Below are positions 1-64,000 of a DNA stretch of 64,000 nucleotides, piece after piece. Position 1 is the first letter of the stretch; each line of letters opens with the position of its first letter. Position numbers and translations under genes: made by a program. Source of the DNA: Paracyclopina nana (lineage: Eukaryota; Arthropoda; Copepoda; Cyclopoida; Cyclopettidae); assembly GCA_019096065.1 (NCBI GenBank), contig JAGUCH010000009.1, forward strand, positions 1,498,001-1,562,000, written 5' to 3'. The notes beneath the pieces were generated by a model. That model saw only the letters and a program-made list of their open reading frames with translations, did not search any database and had not been told where the DNA came from.

Positions 1-3000
1 TTTGCTTATTGTATATAGTTGCAATTTTTTTTTAGATAAGAACGAAATATAATTTTGCCTTGCACAGCCTACAAAGAGCATCCAAATATCTATGAAATTG
101 GTGATTATGTTTATGACGAAGCAGCAAGTAATTTTCCCCAATTTGTATCCCTAAATTGCACAATGTTCTAAGAAACAAGGAGACAATTAAAGAAATGTAC
201 TATGCAAGTCAACGAGCCAAACAATGAGACTCAATTGTAATCCCTGAATTCTGCTGAGAGCTCACAAAGATGGAATTTAGCAACGAATGGAGGATTTTCC
301 CTAAGGAAAACCGCCTACTTATAGTGTGTGAGAAATTTAATCTTATTCCATCTACTTTGTGCAAGTGTGGTCAGGGAATTGGCACAGGTTCATTCATTAA
401 AGTACACAGAAACCACATTGCTTATTTACTTTTCGCAGCGACGAGAGAAAGTTCTAAGGTCAAGCAAAGACGCAATTGATGACAGATGGCTTTCAGAAAA
501 TTGGTTTTTTCTCCTCCAAGCAGTGGTGAATGCATACCACATTGTTGGCAGATAAGAAGGCTCTTTTCACATTTCTTTGCGACGAAGTGGGACGAAAAAT
601 GGCATTAAAAGTTGACGTTTTCAGATTACGGAAATTAAAAAACTTTTTCTGGAATCCTGACGACGATAAACATCTTTTTTTTGCCGTAGCCATGAAAATT
701 AAACAGAGTATAGAAAAATGGTGCTTTCTTTAACTAAATGCAATCAATTCGGAAAAAGTCATAGCACTTGTGGTTGAACATTGGAGCAGTGGCCTTTGTT
801 GTTGTCAATGTTCACATCTGCTTCACAGAATATTTTACCTAGTTCAAAATCTGATGCATGGTGATAGCAACGTCATACCGTAATATACAAATCAGAAAAA
901 TACTTGTGTAATTGGCTTCCAATTGAGTGAACATGGAATTACTAAAATTGCAACAAAATAATCATTGAGCTATATCAAGCCCAATTAATGAGCTCACACA
1001 GCATTTTGTGTAGTTTGAACCAAAAAATATATTTGGTGGCAAAGCTTGGAAATTTCAGTGTTGTGAATTGAAGGCAAAAATACAGCCATGTCTCATAATT
1101 TGCTATTATGCATTTGTTATTTGGGCTTGTGATAATCCTCTTCGCACAGTTCATCTACTACGGCAAAATAAGCCGTAACTCGAGATGTCTCATGGGACAA
1201 TTTCCTGAATATATTACGACATAAATGTCGTCGTAAGTTTAAGATTCGGGCATCCTAAACGAGAGAAGGGCTGCTTAAATCAAAGCTGATTTACCACCAA
1301 TTGAGAGCTTCACTCCCGAATTCAAAACAAAAAAATCGGCTTGTCACGAGCCCTGCAAGAGCAATGGTTTCAAGTAAAATATGAGCTCTCTCAAAAGATC
1401 CAAACCAAAAAGATGGGAGCATCTCCAACTTGACATTAAAATAGGCTGAGGAGGTCATAGCTGTTTTGAAGCTTGTAAATGTGTTTTGATCTAGCCAACG
1501 TAAAAACGAAAATATGTAGCTAATTGAAACGCTTATTAAGTACTTGTTTTCACAAGAGCTCTTTGGGTGGCAGCAAAAATCTCATTTTCACCAAGAGACC
1601 CTTACGAAATCGCCTAACCTTCTTCTAAATTACTTTATATCCCGAGTGCGAGTGGCTCATGAAATTAGTTTTAATATTGCTCAATTTCCAAATCTTAGTG
1701 ACAAGTTCATTGCACAGTTAATTATCAGGCACATTTCATCAACTCATCAAAAGCAGATTTAGTTAGTTTTCAATAGAAAACCATGCCATTTTCTGCTAGA
1801 ATCGCCATAGCGATCAGCAAAAAAATTACACGGTGGAATGCTATTGTCACTATAAAACAGGCCAATCTAAATCACATCAAAAACTTTGCCTTAATAGAAC
1901 CCAGTGACAACAGTTTGGGTTTCCCGAGAAACAAGATAAAAACAAGGTTTCTCCACGTCTTTGCAATTCCAGTAAATAACGGATCAAAATAATGCCAAAA
2001 AAAGTGCTGTGGCATCTAGCTGAACTGGGTATGTGAGCTTTACTCCCAAATGTTGCTTGAAAAATGTCGCTAGATGGCCTGCGTTTGTTATGATCCTGAC
2101 ATCTATTCAAAATACGTAAGGAACTAATCCGATGGATGGCACGAAGATTAGCTGTTTTTCGCCATTCGCTCTCCGCAATCGCCAAAGCTTAAACTAAAGA
2201 AAAATATCCATGCCTTGAAACACTTTTCCGTCTGAAGCGCCAGAAGCCTGAACTGAATCTTTCGATCTCAGCTACAGCGCGCCTGTTAGGGATAATTGAC
2301 CCGTACGCGAAGAAAAACAATAACAAAGCTCGCTCCGATCGCCAAAAATTGCATCATTAAAAAAGTTGGCCAGCAATAGAGCCAATCAAACCCCGCAAAT
2401 GCGACTTGATTTCGCCATGGAATTATAATTTAAAAAAGAGCTCCTTGAACCATCGGCATTTCGAACTAGCTTAACGATCCGTGATAAATCTCATGCTTAC
2501 CTTGATGCCAAGTATTTGTGGTCTGCAGGAGTTCCTCGAGCTGATGACAATCATGTTCACATTGCTTTTTTGCCGCTTTTTTCAGTAAAAATAGGTGTTG
2601 CTGGAAGCCGCAAGAGTCCTCACGGTTGTGAGTTTCTCGGCATACTGAAGTTTGAAGCCGTAGCCGAGACTGAGAGCGCAAAAACCGGTTGCTCGCGTGG
2701 TCTGAGCCTGCAACTTGCGCCGGATCAGAGAAGAAAGCAACAGCTTTTACATATCAGTCTGCTACTTACTTTGCGTCAACGCTTCCTATTATTCCTATTG
2801 CTTTGTATATAAACGCTTGAAGAGATCCTAAAAGAATTGCAATCCGAAAAAACTACTTCCTTGGCCACATTAGCACCAACCTAAATTTTTACTTTTTTTT
2901 CCGATTCGACTTTTTCTGTAGCCAAAATGGAAATTCAAAAAGCTGGCAAGCTATTTTGTCCAAGTCCACTGTTATTACTTTTGCTAAACTTTTTTTGTAG

Positions 3001-3365
3001 CTGAAACTTTTTTGCCATTAATAGTCATCTCGCCCCCAGCATACGCAGTTAATATTTTGGCTGGATTCAGAGGCCGGTGGAAGCTAGAGTAATTCATTTT
3101 GCTCAGCCACAAACGTCATCGTTTGTCACCTAACAAAAGAAAATGTAGTCAACCTCAACTGAACACTGCTACTTTGGCCTGCGCAAAAAAGCTACATCCA
3201 TTCCAACGCGCCGAAGAGAAAAGCATTACTTAATAACACCGACTTCTTCGATTCATTACATAAAATGTCCTTAAAGATAATGAAACAGTTTAGGAGGCCC
3301 TAGCGAGTGCGCGCGCTTTAAAGCACGCCGGCATCTGACAGCTGACCCAGTCACTCAGCCACAGT
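1..3365. other. Gene-poor AT-rich region
   Basis: No convincing gene is visible. Open frames here are short and lack splice or homology support. The best coding-like patch is on the minus strand at about 2503-2681, an open stretch ending in a good GTAAGC donor, but it has no recognisable domain or partner exon. On the plus strand a TATATAAA string lies near 2806-2813 without a clear downstream gene. Confidence 0.5.
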
Positions 3366-3845
3366 TAGTGATGGAACGAGCCGGAAATTTTCAGCTTGAT
3401 CAAGCTTCAAGCTTTTTGAAAAGTGTTCGAGCGATCCCAAGCTTTTGAAAATTATTTTCAAGCTTTTTCAAGCTCAAAATTTCACATTTCAAGCTTTTTT
3501 CAAGCTTTTCACTTTTTTAGAATTTTAACATAAAAAATGGCGATTAGTCACCAGATTTGACAAAATTACCCAAAAAGCGCAAATAATGACAGATATAGCT
3601 TTAACTTAGATTTAAGTTCTCCCTCAAGTATTAGTTAATTTTAAAATCAGCCCTTTTTGTTTTGATTAAAAATGGATTAAGTTTTTTTGGGTGTCAAGCT
3701 TTTTCAAGCTTTGCATTTTTGGGTTTCAAGCTTTTTCAAGCTTTTCAAAATTTGGTTCGAGCGATCCCAAGCTTTTTGCTTATGTAGCTCAAGCTGGGTT
3801 TCAGCTTCAAGCTTTCAAGCCAAGCTGAAACTCGTTCCATCACTA
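3366..3845. mobile_element. hAT-like non-autonomous element, 480 bp
   Basis: The element starts TAGTGATGGAACGAG and ends CTCGTTCCATCACTA, so it has 15-bp perfect terminal inverted repeats. It is flanked on both sides by the identical 8-mer GCCACAGT (3358-3365 and 3846-3853), the target-site duplication length typical of hAT transposons, and the TAGTGATG-type terminus also fits hAT. The interior carries many copies of CAAGCTTTTT-like words in both orientations near the ends, like subterminal transposase-binding repeats. There is no transposase frame, so it would depend on an enzyme supplied elsewhere. Boundaries are seen directly; the superfamily is inferred from duplication length and termini. 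Confidence 0.88.
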
Positions 3846-5154
3846 GCCACAGTGGACTCACGAGTTAGATATTCGCGCGTACTGCGTTCATTTTTTATTC
3901 AACTCGATTTTGGGCCCGAGTCAACAAACTGTTCGAGTCTTTGACGGTTGGAACTTGGAATCAAATTAAGCTTTGATGAATATCTGGGGAATCAAATTTG
4001 AAGCCAACGCACACAGGGCCAGTGACGCTTTATTTCGTCCAGTTTGATTTTTCCGTCAAATAGAAGCTGCGACAATGGCGCTCCAAAATAATAGCAAAAT
4101 TTGACTTTTTGGCCTCCCAAAACTTCAAAGGTTGCAAAATGTAGCAGCTAAATTCAACTGGAATCAAGTATTTGAGTGTCAGGGAGACTCATAAGTCATG
4201 AATTTCGGTGATCCGTGCTGATCCAAGAAAGTACAGCATATTTTGATTTAATTTTGTTCAAGAAAGTGAACAGCTTTTTTGAGGCCAATTTTGGGGCATT
4301 TACCATCAGGCAAAATCAACTGCAAATGCTTGAATAATTTCAGTAAGATCAAAAATCATACTGAAATACAAATTTTTATAGGTGTCCAGCTTAGAACAGG
4401 TTGTTTATCACCATTTTCTTTGCCATACTTTTTTGCTGCTTTTTTCCAAGTTTTGACTTGATCTCAAAATCAGGCATTTATGATCAGCTGAACTGAGCTC
4501 ATACGTCTCTGCTGAGTGAATTTGGATTAGTTGGACCATTAACTAAGTGTTAAAGCAAAAAAAGTTGAAAAAAAACTGATTTCCAATTTTGGCCAAAACG
4601 GACAAAATGAAGCCTCCCTGGCCTAGTGTGCAACGTCAACTCTGGAATAAATTAGGTAAGCAATCAGTCGATTGAAAAAACCCGTCGTTGAAAAGTTTGC
4701 AAACTTTTTAAAAACTTTGCGCTAGTCCGATTGTGACTTATACCAGTCGCTCCTTACTTTGAAAAATTAGGCCTATTGTGCACCAGAGTTTTATAAGCCG
4801 TTTATTTCTCCCGTGGGAATTTAGGTTAGACAACCGGGTAAAGAGCCCGGGAAAAATCACACAATTCCCCATAAAATGGTAATTTGAGCGGTCCTTTTTC
4901 CGCTCGTAAATCTTTGAGGCAGTTCATGATTTTTTTTTCTAGTTATATTGTGTTGTGTATTCTGCTCGACGATTTATAGTCTGTCAACCTCAGCTAAGAT
5001 ATTGGCTTTCCAAAAGCAGAGAAGCGAAAGCATTGACGAGGGTTATTGAATTTACAAAAATTAAAATGTGACAAGGAGCAATAACTGAGCAGGTATTTTA
5101 AGCCAAACAAATACTTATTTGCTGCGTTTGCAAAATGATTGTATTTTGCTGTAG

Positions 5155-5238
5155 GTGGCAGCACTGTTGCAACAGCCAGGCTGCCCAGGCAGCTTGGGCA
5201 GAATTGGCAGTCAAGACAGCGCTGTGCTCATCAAAAGC
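5155..5238 (+). other. Possible small orphan exon
   Basis: An 84-nt stretch of unusually high GC content for its surroundings lies between a good acceptor (TTTTGCTGTAG) and a good donor (GTGAGTG). All three frames are open. The frame that ends in phase 1 would join in frame to the candidate terminal exon at 6231-6571. No family is recognised, and a chance exon-like sequence remains quite possible. Confidence 0.18.
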
Positions 5239-6230
5239 GTGAGTGCTGCCCTAGTTGAATTATGCATTACACTGTGTAGCGCATGCTATTAATTGGTGCC
5301 TTGGGAATACTCACGTCTTGTCCTAATATAATGATTGTAATCCAATTGGCATAAGACCCGAGAAGGACTGATGAGCTTCGGTCTTGGCTTTGTATGTGTG
5401 CAGTGCTATGAGTCAGGCCTTAGTAATTATTTATGAGCCTTGTTGATCTAGGCTTTGGCACTTCTTCCATTTTCAAACACACCAAGAAAACTTTTTCTTT
5501 ATCCTGAGATATACTAAATAAATAAGTAGAGATTCCCATGGTGGATTTTTTGACAAGACCCAGAAAAAATAACTAGCCTATTCTACGTTTTTGTTAGGCT
5601 GAAATAATGCCATTTCATTTAAACTTGACGACTCGATCTTGCGTTCAATTGAAGTGGTTCGATTGCAAAATCCCTTTGTCTTACTAGGCACCTTTTTTGT
5701 ATGGCAATCTTGGCACATGAACGGAACATCAAAGGTTTTTGAAGCCTTCTTAGCTTACCATGTGTCGATAAAAGTAAAAAGTTAAGCTGACTTTCCTCTG
5801 AAAAATGTTGCCCTTTTTGATTCTATCTTCTTTTCTTTTGAATATTTTACAAAATGTTTCAAGTGGAAGCTCATGATTTTTCTCTAAAAAAGGATCTCAC
5901 TCGAATTATGCGTTCCCCAAGCTTCAAAAATCAAGTAAATATTGCAAACTCAATTTTGTTTTCAATTACCAAAATTATACTTGCTAGCAAAGGCAATTTT
6001 CGATGTGAAACTCTAACGTAACGCAATCATCAGCATTTCATTATAAAATATGTTAGATTATTTTTAAAAAGCTAACACAACTGAAAAATCAACTTTACTC
6101 TTCTTTGACGTCATGTTGGATCAAGACTTTACATTCTTTCAAAATAATTTGTATCAAGCTAGCGACTATTAGCCGTATTAGCATGATAACAGAGAGCTTA
6201 CATGTTCGTGTTTTCTATGCTCCAATTTAG

Positions 6231-6571
6231 AAAGCTCCACCCAAGATGAATGGTATTTTGCCCAAATTGAGGCACTGCATCCATTTAACCTTTGTGAACT
6301 CCTGGGCAAAAATAACTATACCAACTTTGAGAAAAGTGAAGATGTTTATCTGGTGATTTTTATTTTACGAATTAGGCTGCAGATCCATTTTTTTGTCTCG
6401 CCTCGTTTGTCATCAATGACATCCGTGGGAGTGATCAAAGCAAAAAGACAGCTAAAGGACTCAGCCAAACGAAAAATGCGACATTTTGACTTTCTCCAGT
6501 TCGAGTGTACTCCAAACGAGCTGAAAACTTTGCAGCAACCATTTTTCCACACCTTTGTAGCCCGGATTTAG
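6231..6571 (+). CDS. Candidate terminal coding exon of an unrecognised gene
   Basis: A good acceptor (TATGCTCCAATTTAG) opens a 341-nt frame that begins with two bases of a split codon and runs 113 codons to TAG at 6569-6571. The peptide begins SSTQDEWYFAQIEALHPF after the split codon and ends HTFVARI. It has a balanced, protein-like composition, with a hydrophobic stretch around YLVIFILRIRLQIHFF followed by a basic segment. I do not recognise the family. Upstream exons must lie to the left; the only in-phase candidate seen is 5155-5238. Length and composition favour real coding over chance, but there is no homology evidence. Confidence 0.38.
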
Positions 6572-6738
6572 GCAGCTTTCACCTCCTCGTTGTTGCTCTT
6601 GTTCCTAAGGAAATTTGATCTTTACTGAGCATGTTCATGCGGTGTTCATCTATGAACAAATATAGCTATTAGGTTTATTTTAGTTTTTTCCTTAAAAAAT
6701 ATTATGGGAGAATACTGCTGTTTCCAAATCAGGTTATT

Positions 6739-7960
6739 TTAGGTAAAGTCAGCAATTTTCGTATTTTGGCATGTGTTTTCATTTGAAAAACTGGAATTAT
6801 ATTTTTCTTGAAGACTTTTAAATAAGGCACCATAGATGAACAGCTCATGTCTCACCTCTTTTATAAATAGGTAGATACACTCAGGTGACAGCTCGTTGCT
6901 GCAAGTGTATCCCGATACACGTTTTTTCCTGCCAACATTCATCACCACGTTCATGCTGTTCAAGTCGTTCAAGTTGTTGTTGTTGTTGTTATTGTTGTTG
7001 TTGTTGTTGACATTGATGACATTGATGATGTTCATCACTGTGCTAATAGAAATTGCTGCAAAGGCCAAGAATTGAAATGGCGACATTGTGTTTGACTCTG
7101 GACATTTTTCTTCATAGCTTCTCTTGTCGAGCATTTCTACTGAAGCCTGCAGAGAAGAAACTTATTCAAAAGAGAGGCCTAAGAAAATTAGGTGTAAATT
7201 ACCTGCGTGGTTGTAATTGGCAAAACCAACAACCAGAATACAAAATTCTTCATCATAATAATTTACAGTTTTGCTCTCCGCAGTTTATGGCAGCCTCTTT
7301 TATGCTTTATATGGAAGATAAAGTGCCTGTGGCTTTTTGGGGGGCTGCAAAAACAAAATGTAGTAGAGCCGCAAGTTCATTGTCTTTATTATGAAATATG
7401 AACTGGAAAAGGTATCTAGTAGTTGCATAATTTCTACTGCATTAAAGTTTTTCTTGGCTGATAATGCAAAGACTTGGTAATTTTTTGTTATATCTCAGCT
7501 GAATAGATGACCAATATGATGAAATACGATGAAATGCATACTTGTTCCTCTTCTATCTGAAGTCTTTTTTTCCTTCGATTGGATTGGAATGGGAAAGTTG
7601 CGATCAAATAGAGAATAACTCGAAGCCTATTGACATTTCTTGATCTCAAAATCTTCTCCAAGCCTTCCTCAATTTCATGCTAAAAGCAGATTTTCAAAAC
7701 TTTTTTCTGAGATGAATTTTTTCATAAGTAAATGCTTACCAGACCACGCCCACCTGCACCACCGTTCATAGAATCGTTATTGTTGTTGTTATTGTTGTTG
7801 TTGTTGTTATTGTTGTTATTGTTGTTGTTATTGTTAATGTTGTTGTTGTTCACTATGTTGACAACCAGGTTCACAGTGGATGACATGAAGCTGAATAAGC
7901 TAAATAAATGATAGGGATCAGCCTTGCATCCATCTCTGTAGGCTGACAGATCATTTGACC
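6739..7960 (-). CDS. Poly-asparagine membrane/secreted protein with duplicated module (5' partial)
   Basis: Three exons join in frame: 7740-7960, 7542-7679 and 6739-7146 (stop at 6739). Each of the first and third exons has the same plan: a Cys-containing lead (MICQPTEMDARLDPYHLF; KCPESNTMSPFQF), a hydrophobic segment of about 20 residues, a long Asn run coded by AAC/AAT repeats, then a short basic patch (GRKKR in the second copy). Uncharacterised arthropod proteins with a hydrophobic helix followed by poly-Asn are familiar to me, but I know no function. The start codon and any signal peptide exon are not identified. Phase 0 junctions allow one two-module gene; two tandem genes are the alternative. 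The last exon could contain a further intron near the GRKKR codons. Confidence 0.55.
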
Positions 7961-8203
7961 TGAAATGACAAACGTGTTAGATTAGGCTAGAAAATGTGCT
8001 CTGACAAAAAATTGGGCCACTTTATTTCGTAATTACTGCATTTTTAAAACGAGAGCCCTCATGTCAAGATTTTCTTCAAGCTGGCTGAGTCATACAACTA
8101 TTTTACAACAAAAGAGAAAGGTTCTACATACATATAAAGACTAATTAGCAAATAATGACTGTTGAGGCTTTATTGATCACCTGGTATCAGTTAAGGCTGA
8201 GTC

Positions 8204-10034
8204 ATGAACCTATCTGAATTCAAGGCATATTTAAGCAAATTCCTGCTACCAGGAATTACCTCTTTCATCATTCTCATCTGTTTGGCTATTTATGCTTTGG
8301 TTTTGTATTATGGCAGACCTGCTGTGACCAGGGTAAGCATTCTTTCTGATTATCATTAAAGAGACTTTGAAACTTGGCCATTAGGTCATCACCACTAAGG
8401 GAGAGTGCCTCTCAAATTGGGTAGGTGACGGATTTTGTGACTTCAAAAAGGGTGATGATGCAGTTAATTGTAATTGCGATGGAGGTGATTGCTGCCTCGG
8501 TCCCAATTGCCATTGTCTGCTGGCTTTGAACAATTCAGGTGATTTTTCTTCCAATATAAGAGGCATTTTATTTTTGGAAAGCCGTTAGCGAGCTTTCACT
8601 TTTTCGGCTTGTAGAGTGTAGCAGGCAAAATATTGGAGATGGGTACTGCAATGACTTTGAAAACAAAGCTGATTGCTACTATGATGGTGGAGATTGTTGC
8701 TTGCCAACTGTCAACAAGAAATTCTGCGAATTCTGCTTGTGCCTTGATGATCATGGCAACTGCTCCAATTTTAACCAGGTTGGCAATGGCATTTGTGAAG
8801 CAGAAAGAAATACACCAGAGTGTTTTTATGATGCTGGCGACTGCTGCACTTTGTCAGCTTTACAAAATTGTCCTCATTGTGTTTGCCATAAGAAAGTAGC
8901 AGGTGAAAAAAAAGAACCACTCAATTTTTTGGAGAGCCTAATTGGCTGGCTATTTTTTGCTCCCACCAGATGAAATACTAGTCTTGGTTAATCCTGGATG
9001 TAATGGATATTACCATAGTACATTAGCCATAAATCTGGCCACCCACCAAGTTTTGGATACTTGTGAGCTGCCTTCAAGGGCCTTTCCTCAATCTCATGTG
9101 GGTAGCTCAATATTCTATATGAGTGGAGGGGCTCTTTTGGAAAATTCTACTTGGATCTCTTGTGGAGGTCAGGGCCTTGGATTTGGTGACTTTAAGGCTG
9201 AGGCCACTGATGAATGCTTTGACATGTTGGGAAACTCCATTGGAAGAATGCAGGTTGCAAAAGTGTTTCCTCAAGTCATTTCTCTAGGTATGAGTTTACT
9301 ACTAAGCAAACCAATGTAATTTTTTTCATCAATTGAGCAGCTCCCAAGTTTGATACATTGTGGATTACTGGTGGCCTCATTGGAGGTGAAGCCTATGATC
9401 CAAGGACTGATTACGTAACAATGCAGGGAGTCACTCCAGGTCCAAGGCTTCAAATTGAGAAGGCTCTTTATTGCTTTTTACAGTGGAATGCAAGTGCTTT
9501 CTTCTTTATTGGAGGCATTGGAGGTGATACGTGGTCACCTCTCGCGAGCATGAATATTTACTCAAAAGATTCTTGGTCAGCTGGGCCTTTGTTGAAAAGG
9601 CCCAGACAGTGGCCAGCTTGTGGCATAATTCATAGTGCAGTACATGGCAACAGAAGAATTGTTGTACTGACATCAGAGCAGCAAACTGAGATTCTTGATT
9701 ATGAGATCTCGCCCAGTTGGACTTATGGTAGAACTGACTTAAAAAAGGAGAAGCAATTACAGTAGTCACTCTCAAGTCTTTTCCAGGCCCTGACATAAAA
9801 CAGGGGTATTTAAAAGGCAGACTTTCTGCCTTGACAGATTTAAGTGGGAAAAAACTTATGATTATTGGCGGCCTTCTGGAAGCCAGCGACTGCTATTCCA
9901 ATGTTCAATATTTCACCTGTCAAAATGGGAGCTGTGGCTGGGAGACACAAAGTTTTCAAAATCTGCCTTTCCAATTGGGCTACACTGACTCCTTCGTTTC
10001 AAGGGCATCATTATGGCCTAGTTGCCTACTATAG
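8204..10034 (+). CDS. Type II membrane protein with three LNR modules and kelch-like ectodomain
   Basis: A complete six-exon model: 8204-8332, 8385-8538, 8615-8902, 8970-9287, 9341-9727 and 9787-10034, giving 507 residues. All introns are GT-AG and 52-76 bp; apart from the first, all are phase 1. Residues about 14-36 form one membrane segment (FIILICLAIYALVLYYG) with no signal peptide, so the C-terminus should be outside the cell. Residues about 50-165 hold three Lin-12/Notch repeat modules, each with the GDGFCD/GDGYCN/GNGICE and DGGDCC/DAGDCC calcium-binding signatures. The remainder is a probable beta-propeller with kelch-type turns (ALYCFLQWNASAFFFIGGIG, LMIIGGLLEAS). LNR modules bind calcium and guard proteolytic sites in Notch; here the role is unknown. 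The start follows from the membrane segment and first-exon donor. Confidence 0.87.
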
Positions 10035-10672
10035 ACACTTGACACCCCTTACCTCGGGTTTCTCCTTTTCAAAATTAAGGCCCAATTCACACTGAAGGGT
10101 CACTTTGGTACTTTGATGGAATTGCATATTTTTTAAAGCATTTTTCATTTTTTTTGACACAATAGCAAATTTTCAGTTTTTTTATCTCGAATATGGGGAA
10201 ATTTAATATGCTTACTGTTGTGCGGGTTCGAAATTTGGGCACAGCTCAGTGCTGTGCAAAAACGGCTGTTGGCAGCCAATAAGGCTCAAAATTGGATTTT
10301 TCCCCTCGCTTTTCTTGCAAATCAATAAGAACACGAGGAAGAAGAAGAGCAAACAGCAGACTTCCTTCATAACAGTGAAACGTTTCAAACTGCACTGAGC
10401 AAAGAAACGGGAAAAATACAGCTACAGACTGGCAGCAAACAATGGTCTACGAACATTACATAACAGGACACGAAAAAAACCGGTGCTTCATGCAAAAAGG
10501 CCTCATATTTTTTTCTTGCCCCGGAAATGCATGCGAGGAAACTGGATCCACTGGACTAGCTTGTTCGAGGCACCGAGCCACGAAATTTGAGGCTGGGTTC
10601 ACATCTTCATTGCATCACTGGACTGGCCAAAAGTTGGGTATTGGTGTCATTTTCCTCACAAGACCACAGAAT
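10035..10672. other. Intergenic spacer
   Basis: No gene is evident between the convergent LNR-kelch gene and the four-TM gene. A plus-strand open frame beginning at 10442 overlaps the last exon of the minus-strand gene and looks like its shadow. Confidence 0.5.
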
Positions 10673-10744
10673 GCGTCATCAATAATTATTTTGTATATTT
10701 CTGAAGGTGCGTCATCAATAATTATTTTGTATACTTCTGAAGGA
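10673..10744. repeat. 36-bp tandem duplication
   Basis: Two near-identical 36-bp copies (10673-10708, 10709-10744) beginning GCGTCATCAATAATTATT lie directly side by side, starting 16 bases beyond the stop codon of the minus-strand four-TM gene. They differ by only two bases, so the duplication is recent and would sit in that gene's 3' untranslated region. Confidence 0.85.
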
Positions 10745-10759
10745 ATTTTCTTTAAGCTA

Positions 10760-13700
10760 TCACAGCGCTACGTCTCGATATTTATCCGCGTGGTCAGAAT
10801 ATTGCCCCAGCGACTGTTTACTGTCATTACTTCTGAAATGCATAAATGGTTTTGCACTTCCACGCAAAATTCCATCCTCGTAGCCAAAGTTGAGAGCTCC
10901 TGTTGAATGAGCCCGGTCGAGAACCTGCAAAAAGGCCATTAGCAAAATTCGAAATTGTGATAATTAAGCAACTCACTTGGTTAGGATATGTTTTACTGGC
11001 AATGCCAGACCATATACTAGAAGTGTCATCTTCCAAATTGACGAGAGATCTGGGACGATACCACTGAAAACAAAGAAAATCAATTTTGAGCCTTGCATTT
11101 TGCCATCAAAAAATGCTGAATTTTTCTTTTTCAAAAGATTTCATGTTTAGTTGCATTGATGAATGTCCCATTATTATTTTATTCGCAAACCTGGAGACTT
11201 TTTTCGTTCTGCTTCCATGGAATCCCATTTAAGGCACTCATTGGCCTTTGGTAGTAATCATCTTGGCCTTGAAGGCCGCCACGGCCGTAAGGGCCAGCCA
11301 CAAAGACAGGCTCGTCGGGATCCAGTCCAAAACTGGGCAAGTCGTACTGAGAATGAGTCCTATACACAAGTCCGCTAGTGAATTTGGAAGTGTCAAACTC
11401 AGTGCGGTGGTAGCCGGTTAATTGAGCAGCGCTCAGCTGAATTGGCGGACTAACCAGCTCGTTGAGGCCGCTGACGCGCGATGCTGAGACAAACTGAGAG
11501 GCGGACGAAGCGGAACGCTTCAGGTATTTTGACTGAGGTGAAGCGTATTTGGTGACTGAGAGGCCCAAGTGCGGCTGACTCGAAGCGTAGGCGTTGTTCT
11601 GATATCCGAAACCGCCATTTTGCTTCGTTTGGTACTCTCCTAAATAGGCACCATTCACCTGAAAACAATTGACAGCTTATTTCCAAGTACAAGCCAGCCC
11701 CAATCATGAATGCATCACTCGTATTTGCAACCTAATAGGATTTGCCTTGAAAAAAGGATCCAAGGTTTTGTCAAATGAAAACTCCGTGTTGGCCATGTTC
11801 ATCTGCTTATTTTGGCATAATTTTGGGCATATCATTGCAAAAAAAAATATTATAATTTTTCGTCAAATGTTCAGCCTTGAAAAAAGGATCTAAGGTTTGC
11901 TGAACTTTGGGCGTATCATTGCCAAAAAAATTATTATTTTTTGCCAAATATTCAGCCCGGTTTCTTCAAGCATAGTACAATAAACAAGTTAAGTCAAGAC
12001 AAGCTGTGACAAAAAATGCCAAAAAGTCAAGTTACGCCTCCTGACTAAAGGGCGATCACATATTCGAATTTTTAGTCAAGTTACGTTGCTAAAACAGCAA
12101 CCTAACTTGATCAGTTAAGTTCAGCTTGCTCTAGCCATGTTCGGTTTGTTTTAGCAATGTTCAGTTGACCGCTGAGCTGACATGCCAACGCGTTGTACAT
12201 CAGCAGCTTATGAGCAAATTTAACTTTTCCCTATTGAGCGAGCTTCATTTACTACGCTTATGAGAACACTTTTTGTAGCTAAGTTCAATTTGGCAACTGA
12301 ACTTAGCTGGGCAAGTAAGCTAGTACTACATAAAATCAAGCTAAGTTAAGCTCTACCTACATAAATATCTGGGAACGGAACTGAACTAAACTTAACTTTT
12401 TACCTAACTTAACTTGACTAACTGGCCAATACGGGAACGCCCTTAAAATGCTGATTTGCCTTGTTGGAACTTGGCTACTGCCAGGTGAACGGGGCCTCAC
12501 TATTTGTTGTTGAAGAGCTCTCGCAAAAGATAATACAAAAGGCTGCTTCATTAAGTATGTGATGCATGCAATGTCTGAGACTGGAGGAACAACAGTTGAG
12601 GATAAACCATGCAGGAATCCTGGCACATAAGTTGACTCATGATTTGCATATCAAGCTGCTTACCACGTTCAAACTGTTGAGAGATTTCTGCACGGATTTC
12701 TGATCTCTCCACCAGCTGTACAAAGATTGAGCTGCCACCATGCCACACACTGATATGGAAACTCTCAATACCCACAGACCCACCTCAATCACCCCGTATG
12801 TGTTGCCCTCCTGAAAAATGGCATTAGAGGGAATTTTCTGAATTAATTCAAAGCATTCTCACCCAGTAGTAAATGGCCATGAACAGAACCATGCCAGCCT
12901 CTGGACACATCAATAAAAGGTTCAGCAGCAGCCATGCCAACAGAAGCCTTGTCCTTTTGGTCCTTAATCCAACCAACATGGACAGAGACAGCAGAGACAA
13001 AAAGAAGTATGAGAGTGCCAACAAATAGGCTGGAATTGGCAATCGAACTGGAAAAAACAACAAAAAAACGAGACGTTCATATGAAAGTTGTACTGCTATT
13101 TTTCAGGCATTTTGACCAAGGCCAAGCCATTTCCTGATTAGGCATTGTTTGCTTATTTATCAAGATATACCAGTATGCCTGGTCCAATTTTGAAAATCTG
13201 ACACAAAACTTTTCCTTGGTCATGTGCACATTTATGGCAGGACAAGGCCAATCTCACCTTCTGCTTCAATGATCCACCAAAGTTCGATGCCAAACGACAT
13301 GAGATAAAGCAGCTGAAAAAGTTGCAAATGATTAATTGACTTAATTCTCTGGGTATTTTCGAGGGGCAAGTGGATTTCTACATTTATGGAATTAGTATTT
13401 CATTACATCTTTGGTTTTTGTGATTTGCTTCATTTTTTATTATCCCACGTGGAATTACTGCCCTCGCTGGCTCGGCTAAGTAAAGCTTTACTTGGGATTT
13501 TCCATTCTGAAATCCTCGCTCAGCTATTTAATTGCCAGTTTTTACGTAACTAGCTCAATTTGAAAGAAGTATTTCTTTTCATGACCAAAAAGTGAGTACT
13601 TGAAATAATGCGTTAACGTGTTAATTAGCCAAGGCTGCTATAAATGCTCCATTTCAACGTTTTTAGCATGTTAATTTTAAATATGTTAGAAAAGCTTCTA

Positions 13701-14566
13701 GACTAGAATCAAGAAAAAGCATTATTTACAATTTTCTTGCTTCCAAAAATCCAATCTGCCAAAATAATGCAAAAGAAAACTCTAATGCCCTGTTCATGTA
13801 TAAAGAATGCCTTAAGGTATGGAAAAAATTGTCATAAGGAAAAGTGAATCTGTTGCTGACTGCCACTCTACGAGATCAGCTTGGGGCCGAGCAGCGTTTT
13901 TAATGGCAATTTTTGCTATTTTGTCTCATGGTTTTCAGCATATTTCAAAAAAAACGAGCTTTCATCATGTGTTTATTTGATAAAAAATGAAGTTCAACTT
14001 TTGATTTTGCTCAAAAGGACTAAAATGTGGAGCTCTTAATAGCCAAATTTAGATTTGTTTACTTTCAGGTTGACTTAAAGTCGATCTGATTTTTTTAGTA
14101 TCAGCTGGCGCTTGTCATAAGACAATTTTACTCCTTTCCTGAATCTGTTTTTCGTGCATTTTCCTAAGGAGTTTGGGGCGTACATGAACAGGACATAATA
14201 TTTGCTTAGCCAAAAGAATTTTTTTCGCTCCCTTTATGCTAGGTTGATTTTCACAGAAGAGCGATTATTTGGAAGATTTATGCAAATAGAAACCACAAAT
14301 TCTTGCACTACACACTTTGCTCTTGACCTTTTCACATTCTTATATACCAAACTCCCTAGGGAAATTGCTAAGGAGAGCTTTTCTTTTCTCAGCAAAGCTG
14401 TGATTACTATCAAGGCTCCACCTCCGTACGAAATCTTTCCCGATTGCAAAAATAAATTGGGTCATTTTTATCAGCCAGAGCCTTTTTTACTCACCATGGA
14501 AGTGATTCCAAAGAAAATGGAGGCTGTCAGAAGACTACAGCACATACACGTGGACAGCAGTGCCAT
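10760..14566 (-). CDS. Four-transmembrane protein with long cytoplasmic tail (LAPTM/pasiflora-like topology)
   Basis: Seven exons: 14495-14566, 13258-13312, 12863-13047, 12664-12810, 11191-11658, 10977-11063 and 10760-10924. Together they code 392 residues with every junction in frame. The ATG at 14566 is preceded in frame by a stop, fixing the start. The protein opens MALLSTCMCCSLLTASIFFG and has four hydrophobic segments within about 145 residues: the N-terminal one, PAYLLALSYFFLSLLSLSML, LLLAWLLLNLLLMC and the following stretch, and VGLWVLRVSISVCGMVA. A CC pair just before TM1 and the short loops resemble arthropod tetraspan proteins of the LAPTM/pasiflora type; this is a topology match, not a proven family. 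The last 230 residues are a Tyr/Ser/Gly-rich hydrophilic tail. Introns 1 and 4 each carry a short transposon. Confidence 0.8.
12049..12443. mobile_element. MITE, AGGGCG family, 395 bp, TAA duplication
   Basis: The element begins AGGGCGATCACATATTCG and ends with the inverse of AGGGCGTTCCCGTATTGG, and is flanked by TAA on both sides (12046-12048, 12444-12446). It is filled with subterminal words such as CTAACTTAACTTGACT in both orientations. It lies in intron 4 of the four-TM gene. A second, right-truncated copy lies at 38361-38711. The 3-bp TAA duplication fits PIF/Harbinger-type transposition. Confidence 0.8.
13786..14195. mobile_element. MITE, TGCCCTGTTCATG family, copy 1 (410 bp)
   Basis: Termini TGCCCTGTTCATGT and ACATGAACAGGACA are inverted repeats with one mismatch, flanked by TAA on each side (13783-13785, 14196-14198). 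The copy is intact and lies in intron 1 of the four-TM gene. Sister copies are at 18265-18669 and, interrupted by another element, at 24611-25862. The 3-bp TAA duplication suggests PIF/Harbinger-like mobilisation. No coding capacity. Confidence 0.9.
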
Positions 14567-14639
14567 GCTTTCACTTTCTTGTTCTTCACCATTCAGGCAT
14601 CATTAAACCTTTACCCTTGGCAGTTATGTCACACATGCT

Positions 14640-15580
14640 TCGATCGAGGCTTTTTCTATATCTTGGGCCTAAAATAGAAGGAAAAACTCTTTGAAGGCAA
14701 CTTTTACTCGGCTATTACTGCAGCTGAAATACCCTTTAAGCAATTCCTTTCTCCTGTCATGAATATTAAGCTTACACATTTTTTCAGAAAATTGCAGTTT
14801 CTCTCAAAAATGCAACTTGCTATTGCCTTAAAATGCATTATTACACCTGATATTCTCTAAATTTAGAGCCAAAGTCGCTTTCATTGCTCAAGTCTTCCAA
14901 GAGAAAGCTGATGTAAAACTGCACGTAATGTCATGACGTTTGATAATCTTGCTAAAAGCACCTGAGGTCAATTTTTGAGTAGACTTTTTTTGTCGCATCT
15001 TACACTCGTAAGAGTAAATTGCACTTTGGGCCTGTTGCGTAATGGCAAAATGTGGCATGTGCGCAAAAACATTTGGTTGGTGAGTACGCCACAAAAAATT
15101 GTTAAGCAGACTGCGCACCAAATGAAAACGTCGTTGGTACAAGATTTATGGGACTCGCGCGTCTAGTATTTTGACTCGGTATGCTGCTGCAACGCCCACC
15201 AAAAAGATGAAAAAAGGATGCTGGGTGATAAAAAGTGTGTGGTGGCCAACGCCATATTTGTCATAATGTTTGTGGGGGTTGATTCTTTGGGTGCCACATT
15301 TTTCATTATTTCCCTGTAGCTGTAGTACTATTTCTTTCTTGTGCATGCAAAAGACATGGAAAAACCCATCTCTCTTGGTGCATAGCTTATATATAGACAG
15401 AGAGTGTCAATAATTTAGCTGGAAGCTAGCTGCCAAGGATTGACAATTGATGTATGCAAAGTAGATGAGTAGGCCCATCTGGATGAGAGTGTATAGTATT
15501 TTTGTTGCATTAAGCCGGCTTTCCTGAGGAGAATGTCAATCTCCCTAGTTTTACCCAACATAATGTTGATCTCTGTCGCA
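14640..15580. other. Intergenic, nothing recognised
   Basis: No gene or repeat with clear ends is visible; short open frames on both strands lack splice context or recognisable sequence. Confidence 0.45.
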
Positions 15581-15581
15581 G

Positions 15582-15704
15582 GATGAGAAAGAGGATATGG
15601 CCATGTTCAACATTGATACCAATCAATACAAGACATTACTTCAACAAATAGTGAAACCCAAACAGATTTCTAAGACCGAGAAAGCTTTTCCTCTAGTAGC
15701 ATAA
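15582..15704 (+). CDS. Candidate orphan terminal exon (40 codons)
   Basis: After the acceptor ATCTCTGTCGCAG a phase 0 frame runs 40 codons from DEKEDMAMFNIDTNQYKTLL to FPLVA and TAA at 15702-15704. The charged, non-repetitive composition looks like a real C-terminal exon, but I found no in-phase upstream exon nearby and recognise no family. It could belong to a gene with long introns, or be chance. Confidence 0.3.
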   Translation, partial: DEKEDMAMFNIDTNQYKTLLQQIVKPKQISKTEKAFPLVA

Positions 15705-15900
15705 TTTGTACAGTTTGTACGTTTACCACGTCATTTTAATAAATGCAGCAAATCCTACTTTATCCACCGTGAGCGAAAGGAAAAATGCAAATCAAAGCCC
15801 AATAAAACACATTTTTGTCAACTTGGCGGTGGGTTCACTACATACGGCAGTGAAGCGAAAATCCTCGTATTTTGCTGAGATTTGGCGTGCGCTCGCATCT

Positions 15901-15962
15901 ACCGTACAATAATGACCTTTTTTTAATCACATGTGAAGAAATAATATCCATTATTGTACGGT
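15901..15962. repeat. 14-bp perfect inverted repeat with 34-nt loop
   Basis: ACCGTACAATAATG (15901-15914) is repeated as its exact complement at 15949-15962. It lies just beside the tRNA-like sequence on the low-coordinate side and may be a short hairpin element or part of the same repeat. Confidence 0.6.
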
Positions 15963-16003
15963 TGCGCTTGACAACTTGAGAATTCGTCTTCAATTATAAA
16001 AAA

Positions 16004-16074
16004 GACATCACCAGGATTCGAACCTGGGTCTGCTGAGTGAAAGCCCTGTACACTACCACTATGCCACCAGAGTA
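16004..16074 (-). other. tRNA-like sequence (degenerate tRNA or tRNA-derived SINE head)
   Basis: Read on the minus strand there is a good A box (TGGCATAGTGG) and a near-perfect T arm with B box (CCAGGTTCGAATCCTGG) at tRNA spacing, with TTTCAC where the anticodon loop would be (a Glu-type TTC reading). However, the acceptor strands (ACTCTGG and TGATGTC) do not pair and the anticodon stem pairs poorly. This is therefore not a functional tRNA by inspection; a tRNA pseudogene or the pol III promoter head of a SINE fits better. Confidence 0.6.
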
Positions 16075-16338
16075 CATTTAAAGGCTAGCTCTAATGTGTG
16101 ATTTAAAATTGCATGTAAAAGCGCCATCTATTGAAATGACTCTGCATTTAGCAGTGACTGTTGACTGCTGAGCTTTTGTGTTGCTAACCTGAATATACAC
16201 GCGCGCGCGATTGACCGCAAAGTTTTACCTGCAAACGAGCTATCTGTTTTAGGGCCAATTTAATTGTTAAATCAATCAATTTTTTGCCTTTAAAAGTACT
16301 ATTGGGACTTTTGACCCTCACGAAGCTGACAAAAATGT

Positions 16339-16420
16339 CAATACTGTCCTGATGACTCGTCCATATAGGGTTTTTCGCTCGCGAAAAACTCTATATGGAC
16401 GAGTCATCAGGACAGTATTG
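16339..16420. repeat. 82-bp near-perfect palindrome
   Basis: The two halves, from CAATACTGTCCTGATGACTC to its complement ending at 16420, match along about 40 bp with one G/A mismatch and a tiny central loop near TCGCTCGCGA. Weak symmetry continues a few bases outward (ATGT / ACAT). It would form a very stable hairpin in DNA or RNA. No target duplication is obvious. Confidence 0.88.
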
Positions 16421-16910
16421 TTACATTTCTATTAGCTGAGAGGGCTGAGCACTACATAGAGGTGTATAATTCTATAGTTATAATTCATGCTGCGCATGCT
16501 ACAAGTCACCCTGGCATCATTTTATTAGTTTTTGTAAGCCCAGTACCACCAAAATGTGAGCTACTACATGAAATGATTACTCAAGAATTATAAACATCTA
16601 GCAGATCTGAAGGACTTTTGCGTTAATCGGTTCACGGTTAAACAATCTAGATAGGAAATTGGAAATGTCCCTTGAAGGACACGTAACATCACCATTTTAT
16701 AACGCATCAAATTGCTTGTTCTTAGTATCCTAAACTATAATGATGGGTGTGTGTGGTTGCAATGCCCATTTAGCAAAACACAATAGCCAATTTCACTCGC
16801 AATTCTAAAGGCTCTTGAGCATTTTATAGGTTAAACAGTAGCATTTGGCCCATAAAATGCCTCGTAAAACAATGTCCTATTGACATCGCGCACAAACGAG
16901 AAATTTTCGC

Positions 16911-17083
16911 CTATATAAAAGGGAGAAATGCCAAGGCCAACTGACACTTGAATGAACATTTTATTAATCACAATGATTAGGAAAAAAAATAATAAGTCGT
17001 TCGTCTTCAGGAAAGTTGTGCTTTCCCATCAAAAAATATTCAATAAGTCGTCAGACATTTCTAAAAAATATGTACGCACATAG
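16911..17083 (+). promoter_or_regulatory. TATA-box-like site followed by a 43-codon small ORF
   Basis: CTATATAAAAGGG at 16911-16923 is a near-ideal TATA element. About 32 bases after it an ATG at 16952 opens a 43-codon frame beginning MNILLITMIRKKNNKSF and ending at TAG 17081-17083; a shorter frame from an ATG at 16928 precedes it. The pairing of a strong TATA with a nearby start is suggestive, but AT-rich DNA yields such strings by chance and the peptide is unrecognised. Confidence 0.22.
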
Positions 17084-18264
17084 CTTACGAACTCCATAAA
17101 TGCATATTTTCATGCAAAACACGCTGAATTAGATAGTCTGAAGGGTTGAACTGTACAGTTTTACAGCCTAGACAAGGCCAAGCCTATTACAAAAATAGCA
17201 AGTACATTGTTATGCTAAACAGGTCCACAGTTTAAAGTGACCCTGGCTTCAATTACACCATGCACACACCCACAAAAAGCAACTTTTTATGATCTAATTG
17301 TTGCTTTACTCAGGCAATTGCTGACATGTTTAGTATTTGAGCAATTCTTACCACCTTGTTGTTGATTTGACGGAATTGTTGGCGTTTTTGCGTTGAACTG
17401 AAGCACTATGTAGTGCCTATATCACCATCTACCTGGCAAAGGTGGAAATCATGCGCGCACGCGCGCACGCATCAGCTGCTTTGACAGGCCGGAAATGAGT
17501 GCCCGCATGCTCAGCCCGCCGTATTATTTCATTGCGGAGATTTCCCTCCCGTTTGACTGCTGAGATAAGAGCCAAAAGAGGGAAGAAGAAATCTTGATCT
17601 GGCTAGCACGCCGGACATCATTCGTCACCACAGCCATTATAATCACAAGAACTTGCCCACATTGGGCACAGATTGCGAAAAAGAGGAGGAGAAGAAGTTT
17701 CTCTGACGAAAAAACTTTTTTAACAAGCTTGGGAATCCATCAGATAAAGGTTGCAGTACAACCTCTCCTTTTATTCTTTTGAATTGTACATGCTTATATG
17801 TAGTGGCTTGCTAAAAAACGGCTTTTGTAGCTTAATTCCTGCCAAATCAAACGGCGCAGAACTTTTAAAAGTGCTTCCAAAAAATCAAGTTTTTGCTCTT
17901 TTTAGACGAGCAGTGCATTAAATGTATGCTTCAGTTGTGATAACTTCCAAGTGCATTTTATCTCTAATGGGCTCAGAAATTAAAAATAGCCTCGCAATGC
18001 TGGATTCTACAAAGGAAAAAGTCCAGAAAATATGATGAATATGCTTCACTACTTGCTCATGAGCTAGTTGTCATATTTACCTATTGTATTCAAATACAGC
18101 TTGCATCAAATTGAAGGAAAAGTGAAACTCAGTGTTTGCATAAGGATTCATGATCTTGTAAATGTCACTAGCTCAGGTGTGAATAGAAAGAGGCAACATT
18201 TTGTATAACTGAGTATTACTATGACACAACAAGACACTAGAGAAATGTACTTGACGTGGTTTAA
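17084..18264. other. Intergenic, nothing firm
   Basis: A purine-rich, possibly coding 38-codon stretch ends at a TGA near 17706, but no splice context or family supports it. The remainder shows no gene. Confidence 0.4.
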
Positions 18265-18669
18265 TGCCCTGTTCATGTATTAAGAATGCCTTAAGGTATG
18301 GAAAAAATTGTCATAAGGAATAGTGAATCTGTTGCCGACTGCTACTCTAGGAGTTCAGCTTGGGGCCGAGCAGCGTTTTTAATAGCAATTTTTGCTATTT
18401 TGTCTCATGGTTTTCAGCTTTTTTTCAAAACAAACTAGCTTTCTTAGCGTTTCTTTGATCTAGATGAAAAACTAGTGATTTTGCTCAAAATGCCTAAAAT
18501 GCGGAGTGCTTAGTTGCCCAAATTAGATTTGTTTACTTTCCAGTTGGCTTAAAGTCGATCCGATTTTTTTAGTATCAGCTGGCGCTTGTCATAAGACAAT
18601 TTTTCTCCTTTCCTTGAGGTGTTTTTCATGCATTTTCCTAAGGAGTTTGGGGTGTACATGAACAGGACA
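18265..18669. mobile_element. MITE, TGCCCTGTTCATG family, copy 2
   Basis: A 405-bp sister of the element at 13786-14195, with the same termini and flanking TAA at 18262-18264 and 18670-18672. The internal sequence aligns along its whole length with scattered substitutions. Confidence 0.9.
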
Positions 18670-18802
18670 TAAATGCTTGCTAACGAATGGTTATGAGTCG
18701 AAGGAGGTTATTGCAATGTTGCATGATGTTTCTCAAATTGTAATTAATCAATTTCATTATGCGAAGCATAACTGTAATTTCTTCCACGTTGTCATCAACT
18801 TA

Positions 18803-19024
18803 GGCCCTGTTCACCTGCAATAATATCAGCAAAATAACGCGCGATATTATGCTTATAATTGCAAATATCCGGTATTTGTGAAATCATTTTTTATATTTTG
18901 ACTTCGGAATCGATCTATTGGTACCAAAAGCCATTCTACTTCAAAAATAAAATTCTCAGTTTCTCAGTACTTCTCTCCAATATTTTGCCGAAATAACGGC
19001 TAAAATAAGCAGGTGAACAGGCCC
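18803..19024. mobile_element. MITE, GGCCCTGTTCACCTGC family, copy 1 (222 bp)
   Basis: Termini GGCCCTGTTCACCTGC and GCAGGTGAACAGGCCC are inverted repeats with one mismatch, flanked by TTA on both sides (18800-18802, 19025-19027). Copies of the family lie at 30448-30669 (TTA) and 28441-28649 (TGA). The TWA-like 3-bp duplication again points to a PIF/Harbinger-type source. Confidence 0.9.
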
Positions 19025-19029
19025 TTATT

Positions 19030-20017
19030 CATGCGATATCCCACTGTGAGAAAATCCAGAAAAGCTCCCTGCACTCCCAATGTGCATGTTATTCACGTCA
19101 AAAAGCCTCTTGAAGAAAAACACCATAAAAATACCATTGTGAAAGCCAAAGAGCCTTTTCCAGGCGACATTTTGGTGTAGCACATATGTATCAAAAATTG
19201 TACGAGGGTTTATTTTGAGAAGTCTCCCCGCTGTGGAATGGAAGGAATGTAACGTACCGTGAGGTGAAAAAAGTGGCAGTACATTAAAAATGAGGGCGTG
19301 GGATGAGGTCACAAGTTCACAGACTTGTCACTGCGTTTCTTCTGTTGGCTCCACCAAATAATATGTGCTCATTACTTGCCGTAAAATTGGTGCACCATGA
19401 TTTTGGTTATACCCCGCAAAAAGCTGGCCTCATTTCCTTCTTTTTCCTCTCTAAGGGTCGATCTCATGTTCGTTCGGCCATGTTGCTACAAAGCTCAATT
19501 TGAAAAATGTACAAACGCGATGTGGTGTTCATCTTCGTCATCTTTCATTATCAAAAGGTTACTTTTGATTTCAAGGCTCCGTCATCTTCTTACTTAGGAA
19601 CATTATTTTATATGTTACTAACTATTTTAGGATTCACTTCTCTATAACTGTTTCAATGTTTTCTTCATCTGATATCTGAAGTTGGAAATTGCTTTGTTTC
19701 AAGCTTCAAATATGGCATTTAATCTGAAACCTACAAACAGCGACGATATGCTAAAAAAAATGATGATTGGAGTGAGCAAAAATAGCCTAACGTGCCCTAA
19801 AAATGCAGCTCGGCCTCTAAGCTGATCCTGAAGCTTGCTTAGCTCTGACCTTGCTTGATCAAAAAATTGAGGACGACCTCAAGATTGTTTACCCCCTTTG
19901 AAGTCTCAAATTAAAGCCAAAGGCGTTTTCTCACTGTTTACATAAAATGTGCGTACGCCTTTACATAACACCATCCTTTGTGAAAGCCAGCTTTTATTCA
20001 TTAATAAATAGTTTTTT
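19030..20017. other. Intergenic, nothing recognised
   Basis: No convincing gene or delimited repeat is visible here. Confidence 0.4.
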
Positions 20018-21466
20018 TCAAGAGCGGAGAACAAGCAAAGATGGGCCAACCTTCGCCCTGAAGTTTTCATGTTTGCCTTCCACGAGTTTCTGCTTCCCCT
20101 TCAGCTTTCCAACATCTTTGTAGAACAGAGTTTGCTCTGAAATATGGCTGATGTGGTCGGGGTTTTGTGAGTAGTCCTCTGGAATTTCCGAAATCACCAC
20201 CTGGTTATTGGCAGGGAATGAGGGTGGTGCAGTGGAGAAGAAACCACCAGCAGAATTGTGGTTGACCACTGGCAAACTGGCATGCCCAGCTGGCACAGCT
20301 GGAATGTAGTTGAAATCATCAGCAAAACTGGGTGGCGAGCCAGAATTAACCGGTTGGCTCAGTGGAATGCCATAAGAGTCCCCTTGCTCATCAATTATGG
20401 GCTTAATGTAAACTGGGCCTGGAGTTGGCTCATTATTGTTATAGTTGTTGGTGATGTAAACTGGTTCAGGTGATGGCACGACATAGGTAGGATTAACCGG
20501 TTGGCTCACAACAACAGGACTGTAGGAGATTGTGGGCTGGGGCTGTTTGTAACTGGATTGAATTGTGGCAGCTGATGTGGTGTAACTGGTTTGAGCTGGA
20601 GCGTAGTGAACGACTGGAGCTGGTTGAGCGTAACTTGTTTGAACCGGTTGAGGTGAGGGAACGTAAGAGGACTCAGCTAAGTAAAAACATGCTGTTTTAC
20701 TTCATAATTAACCCAATAATGTGGTGCTTATTCTAAACATCAAAAAGAATCCTTCAAAAGAAGTAGAAGATGGAAAAAAAAATTGTTTTCTCTGGTAACG
20801 CCGAATTATTGCAGATCACTTTTCAGGTTTGACATTCGTGAAAACACCACATTTGCATCTACACGGCACAACATACCTGGTTGGGGATGTACTACAACTG
20901 GTTTAGTATTGTAAATTGGCTTCCAATTTCCATAAATTATAGTTGGCATGTTTTGCATAACGTTGCTCACCATCCTGAAAGTAGAGAAGAGGTTGCGTGA
21001 CTTCATTACAAATGTTCCGATTGAAGTCGCTGCTCAATGAAGCTTGCCTGTGGCCCAAGTCAGACATGGAATCAAAGCCTCTGCCAATGTTGTGAGCAAA
21101 ACCTCTCATCATGTTTGGAATGGCCTCGAGGCCGACAAAGCCAGCTCTTTTTGACCTCCCTGAAGGCTGTGGAGGGTCTACTAGGGAAGAAAACGAATTT
21201 TAAGCTCAACTGGCCAATTAATTTCAAAGAAAAATTCTTTCAGGCTTTCTCATGCATATGAAATGAGGCTTTTAAGGCTAAATGAGAGAAAAAAGATGAG
21301 GAGACCCTTGGGGCTAGATTGAGTTGAAATTGAATAATGGAAAGTTACCTGCTGGTGCATTATCATTTTGAATGGGTTCATCAAGGCCCAGTTGGTATGG
21401 CAAGCCAGCAGCCTTTGTAGACTGAGAGCAAAGGCCAAGGGCCAAATAGGCAATTACCAAGGCAGT
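20018..21466 (-). CDS. Secreted Pro/Tyr/Val-rich structural protein (5' first exon not fixed)
   Basis: Four exons join in frame: 21349-21466, 21048-21180, 20877-20974 and 20018-20676, giving 335 residues after an unplaced first exon. The first visible exon is a signal-peptide core (TALVIAYLALGLCSQSTKAA). Next come a dibasic SKR site and an unusual mid region. The long last exon is rich in Pro, Tyr, Val and Ser with repeated motifs (QTSYAQPAPVVHYAPAQTSY; PVNPTYVVPSPEPVYI), then an acidic/basic tail to LLVLRS. Composition suggests an extracellular matrix, cuticle or eggshell protein; no chitin-binding domain is visible. The second intron begins GC rather than GT (CACAG then GCAAGC). A phase 0 mini-exon reading MVI, then GTGAGA, at about 22519-22527 could supply the start; this is speculative. 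Confidence 0.72.
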
Positions 21467-21476
21467 CTGTAAGTAA

Positions 21477-24102
21477 TGTATTAGTATGTAGAGGATGAGA
21501 AGCAATAGAATTCATTAACTGCATGAATATTATTACGTAAACACTCCCATCAACTTCTAATACGGATACAGCTGTGAGTACATATTTCGTATTCATGTAG
21601 TCTTTAAAAAATGATGGGAAAACCTTAAGCAATGATCTAACCAGAAAAGGGAACAAAAGAAAGCCCTTTTTACTGCTCTGCGAAATTTTTGTCATACAAT
21701 ATGCTGCTTTTTGAGGGAAAACACTTAGCGAAAGATACCTCGGGCGACATATGTATTTCTCTGCAAAACTGCTCTCAAAGTTTTGAGTTTTGCGAAAGAA
21801 GAACTTTTTACATAACCATCTTCAAGCTATTTCTACTGTAGTACAAAGAATCTTCTTTCATCCACGTTTTTGCCCAGAAAAAAAGTTTTTTGATATCCAA
21901 GAAAAAAAGCCCACATCAATTGGCAATCTGGATTTTTGCTCACTACTGCTTGTATACTGAAGTTACATAACGTCTCTTAATTTATTGCTTTTATAGAAGA
22001 TATTCCTTGAATGCGAGGATAAACGCTTAATTACATATAAGGCCAGTCCAAGAAAATAATGATTCGCACTTTGCTCAAAGCGAGCACTTGCGTGTCTTTT
22101 TTCAAGGAAACGCACATAGAAATGAGGTAGAAAAACAAAACAATTATAATTCATGCCAAGATAAATAAACTTGTGGTTTTCCCGAATATTCTTGACTTTG
22201 AATCCCCCAAAAATGATGTGGGATAAAAATGCCTTGACCTCTTTTTTCTCACGCCATCATAGACTTGAAGAATTCCGGCATTAAAATAAACCGACAAAAA
22301 TAAGGCTCATCCTTTTACAAAAAAAGAGCCACATTTATCGGTGATTCTGAAGTCATCTCAATTTACAGCAACAATCGTTGACATTTCCTGGTCCATTTTG
22401 TGTGAGCCATTTTGACGCACAATTTTCACACAGCATAAATAATCAAGCGGACGCAAAAATGAAGGTAATTTGCGGACGTTTCGTTTTTGGCAACTCCAAT
22501 GTAGAAGTTACTTCTCACAATAACCATTGCGGACTTTTCATTTTGTAAATAAGAGCAGAAATGATGGTAAAAAATCGATCTCATTTTGCGGTTGATCAAA
22601 AGCCTTTTGTAAAAGCTAGTTGTATAAAATATGGAGTTATTTTGGTGGGCTAAAATAATATAGGGGCTTCAATAAATCGATAAAGAAACCTTCATGATTT
22701 GCTGAAATCTTGTAGCTGCAGCTTTGTGATATTTTGAGCTACGTGAATAAAAAAGGGAATAAAGCGGTAAATCAATTACATTTTTTCAAATATTGCTGTG
22801 AAACAAAGAGGGCTATTTTTTGACTGCTACAAAACGTTTTTATTGCTTTTATTTACGAATTTGCTTGAATAATCATGGCAACAATAATCAAAACTAATTG
22901 ATTTCACAGTGCTGTTGTTCCAAATGCAGATCGTCAAATCAATGCAATATACTGACTTTTTCACTTTTCGTTGCGGTTCACTGTAATTGCGCAAACGATG
23001 ACCTAATTTGATGGATTTTTTTTTGCTTACCCTAGGGTAAATATTTGATTTTCTCATGATTTCTATTCACTATTTATCACTTTAGCACGTTATATCCAGA
23101 TAGAAGAGCTTTTTGCTAGTATGGCATGGTTGTAGCAATTTTTTTCCAAGTCATTCGTATTTAGCACGCCATTTCCAAATTCAGCTGGTTTTGCTACTAA
23201 ATCGCGTCGTGAACTTGAACTTGACGCAATGACGGCGTCTGCGTAACTGCTGCTGATGATGAGAGTCCACTGTGCGATCAACAGACGCAAGCAGACTATT
23301 ACAAAGCTGGCAAAAAATTTGACCCCTCTATATACCAATCAGAATTTTTGCTGAAAAGCAAAAAATTGCATCTCCGAACTATAAACAAATGAAAAAAGTG
23401 TAGATTTTAGAGCGGATCACTTTATTGAAAATATCCAGTTTTATTTGTGTTTTGGCCTGATTTCTTTGCTCTTTTTTTGAATATTTACATTTGGCTTTAA
23501 AAAAAGAAAGCTTTCTTCTGATCTACGTAAAACGAAACTTTTTTGCTTGTTCAATACGTACTTAAATCATTTTGATTAAAGCCTTGAAAAATTGAAAGCA
23601 CACTCTTGAAAAGAAGCGAGAAATCGCATAAGTGCATTTAATCAAGAACATAGCGTGAAAACTGCATTGACAATAGTCTGACAGGTGCAGAAATGCTTCA
23701 CTCGCTAGATTCCATTCTTAAAAGCCCGTATAAAAACTTTGTGGAAGATTCCTCTAATCTTGACCATTAAAAGTCATAAAATCAATACTTCGCTGCATTC
23801 TTCACCCGAATCATTCCGTCGCTTGTTTTGTTCCACAGTGGGAAAAGTGATTTCAACGCGCGGACAAAAACGGACGTACTTGTTGTTAAATATGTGCATG
23901 TCTTTTGACCGAGTGGAAAATATTTGACATTTAGCAAGCTGGCCATGCTCATGTAGTGCATTATTTTTTGAGGTAATTTGTCTTGCTTCATCATGATAGC
24001 AATTCATTTCTGGTCAAGCAAAAACAATAACAATAACCCAGTTGTTATAATTTTTTTCAGCAGGATTTTAGATGAACGCGTCTTTTAATGAGAGTTGCTG
24101 AC
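21477..24102. other. Intergenic / upstream of the secreted-protein gene
   Basis: No gene is recognised. On the minus strand a TATATAG box near 23326-23332 and a TATA-like string near 22625 are possible promoters for the secreted-protein gene, but neither is tied to a proven first exon. Confidence 0.35.
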
Positions 24103-24246
24103 CTTAAAACTTTTTGTGTTTCTGGTGTGGAGAAAGTTGACCCTGGCTCTCATTTGCTGATGAGACATCCAAATTCCTGAGAAACACATCCTTTTTCCTT
24201 GTGGCTCAGGCCTACGAGGCAAAAATCGAGATTGAGCCAACTGGTA
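24103..24246 (-). CDS. Candidate orphan internal exon (48 codons, phase 0-0)
   Basis: A 144-nt open stretch sits between a strong minus-strand acceptor (ATTTTCTTTCCAG) and a donor GTCAGC. It reads YQLAQSRFLPRRPEPQGKRM at its start and RNTKSFK at its end, with no stop and a whole number of codons. No family is recognised and no partner exon was found. It could be a real exon of an unresolved gene or a chance exon-like sequence. Confidence 0.25.
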
Positions 24247-24610
24247 CTGGAAAGAAAATTGTTCACATTTAATTTTCAAGGACATTTACTTTATATAGCT
24301 TCAAATGGTCAAATGTCACCATAAGTATACTAATGTTTCATACCAGATGCAGGTGTAATTCTCCCTCATCTTATATGATTAACACAACTATTGCGTCATT
24401 GATTAGGTCATAATTTCACTGGACCATGACAAAATTACATCAATTGGATCTTCATCCAGGTATACTTTATCCATGGTAATAACCTACTCTGTGGGAACCG
24501 AATTATTTCAATAAGCAGGGAAACGTTTCAAAAAAGAAATATTCCTTTCAATGTAAATCATGCGTTGCGCCCTAAATAAAGTCACACGGATCCAGACTTA
24601 ACTGGCTTAA

Positions 24611-25862
24611 TGCCCTGTTCATGTATTAAGAATGCCTGAAGGAATGGAAAAAATTGTCATAAGGAAAAGTGAATCTGTTGCTGACTGCCACTCTACGAGT
24701 TCAGCTTGGGGCCGAGCAGCGTTTTTAATGGCAATTTTTGCTATTTTGTCTCATGGTTTTCAGCATATTTCAAAACAAACCAGCTTTCATCACGTGTTTC
24801 TCTGATAAAAGATGAAATTTAACTTTTGATTTTGCGCAAAAGGACTAATATCCCGTTCATCTGCCCCCAAATTCCCTACAATAATGCATGCCGAACGCCT
24901 TACGGAAAGGAGAAAAATTGTCTTATGACAAACACAAAAGTAAACTTCTGCTGATGCTAATACTTTGGAAAAAAACGGGTCAATTTTAAGACTATTGAAA
25001 AGTAAACACTCAAAATTACATTTAAATTTCATTGCCAAACTGGTTACTTTTGAATCCATATTCATCACACAAATTCGTATGAACCAACTCAAAAATTGCA
25101 GAGTTATTACGTATAAGATATAGCAGAAATAATCAAAGTTTTTTCTGAATTTTGCCCTAAATTTGTTAACTCGATTCCTGGTTCAACTAGTTGAGAAGCC
25201 CTTCTTAAGTGGTTTGATAGCAAAACTCCTTTGCCTTATGACAATTTTTTACTTTCCGAAAAGCAACTTTGCACATATCCCGTTCATGTGCAAAGTGTCA
25301 TAAGGCAACGGAGTTTTGCTATCAAACAACTTAAGAAGGGCTTCTCAACTAGTTGAACCAGGAATCGAGTTAACAAATTTAGGGCAATATTACGATAAAC
25401 ATTGATAATTTCACCTGTTTCTTACATGTAATAACGCTGCAATTTTTGAGTTGGTTCATGTGAATTTGTGGGAAACATATTGATTCAAAAGTAACCAGTT
25501 TGGCTCTGAAATTGAAATAAACTTTGAGTGTTTACTTTTCAATAGTCTTAAAATTGACCCGTTTTTTCCTAAGTATTAGCATCAGCAGAAGTTTACTTTT
25601 GCGTTTGTCGTAAGACAATTTTTCTCCTTTTCATAAGGCGTTCGACGTGCATTATCGGAAGGAATTTGGGGGCACATGAACGGGATATAAAATGTGGAGC
25701 TCCTAGTAGCCAAAATTAGATTTGTTTACTTTCAGGTTGACTTAAAGTCGATCGGATTTTTTTAGTATCAGCTGGCGCTTGTCATAAGACAGTTTTTCTC
25801 CTTTCCTGAAGGTGTTTTTCGTGCATTTTCCTAAGGAGTTTGGAGCGTACATGAACAGGACA
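24611..25862. mobile_element. MITE, TGCCCTGTTCATG family, copy 3, interrupted by another element
   Basis: The outer termini match copies 1 and 2, with TAA at 24608-24610 and 25863-25865. Removing the inner element at 24849-25687 and one TAA leaves a 410-bp sequence that aligns with copy 1 across the junction (copy 1 reads AGGACTAAAATGTGG uninterrupted). This gives the relative age: outer element first, inner element later. Confidence 0.93.
24849..25687. mobile_element. 839-bp near-palindromic foldback element nested in a MITE
   Basis: Begins TATCCCGTTCATCTGCCCCC and ends with its complement (GGGGGCACATGAACGGGATA), with TAA duplications at 24846-24848 and 25688-25690. The whole element is nearly one inverted repeat: arms of about 415 bp meet near 25276, where the terminal motif TATCCCGTTCATGTGC occurs again in the centre. 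That internal terminus suggests two elements joined head to head or a duplicated solo end. No coding capacity. Confidence 0.92.
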
Positions 25863-25869
25863 TAAGCGA

Positions 25870-28435
25870 GTATATTAATTGATTTCTCTTTTGCCTATTA
25901 GAGCATTCTTTGGACATGAAAGCTCATTTGAAATAGGACTTGCGACAGATATTGCCATTCTTTCCCCAACAATCCTGGTATGTCAACATTCATGAGTATA
26001 CGAAAATAGGTATGCAGTGATACCATACTAGTTTATAGCAGAGCGATGGTGTATACCTCAAAAGACCTTTTTTGTGCCTTCGTGAATTATTCATCCCCCA
26101 TCAAAGCGCATACAAAATGGTAGCATAAAGAGCTAGTCAAAGCCAAAAATATTGATGGAAGCCTTCTTTCTCCGATTTCGGCCAAAAATGATAACAGTCT
26201 GTTCAAAAACTTGCAAAATACCTATGGAATCAGGTTTCTGATTGAGCTTTTTCTAAAATGGATTATGCTTGTGAAAGGTACAAAAAATTGCAGAAATCGT
26301 CAAAATGAATTTATCGGAAGAAAAAGCCGATTTAGCAGCAGCCTTGATTGTAACACCAAACTTTTTTCATGACTGTCATTTTGGGTGAAAAATTTGGACA
26401 GATTCTGTAAATAAGGTGAGATAAATTGCTGTAAGGTCAATGATGGTGCTTTAGTGGTCATCACTTTGATGAAGGTCAAAGCGCACTGTTCTCATCTCAA
26501 GATGTTTGCTGGCACTTCTAAAGCAGCTAATAAAGTGTCAAAATGGTTTTGCTCCAATCCAATCATTATTTCATGACTGAGCAATTTGCAAATTTCCATT
26601 TGTCATGGGCTGAACAAAGTTCTTCTTCCTTGTGTCTCTTAGCATAATTAACATTTACCGAGCACAAAAACCTTGAGTGCTAATCAAACATTTCCCTGAT
26701 TAAAGCTCAAACATAATTTTGGGCCGACTGCAAGTGCAAAAAAGAACTTTGCTTCATCATGAGTTCATGGAAACTTTCGTTCACTTGCGCTTTGATGTCC
26801 CCTTTTTCACTGGAACTTGCATTTTAATGAGCTAAAGTGCACTGTACTAAAGGTGATCTGTTCGTCTACTTCAGTCGGACTTACGTATTCATTCACTTAT
26901 GATATAACAATTCATCAAATAACTGCACATAGTTTCAAAGCAAAGATGCGTACACACCTGAATTTAAAGTCAGCATCAAAGTGAATCAATTACCCACAAG
27001 ATTTTGCTTTAGATGAACATCACATTAATGAACCGACTTCAAAAAAGTTCTATTCACCTTTTGGAAATATATATATGGTTATTTTTTTATATCCCTATAA
27101 ATGAGGCAAATTAGTGGTATGTCACATTAAAAGACGTTTGACATTGGATATGTTCCAAGAACTTGTGCACTTTTCAGGAAACTTCACTCGATTTTATTCA
27201 TGTCACAAAACTTGCTTCCCACAATAATACATATATAAACTAATGTTCCAATTATGGCGGTACCGCGAGTTTTGCTATATTGGTCTGCAGCTTTTTGTGC
27301 GGATAAAATTGAATCCAAGTCAAGGATATGGTTCAAAATTGAATAACAGCAATTTTAGGACAAAAGAGCGGCAATTTTCGTGGCTCGGTTCCCGATCTCG
27401 ATCCGTCATTTCTCAAGGCTTGATAATGTCAACAAACAGCTGACCTCTTGTCCACACACTCAAAATTCAGAATTAGCTCTTGTTAAGGCAACTTTTTTGC
27501 GGGAAAAGAAGCATCATCAAAGTTGCTGACAATTACATGACTGGCTTATTCAGTGATGGATCGGAAAAAAAGGTCAATACGGAAGTGCATACTTTGAATG
27601 CAGGTCGTAAAATTAGCATTTTTAATTGACACTGCCTTGCTAGATGTGTAGCTTATTATTTTTTGACGTTTTTCCATACCCCAAATTATTTTGCCATTCC
27701 ATTCCCGAATGATAATTACGAAAATGTCGATGCGTGGCGCAAAAAATGGGCAAATTATCTCGCCCCATCATATACAAGTAATGGGGTGGAGGATCGGCAT
27801 AGAAGCCATTAGGTGTACGCTTGTCTTCACATTTTTATGCATAAATCACTCTTTAATTTATGCCATTAAACTTGTGCATCTTTAAGGCTTAAACGTAAGC
27901 AGTTCTGCCAGTTTGGTTTTATCGTCATTCTGGTAGTTGGAATTTTATATTTAGCCTCAAGATACAAGCTTCAATTTGAAATATTCCAATTTTTCCTCGG
28001 ACACTTCTTGGCCTTGATTTATAATACTGGATTTTTTTTTCAAATTTGCAATGAATCTCTCGTGTGACAGTGCTGATTTTCAAGGCTTTTATGAATTGCC
28101 CAATGGGTAATTAGCATTGTCCCAAATGCTTCAATCATAATATTGCTGCTGCCTCTATTGAAATTGAGGAAGAAGATCAAACGTGTGCAACTGTACCACA
28201 AAATTTAAGGGCTCTTCTTCAACGTTGATGCTCCGGGCGATAACACGATCCTTATAAATGACCTTGCCTTTGAAGAATTTATCCGGCTCCTTGTAATAAT
28301 TTATTTGTCTGACAATTCAATCCTCAAGTGACTCATCAATTATTCACAGAGTAAAAGGTTAACTGCCCAGTTCATGTATAATACGAGTGCTTAAAAGTAT
28401 GAAATTGTGAATCTGATGCTGACCCTCAAGTTCAG
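25870..28435. other. Gene desert
   Basis: About 2.6 kb of AT-rich sequence with no gene, RNA or delimited repeat that I can support; a short AT dinucleotide stretch occurs near 27066-27075. Confidence 0.45.
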
Positions 28436-28440
28436 ATTGA

Positions 28441-28649
28441 GGCCCTGTTCACCTGGTCAGTTATTGGCAATATTTTGGCCAAATGTTACTAAAAAGTGGC
28501 CATTTTACGATTTTTTTGGCTATTTTTCCACTTTTGTTTATCGGCCTTATTAGGCAACACATAAGGCCATTTAATTTTTATCCTTATTTAGCTGTTGTTT
28601 TGCGTTATTTTCGCATAGCAACGGTAATAATAAACAGGTGAACAGGCCC
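28441..28649. mobile_element. MITE, GGCCCTGTTCACCTG family, diverged copy (209 bp)
   Basis: Termini GGCCCTGTTCACCTG and CAGGTGAACAGGCCC, flanked by TGA at 28438-28440 and 28650-28652. The interior differs strongly from the copies at 18803 and 30448, so only the ends are shared: a related subfamily moved by the same machinery is the simplest reading. Confidence 0.85.
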
Positions 28650-29257
28650 TGAGTACGAGTAGCCTTTTTTCATATTTAAAACTCTTCATGGTTTTTTTTA
28701 TATCTTAAGGCGCTGAAAAAATGAGAAAAATGGGCCGCGAATCAAGCTTATTTTAAGTGTGTCATTTCAGTGCAAATGATCGATCAAAAATTATCTCAAA
28801 CCTCAAAAATATGAGCATTTCACCGGTTTATGACATACAGCTAACTTCCTGTCTGTGTCCCATATTATAAGGTGATCTTCGACCTTTTCATACACCAACA
28901 ATTATACACCTCTCACCATTGTCTGCTTCAAACCTTTCAGCTTGATAACATTCGGTACATTAGCTCCCAAATGTGCCTTAATGGCCAATTTTACTGATGG
29001 CTTTAGTACAATTTGAGGCATTAATCTCCATATTGTGCACAGATTCAATGAATAAAGAATAAAATTACGCTCAAGCAAAACTATCACCTCAGTCATTCTG
29101 GTATATTTGAAATTGGAAAAAAAACTCTACACGGTGATGTACCCAATCTGGTATTATGTAAAAAGATGCTAGAAGCTTGTTCTCACAAAACTCAGTAAGG
29201 CAGGCGGTAAGCAAAGCAAGGCACTTTGGAAGCTCATAACTCAGTGAGTACTGAGCC

Positions 29258-29485
29258 GATTGGAACCAAATTTGGAGGTATTCATTAGAGCATATTGAAA
29301 AATGATCATGCAAAATTTCATCCGGATCGGAGAACTCTAAGGAGGTGGCTGATTTTTTTTCCTTTGCTTAACTGATTTGCCTCACTTTCAGTAAGGCGGC
29401 CTTAGCGTCCTCCGATCCGGATGAAAATTGGCATGAAGATTCTTCAATATGTCCTTATGAATTCCTCTAAATTTGGTTACAGTCC
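29258..29485. repeat. Imperfect foldback repeat, arms about 75 bp
   Basis: The arm running from TGGAACCAAATTTGGAGGTA through TTTCATCCGGATCGGAG is matched as its complement on the far side of 29340-29400 (CTCCGATCCGGATGAAA through TAAATTTGGTTACAGT), at roughly 80-85 % identity by eye. Element ends and target duplications are not clear. Confidence 0.75.
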
Positions 29486-29559
29486 ACAGAATTACCAGGG
29501 AAAGAGCATGACAAAGCTTGATGAGTAATTAATCAGCATATTTGTTGACACAATAAGCC

Positions 29560-29876
29560 GGGGGGTGCCTATACTAACCACTACTGTATTCATCACTACA
29601 CATTTATCACTACATGTTTGGTACATACATTTTAAGAACTACACTACTGGTATGGTAAAAGCTACTGTTTCAGCTACTTGAATACAATCCTATACTAGAT
29701 CGGAGCTACCAAATTTTAGCAGTGTATGTCATATTATAACAGTGTAGTTATTAATATTTCAGTTGTGTAAAGCTTAATTTTACTGCACAAAAGTGTAGTT
29801 TTTCATGTGTCAGTGGAGTAGTGGTTAAAAATTCGAGGGTAGTATGTCAGTACAGTAGTGATTATTATGTTTCCCT
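29560..29876. mobile_element. hAT-like MITE, 317 bp, 8-bp duplication
   Basis: Flanked by the identical 8-mer AATAAGCC at 29552-29559 and 29877-29884. Imperfect terminal inverted repeats share the core AACCACTACTGTA / AATCACTACTGTA, and the CACTAC/GTAGTG word recurs through the interior. The 8-bp duplication indicates a hAT-type transposase; the family differs from the element at 3366-3845. Confidence 0.75.
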
Positions 29877-30447
29877 AATAAGCCCCATTTCCGGTCAAAC
29901 AGTCCCAATGCTGCAAATGAAATGAAAAATGCCCTTGCGATCATACACACGTGCCCCACTAATGACATTCAATTGCCTGCATTATTCAATAATACCACAG
30001 CCTTGGTTATTTTTGGTTTCTGATGACCTAAAAGTTGCATGCTACGCATAGTTTAACCGCGTGCGCATATAGTACGTAATTTTGGGTCTGCTTTGCATGC
30101 GGATAAAGTTGTTTCGAGAATAATGCAGAGTTTACAGCCTGTAATTCATGGCAATGGCTGCAGGCCTGGTGACCTAGCATTACACATGCTACAACTTCTA
30201 CTCAAAGAAAAATGTGCTTTTCTGCTTTTTTTCTAATTTGCAATTTATTATGCTGAGTAATGAGCCTGTTCACTCAAGGTGAAATGACCAAGGGCAGAAA
30301 TGTTAAGTGAATTTGCATTAGTATCCCTGGTCACATTTCATCATCAAATGCCCAATTACTCCTCATTTGGAGAGAAGGTTTTGTGTGGTGTTCATCTACC
30401 GAGTCAAATTACGAATTCTAATAATATTTCTTCCCGAAGCTAATTTA

Positions 30448-30669
30448 GGCCCTGTTCACCTGCATTATTATCAGCAAAATAACGCGCGATATTATGATGA
30501 AATTTGCAAATATCTGGCATTTGTAAAATCATTTTTTAGATTTTGACTTCGGAGTCGGTCTATTGGTACCAAAAGCCATCCTACACCAATATAAAAATTC
30601 TCAGCTTCTCAGTATTTCTCTCCAATATTTAGCCAAAATAACGGCCATAATAAGCAGGTGAACAGGCCC
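30448..30669. mobile_element. MITE, GGCCCTGTTCACCTGC family, copy 2 (222 bp)
   Basis: Near-identical in length and sequence to 18803-19024, with TTA at 30445-30447 and 30670-30672. Confidence 0.9.
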
Positions 30670-30679
30670 TTAGTTAAGC

Positions 30680-31754
30680 ATTATTTCAATTTAAAAAAGA
30701 AAACTGAAAATTAACCGCGTTTTTCGCATTTTCATAAAATCTTGGTGACGAACTACTCAATTGACCAGGAAAATGAGCAAAACTGAACTTGTGGCAGCTA
30801 TAGCGCGCTCCACTTACGAAACTGGCTGCAATAGCAAAATACCAAGAGGAATGAATGAAAATCTAGATTATTTTGCCGTGGAAACTTCCATGGCTTTATT
30901 ATGTCAAAAACTTGCTTTTTTCCACCAAAAATACTCTTGTTGCGTGCTTTAGGCACAAAACAAAGGAGGCATGTTATGCACTTGCTTTCTTTCATATTAA
31001 CTCGCATGTAGGTGAATCCTGCTGCTGTATTGGAATACTATGTACTTACTTATACACTTAGATACAGTGTGAAGTGACATCCACAGATTTTGCCTCTCTC
31101 ACTCACTCTCACAAAAAAGCCTCTAAACTTTCCAGCCAGGAAGAGAAGCCACCAAATAATTCTCTAGTATCTTTAAAGAGCTTTGGAAACAAAAGTTTTA
31201 GTTGCTGGAAATTTCAAGCAAGGTCAACTTTCCATCAACTTTTCCTGAAGTAATCTGATTCCTCCAAACAGAATCTGAGATCATTTCCCACCATAATTTG
31301 ACAATGATAATCAATTGATAGGTGTAACATTGTTTAAGGATAAGTTTATACGCCCTCTAGAAACTCCATACATTGCTTGAATGATCCTAAAGCTGCCTTG
31401 AGGCCACACAGAATATTTGTAATTCTTTTTTTTATTGTGTGATATGGCAATGTTTTAGGTAATGAAAATGAGGTCAAGGCAATCACATGAAAGTGAGGGC
31501 AGGCGTGTTGGGTCAAGCATCCACTTTCAAGAACAGCGCCCTCTACAATATTTTAACTACTTAACTTTTACCATGTTTTTTTGCCTTCTTCAGCATAGAT
31601 AAACAGACTTTTCGACCTATCGCGTTATCTCTATACCCATGTCGATTTTTTTGGCGATTTCTAAGATGAACGGGGCTGTTTTGGCATTGAGCCAAGTAAA
31701 TAGCGCGAGCAGTTGATATGCTACAGCGGCGTTTTTGCCAGGTTCACTCCAATC
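30680..31754. other. Region upstream of the SmydA-like gene
   Basis: No separate gene is seen. It should hold the promoter of the downstream SET/MYND gene, but no TATA or initiator is clear enough to call. Confidence 0.4.
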
Positions 31755-34700
31755 ATGAGTAGTAGTCCAATTTGCTTTTTGTGCCAGATTCCAGCGGATA
31801 ATGCGTGCAAGGATTGTAATCTGCCCTATTGCTCTGAAGGTCACCTGAAGGCTCACAAAGGCCAAAATGAGGTATTACAATACGTAGCATTTCCTTTTCA
31901 GTAAAAGTAGTATGATTCATCAAATGCTATTATCAATGCTACTTAAGTGTGATTGTTACGTGATGATCCCAATGCAACACAGATTTAACGCTTCAGGGTC
32001 AAATCGATTCTTTTTCAGAGCCATTGTTGGCCATTCAAAGTCATGCAAACCAAAGATAAGGGCAACGTACTTGTAGCTTCTCGACGAATTCGAGCCACAG
32101 AGGCAATTCTAGAGGAATATCCAGCTGCTTTTGGTCACCATGCCAAATCGAAGCCAACTTGCATGGAATGTCTCAACCTGTCTAAGGAGATGCAAAAATG
32201 TACCCATTGTGGCTTTTTGCTCTGCTCAAACGACAAATGTGAGTACTGATGGCTTTGATGAAAATATTTTTCTTTCAAGCTGAGTTTCAGTTTTGAGGGC
32301 TGAAACCTTCATGGAATGTTGGCTACTGATTCTCATTGTTGAGTAATTTGATTTGATTGTATTTTGGCGCCAAAAGTCTTAAGTTTTTCACTTAGAAGAA
32401 AATGTCTTTAGGTAGCGCCACATTTTTTTATTGGCACTTGGCATATCGAGATTGCACATGTCTGGCCTTTTGTGCTTCATTCAGAGCTCAATGGCAGCCT
32501 CAAAAGGAGCTGACGCTGGCCTAATTTGGCAGTGGCCAGATAACCAGCGCACAGAATCCCCGAAATAGGCACGCCCGCATTCATAGAGCATCACAATTGC
32601 AACAAGAAATCACAGCACACAGAATGCCCAAAATGGGCTCGCCCGCGATTGAGCATCAGATAAAGAAAACACAGCAATCCCAAGAAAAAAGGCCACCCAA
32701 ACCTTCCCGCGCGCGCGCGCGTGAGGGCCCTCAAGCTGGAGTAAAACCTTGTCTTTCTTCCCGCGTCCTCACTGTGCTCACCCAGAGCCGCTGGAAGCGA
32801 CCCGGGCCGGCGTCCTCACCCTACGCCACCCAAAGCTTCCCAGGCGCGCGCGCGCGAGGGCCCACAAGCTACAGAAAAACTTTGTCTTTCTTCTTGTGTC
32901 CTCACTGTGCTCACCCAGAGCCGCTGGAAGCGACCCAGGCCGGCGTCCTCACCCTACGCCACCCAAAGCTTCCCGGCGCGCGCGCGCGAGTGACCTGTAG
33001 CAACAAAAAACTTTGGTCTTTCCTTTCGCGTCCTCACTGTGCTCACCCAGACCCGCTGGAAGCGACCCGGGCCGGCGTCCTCACCCTACGCCACCCAAAC
33101 ATTCACGCGCGCGCGCGCGAGGGCCCTCAAGCTTCAGAAAAACTTTGTGTTTCTTCCCGCTTCCTCACTGTGCTCACCCAGAGCCGCTGGAATCGACCCG
33201 GGCCGGCGTACTCACCCTACGCCACCCAAAGCTTCCCAGGCGCGCGCGCGCGAGGGCCCACAAGCTACAGAAAAACTTTGTGTTTCTTCCCGCTTCCTCA
33301 CTGTGCTCACCCAGAGCCGCTGGAATCGACCCGGGCCGGCGTCCTCACCCTACGCCACCCAAAGCTTCACGCGCGCGCGCGCGCGAGGGCCCTCAAGCTT
33401 CAGAAAAACTTTGTGTTTCTTCCCGTGTCCTCACTGTGCTCACCCAGACCCGCTGGAAGCGACCCGGGCCGGCGTCCTCACCCTACGCCACCCAAAGCTT
33501 CACGCGCGCGCGCGCGCGAGGGCCCTCAAGCTTCAGAAAAACTTTGTGTTTCTTCCCGTGTCCTCACTGTGCTCACCCAGACCCGCTGGAAGCGACCCGG
33601 GCCGGCGTGCGCACCCAACGCCGACCAAAGCTTCCCGGGCGCGCGCTAGCGGTCTCGAGGGCCCTGTAGCAACTAAAAAACTTTCCTTCTGGCCATTATA
33701 TAATATGCAATTTTAATAACCGGAGACTAGTTCTGTCAAAACTAGCTGAAAAAAGGTCAAACGCAAATTTCACTCCTAGCTCAAAAAAGTTGCCAAAAAA
33801 TAAGATAGTTTCAGCTAGCATTTTGCACTAGGAGACTAGTCCTACCAAAACTAGGTGAAAAAAGACCAGACTTTGGCCTTTGTCAAAAAGTGCAATTTCG
33901 CTCAGGCAATTATTCACGTTACGCGAGTTTTGCTCATAGCTCAAAAAAGTTGCCAAAAAATATGCTAGTTTCAGTTAGCATTTTGCACTAGGAGACTAGT
34001 CCTATCAAAACTAGGTGAAAAAAGACAAAACTTTGGCCTTTGTCAAAAAGTGCAATTTCGCTCAGGCAATTATTCACGTTACGCGAGTTTTGCTCATAGC
34101 TCAAAAAAGTTGCCAAAAAATATGCTTGTTTCAGTTAGCATTTTGCACTAGGAGACTAGTCCTACCAAAACTAGGTGAAAAAAGACCAAACTTTGGCCTT
34201 TGTCAAAAAGTGCAATTTCGCTCAGGCAATTATTCACGTTACGCGAGTTTCGCTCATAGCTCAAAAAAGTTGCCAAAAAATATGCTAGTTTCAGTTAGCA
34301 TTTTGCACTAGGAGACTAGTCCTATCAAAACTAGGTGAAAAAAGACCAAACTTTGGCCTTTGTCAAAAAGTGCAATTTCGCTCAGGCAATTATTCACGTT
34401 ACGCGAGTTTTGCTCATAGCTCAAAAAAGTTGCCAAAAAATATGCTAGTTTCAGCTCGCATTTTGCACTAGGATTCTACTCCTATCAAAACTAGGTGAAA
34501 AGACCAAACTTTGGCCTTTGTCAAAAAGTGCAATTTCGCTCAGGCAATTATTCACGTTATGCGAGTTTCCCTCCTAGCTCAAAAAAGTTGCCAAAAAATA
34601 TGCTTGTTTCAGTTAGCATTTAGCACTAGGAGACTAGTCCTACCATAATTAGGTGAAAAAAGACCAAACTTTCGCCTTTGTCAAAAAGTGCAATTTCGCT

Positions 34701-37700
34701 CAGGCAATTATTCACGTTACGCGAGTTTCGCTCCTAGCTCAAAAAAGTTGCCAAAAAATATGCTTGTTTCAGTTAGCATTTAGCACTAGGAGACTAGTCC
34801 TACCATAATTAGGTAAAAAAAGTCCAAACTTTGGCCTTTGTCAAAAAGTGCAATTTCGCTCAGGCAATTATTCACGTTACGCGAGTTTCCCTCATAGCTC
34901 AAAAAAGTTGCCAAAAAATATGCTTGTTTCAGCTCGCATTTTGCACTAGGATTCTACTCCTATCAAAACTAGGTGAAAAGACCAAACTTTGGCCTTTGTC
35001 AAAAAGTGCAATTTCGCTCAGGCAATTATTCACGTTACGCGAGTTTCGCTCATAGCTCAAAAAAGTTGCCAAAAAGTATGCTAGTTTTTGCACTAGGAGA
35101 CTAGTCCTACCAAAACTAGGTGAAAAAAGACCAAACTTTGGCCTTTGTCAAAAAGTGCAATTTCGCTCAGGCAATTATTCACGTTATGCGAGTTTCCCTC
35201 CTAGCTCAAAAAAGTTGCCAAAAAATATGCTTGTTTCAGTTAGCATTTAGCACTAGGAGACTAGTCCTATCAAAACTAGGTGAAAAAAGACCAAACTTTG
35301 GCCTTTGTCAAAAAGTGCAATTTCGCTCAGGCAATTATTCACGTTACGCGAGTTTCCCTCCTAGCTCAAAAAAGTTGCCAAAAAATATGCTTGTTTCAGT
35401 TAGCATTTAGCACTAGGAGACTAGTCCTATCAAAACTAGGTGAAAAAAGACCAAACTTTGGCCTTTGTCAAAAAGTGCAATTTCGCTCAGGCAATTATTC
35501 ACGTTACGCGAGTTTTGCTCATAGCTCAAAAAAGTTGCCAAAAAATATGCTAGTTTCAGCTCGCATTTTGCACTAGGATTCTACTCCTATCAAAACTAGG
35601 TGAAAAGACCAAACTTTGGCCTTTGTCAAAAAGTGCAATTTCGCTCAGGCAATTATTCACGTTACGCGAGTTTCGCTCCTAGCTCAAAAAAGTTGCCAAA
35701 AAATATGCTAGTTTCAGTTAGCATTTTGCACTAGGAGACTAGTCCTATCAAAACTAGGTGAAAAGACCAAACTTTGGCCTTTGTCAAAAAGTGCAATTTC
35801 GCTCAGGCAATTATTCACGTTATGCGAGTTTCCCTCCTAGCTCAAAAAAGTTGCCAAAAAATATGCTTGTTTCAGTTAGCATTTTGCACTAGGAGACTAG
35901 TCCTATCAAAACTAGGTGAAAAAAGACCAAACTTTGGCCTTTGTCAAAAAGTGCAATTTCGCTCAGGCAATTATTCACGTTACGCGAGTTTTGCTCATAG
36001 CTCAAAAAAGTTGCCAAAAAATATGCTTGTTTCAGTTAGCATTTAGCACTAGGAGACTAGTCCTACCATAATTAGGTGAAAAAAGACAAAACTTTGGCCT
36101 TTGTCAAAAAGTGCAATTTCGCTCAGGCAATTATTCACGTTACGCGAGTTTTGCTCATAGCTCAAAAAAGTTGCCAAAAAATATGCTTGTTTCAGTTAGC
36201 ATTTAGCACTAGGAGACTAGTCCTACCATAATTAGGTGAAAAAAGACCAAACTTTGGCCTTTGTCAAAAAGTGCAATTTTCCTCAAGCAATTATTCACGT
36301 TACGCGAGTTTCGCTCATAGCTCAAAAAAGTTGCCAAAAAATATGCTAGTTTCAGCTAGCATTTTGCACTAGGAGACTAGTCCTACCAAAACTAGGTGAA
36401 AAAAGACCAAACTTTGGCCTTTGTCAAAAAGTGCAATTTTGCTCAGGCAATTATTCACGTTACGCGAGTTTCCCTCCTAGCTCAAAAAAGTTGCCAAAAA
36501 ATATGCTTGTTTCAGTTAGCATTTAGCACTAGGAGACTAGTCCTATCAAAAGTTTTGGGTGAGCAGAGTGAGGACGCGAAAGGAAAGACCAAGGCTCATT
36601 ATCTTCCGCGTCTTTGATCGTGACTTGGTTGCGGTTGTTATCGCTTCTTATTTACTGACATCGCAACCTCGTCAGTAAATAAGAACCGATAACAACCGCA
36701 ACCATGCTACGATCAAAGATGAGGAAGATAATGAGCCCAAGTTTTTTGTTGCTACAGGTCCCTCGCGCGCGCCGGGAAGCTTTGGTCGGCGTTGGGTGCG
36801 CACGCCGGCCCGGGTCGCTTCCAGCTGGTCTGGGTGAGCACAGTGAGGACGCGAAAGGAAAGACCAAGTTTTTTGTTGCTACAGGACCCTCGCGCGCGCG
36901 CGCCGGGAAGCTTTGGGTGGCGTAGGGTGCGCACGCCGGCCCGGGTCGCTTCCAGCAGGTCTGGGTGAGCACAGTGAGGACGCGAAAGGAAAGACCAAGT
37001 TTTTTGTTGCTACAGGACCCTCGCGCGCGCGCGCCGGGAAGCTTTGGGTGGCGTAGGGTGCGCACGCCGGCCCGGGTCGCTTCCAGCAGGTCTGGGTGAG
37101 CACAGTGAGGACGCGAAAGGAAAGACCAAGTTTTTTGTTGCTACAGGACCCTCGCGCGCGCGCGCCGGGAAGCTTTGGGTGGCGTAGGGTGCGCACGCCG
37201 GCCCGGGTCGCTTCCAGCAGGTCTGGGTGAGCACAGTGAGGACGCGAAAGGAAAGACCAAGTTTTTTGTTGCAATAGGTCCCTCGCGCGCGCGCGCCGGG
37301 AAGCTTTGGTCGGCGTTGGGTGCGCACGCCGGCCCGGGTCGCTTCCAGCGGGTCTGGGTGAGCACAGTGAGGACGAGAAAGGAAAGACCAAGTTTTTTGT
37401 TGCTACAGGACCCTCGCGCGCGCGCGCCGGGAAGCTTTGGGTGGCGTAGGGTGCGCACGCCGGCCCGGGTCGCTTCCAGCAGGTCTGGGTGAGCACAGTG
37501 AGGACGCGAAAGGAAAGACCAAGTTTTTTGTTGCTACGGGTCCCTCGCGCGCGCGCGCCGGGAAGCTTTGGTCGGCGTTGGGTGCGCACGCCGGCCCGGG
37601 TCGCTTCCAGCTGGTCTGGGTGAGCACAGTGAGGACGCGAAAGGAAAGACCAAGTTTTTTGTTGCTACGGGTCCCTCGCGCGCGCGCGCCGGGAAGCTTT

Positions 37701-40579
37701 GGTCGGCGTTGGGTGCGCACGCCGGCCCGGGTCGCTTCCAGCGGGTCTGGGTGAGCACAGTGAGGACGCGAAAGGAAAGACCAAGTTTTTTGTTGCTACG
37801 GGTCCCTCGCGCGCGCGCGCCGGGAAGCTGTGGGTGGCGTAGGGTGAGGACGCTGGCCCGGCTCGCTTCCAGCGGGTCTGGGTGAGCACAGTGAGGACGC
37901 GAATGGAAAGACCAAGTTTTTTGTTGCTACAGGACCCTCGCGCGCGCGCGCCGGGAAGCTTTGGGTGGCGTAGGGTGAGGACGCTGGCCCGGCTCGCTTC
38001 CAGCTGGTCTGGGTGAGCACAGTGAGGACGTGAAAGGAAAGACCAAGTTTTTTGTTGCTACAGGTCCATTTTGGGGATTCTGTGTTCTGTGCAGTCATGA
38101 TGCTAATTGGATGCGGGCGTGCTTATTTCGGGAATTCTGTGTTCTGTGCTTGATTCGTTTGTGATGCTCAATGGATGCGGGCGTGCCTATTTCGGGGATT
38201 CTGTGCGCTGGATATCTGGCCACTGCCCCTAATTTGGCCTTGTTGAGCCTTTAAAGCCTTCATTAGGCCTCTTCCTTCTTTTTTTCTATGTCCATTGTTG
38301 ATAATTGGCTCAAGTACAATTTCGCACTATCCTCTTTTGAACCCATCCAATCGAGCTCTTAGGGCGATCCCATATTCGAATTTTTAGTCAAGTTACGTTG
38401 CTAAAACAGCAACCTTACTTGATAAGTTAAGTTCAGCTTGTTCTAGCCAAGTTCTGTTCTTTGCTGACACGCCAACGCGTTGTACAACAGCAGCTGATGA
38501 GCAAAGTTAGCTTTTCTCAATTAAGCGAGCTTCAGTTACTACTCATAAGAGAACACTTTTTGTAGCTAAGTTCAGTTTGGCAACTGAACGTAGCTAGGCA
38601 AGCAAGCTTGTACTACATAAAATCAAGCTAAGTTAAGTTCTACCAACATAAATATCTGGGAACGGAACTGAACTAAACTTAACTTTCTACCTAACTTAAC
38701 TTGACTTGACCTAATTTCGTAATTTAATTTCACGTCAGCCTCGGCCAAAAAGCTGGCCCCTGCCAGGCCAGCAAAATTTTTGGACAGGCTGTAGTCACCA
38801 AAGGCTGCCCTACAGCCAAACTAGTGACAACTAAACCATAGTCACAATGGCCTTTGGACCAGCCAAAAATGCAAATACGAGCAATATTGCGGCCTTCATG
38901 ATTGAAAATCTTTCGATGCAACACTTATATAAGGGAGCGAATGGACGCCTTTCAGCGGCAGTAACTTGGCCTTATATAGTAGCATATTCTTTAGGAGTTG
39001 TTGCAATGCTTCAATTGAGTTATTGGCAACAATGGATGCAACTCTGTGTCTTTTTTGCTGGCTCACTGTCATGATATATACGGAATGATTGGAGATGACA
39101 AGCTCGCAGAAGTGCGCAGTTTTGTCATATATCTGTGCAACGCAGAACTCTGCGTCATGTAGAAAAACAAATTGACGACATTTTGCCATTTTTCGTAAGA
39201 TACCATTTTAAGACGATAACAAATTAGATTACTCTTCCATTTTGGATTTCAGTCCGCGAAACTGACATTAACCAATCATTCAGAATTTTTCAAAAAAGTC
39301 TTGAATTGTGTTTTGCTTTGTAAGGCCTGAGGGGGAATCTGCATGAAGCCGAGTGTGCAATTTTCGCCACCTTTGGCTGCCAAAATCGGGACTTTGAAAT
39401 GAATGACAACTGCTTGGAGCTGATGGCTGAGTTGCCAATCAGGGTGTTACATCTGCGAGAGTCTGACCCTGAAATGTGGGAGAAGGTGAATCTTCTCATG
39501 GACCACTACGAAGCCATGAAAGAGGATGAAAAATTGGTCTGGGCGACTCAAGTGGTTGAGCCCATTGTCAAAAGTGGCCAGCAGCCCACGTGGACTTTTG
39601 ACAACATTTTCAGAGTCATTGGCATTATCAACACAAATGCAGTAAGCCAAGGGCTCATCAAGGGCTGTGCCCTTTACCCCACCTTTTCTTACTTGTCGCA
39701 CAGGTTCCTCTCTCTTTCTTTATTAATTCTTTTTTTTGCTTTTTTGCCTTGCAGCTTCGCTCGAATTTATCCAACGGCTGGCTAGCTTGGGTTTAACTTA
39801 TTTTCATTTTCAGTTGCGTCAGCAATGCCCGATTCCAGATCCACACTGATCGGAAAATCGTTGTGACAGCTCTGGCAGATATTGAGGCAGGTGAGGAAAT
39901 CACGACCAAATATTTGCCCACGTCTGCAGGCAACACGAGGCGCAGGGAGAAAATTCGAAATAATTGGAATTTCGACTGCGTGTGCGTGAGATGTGAGGAT
40001 GCCACTGAATTGGGGACTTACTTTGATGCCATCAAATGCAAAAATTGCGCATTCCAAGGGCTGATGCTGCCAAAGGTGGCTTTAGACATCCACAGCCCCT
40101 GGGTGTGCCAAAATTGCGATGAAACAGTCAGTGCTGCCACTGTCATGGCCTTCCTATCCAAAATGGAAGAAGAGGCTGAGAAATTAGAGAAATTCCATCT
40201 GCAGGCGGAATTGGAGGAGAAACTGGCACAATGGGGACAATTCTTGCATGACAACCATTACCTGATGGTGATTATGAAGAAAAGGCTCCTGGATGTGCTT
40301 CAAGTGAAGGCTGAGGTCTCAAGGGAGAATTTAGAGAGACAAATCCAGTTAGGCACCGAATTGCTGCAAATAGCCAACTTGTTAGAGCCAGGCTTCAGCC
40401 TGAAACGAGGCAGACTGCTACGCCAACTTCATTTACCAACTCTCCTGCTAGCCAAAATGGACTTGAAAGAGAAAAAAATCCACATGGAGGAATTCGCCAG
40501 ACGTACCAAACTCGTCGTGAAAAATATGAAAGAAGCTGTGCAATGCATGGAGAACTTTGATCTTGATGGAGAACTTTGA
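31755..40579 (+). CDS. SmydA-like SET and MYND domain protein
   Basis: Four exons: 31755-31871, 32019-32238, 39325-39703 and 39814-40579, coding 493 residues. A zinc-binding MYND finger opens the protein (CFLCQIPADNACKDCNLPYC, then SEGH, H and C). The SET domain is split around it: GNVLVASRRIRATEAILEEY before a second Cys cluster, LSHSCVSN (the usual NHSC motif) spanning the exon 3/4 junction, then GEEITTKY and the post-SET cysteines CVCVRC...KCKNC. This is the layout of SMYD lysine methyltransferases, and SHSCVSN instead of NHSCxPN fits the arthropod SmydA/msta group. Substrate unknown; activity doubtful without the Asn. Intron 2 is 7.1 kb because of a huge foldback insertion. The stop lies inside a fresh 19-bp duplication. 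Confidence 0.9.
32700..33680. repeat. GC-rich 131-bp tandem array, left arm (about 7 copies)
   Basis: Each unit contains CCTCACTGTGCTCACCCAGA, an RCCGGCGT block, CACCCAAAGCTT and a pure (CG)5-8 tract, then AAAACTTTG. Unit spacing is about 131-132 bp. Because 131 is not a multiple of three, the unit is open in several frames and gives long spurious reading frames. The array is far richer in GC and CpG than all surrounding DNA. The unit is the reverse complement of the array at 36550-38070. Confidence 0.95.
33720..36549. repeat. AT-rich 160-bp tandem array (about 17-18 copies)
   Basis: Units of about 160 bp (a few of 154-158) contain CTAGGAGACTAGTCCTA, CAAACTTTGGCCTTTGTC, AAAAAGTGCAATTTCGCTCA, GGCAATTATTCACGTTACGC and GCTCAAAAAAGTTGCCAAAA. 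Variants (CTCATAGC/CTCCTAGC, GTTAGCATTTTG/TTAGCATTTAG, and a GATTCTACTCC type) recur in mixed order, indicating repeated unequal exchange rather than one expansion. The array separates the two inverted 131-bp arrays. Confidence 0.95.
36550..38070. repeat. GC-rich 131-bp tandem array, right arm, inverted (about 10 copies)
   Basis: Same unit family as 32700-33680 but on the opposite strand, read here as CTGGGTGAGCACAGTGAGGA ... GAAAGACCAAGTTTTTTGTT ... (CG)n ... GGGAAGCTTTGG. Units are spaced at exactly 131 bp over most of the array, so this arm is more homogeneous than the left one. A partial unit marks the junction with the 160-bp array at 36550, and a 145-bp hairpin element interrupts the first unit. 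Confidence 0.95.
36593..36737. mobile_element. 145-bp hairpin element, GGCTCATTATC family, CAA duplication
   Basis: Begins GGCTCATTATCTTCCGCGTC and ends with the complement; nearly the whole element is one hairpin. It interrupts a satellite unit at GACCAA^GTTTTTT, leaving CAA on both sides (36590-36592, 36738-36740); the intact neighbouring units give the empty site. Related to the longer element at 57279-58033. Confidence 0.93.
38361..38711. mobile_element. MITE, AGGGCG family, right-truncated copy
   Basis: Starts AGGGCGATCCCATATTCG and follows the element at 12049-12443 closely until about 38711, where the right terminal repeat is missing. Lies in intron 2 of the SmydA-like gene just outside the foldback element. 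Confidence 0.8.
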
Positions 40580-40586
40580 TCTTGAT
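40549..40586. repeat. 19-bp perfect tandem duplication at the SmydA-like stop codon
   Basis: GGAGAACTTTGATCTTGAT occurs twice in a row (40549-40567, 40568-40586). In the first copy it is read as part of the C-terminus; the second copy shifts frame and places TGA at 40577-40579. Without the duplication the frame would continue ASRELL to a TGA at 40602-40604. Confidence 0.92.
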
Positions 40587-40604
40587 GCCTCAAGGGAACT
40601 TTTG

Positions 40605-41366
40605 TGAAGTGAGCTCCATTCGTAGCCAAAAACATTTCAGTTTGACGACATTTTTAGTTGGTAGCGTAAGATACAACAACTGACGTATCGCCATGTATTC
40701 AAATACACTTGGTTTATTGTATGTATCAGTACACATAAAATTGAATACTTGTGTGGAAAATTGCTCGGATTTTAGTTGCTTGCTTAGGATGAACATCAAA
40801 CACAAGATATCTCACTTGTAGCATATGGAATGGTGCTTTGGAAGTATTTTGTTACACCATATAAATACAATAATTTATCGAAGGTAAAAGGTGACAAGTG
40901 GCGCATCATGGCTCAGAACTTTTTGTTCTATTGCCACATCCAAAGTGGGACAAACCTTTTTCGGCCAAAAAGCATCAGCTCTTAAAGCAGCCGCGAAAGT
41001 GAAAAATTCACGATTTCACGAATAGCTCTGGTCATTTTCGTTTTTTGGCTCCATTTGAGGAAACTCTCGCCATTTCTGATCTTGACACATTTTCTCCCTC
41101 ATATTTTTGCTCAAACTTGCATCTGCGGTTGAAATGAGAGTTTATCTACTTTTGAGAAAGCATCCTACATTTGTATGTGCTAGACCAAATTCGCCAAGTA
41201 AGAAGATCCTACCCAAAAAGTTGAAAAACTGAGCCGAATCTACTACGCCTTTCTTCCAATTAGCATACTTACCTTTGGTATTCCAAGGACGACGAAATTG
41301 AATGAAGCCCCTGCGGAATCTTCTCATATTTTGCTCAAGACGTATTTCTTCAGGGTGAAAGCAAAC
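40605..41366. other. Intergenic, 3' side of the SmydA-like gene
   Basis: No gene is seen; this is the left part of the spacer between the convergent SmydA-like and FMNL genes. Confidence 0.45.
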
Positions 41367-41370
41367 TATA

Positions 41371-41782
41371 GGCCTGGATCAGCTGGTTATTTCACCGCAA
41401 TTTTGAGCGCCGTAATTGCGATGCAATTGTCAACATAACAGCGATCAGCTGGTAATTGTAATCCAATTTTTGCTATGTGCAAAAATTACTTCTTTAGCGG
41501 GTTTAAAGTAAAACTTTAAGACCAAAATTAAAAAATTGCATCATTAGAGCATAAAATATCAAAAACAGCCTCTGTTATGACAAATAAGAACAAAAAATAG
41601 GCCAACTTAAATTGCAAAGGTTTGGTTGACTTTACTCTTTAAGTTCCGCCGCTGCTTTGCTCGCCGAAATTGCACTGCAATTATCTGTAGTAGCTGATCC
41701 ACTTAAATTGCAGCGCAATTACAAACAGCAGCTGAAATTATGACCGAAATTGCGCTGCAATCAGGACTAGCTGATCTAGGCC
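41371..41782. mobile_element. MITE, GGCCTRGATCAGCTRGT termini, about 412 bp
   Basis: Ends GGCCTGGATCAGCTGGT and the complement of GGCCTAGATCAGCTAGT are inverted repeats. TATA flanks both sides (41367-41370, 41783-41786), so the duplication is either TATA or TA with termini beginning TA. Subterminal words such as GCAATT and GATCAGCTGGTAATT recur in both orientations. No coding capacity. The exact superfamily is unclear. Confidence 0.75.
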
Positions 41783-42388
41783 TATATGTATGGAACGATG
41801 TACTCCTCTTTTGAGAAATGCTGCTCAAAATTCCCATACCACGACGAGTACAGGCGTATGCATACATACATATTACGTAGACATCAGAGAACCAAGTTCT
41901 CATTCAATATGTCAATGTGCTTCACTTCAAAACGAGAAAGCAAGTATGAGGATTTATTATGTACCCAAATGAAAGCCGCGATCTCCCCATTTTAGGCGCT
42001 GAGATTTCTAGATTATAAGCATCATGTAAAGTTACGATTCAATCACGTAGGCTTTGAATTCTACACACTCATGCACACTCACTCAACAACATGATATTGG
42101 CCTTCATGATTTTTCGACTGGGGAAAAATCTTGACGATTTGCGCGCCATCTTGGAGACGTTTGCAGTCAGGATTGATGAACATGGCCATCACTTATTCAA
42201 GCCAATAAGATGGTTGCTTATGGTGAAATATAACAATTTTAATCGAGTTTCATCTAAATATTTGTTTCGCTCTTTCAGTAGCAAAAAGAGCAGCTAGGTA
42301 TAGAAAAATCATTGTGAACGGGGAGCAAATCAGATTCGTTTCAATATCGTTGTACATTTTAGCGTTTATCACAATACTTGTCTCTCCT

Positions 42389-45300
42389 TCATAAGGGCTC
42401 AGTTTCGTGTGAGGACACGGCCATCCCCTCACTGGTTCGTTGCCTGCGAAACGACCTTCGTTTGCCTTCGTGAATGTTGGTTCGATAAGGCTCGCTTTTC
42501 ATGCCCAGGATAATATCTTCGAACGTGCCATCTTGGAACTCATTGGGCTCCGGCTTGATGAACAGCATTTTGTTGTTTCGCGTCTTCAGCTCATTGATGA
42601 CAGCCGTTTTCATGTTGGCCTGATTGCTGCTTGGCTTGCTCCCTTGCTCGCTGCTGAGATTAGCCGGTCTCCTCGACTCCTCCAACTTCCTTCGCTTGGC
42701 ATTCTCAGCCTCTGCAGTCTTCCACAGAGCGATGAATCTGACAAAGTAGCCGAAGAAAGCATTGCAATCCGTCATCTTGGGATCTTCACCAAAGTACTCA
42801 GCACACTGCTTGAAATTCTCCTGAGCCAAGTCCGCATCTTGTCTCAGCTTTCTCACCAGTTCTCCGGATTTCTCCACGAAATCCTGGAGCATTTGATTCT
42901 GCTCGCACTTCACCTTTTGTCCTTCCTTCGTTTGCACCAGTCGATTCTCCAATTCTCTCCGTGTCAACTCCATACCCTTCTCCAGCTCTCTGACATCTGT
43001 GAGAATGTTCTCAAGTGAGAATTGAGCACTCTTCTCAACGAACTTCAGCTCAGCCTCGAAGCCCTTGAGCTCGGGGAACTTTTCGTGGACTAGATTGACC
43101 AGATAGTGGACAAAGTGCTGCTTCTTGTCACTGCTCTTGGTGATGGTCAGGGAATCCAGACTTTGCAGCCTGAAGCCGTAGCAAGCACCTTTCTTGGTGG
43201 AGTTCATGTAGTTGCCCAGGGCCAAAATGAGCTCCAGAATCCGCTTCATTTTCGCCGAGTTTTTCAGGCTTTTCGATGACAGGGACACGGTGTCCACTTG
43301 GGGCTTGACCATCTTGATGTTGTCATCAAAGCTGGCCATGAAACTCATGATTTGCAGCTTGGTGGCAAACCTTTCGACAGCCGAAAACTGGCGCATTAAC
43401 CGGTCCTCCTCGGTGAGCTTTTCGATGTCTTTGCCAGCCATGGTGTATTCGCGGTAGGCCTTAATTTCAGCCGCGACTGGAACCATTCGTTGCAGCAATT
43501 CCACAGTCTCCGTGCTGAGGGCACGGATATCCAGGGCATTAATGGCCCGAATCATGTCTTGCACGCTTAAATTGGGGGGCAATTTTCGCCTGCAAATGGC
43601 CATATTCTTGAGCCTCGTGTGCTCCATCAGGCTATCTAATTGCTTCGTTGGTGTCTTCCTCGATGGAGTGCCATCAGCTTGGCTGCTGCAAAATAGCAAT
43701 TTAAAATAATTGTCAAAAGGATTTGTGTTTTCAATTACTTTAAGGCTTGAGAAGTGAAAGCCCTCGAAATGATCGCACTAGAAAGCCATTTAACAAATAT
43801 GATGTCAGAATTGATTACCTATCAGCACTGCCTTCCTTGTTGCGTTTCTGCAATCCGATGGGCACATTGTTCAGTTTGAACTCCTCCTCAAATGCAATCA
43901 TGTCCAGAGCACCAATGACTTTTTCATCATCCATCAAATACCAAATGGTGTCCTTGGTATCATTGGGTTTCAACGGCAGCCAATGCACAGTAGGTAGCTT
44001 GTACGTAGTTTGCATGGTCTTCTTGAGCGTCATGTTGTTGGCAGGTGCAGGTGGCGGCACACCTGGTGGAGGTGGGGGAGGAGGAGCGCCACCAGAGGAT
44101 CTCGAGTTGAAAGCAGGTGGAGGCGGTGGAGGTGGAGGTGCTGCAGCTATGGATTTCTCCTTAAATGGAGGCGGGGGTGGAGGAGGTGGAGGTGCAGGTG
44201 CACCCACGGAAGCTAAACTTGGAATGGAAGCAGTGGAAGAGACCAAACTTGACGACCCGGAGCTGGCGTGCAACTTGACCTTTTCAGCCTCCAGTTCCCG
44301 GATTTTCTCCTCCAAATAGGACTGTCTGCGTTTCGAGTCCTCCTCTTTGGTAGTAATGGTCTTCCGCAGGGTGGAATATTCGGACTCCACCTTTTGATGC
44401 CTTTGCAGTAGCTCATCTCGTTCTCGTCTCACGTCAGCAAGTTGGTTTTCTAGGTCCACTTGTCGCACCATGGCTTCGTGTTCAAGCTCTTGATAGAGCT
44501 CTTTGGTGCGTCCAAGTTCGTCCTCCAGCTCTGCCATTCGTTCAAGAGCATCCGCTTTGGTTTCAGCCTCTTCCATAAGAACTGCCACGTCAAACTCATT
44601 GTCGGTGTACGCTGAAAAAAAAATAATTGGTCCAACTCTATTATCGTAACATACTATAGTCAATAGCGATAATCATTTAAAGTTGAGAAAAAGCATATGG
44701 TTTTTGTGGCTCATATTTTAAGGCCAGATTTTGTACATTTTCCTTAAGAATATATATTTGTTCTTGCCAAGCACCAAAAAATGAAAGCCCATATACGAAG
44801 CAAGAAATTATTAATGGGGCTTTTAGTTCTGCTTACCTGATATTTGTACTGCCAGCTCATCTGATTCGTGAGTTCTGAGCTTATCTAGGCACTCTTCCAA
44901 GCCCAAATTGGAGAATTCCCATTGGAGGGCAACTCTGAAGTTCATATCTTCCACGGAATGAACGACTATATTGATGAACTGCATGCAAGCCACCATGAAT
45001 TCGATTTGGAAGGTATCCGGATGTGAGAAGTAGCTCATGAGCGTCTCAAATCGGTGGTTTTCTCCCAATTCCAATTTGAAGTTGTCAAATGCTCTCAAAA
45101 TGATATCATGGCCTCCCTTGACCAGACAAATGGCTGCAAGCAACTCGAGAACGAGAGCTTTCGTCCGCAGTTTCTTGTGGATCTGCAGCAAAATTGGAAA
45201 ATAGTTTCAGCACACACACGCGCTTAAAATTCTTGAATAATGGCCTATAGAAGAAGCTAGTCAAGTGCAGTACACATAAGGGGGGTGATAATGAAGCTGC

Positions 45301-46785
45301 ATACTTCACTATGCGCGAACTCTGAAATTTGAATTGTTCAATTACGCTCATCTGTTGAGAAAGCCCTTCCCCTTGGTGACATAAGGTAGGATTTTTTCGA
45401 CGGATAAAGCTTGACTAATCAAAGGGGGAAATAACGAGACTCAATAATTGTGTCTTTGCTATGCTAATGATCAGATCAAACAACTAAAATCAAACGAGAA
45501 CGGAAACTTTCGTTGTCAAGATTCCAATTTCGAACATTCATGCAGTTCTCGTTTCAAGGGCTACTTGAGGCCCTCAAGTTTTTTATTATATATACTAGGA
45601 GTATGCTTGATCATGTTTTCCTAAATTGCATGCATCCGGATTTTGATTTTGCGGGCATATCAAATATACTACTAGGTAGCAAAAATTCCTGAATAACTCA
45701 CGAGGCTCAAGGCTATACAATTGATGGCCTGCTCATGTCCGATCACCATATTGAAGCCGAATTTGTTGTTCATGATTGCTCGCAAGCACATGATGCTGAC
45801 ATGGATGTCGTCGGAGTTGTCCCCCATTTTGAGCTTTGTGGAATGCCTCAACAGCTTGGACATTCTGGGCCCATCGAAATCCGAGCCCTTGAACTCCTTC
45901 CTCAGTGACATGGAGCCCAAAATCATGTTGGACCTCTTGGACATGGTCGAATTGGATCCCCCATTACTGGTCGCAATCCAGTCATCATGATTATTGCTGT
46001 GATGGTTGGCATTCTCCGTCTCCAATTTGTGCCTCATTAGGTAAAGTCGAGATGTGAGGTATTCAATGAGGACATCCAAGCCTTTGCATTGAGGTGACAA
46101 GAATTCGCGAACCCACTCGATGTTGTTGGTTCGTAGGGAAATCTCGAGGTCTCTTAATACTTGAGTTGAAGTGTTATCACCGAGGCTTTTGATTTTCTTT
46201 GAGCTTTTCGCGGCCGAGGGGTCCAAATATGTCCTCAGTTTGCTCAAGTACACCGAGGGAGGCTCCTTGGCAGTCACTTGTTCCTGGAACGAAAAAACAG
46301 TTCATTTTCCAATTGCTGCATCACTCTCCATTTATCACACACATGAGCATATGATTAGTATACAAAGTGTGATGACAAGGCAGAAAAAAGTCCAAGATTT
46401 CCATGACATCATGATTCATGAGATTCTTGGAAGAATTTTCAAAATATTGCTGGCTTGTAAATTGGATTCCATTTTGTTTTCAGCAGCGCATTTCAAAATT
46501 AGAATACTTGATTGACGAGTTTTTCCCAATACGCACCTGATCACAAATTATGTCCCACTTTTTGGAGCTGTCAAAACTCCTCAAATGCTTGGCTCTCTCG
46601 GGTGGCAAGTCCATTTGGAGGAGCACCTCATTGAATCTTCGCTCCAGTTCGTGCTCATCAGGCATTGGTCTGCGCAGGCCTGATGACACCGTGGACTTCC
46701 TCAAAGGTCCCATCGACCCTATGGACGTTGAAGGCATGGCCTTATTGGCCATTTGAGCTGATGAGCTACTGCTGGAGTTGCCCAT
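42389..46785 (-). CDS. FMNL (Frl-like): Formin-like protein of the FMNL/Frl class
   Basis: Five exons: 46537-46785, 45702-46283, 44837-45182, 43819-44611 and 42389-43685, coding 1088 residues, close to animal FMNLs. It starts MGNSSSSSS (a possible N-myristoylation site) and [19 protein letters not shown], the FMNL GBD start. Residues about 25-400 are the GTPase-binding/FH3 part; 405-508 a coiled coil; 530-583 the proline-rich FH1 (three blocks of 7-9 Pro) that feeds profilin-actin; about 592-1000 the FH2 actin-nucleating domain ([20 protein letters not shown]); 1042-1073 an autoinhibitory DAD ([10 protein letters not shown] then a basic KRRSFRRQR tail). In the cytoplasm, FMNLs elongate actin filaments under Rac/Cdc42. 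The acceptor at 46796 shows that at least one upstream exon exists. Confidence 0.95.
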
Positions 46786-48371
46786 GTTTGTGTCACTGCA
46801 ATAAATTAAAAGTTCCTCTCAAATGAAGACGATTTTTTTTATCACACTTGTTGCTTGCTGACACTTGCATGCGAGCTCAACTGCTTGACTCGTTTCCTCC
46901 TACTGCAACATTTATAGTACAGAGTGAAACTAGTATATACGCTAGCATATCGCACACTGTGGCCCAACTTAGCATCTATACAGTGAATCATATCTAACTG
47001 CAAACAATGCATTTCAAAGGGCGAGATAAGGGGAATTTGTGTTGCCGTTTTTCATTCATATCCCATATTCTGCATGACGCATCTTCAGCCCACTGTGCAT
47101 AAATTGCCAATTTACAGAGCAGCAATTCAGCTGCAGAACTTTGGTGTACAAAATCAGCGACCCAACTCGGAAAAGTTTTCAAAGAGATTTTTTTTTTGGA
47201 AAACGCTAGATCAATCATGCAAAATGGAAATGAACCATGTGATATCTGACCTCGAGCTGATATTAGTTGTGTCTCCTGTTTTTCACACGAAAACAAGCGC
47301 GTCGTTTTAATTTGATTAACGGTGTCTTGCCAAAAGCATGCAAATTTGCTCTCGGGCCAAATATGGCCACTTAAAAACCATGCACTTGCCTCGAATGCAT
47401 GACGCAAATCTTGTTTTGGAGGATTAGCTACAGCAAAACGAGCCTCTTCAGAAACCGAAAACCACGCCCTGGCGGACTTGAAAAGGATCCCGTATTTCCT
47501 TGCCAAACATGGAGTTTGGCACGCATTGCAAGGTTGGCAAAAATAGCTTTAAAAAAACATGCCCCGAAAATGACTCATTTGCAAAAACCACCGACCAAAA
47601 CGTGATGGCCAAACGGCATGCGTTTGCTGGCTAATAGGGCATTTAAAGCAATCAAAGTGGAGCCTTTTAAAAATCGAGCTTACCGTCAAAGCGAGTGGGG
47701 CAAACGATGAGAAAGTGAGCCGCAATTATGCACAATTCGGGTGTTGACCAGTGGCAGCGAGCATAAGCTTCATGTCTGCAGTTCTGGTTGGCCGACACAG
47801 CAACTCTGACGAACTACGTACGGCACAGTGGAACTCTGGACCAGCTATAGACACAGTGAGGATGTGTGTGTTCCACTGTGAGCTGCTGCGGCAGCAGCCT
47901 GAGCTCGAGCTAGCTGGCCAAGGTGAACCCGGCCGAGCTAGCTTATGCTCCAGACCAAATTACTCGGAAATTCAACATCTGCCTTTCATATAGAAATAGC
48001 ATTACATCTACATTTACTATTTACTGCTACGCCACAACGCAATCGGGTGAACGCAGCTGGTTTTGAAGGATTTCTAGGCCGACTTTTTTACTCCATAGGC
48101 AACGCAACCTTGATCGTGTTTGACCTTTTTGAAGGAATTTCAAAGGGCTCGGGGGCGAATAAGAAAAGGCCCTTGAGCACTCGAGTAGGATTGGAACTGA
48201 CCAAAATGACGACGCGAAGATGCGGTGAAAACAAATCGCTCTTTGAAGTCTTTTTTGGTTGTGAACGCGCTCGCTGGAATGCGGGATTTTTACCCTTGTT
48301 CACTTGAAAGCGGACAACCAGGATTTCGCCCAGAAAAAGGTGCCCACTTAGGAATATAGTGGAATGCTTAC

Positions 48372-48382
48372 TTTTTTCCCAT
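48372..48382 (-). CDS. Candidate alternative first coding exon of the FMNL gene (MGK)
   Basis: On the minus strand CAACATGGGAAAAAA is followed by GTAAGC. Spliced to the acceptor at 46796 it leaves two bases, giving [12 protein letters not shown] in frame with the main start. The MG start could also be myristoylated. Evidence is the start, donor and phase only. Confidence 0.4.
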
Positions 48383-48605
48383 GTTGGACCGGCCGAAAAA
48401 AGGGAGTACAAATGCCGCGTTCCGCCCTGTGACACCGACTAAAATTGGCACTCTTCCGTATCACGAACGCACTCAAAAATCAAAATTGCGAATTTTCAGC
48501 TGAACTCGACGCCTCTCGCGCGATGCGTGCAAATGGCTCAGCAAAATCAGCGAATCTCGTTTTTTCTCCCAGCATAAACACATCAAAGTCCAAAGTTCGG
48601 CTTAC

Positions 48606-48628
48606 CCCGCATGATGATGATCCTCCAT
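48606..48628 (-). CDS. Candidate alternative first coding exon of the FMNL gene (MEDHHHAG)
   Basis: A strong initiation context (GTCACCATGG) on the minus strand starts MEDHHHA, then a GTAAGC donor in phase 2. Joined to the acceptor at 46796 the product would be [16 protein letters not shown], placing the glycine of MGN internally so that it could not be myristoylated. A third donor at about 47683 ends a non-coding leader (its ATGs are closed before the donor), which would give the MGN form. Confidence 0.42.
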
Positions 48629-49883
48629 GGTGACTGCGGCGAGCCAAACTGACAAATGGGCAGTTAAAGAACCACTCCTTGAATTTTCCTCAGCCATTCA
48701 TGATGCTAATATTGCACGCTCACTCACGCCCAGCTGGAGTCTCCGTGCACCGTTCGAAAAAAGGTTTGCCCTGCATGCGTGTGCTTTTCCCCCAACTACA
48801 TTGCAATGTTTTTATCACGGCCATGCTGGCTGGGTCGACTGCTTTCCCCGCTTAGTTCCACCTTTTTATCATCAGTTTTCTTTGGTGCGATGACCCCGTT
48901 CCAGCCTCGGATCAGATGGCTTTTTCCCCTCAAAACTGGATCCTCCGATCGAAATCTTGCTCGTCCTTCAGCTGCGATCAAACAAAGGCCGAGCAAGGCC
49001 AAATGATGCATTATTGCTTCTTCTCGCGTTTCGTCTTGCTCGCTCTCCCATCTGGAATGGATGCAAATGACCGCTGAAAAGAGATATTTAGTTTTTTACG
49101 TCGTGACTCATCCGGATGCGTCATTATTAGCGTTTCAGCGAAAAAGCCAAGAGAGGCGCGATAATGCGACATGACAGGCGAGTGGGCGTTAATTGCAAGT
49201 CGGCTTTTCCCGGCTAATCATCTGGTAACGCTGAAGTGTCGCGCCCCCGCTTTTTGTACATACATGTCGTTGCACCTGCCCAAAATGTGGCCAACTCTCA
49301 AGGCGAGCAGAATCCGCAACAACGAACCCCGCAGCCAATTCTAAGGCATCATTCCATTTTCCAGGAAGAGTGGAGATCTAGGAAATTAGATGGGATTAGT
49401 TAGCAAAAAACCTTATTGACGAACTGTCCGGCAAAAACTGGCTACTCTTTTTTCAATGCATTTCAATGAGAGCCTATTTAGGCTTGTGGGGCAAAAATGG
49501 TGCATCAAAGAGCTCTTTAAAAAAAGAAGTGAATTGAATTAATGAGGAACAAAACCTCGGAATACAAAGTATTGGGTTGCAAAGTTTTAATGAGGGGGTG
49601 GCTAAAAAAAGCTCACTTAGTTACGTTTTTCAAGGTAGGATTACTGAGCTTCTTTCTCATGGAAGCGCGCAAGCAGAGTTAGCAGTATGTCATAAAAAAG
49701 AGAGGCTCGGGGTAGAATTCGATTCGTCCGTCACACCATCATCATCCATCGACCGAAAGACCGCTGCTGGGTGTCATGTCAAGTCGAGGCTGAGACAATC
49801 CTCGATGCAGGCCTCAGAGGCTGCCTTTGGTACGAGTTAACGAATAAAGTGCTTTGCCGCTCCTCGACATCACGATGTGGAAC

Positions 49884-52800
49884 ATGATGTGCGACGTGAT
49901 GCCGACCATCTCGGAGGACTCCATCTCTCAGAGGTCGTCGCAATTCGGCGACGAGGCCAACTTCGAGCAACTCATGGTCTCCATGCTCGACGAGCGGGAT
50001 AAGTTAGTCGAGTCGCTCAAAAACGAGCAGGAGAAAACGGCCGAACTGGAGATGCGTGTCAAGGAGCTAGAAAAGGAGCGAGATTCGCTCAACAGGCAGC
50101 TCAACCAGAATCTTCCACAGGTAAGCAAGGTCCTCGCTAACTCTTTTAATTGTCCCTTGCATCCGGAAATCGTACAAGGAATCCGGATGCAGTTCCGTTC
50201 CTCCGATCGGCCCATCTTTTGACGCGCTGTCATTTGGCGGAAAAGCTGATGTTTGTTTTTGTTTACGTTATTTTCGCGGATTTGTGAGAGCTACAATATA
50301 TCAATCCATCTCTTGGCAACGTAAATAAGAAATGGGAAATGGGAACATGTTAGCTTGTTCCTGACAATCAAAGACATTGGTTTTCATCCAAGATTTCGAG
50401 GAGCTTTTCTGTTGTCAGTCGACACACCCCATCTTCACCATCCATTTTCGCGACTTTCGCCTTGTGTCAACAGCGCTACTAAAACTTGCATGGCATGTTC
50501 TTGCTTGTTAAATCTTTCAGAGAAGTTGGGCTTCGGAGTGGGGAAAATTGGCTTATGCGACATGTTCTCCATATTGCTTTATTGATTGGTGTACATGCCG
50601 CCATTCCGGCCTGCTTTCTCTTGCGGGCAGATTATAAGAAAGCTGCGGACTTGCGTATCAACCAAGCAACCTCGACTTTATGATTATGCTATATCTTCTC
50701 CATTTTACAATTTTAATAGGAGTTTGCTACTTTGACCAAAGAGCTGAACCAGGCTAGGGAGCTCGTATTAGAGAAAGACGAAGAAATCACCGAGCTGAAG
50801 GCCGAAAGGAACAACACACGCTTGCTTCTGGAGCATTTAGAGTGTCTAGTCTCAAGGCATGAGCGTTCTTTGCGAATGACAGTCGTGAAACGACAGGCTG
50901 CCTCTCAGAGCGGAGTCTCCAGCGAAGTCGAGGTGCTCAAGGCTTTGAAATCACTGTTCGAACATCACAAAGCCCTCGACGAAAAAGTTCGAGAAAGGCT
51001 TAGAGTTTCACTGGAGAAAAACTCGGCCCTGGAAGAGGAGCTTGATGGCACACGTGAGGAGTTGAATAAATATAAGGCGGGCATCTTGAAGCCCCTGGAG
51101 CACGGCGAGAATGGCAACGATGATAGTGACGGCAAAGGAGGTGACACCGAAGTCAACGAGGATGGGATACCTGTGAAGAAACCTGAAAAAGTAAATGGAA
51201 CGCTTGACCCTGAAGTGCTGGAGCTTCGCAGGCAAATCGAGAAGCAGGCCACCGATTTGGGGTCGGCTCATCGATCACTGAGTGACCTCAGGTCCAAAAA
51301 TGCCGAATTGGAAGAGCGACTCATGCAGGTAAATGTCATTCCGTTTGATTTTTGACGCATTGCTTTGAAAATTATCATGCTCCATGTTTCAGATCAATAA
51401 AGAGTTGCATGGAGCGCAGGAGTTTGCCAAAAGCCTCGATATAGACTTGAAGGAGAATGTGGCTCAAAAAGAGGACCAAGAAGAGCGCATTGCAACCTTG
51501 GAAAAGAGGTACCTGAACAGCCAGAGGGAAGCCACCACTCTCCGTGATTTATGTGACAAACTCGAGCAAGAGCTTAAGAGCAAAGAGGAGCAGGTGTCAC
51601 TCTCTCACGACAAGATCAAAGCCGTCACTGAAAAGCTGGACATCACCGAGCAGAAGCTCATCGAGTTTGCCTCCATGCCTGATATTGAGGAGCAACTGAA
51701 GGACCGAATGGAAGCTTTACATCAAGCCCAAGAACGCCAGGGAACAGCTGAAGATCGCGTCCAAAGGCTGGAAATGCAATTGGAAGAGAAGAGTGCGGAT
51801 GTCCTCAAACTGACTCAAAGGCTGAAAATGAATGAGGAGCACAACCAAAGGCTCTCTGCAACCGTTGACAAACTCCTTTCCGGTAGGAATGCTACGTCTG
51901 TTTTCTGCAAATTTCATGACTTATATTTCCCCTTCTCGCAGAGAGTAACGAGAGGCTCCAGGTTCACTTGAAGGAACGTATGCATTCGTTGGAGGAGAAA
52001 AACCATCTGAGCAATGAGCTGGAACGAGTCAAAAAGAAACTGGAAGAGTTCACTGAAACCAAGGTGAGGCAAACGTTTTCTCGTACATAATGGCTACGAT
52101 TAAGTTCTCACAGCTATTTCCGGATGCATTTCAAAAATGAAACAAATGAATCAATGTAATTAATGATATTCATTCTGATATTCCAGACGGATTTGCAGAA
52201 AGAGCTGCAAAAGACTCGACTCGAAACTGAAAATGTGCGCAGGCAAATGCTTCAGCAGGAAATCCACTTTAACATACAGCAAACAGAAGCACTGACAAGG
52301 TAAAAATCCTGTTTTCAAATCATTTTTGTAGCTTGATGATATGCATGAGCGATGCCTTTGCTGCAACTAATACAGAATTTTTGTTAGTGACTGCCAATAA
52401 CCTTTTCCCTTTGAAAAAAACAGGAATTTGTCTCCACGTGGTGGAGGAGGAACGCTCGACATTGATAACAGTGGCACATTAACTCGTCGCAATGCTAACA
52501 AGAAGCCTCTGCCAGAGTCCATATGGAACTATGATTATGATCACGGAGATCATTCTGGAGGACAAGGCGATGGCGAAGACAATGAGAGTGTCATGACCGA
52601 CATGATTTCCCCTTCAGGTCACGCAGATGCGCAAACCTTGGCTTGCATGCTTCAAGAACAACTAGATGCAATCAACAATGAAATCAGGTTTGGCTTCTTG
52701 GATTACTAGTCCAAGTTTTTTATTGAAGTGATTCCCTTAAAAAGTTTTTCTCAGTAGCTAGCTCAAATGCTAAAAATGAGGCTTGATGAACAATTTTGAA

Positions 52801-55800
52801 ATGGAATGACGAGCATCGAGATTTCGTTATTTTTATCTCCATTTAATTTCAGGCTCATCCAGGAAGAAAAGCAGACCACAGAGCAACGAGCTGAGGAGCT
52901 CGAATCAAGAGTGGGAAGTGTGGAGCACGTGAACCTTTTGCTTCAGCAGACAGCTGCTGCTTATGGCCAAGTGGGCTACAGACCTAGTTCCTCAGCTTCC
53001 ACCTCTATGGCTCCTCCGTTACCTCCTAGTAGAGATAGTGGGCATTTAGGGGTGCCCCCTCAACCCCCACCCCGATCTGGAAGATTGAACATACAGCAGC
53101 CGCCTTCTATGGTTCCACAGCATTTCGATGTCGTTTCACCTCCTCTGAGTGGAAGGTCCACACCCAAAGCTCATGTGCCGAATGTGATGCCTCGTGGGCA
53201 AGAAAGCAGCTTTATGCACAAATATCACACTGTAAGCATATTTGTTTTGTTATCCATACACTTTTTGAGCACTTTCTACTAACATCACCTTGAGTTGTTA
53301 TATCAGTGTATATTTGCATCTTAAAGAATATCCGGAAATCATGCAACTTTTCAATTTAAATCATTTTCTGCTTCTTTAATGCAAAAGCTACTTGTTCATA
53401 TTTCACTTTGTTGGTTTAGATTGTATTTTGCCTAATCTATCTCCTTCTTCTCTTCGCTTGTCACTCCATTAGGGTGCTTTTATGAACCATTCTTCAGCAA
53501 GCCTTAACTGGCCTTCATCCTTCAGGGGAGGCCGGCCTCAGGTTCGTCCAGAATTGATGTTTTGGATGAATCTTCATATGCATTGCATGCTTCCTGTTAA
53601 TTTCCCCTTTTTCCTAACATGATTCATGGTCTATGTTCAACTTTCCAGCTCCATTTGTCAACTCCAAGTCAAGAATTCAATAGAGAAGAGGCAGAAAGTC
53701 AGAGGCGCATAATGGATGGTAGCCCGCCCACACCAAGGTCACTGAGGCTGGATCCGAGGTCGACAGCAGGGCCATTATCAGCATCTCAGGAAGAACTGCG
53801 AAGGTAATTTCCATACCTATTCCAATTTGACGATGTTCATCAATTTCTGTTGGAACCAAAGTTGGCTTGATATAGTGTCAAAAAGTTTATGTAACGGAAG
53901 AAATTCACTGATGAACATCGCATTAGAAAGTGCTCCTGGATTGCTATAGATTAGAATTTAGACTGAGTAGTTGGACGAATAACGATGATAATTTCCTAAA
54001 GCGTATGTGTTGGATGCTTTAGTCGCAGCAGCTCTCGAGTGAGCAGCAAAAGGCCAGACAGTCCTTCGTCGGGCTCACTCACTCCTGTGGCCTCATCCGG
54101 AATGACCTCACCGTCCTCGGTCTCACTTGTCACTGCCATCATGCCACCCCCAACTCCATCGTCAGTCATATCTTGCCATCAGGGGAACCAACCAGATCAC
54201 ATTTATTACTATATCAACAGGCAAACAAAACAATCCTCCTGATTCTTCATGCTGGCTTTTTCAATTACATGCTTTTCCAATAGAGCACAGTATCCTTGCA
54301 AAAAGAAGCCACTGAATGCGATAGTTGGCCTTCGGACATTTTCACCTGTATTCCTGCACTGCGCTGGTGCTTTTGCACTTACCCGTGAATTTCTCGCTAT
54401 GGCCTTTATTCATTGTCAACTTTTTTTAGGACATCCATGGAGGAGAGCTCGCATTCAACGCCTTCGCCAATGTCTTCCGCAGCCTCCAGTCAAGACTCTC
54501 TTCACAGAAATGCAGCCACTCTGCATCACATCCACCATGGTCAAAATCCATACGGGAACCTAATGACCAACACCCTCCCAGCCAACTCACACATGGGCTT
54601 CATGCATGGGCCAGGGGGCAAGAAAAAGGGCGTGAAATCCACTTTAGGCAGAATTTTCGGCAAGAAAGACAAGCAGTTGGGCAAATCCCCATTTGGCTCC
54701 AAGCCAGGTTCACCTGCGCCCAGCAGCATTGGCAGTCCTCATGTGTCTGGCCCCATGCCCAACTCTGCCAGCCTTACGGGGGGATTCCATTTGAACCACC
54801 AGCTGCACACTTCGTACAACTATGCTGGAAGTGAGTGTGGCGACATGACCACTTCTGACAGCATGAGCCTTGGCATGGGCCCGGGCGGAGGGATGATTTC
54901 GTCGACAGCTGGTCCCAAGGGAGATTTCGACCGGAGGAAAAAGAAGAGGCATGAATTGCTCGACGAGGCCATGAAAGCTGGAACCCCATTTGCCTTATGG
55001 AATGGGCCCACCATTGTGGCCTGGTTGGAGCTGTGGGTGGGCATGCCGGCCTGGTATGTGGCAGCCTGCAAGGCCAACGTCAAGTCTGGCGCCATCATGT
55101 CTGCCTTGAGTGACACCGAGATCCAGAGGGAAATTGGCATCTCCAATCCTCTGCATAGGCTCAAGTTGAGGCTGGCCATCCAGGAGATGGTCAGCTTGAC
55201 TAGCCCCTCAGCCCCGCCCACGTCGAGGACAACCTTGGCCTATGGTGAAATGAATCATGAGTGGATTGGCAACATTTGGCTTTCTAGCTTAGGTAAACTG
55301 ATTGTAAATCGAATCATTTGGATTTGTGCAGTAAGAGAATTTTGTACAGGGTTGCCACAATACCGGTCAACGTTTATGGAGTGCCTTGTTGATGCTCGAA
55401 TGTTGGACCATTTGACCAAGAAGGATCTCCGGACACAACTGAAGCTGGTGGACAGCTTCCATAGAACTAGTCTGCAGTATGGCATCAAGTGCCTCAAGCT
55501 ACTCAACTTTGATCGTGATCAGCTGGAAGACAGGCGAAGAATGTGCGACGAGGGCCTCAATGATGTCCTCGTTTGGTCGAACGACCGAGTCATGAAATGG
55601 GCTGAAACTGTCGGCCTTAAGGTAAATTCCTGGCAAATCATTTGAAGTTTTTCAATGAATGCCATTTACTTTTCAGGATTATGCCAACAATTTGGTCGAA
55701 TCTGGCGTTCACGGAGCACTCATAGCATTGGACGATAACTTTGATGCAAACAGCTTTGCTTTGGCGCTGCAAATTCCCACTCAGCACACTCAAGTAAAAG

Positions 55801-55978
55801 CCAATAATCGGAATTGAAACTCTGATAATTATTCATTTTTGCACAGGCTCGACAAATTCTTGAGGCTGAATTCGAACGGTTAATCACAGAGGGAACAGAC
55901 CGCCAATTTGGAGCTCTTCCGGATGGACGCAATTCCAGGTCATCTGACAGGGACGGCAGCATTTCGCCAATTTCCTGA
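49884..55978 (+). CDS. Liprin-alpha: Liprin-alpha (Syd-2 / PPFIA) scaffold protein
   Basis: Fourteen exons: 49884-50120, 50720-51328, 51393-51882, 51942-52063, 52187-52299, 52424-52687, 52853-53231, 53473-53541, 53649-53803, 54023-54160, 54430-55292, 55350-55621, 55677-55793, 55847-55978; 1319 residues. The start MMCDVMPTI matches the family; in-frame ATGs at 49854 and 49875 are less likely. Residues about 20-650 are mostly coiled coil ([19 protein letters not shown] opens it), then a low-complexity linker with a [18 protein letters not shown] patch, then three SAM domains (about 1042-1112, 1130-1200, 1215-1290; [41 protein letters not shown]). Liprin-alpha organises presynaptic active zones and binds LAR phosphatases. 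The exon 10 donor (GTCAGT) is the least certain junction. Confidence 0.95.
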
Positions 55979-56101
55979 GAAATGGCTATGAGGACCGATG
56001 ATCAGGGTGAAGATACCACCACCATTGGTCCTGACGAAGACGAAGACAACTCAACAATAAGCCAAGTGTCATCTGTGAAGACAGTCAGCCAACGGAGATG
56101 A
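55979..56101 (+). other. In-frame 41-codon extension after the liprin-alpha stop
   Basis: Directly after the TGA at 55976-55978 the same frame stays open for 40 codons to TGA at 56099-56101. It reads EMAMRTDDQGEDTTTIGPDE, then an acidic and Ser/Thr-rich segment, ending SVKTVSQRR. The composition looks like protein and like the linker regions of the same gene. It may be read-through product, a recent premature stop, or chance. Confidence 0.4.
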
Positions 56102-57278
56102 GAGCACAAAAATTGAATGATGAAAAAAGATATTTGGGCTGTGTTGTTGTTTCGCAAAAAAAATACTTCTCTTTTTATATCAAAGACCACAATTGACACA
56201 TGGAACGTAAAAATGATGTTGATGATTGTTGACTAATTGGTAACGCAAAAAAATGATTCGCATTCTTCAAGCAAAATTTCCTCTAGCCTTAAATTAGTCA
56301 AATGAATAGCAGCGTTGATCTCCACACTTACCACTAGCTGTAAAAGTTCCCTTTCATTTTCACTGACAAAATGGTGCTTGCTTTTTTTCTATTTGCTTCC
56401 TACAAAAAATGAACCAATCATCATGTTTATGTGCATTTTTCCCAGAGAAACACCTGATCTCTCCCCACCTCGAAATTACTACCGCATAGTTTTTCTTGCA
56501 TATCAAGACAAATGTTGAGAAATGGCCGAAGAAGAAATTGTTGATATTGTTGATGTTTTTCCTTGTCCCTCTTTTGTACTGCTATTATTCTTTTACATAG
56601 TGCATTGGAATTTTCAGCCTCGACTCCTACTTAAACTACGTGAAATTTGCTAGCTTATTATCCTGGCCCGCTAATTCCTCCTCATACAGAAAAAACCTGT
56701 TACACATCTCAGTAGCTCAGATGAGCTGTTACTGGGTAACTTTAAATGTAAGATTCCTGTACTAACTTTATGTAGTATGTACTTAAAAACACTCTTAAAA
56801 GAATCAAATTATTATTATTATTAATATAGGCAGGTCTCTCCCCACCAATTATACAAATGACCACCCCTAAAATCAATTGTCACCAGAGACATGAAAACAA
56901 TGATGATGATAATAAGCTTAAACACATGACTACTACTTATTCTAATCAAGTTTATATTAAAGACATTTTACCAGAGCTAAATACAACATTGAAGCGTTTA
57001 GCCATGAACTTTTCTTGAGGTTTTCTTTAGCGTACCTCAAGTGACTCCATCTTCATTGCCTCGACTTAGTTATGGTCAAAAAGGATGTTAAGGGTTAGAA
57101 TCACCAACAACCAAGTGGGTACACTCCAGGCCAGGATTTTAGAATTGCTTCCAAATTAACCTGTTGGACATGAGCTTTCAGATAAATATGTATATTTATG
57201 ATGGGGAATTTTGTCTGGGTTAGGGAACCCCTCAGGTTAAAGTGTTGTGCTCACCGCGGCCCTGGCGCTCACAATATT
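56102..57278. other. Liprin-alpha 3' flank and spacer
   Basis: AT-rich sequence with no gene; it should include the liprin-alpha 3' untranslated region. No single polyadenylation signal could be chosen. Confidence 0.4.
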
Positions 57279-58033
57279 GGCTCATTATCTTCCGCGTCTT
57301 TGATCGTAGCATAGTTGCGGTTGTTGTAGGTTCTTAATAACTGTCGAGGTTGCGATGTCAGTAAATAAGAAGCGATAACAACCCACATTGACTTGGCAAA
57401 GGACCTAACCCAAACTACTTACAACACCCCAAAATTATATATTTTCTGAAAGCTTATGTCCCAATGGTTTATTTGGTGATAAAAAATAAAAATCCTGGCC
57501 TATCGCTTCCAATAACATAAAATTTTTAAAAACATTTTGCGCAAAAATGGCTCATTTTTTGGGGATAATTAGCTTCAATGGCCCCCCCCCCCCCCCCCCC
57601 CTCATATTCATCAATTGGGCAAGGTAGGTGGACTCACCTTCCCACCTACCTAGGGTAGGTAGGTGAGGGTAGGCAGGTGAGGGTAGGCAGGTGGGTAGGT
57701 GGGTAACCTGGTAGCTTAGTGAACCAGTTGGCGCAGGCAAGTTAAGTCAATTTTTTAAGCCAAAAAGCTGCAACTACACAAAATGTCCACTCGTAATTTC
57801 TGAGTCAAATCTCAAAAAATATTAAACTGTAGGTGCTAGACGTTTTTGAAAATTTTATGTAATGGGAAGCCATAGGCCAGGAATTTTAAATTACTACCAA
57901 ATCAACCCTAAAAACATAAGCTTTCAGAAAATGTATATTTTTTGGGTGTTGTAAAGAGTTTGGGTTAGGACCTCCTTCAAGTCAATGTGAACCGTAAGCA
58001 TGCCACGATCAAAGACGCGGAAGATAATGAGCC
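57279..58033. mobile_element. GGCTCATTATC-family element, 755 bp, ATT duplication
   Basis: Starts GGCTCATTATCTTCCGCGTC and ends with the inverse, ACGCGGAAGATAATGAGCC, with ATT on both sides (57276-57278, 58034-58036). It shares its ends and first inner segment with the 145-bp hairpin at 36593-36737. The middle contains a run of 20 C (57582-57601) and a GGTAGGTGGGTA-type simple repeat to about 57705, plus internal inverted copies of about 80-100 bp (TGTCCCAATGG... region against 57840-57970). Confidence 0.88.
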
Positions 58034-58378
58034 ATTTTCTTCTTGGGTGCTCTATTCATCCTCGCATCTTCTAAATCCGTACTTGGTCAGCAAAAATAGT
58101 GCTCTTTTCCCCATTAAAGACTTTGAAGGCTGTCAGGAGAAAAATATTTTGTCAGCGCTAGGCAAAATGTTTGCTAAAAATACTAAGCGCTGGGGAGGCT
58201 AATTAGCGTTAATTTAGTGTTGAGCCTATTATTTTGTCATCTAACTTTATCATAGATAAAAAAGTTAGGATTATTAGATAAAATCTGAGCTTTTTCGCAT
58301 GATGACAAATGTGCAAATGATCTTAAGATAGCAGTACATATATTTCCCAAACTTTCATGTTATATATCTATTAATTCA

Positions 58379-59586
58379 TTACAATGATACATTAAATTTG
58401 GCTCTCAAAATGTCTGGTGAGTTAAGGGTTTGTGCAATGGCTATGATCATTGACTGAAAAGGTAGATAGAGCATTACATAAATGCCTTTACGTAAGGCTG
58501 TTGAGATGAACAGCTCAGCAGCCAGAATTCCACAGATTTCTATGCAAAAAATAGCCACTTGACCTCCGAAAGTGATCATATTAGCCTTCCTCCTCATTTT
58601 ATAATGCTTAGCACTAATCATGGCTTGTACAGATCCATCTTGGTTGTATCTATAGGTAGCTATGATGACGTAGATAACGAATTCCATCAATGCAACTCCT
58701 CGATAAGGAAAACTTGGTTGATTAAAGAATTTGAAAAAATTGAATAAAAAGGTCTTACCCAAGACAGCTAATATTGCCAGAATTTGAAATCCAAGCCCAA
58801 TTTTTTTGGCCAACCCATCACACGAATTGTAATCAAATAAAACCTTCTCCATCATTTCAGAGTTACCAGAGCAAAAACCCAAACTGGTGTGAAAGTTTGA
58901 GTAATCCGCCCCAATCTGATACATGAGAGCAAGCAAAAGTGCTGAGCACATTTGGATACTTATCATTTTTCCCATATGGACTATTTTTGCGTTCATTATG
59001 CTTATCCTATAAATGGCCAGGGCTAGGCCATTGCAGAGCTCACATGCAAAATAGATCTTTCCTGCCATCCTCATGACAAAGCAAGGGAGATGGGAGCCTC
59101 CAAAAAGAGCATTCATTGGTGTGCTCAGTAAAATCGGAAAGAGCATCAAGATGGAGTACACAAGTATGGCCAGGGCAACTGTGATCTGCGAAGCAACCCT
59201 ACGTTTCAGGTTTGAGCTAATAAAAAAAACTGGGAGCAATTTACCTGTCCAAAAGCAAGGAGGACATTCATGGGTCGTTTTGGGGTGTACTTATGGATGA
59301 AATGCACATAGTGCACTCGAATGGAGAAGGCAAAGCTTCCATTGACCAATAGCCATAAGACTAAAAGTACCTTTGGCATTCCTTCCAGCATGAAAATGCT
59401 GTCTTGGTCAGAGTTGTAGGCGATCAGTTTAAGGGCCTCCATTGTGAGCAACTGGTTTTTAATGGCGGCTCTCTTTGAAGAGTGAGGCAACATGGAGGCC
59501 TTTTCTCTCTCGCTCATCATTAGCAGGCTGTCCATGCTTAGTTTTTTGGTAATAGGAAAAACAGCACTAAATGAAAGCAGTAGCAT
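58379..59586 (-). CDS. Seven-transmembrane receptor-like protein (orphan GPCR type)
   Basis: Three exons: 59245-59586, 58759-59185 and 58379-58698, giving 362 residues in frame. After a hydrophilic N-terminus of about 65 residues come seven hydrophobic segments, starting PKVLLVLWLLVNGSFAFSIR. The third segment has a Cys upstream and ends YRIS, where rhodopsin-class receptors have the DRY motif. The sixth follows a basic KMRRKANM loop; the last segment is followed by LNSPDILRAKF, a degenerate NPxxY-like end. I infer a divergent rhodopsin-like receptor; ligand unknown. The start may instead be the Met at 59535. The second intron is 60 bp, the first 59 bp. Insect gustatory-type receptors are an alternative but the topology fits less well. 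Confidence 0.7.
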
Positions 59587-59639
59587 TTGAGAGCAAAGTT
59601 TATTTGTATTGCATTCCTTTCAATAATATATGTGGATAT

Positions 59640-60263
59640 CTTCAGGAAATGTTGGTTTACAAAACCAATAATCAAACCCAATTCGTTGCTTCAGGATTGC
59701 TTTTGATTTGCTTGGACAGCCTGTCATGTCCACCTTAAGTGGGTAGTTATTTCCACTTAAAGAGCAATGGAGGACTCATTTATCTAGCTCGCCATATCAC
59801 GCAAATCGCCTATGAAATAATCCAGGCTTCTGCAGCATTGACAAGCATATTTTTGTTCAAATTGCTTTTATTCTTGCAACTTTTTTTAGGTGCCATTAAT
59901 CAATGAGTGTATTTAGACTACTGCCTGATAACAAGGAAAAGTTATTTAAATTCAGATATAGCAGCTTTAGATACAGAAAGGTCTTATGCTGTGTTTATCT
60001 ACCAAGGAAATTTTTTCCTTCCTTTAAATTGCGTTTTACTTAAGCCTCCTATTTCAGAACTGATCATTTTTACTCACTTTTCATAGCTTCAATTAGACCA
60101 CTTTTCCGACCTCTTTTGGTCATATGAGCTGGAAGTGTTTTGATTAATCAGAAGTGCGAAAACTTAAGCAATTCGTTTAAGGCTGTCGTCGAGGCATAGA
60201 TGAACACCCTATTATTAGTGCCAAATGTAAAGTCAAAGCTAAAAAGAGAAATAAGTGGTTTTT
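59640..60263. other. Intergenic between receptor and protease fragment
   Basis: No gene or delimited element recognised in this AT-rich spacer. Confidence 0.4.
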
Positions 60264-60578
60264 TTATTGAGAGATGTCTGCATTTCTGGCAATCCAGTCT
60301 AGAAAGAAATCAGTTTGGGCATAAATCCCAGGAAATCCTTCCAAGGCGCATCCATAGCCCCAAGACACAATGCCATTATGATACCCATTTGAGTCTGTTA
60401 ATGGCCCACCAGAATCGCCCTATTTTCAACAAGAAGAGAAGTTGCGTGATTTTGTTTTGATAAAAAATGATAAAAAGTTCCGAACTTACTTGGCAAGAAT
60501 CCACGCCTTTTTCACCAGCGCAAAGCATATCAGGCTCGCTGATGCCTCCAAACATTTCCATGTAAGCTTCATTGCACT
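60264..60578 (-). pseudogene. C-terminal two exons of a trypsin-like serine protease
   Basis: Exon 60490-60578 codes ECNEAYMEMFGGISEPDMLC followed by AGEKGVDSCQ; exon 60264-60419 begins with the catalytic-serine motif GDSGGP and ends GIYAQTDFFLDWIARNADIS plus Q and stop. Asp six residues before the serine would confer trypsin-like specificity, and GIVSWGYGCA is the usual substrate-binding strand. Splice sites are intact (GTAAGT donor). The His and Asp catalytic exons and the signal peptide are not found in the 0.9 kb upstream, which is extremely AT-rich, and the next gene begins beyond. Either the rest lies across a long intron outside the window or this is a broken 3' remnant. Confidence 0.75.
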
Positions 60579-60609
60579 CTTTACCCCACAAAACAAAACT
60601 CAAAATCAA

Positions 60610-60648
60610 CCTGATTTAATAGCGATTTACTACGTATATTAAATCAGG
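60610..60648. repeat. 12-bp perfect inverted repeat at the edge of AT-rich DNA
   Basis: CCTGATTTAATA (60610-60621) and TATTAAATCAGG (60637-60648) flank 15 nt. It lies just upstream of the truncated protease exon and marks the change to very AT-rich sequence that continues to about 61460. Confidence 0.7.
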
Positions 60649-61502
60649 TGTCTTGTAACAAGAATACTGATAAAAGCGTAACGCAACCGTTTCATAAAAT
60701 TTTTCGCAAAACCTGATTTTTCAAAGTTTGCCGTATCAACAAATTTTTAATTTGAATATCACTATTGCGATGCGCTGATCTCAATTTAAATTTAAAATTT
60801 TTGAATTTCCTTATAAATGTCTTTATATTTAAGCTTGAAATTTAATAAAATCAGTATTTAATCCGTTTTAAATGGATTTCATCTACATTAAATACTTATT
60901 TTTATTTTTTTTTTTTTTTTTAAATTTTTTTTTGGTAGATGTCTATTTATTACCAATTTATTGGCTATTATACTGATTAAAAATACATTTACTATACTTT
61001 TTCTTCAATCTTAATCTGTAGTTAATGTGGTTGACACAGATTTCGAATACCCACTACCAATGTTTTTTTTGTGTATTTTATTAGTATTAAATGCATTTTA
61101 AATACTGTCTAATTTATGTTTTTAAAATTTTTTCATTTTTTAATCCCCACTCAATCAGTTGTTAATGTGTCAAATATACGATTCAACCCTAATAAATAGA
61201 CAATTTTTTGTATTTTAAATCCCGTTTTGAATCTGTCTGTCAAACAAATTTGGAACCTGTATAAATGTACATTTTGTAAATGACCATTTATTGGCTTTAC
61301 GACTGATTAAGTAGGAATGAATTTTATGCTATATAACTTCAAAAAAAACAGAATAAATACACTGGTTGATTGTGAAAAAAAATACATTTATTCATTGGAG
61401 CAATAGTACATTTTATCGGATGTTAATGTATATCCATACTGATTTTGAATTGCTCGCATTTCATCTTTTGTTTGTTGCCATAATCTTCTTTCTTCTGCAT
61501 TT
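60649..61502. other. Extremely AT-rich spacer
   Basis: About 850 bp with long T runs (for example 60905-60920) and many ATTTAAAT-like words; no gene seen. Composition is clearly more AT-rich than the rest of the window. It forms the 3' flank of the unrecognised gene to its right. Confidence 0.5.
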
Positions 61503-63963
61503 AGATTCCTTCATCTGATGACGACCCCGATTGGTGAACAATCTATAGTAATTATAAACTGTTAAAGAATTGCACAATAACATTTTATATTCATGTCTTA
61601 CTGCTGTAGTTGAAAAGCTCCTCGTTGCCTGCTCATTGGAAGCATTGGATGAGCAATCATTCGTCCTTGGCAATTGTGTCAAAGATCTGTTCTCATTTTT
61701 CTTCAAAAATACATCAATCGATGGCTGCGTGAGTGATGTGCCCTCCTTTTGTGCAATTACCGCCAGTTTTTGCGATCTAGCCGATGGTCTACGATTTTTG
61801 GATTTCGCAGAGACAATTTCAATTTCGTCCGACTTTCTCTTCCGCGTGCTTTTAGGAGCTTCATGATCAACAAAATCGTCATCTGATTCTCCTTGCTCCT
61901 TTGTCGGCGTCATCATGCTACGCAACGCGTCTTTGTTTTTCCACTCGCGAATGGTATCATGAATTTCGGCATGCGTGACAATATTCTCCAAGTATCTTTC
62001 CTTTGGCTAATCAAACATATATTAAAAATAAAACAGATATTATTTTTAATAAATTTACCTTCGCTACGCCATCAATTGGCATGAAGTTGACCGATTCCGG
62101 ATTTCGATCAAGCGCCATGCAGACAGCCGTGATTACTTTTGTTGCCTCAACCAATCCATCTATTTGGACGCCAGCACCTTTCCTCGCATTGACAAAGTAT
62201 TGCTTGTACTTGGCAGCATTCTTTGATGATCCATCCTCATTATCCAAAACGGAGAAGTCCTCGTTGTTTGAAATAAACTTATTTCGAATTGCAGTAATTT
62301 TTTTCGTAAATTTGCAGAACTCCTCGAATGGCACCTTAGGATCACTGTTGGCATGCTATTATTGGAGATCACTCATTCAGTGTTTACGCCAAAAATAAAA
62401 ATAAAAATGTCTTACTGTATTTTGTTCCCAAAACAACGATGCTTCCTGATAAAGAGCGATCATTGCGTCTTTTCCGGATTTTGCCTTTTTGCAGACCTCC
62501 TCAATTAGGCGTTGACGGTCGCCACTTAAAGCATCACCCATTCGAAATTTAATGTCATGAATTGACGTCTTGTTGAGGTAAGGCTCGTTAACTTGTTTGC
62601 GTTGCAAATAAGATGTAACGACTTCCTCAGCCAACTTGACACAACCATTTGGGAAGCCTCTTTTGAACCAAACTTTGTTCTGAGTTCCACTAAATTATAT
62701 TTGATTAATTGTTAATAAATAGTTGGTTAGTCGATAAACTTACGTGACTTTTTCGCCAAATATCATATGTGCCCTAGCGAAACTTGTGAACAAAATTCGA
62801 TTTAGCTCCCCGCCCATTTTGCTCTTCATGCTTCCATAGTCGATTTTGTCAATCCTTGGAATGATTGCTGTTTGCAGCACTTGCATTATGACGTCGCATC
62901 CAAAGAAGTAGTCATAACCAATATTAATGCGATCAGCAGGGAGATGACGAAGAACCAATTGCCTTGCAATTGACTCTTTTTCAATTGGAATTGAGCGCAA
63001 CAGGGTCATTTGCTTCTCCATATTTGACGTTTGCTCCAAGATTGCCTTGTTTGTCTTGAGCAATTCAGCCTGATCGTCAATTTTTCGCTAAAACAATCAC
63101 CACATGATTATGTATGAAGTGTACCCAATTTTGTGAGAATATGCTTACTGCTTTGAACGAGGTAGAAGCTTTTATCCACTTCGACGATGAAATTGACATT
63201 TCACTAATTTTCGTGCATAACTCCTTCACATCAACAGTGTCAGTTCCTACTTTGCCGATCGTTTGAAGTATTTCGTCTTTCGCGTCATCGATTTTTCTCG
63301 TTAGGCACACTTCAATTTTAGGAACCAATTCTCTTACCAGAGCAGCAACGAGATCATCAATTGGTCCATTGAGTGGCAAAGATTGTCCAATTGATTGACT
63401 CAAATCGTTACTAGACAGTTTGGCAATTGGCTCCTTATTGGCGCTAGGTGGCAAAATGTCGCTAATGCCAGATTCATTGCCTGATAGCTCAGAATTGTCA
63501 TCATTCATATGCTCACGTGACATGACTGAACTCTGGCTGGCTTGGAGGACATTTGATTTCTTTTTGACAATCCTTGTTGGTACGTATTCGTCAATCTGAT
63601 CCTCCGGATCCTCAATGTCGGGGATAATCTGAAAATTGATTCATTATTAGCACTTGAAATGAAACATTGTCAATAATCTACCAATGGCAACTTTGCCGCT
63701 GCTTCAGGTGCATCGCTGTCAGACGTTATTGGAATTGCCGCAGGCTTGCTACGCAAGTTTTGACCGTTCCAGTAATGATAGATGTGCCTGTTCGTCTTCA
63801 AATCAATAGGAGGAAATGTGAAAGCCATCATTAGTTTTTCGGGATACGTCGCCACCATTTGCGAGTACATTCGTTGAATCTGCAATGGAGTCTTGCACCT
63901 CTTGAAATGGCTGTTTTGGCTGTCAAGAAGGTATGCAAGGCGAGTTTCAGTTGTTCCTATCAT
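61503..63963 (-). CDS. Unrecognised multi-exon protein, 5' partial
   Basis: Seven exons join in frame: 63682-63956, 63149-63628, 62744-63087, 62416-62689, 62059-62355, 61602-62006 and 61503-61544, coding at least 704 residues. Introns are 49-86 bp. Upstream exons lie beyond the window; an ATG at 63963 is a weaker possibility for the start. The N-terminal third is acidic and Ser-rich with a likely nuclear signal (RIVKKKSN); the middle is predicted helical (KTNKAILEQTSNMEKQMTLL; GYDYFFGCDVIMQVL); the tail has KSTRKRKSDE and ends SGSSSDEGI. I see no zinc finger, catalytic motif or known domain. It could be nuclear or a captured mobile-element protein; its AT-rich flanks and the broken protease beside it hint at the latter, but this is inference. 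Confidence 0.72.
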
Positions 63964-64000
63964 TACAAATAAGAAGACATAATTTTTGATAAATTTCTAA

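Follow-up and report, generated by a model that had tools for sequence, protein, structure and literature searches.

In an intron of a SMYD-type gene of Paracyclopina nana we identified a mobile element of 5,700 bp, which runs from TIR to TIR (terminal inverted repeat) at positions 32528 to 38227 of the 64,000-bp stretch of DNA that was analysed (the window). It is very probably a foldback DNA transposon of class II (cut-and-paste type), non-autonomous and mobilised in trans. The element carries the TIRs and the fixed 8-bp target-site duplication of class II elements, and the long inverted tandem-repeat arms around a middle domain of the foldback type. The group to which it belongs is best called a new, multi-lineage foldback family, with different satellites as arms and a common satellite core.

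Tandem repeats make up 89% of the element in the window. Three arrays were delimited by TRF: a GC-rich 133-bp satellite as the left arm (7.2 copies, 32692-33646, plus strand), an AT-rich 160-bp satellite as the core (17.6 copies, 33761-36551, plus strand) and a 131-bp satellite as the right arm (10.2 copies, 36737-38064, minus strand). The right array is the left array in inverted orientation: 157 arm pairs were found, and the 25 longest, of 102-139 bp each, are 87-94% complementary. Left arm and core are joined by non-tandem sequence (33647-33760), and a palindromic, MITE-like insertion of 145 bp (36593-36737) occupies the junction of core and right arm. The outer ~160 bp beyond the arrays are inverted as well (~164 bp per side). 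On the left, the TIR and outer domain span 164 bp (32528-32691, plus strand) and begin with GGCAGTGGCCAGATA; on the right they span 163 bp (38065-38227, minus strand), end with TATCTGGCCACTGCC and contain a 64-bp subterminal direct repeat (38078-38205). The TIR 30-mer matches the window twice, with no match expected from 100 shuffles. The original prediction of an inverted satellite layout (131 bp, 160 bp, inverted 131 bp) with further inverted ends outside the arrays is thereby confirmed by TRF and by the complementarity of the arms.

The element lies between two copies of CCTAATTT, at 32520-32527 and 38228-38235, which sets its limits at 32528 and 38227. An 11-bp direct repeat, CCTAATTTGGC, had been proposed at both edges. 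We rejected this reading, since the extra GGC belongs to the TIR on the left and to the flank on the right, and since 23 other copies show exactly 8 bp. Perfect 8-bp duplications at different sites were found for 24 of the 29 TIR pairs examined, a count that omits unpaired or nested ends (L010 at 4968, L013 at 4803, L026, L027, L028, L037 at 3866, L045 at 578 and L046 at 3455). Among 28 pairs, that of the window included, 24 duplications are perfect, one has a single mismatch and three pairs (L015, L048 and L010/L011) lack one; the 29th pair, L016, is likewise without a duplication, and its right end is diverged. Wherever the flanks match, the duplication is 8 bp long. The duplicated octamers share no fixed sequence, with A or T at positions 3-6 in 84 of 96 cases.

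Copies of the element are spread through the genome of the same species (a 92-Mb assembly in 10 contigs), from which 40 stretches were retrieved by genome position for comparison. The assembly contains 80 matches to Chitin_bind_4, a cuticle family, as befits an arthropod, and a nematode origin considered at first was dropped; an SL1 search was empty here, as it was in the controls. The terminal 163 bp gave at least 41 matches (40 of 87 candidates scored). The TIR 30-mer, with up to three mismatches allowed, marked 99 ends (52 forward, 47 reverse) and a 25-mer 108 ends (55 and 53), while the reversed-pattern control yielded 0 in both cases; the diverged TIR of a further lineage added 26 ends (13 and 13; control 0). 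TIR ends are present on all nine large contigs. Some ends are nested, and 44 of the 132 tabulated ends stand outside any adjacent forward/reverse pair closer than 60 kb. The prediction of a mobile foldback insertion with satellite arms, which absence of any second copy with the same ends was to overturn, is upheld by these copies and their 8-bp duplications.

Several loci depart from the simple paired arrangement. At one place (G000:C2:175400-204893) there are six TIR ends that have diverged slightly and are all in forward orientation, and two reverse ends (G000:C2:371049-378824) are found ~170 kb from them. The lineage-A loci L010/L011 (G000:C8:1299212-1310590) and L012/L013 (C1:11039710-11054202) each bear an extra nested TIR end. 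Their outer flanks are mutual reverse complements over the 10-14 bases compared; the two are perhaps a duplicated or rearranged locus.

At least four lineages make up the family; their TIRs are related, their arm satellites differ. Lineage A (the window copy, L009, L014 and others) has arms of 131/133-bp units, lineage B (L021-L025, L041-L044) of 110/140-bp units and lineage C (L029-L040, L045-L048) of 9/18/27-bp units. Lineage D came to light in 1.2 kb of sequence next to a 160-bp array on contig C7, where a 105-bp arm array follows the TIR GGTAGTGGCCAGGTGTCCAG. The 160-bp core array recurs in all four lineages and is absent from some copies; several elements of lineages A, B and C have a 169-bp array next to it. 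Across 25 elements measured (the window copy and 24 others), the tandem-repeat fraction ranged from 0.19 to 0.96, so not every copy of the family is mostly satellite.

The 160-bp unit has at least 480 matches in the genome (40 of 104 candidates scored), and many of the sampled arrays belong to lineage D. Among 26 listed array positions, 22 are flanked by forward and reverse TIR ends within 32 kb, counting some positions that share one element and some flanking TIRs of unlike lineage; three further positions have one TIR end only and one has none. For the 131-bp arm unit, 170 matches were obtained with all 27 candidates scored, and among the matches listed all fall at lineage-A loci except C5:7113119 (81% alike). 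Shuffle tests related some of the satellites to one another. A common core, oriented alike, links arm units A and B as well as B and D (the score was reached by 0 of 200 shuffles in each case), and a weak one links A and C (1 of 200). In the same shuffle-tested comparison, no common sequence was found for A-D, B-C or C-D. The comparison of arm unit B with the 169-bp unit was borderline (5 of 200), and the two core satellites of 160 and 169 bp are unrelated (109 of 200).

The common core of the A and B arm units contains a 14-bp motif, CCTCA(C)TGTGCTCA. As CCTCACTGTGCTCA, this motif occurs 18 times in the window (17 exact), always inside the element, against 0 expected: seven times on the plus strand at 32767-33575, about once per left-arm unit, and eleven times on the minus strand at 36560-38027 (10 exact, one with one mismatch). 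Out of 17 lineage A/B elements ten were examined, and in all ten the left arms carry the motif in forward orientation only and the right arms in reverse orientation only. By analogy with the arm repeats of Galileo, we infer that it is a candidate transposase site. A transposase encoded elsewhere would recognise the TIR, and the same enzyme probably recognises repeated sites in the arms, for which CCTCACTGTGCTCA, at about one per arm unit and pointing inward from the nearer end, is the candidate. A derivation of the arm units from the TIR was considered and is unsupported, as the arm units showed no similarity to the TIR domain in any of the four lineages (80-208 of 300 shuffles reached the score). 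This dissimilarity speaks against the simplest account of how the arms arose. Since the arm units are unlike the TIR and the pairs A-D, B-C and C-D share nothing, the idea of binding sites rests on the conservation and polarity of the motif in lineages A and B.

Turnover of the arrays can be followed in L009, a sibling of the window copy in opposite genomic orientation. The ends of the two copies are identical (164/164 and 163/163, 0 changes in 327 positions), and the palindromic insertion is common to both, with 169 of 170 bases matching over the aligned stretch around it. Read in the same orientation, the arrays hold 10.2, 7.3 and 44.2 copies in L009 versus 7.2, 17.6 and 10.2 in the window, so that siblings with identical ends show a fourfold difference in the size of one array. 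Monomers of corresponding arms are 89.4% and 93.9% alike between the siblings, whereas those of the left and right arms of the window element are 83.8% alike. The two arms of this element thus change independently, without being held to one sequence. The family as a whole does not always behave in this way: the two arms of L014 are 89.0% alike, as much as monomers within one of its arms (87.9 and 89.0%). Arm and core arrays would expand and contract fast, probably through unequal exchange or replication slippage, and lineages would arise where arms are replaced and TIRs and core persist.

From these comparisons we tentatively propose a modular exchange of satellites, a model that we consider plausible and still some way short of probable. 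The TIR, the polarised arm motif and the 160-bp core (often together with the 169-bp array) would be retained through exchanges of entire arm satellites. Elements mobilised in trans might in this manner breed and disperse new satellite DNAs, and the arm arrays might be selected for transposase loading, their length setting mobility. How satellites originate and spread, and why foldback transposons have internally repetitive arms, are open questions. One 92-Mb genome with many copies that have related tips and differing arms is a natural series for asking whether arm arrays aid transposition, and the same series bears on the rate of array growth and on transposons as nurseries of new satellites.

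A transposase within the family was sought in its open reading frames. Pfam scans of 30 ORFs, of which 28 come from seven TIR-bounded copies, revealed no DNA-transposase domain, and neither an autonomous copy nor a transposase gene within a TIR pair was detected among the copies scanned; other copies have no long ORF outside the arrays. Six ORFs were without match in PHROGs. Ten further ORFs, from L024, L033, L035, L039 and L040, gave one sub-threshold match (OST3_OST6, E 0.041), and one of two ORFs of L027, a locus with a single TIR end, matches the host enzyme family mit_SMPDase. Among the large ORFs of L017-L020 and L046-L047 are some with domains of retroelements (reverse transcriptase, RNase H and protease; Pao peptidase and integrase). 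L017-L020 (G000:C3:1636274-1666723) is a 30-kb family member with a perfect 8-bp duplication and a nested retroelement, in which one ORF encodes reverse transcriptase and RNase H and another has a weak match to a retroelement-type protease.

Two superfamilies were weighed as the source of the enzyme. Membership in the P superfamily, as a relative of Galileo mobilised by a P-type transposase, is conceivable and rather unlikely. RNaseH_N of the P type is matched 11 times in the genome, and the arms of Galileo are likewise long and internally repetitive (PMC3573991, PMC3688188). The nearest of these matches nevertheless lies 34.7 kb from a tabulated TIR end, no transposase is linked to the family copies, and the Galileo duplication is 7 bp, in contrast to 8 bp here. 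Membership in the Mutator (MULE) superfamily, which contains Tm1 and, in the view of those who described it, Tetris, is likewise conceivable and doubtful. According to PMC4079207, most foldbacks seem to be Mutator elements and Tetris duplications measure 8-10 bp, and one of the five MULE-domain matches in our genome lies 4.4 kb outside a TIR end. On the other hand, the four MULE loci examined (3.3 kb each) are without family TIRs, two of them resemble single genes with extra C-terminal cysteine motifs (judged by eye), and the duplications of our family are uniformly 8 bp where flanks match; for Mutator elements (FB, Tm1) the pattern is 8-10 bp, mostly 9 bp. No MULE or P-type gene among these matches is located between family TIRs. 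The hAT dimerisation domain and the KDZ (Zisupton-like) transposase had 0 matches in the genome, a result shared by every control genome. Our reading as a non-autonomous class II element mobilised in trans carries no superfamily name; P, Mutator, Merlin and others are candidates.

The best reading is that the family works like Galileo and Tetris. The original prediction had rightly named Foldback/Galileo elements as the nearest parallels; its statement that the insertion is not a standard element type was too strong, because foldbacks with tandem-repeat arms are published (Tetris, Galileo and Tm1). Tetris is a foldback of Drosophila virilis for which only three structurally complete copies are given (PMC4079207). 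As there described, it is non-autonomous, with an outer domain followed by a tandem-repeat domain in each arm and a non-coding middle, its near-identical copies vary in arm copy number, and no transposase has been assigned to it. Tetris has, by the same source, one arm repeat of ~220 bp with 37 bp in common with the outer TIR domain, whereas our family has four lineages, different arm satellites, a common satellite core, an arm unit unlike the TIR and many copies. For Galileo, PMC3573991 and PMC3688188 describe long tandem-repeat arms whose repeat number varies independently on each side, subfamilies, and a transposase THAP domain shown to bind repeated arm sites. They also describe transposase-bearing copies, arms of up to ~1.26 kb and two or three internal repeats, in contrast to arrays of up to 44 units (5.8 kb) and no linked transposase here. 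Since the duplication is 8 bp and not 7 bp, we do not file the family as Galileo. Helentrons are not known to have a TIR pair or a target duplication of the kind seen in our foldback family. Those of oysters carry satellite arrays and are likewise mobile elements that disperse satellite-like arrays (PMC7492417); in our family, by comparison, the arms are inverted satellites. Tm1, a Mutator/Foldback element of root-knot nematodes, resembles the family in its composite TIRs, variable short tandem repeats and unequal TIR lengths, and differs from it in mostly 9-bp duplications, ~14-bp repeats, non-inverted terminal motifs and known copies with a putative transposase (PMC3169594). A foldback family of the present kind was not described in the open-access literature searched (titles and starts of abstracts). 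One of four 15-16-mers of the TIR occurs in each of three papers, which by title and abstract all deal with human cells, and these matches were taken as chance or primers.

The location within an intron, as proposed originally, was verified for a SMYD-type gene. The host intron (32239-39324, plus strand, GT...AG) is 7,086 bp long: an exon ends at 32238, the donor GTGAGT follows at 32239, the acceptor AG ends at 39324 and the next exon starts at 39325. The reading frame is maintained across the splice junction, which falls inside a codon for a cysteine of a MYND-like finger (judged by eye); Pfam scored no MYND domain for the split finger. The exons, joined by hand with the junction between two downstream exons guessed, match SMYD3 chains across the intron (E 6.9e-11, residues 3-250), and the ORF at 39797-40576 has a Pfam SET match (3.8e-5). 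A further zinc-finger-like exon lies at the start of the gene (31704-31901), with weak, sub-cut-off matches to HIT, B-box and MYND. We infer from the gene model that the intron is transcribed, and the intronic copy would be spliced out with it.

It had further been proposed that the nascent RNA could pair over ~1 kb, and folding bears this out. With a 40-nt linker substituted for the ~3-kb core, the arms formed 1,008 predicted arm-to-arm pairs with a longest perfect helix of 54 bp (-2,188 kcal/mol), whereas six shuffles of the right arm gave 84-331 pairs (-1,124 to -1,151 kcal/mol) and the right arm turned round gave 122 pairs. Folding so far above the shuffles makes the physical hairpin claim sound, and a substrate for Dicer or RNA editing is possible on physical grounds. 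That the inverted arms are kept for the sake of a long hairpin RNA that, once diced or edited, silences the family or has an effect on the host is in our opinion quite improbable. The predicted pairing and the location inside an intron speak for it; the same outcome is expected of any intronic foldback transposon, though, and Rfam gave no match in the intron at the gathering threshold. The arms of the window element, alike to only 83.8% in their monomers, show no sign of pressure for perfect pairing. In the transposon reading that we prefer, a ~1-kb hairpin from RNA of the intronic copy would be a by-product. That the structure is an artefact of assembly, or an inverted block of satellites that does not move, is scarcely credible given the perfect duplications at different sites and the TIR ends across all nine large contigs, even if such arrays are hard to assemble and their copy numbers may be wrong.

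Other repeats were observed elsewhere in the window. A second foldback at 24848-25688 is without the family TIR; it consists of nested inverted pairs (83-94% complementary) that form a long palindrome, and adjoins repeats common to 13783-14198 and 18262-18672. Three short MITE-like elements with the inverted ends AGGCCCTGTTCACCTG/CAGGTGAACAGGCCCT are located at 18798-19029, 28436-28654 and 30442-30676. Finally, a longer relative of the palindromic MITE-like sequence at the core/right-arm junction is present at 57279-58033.
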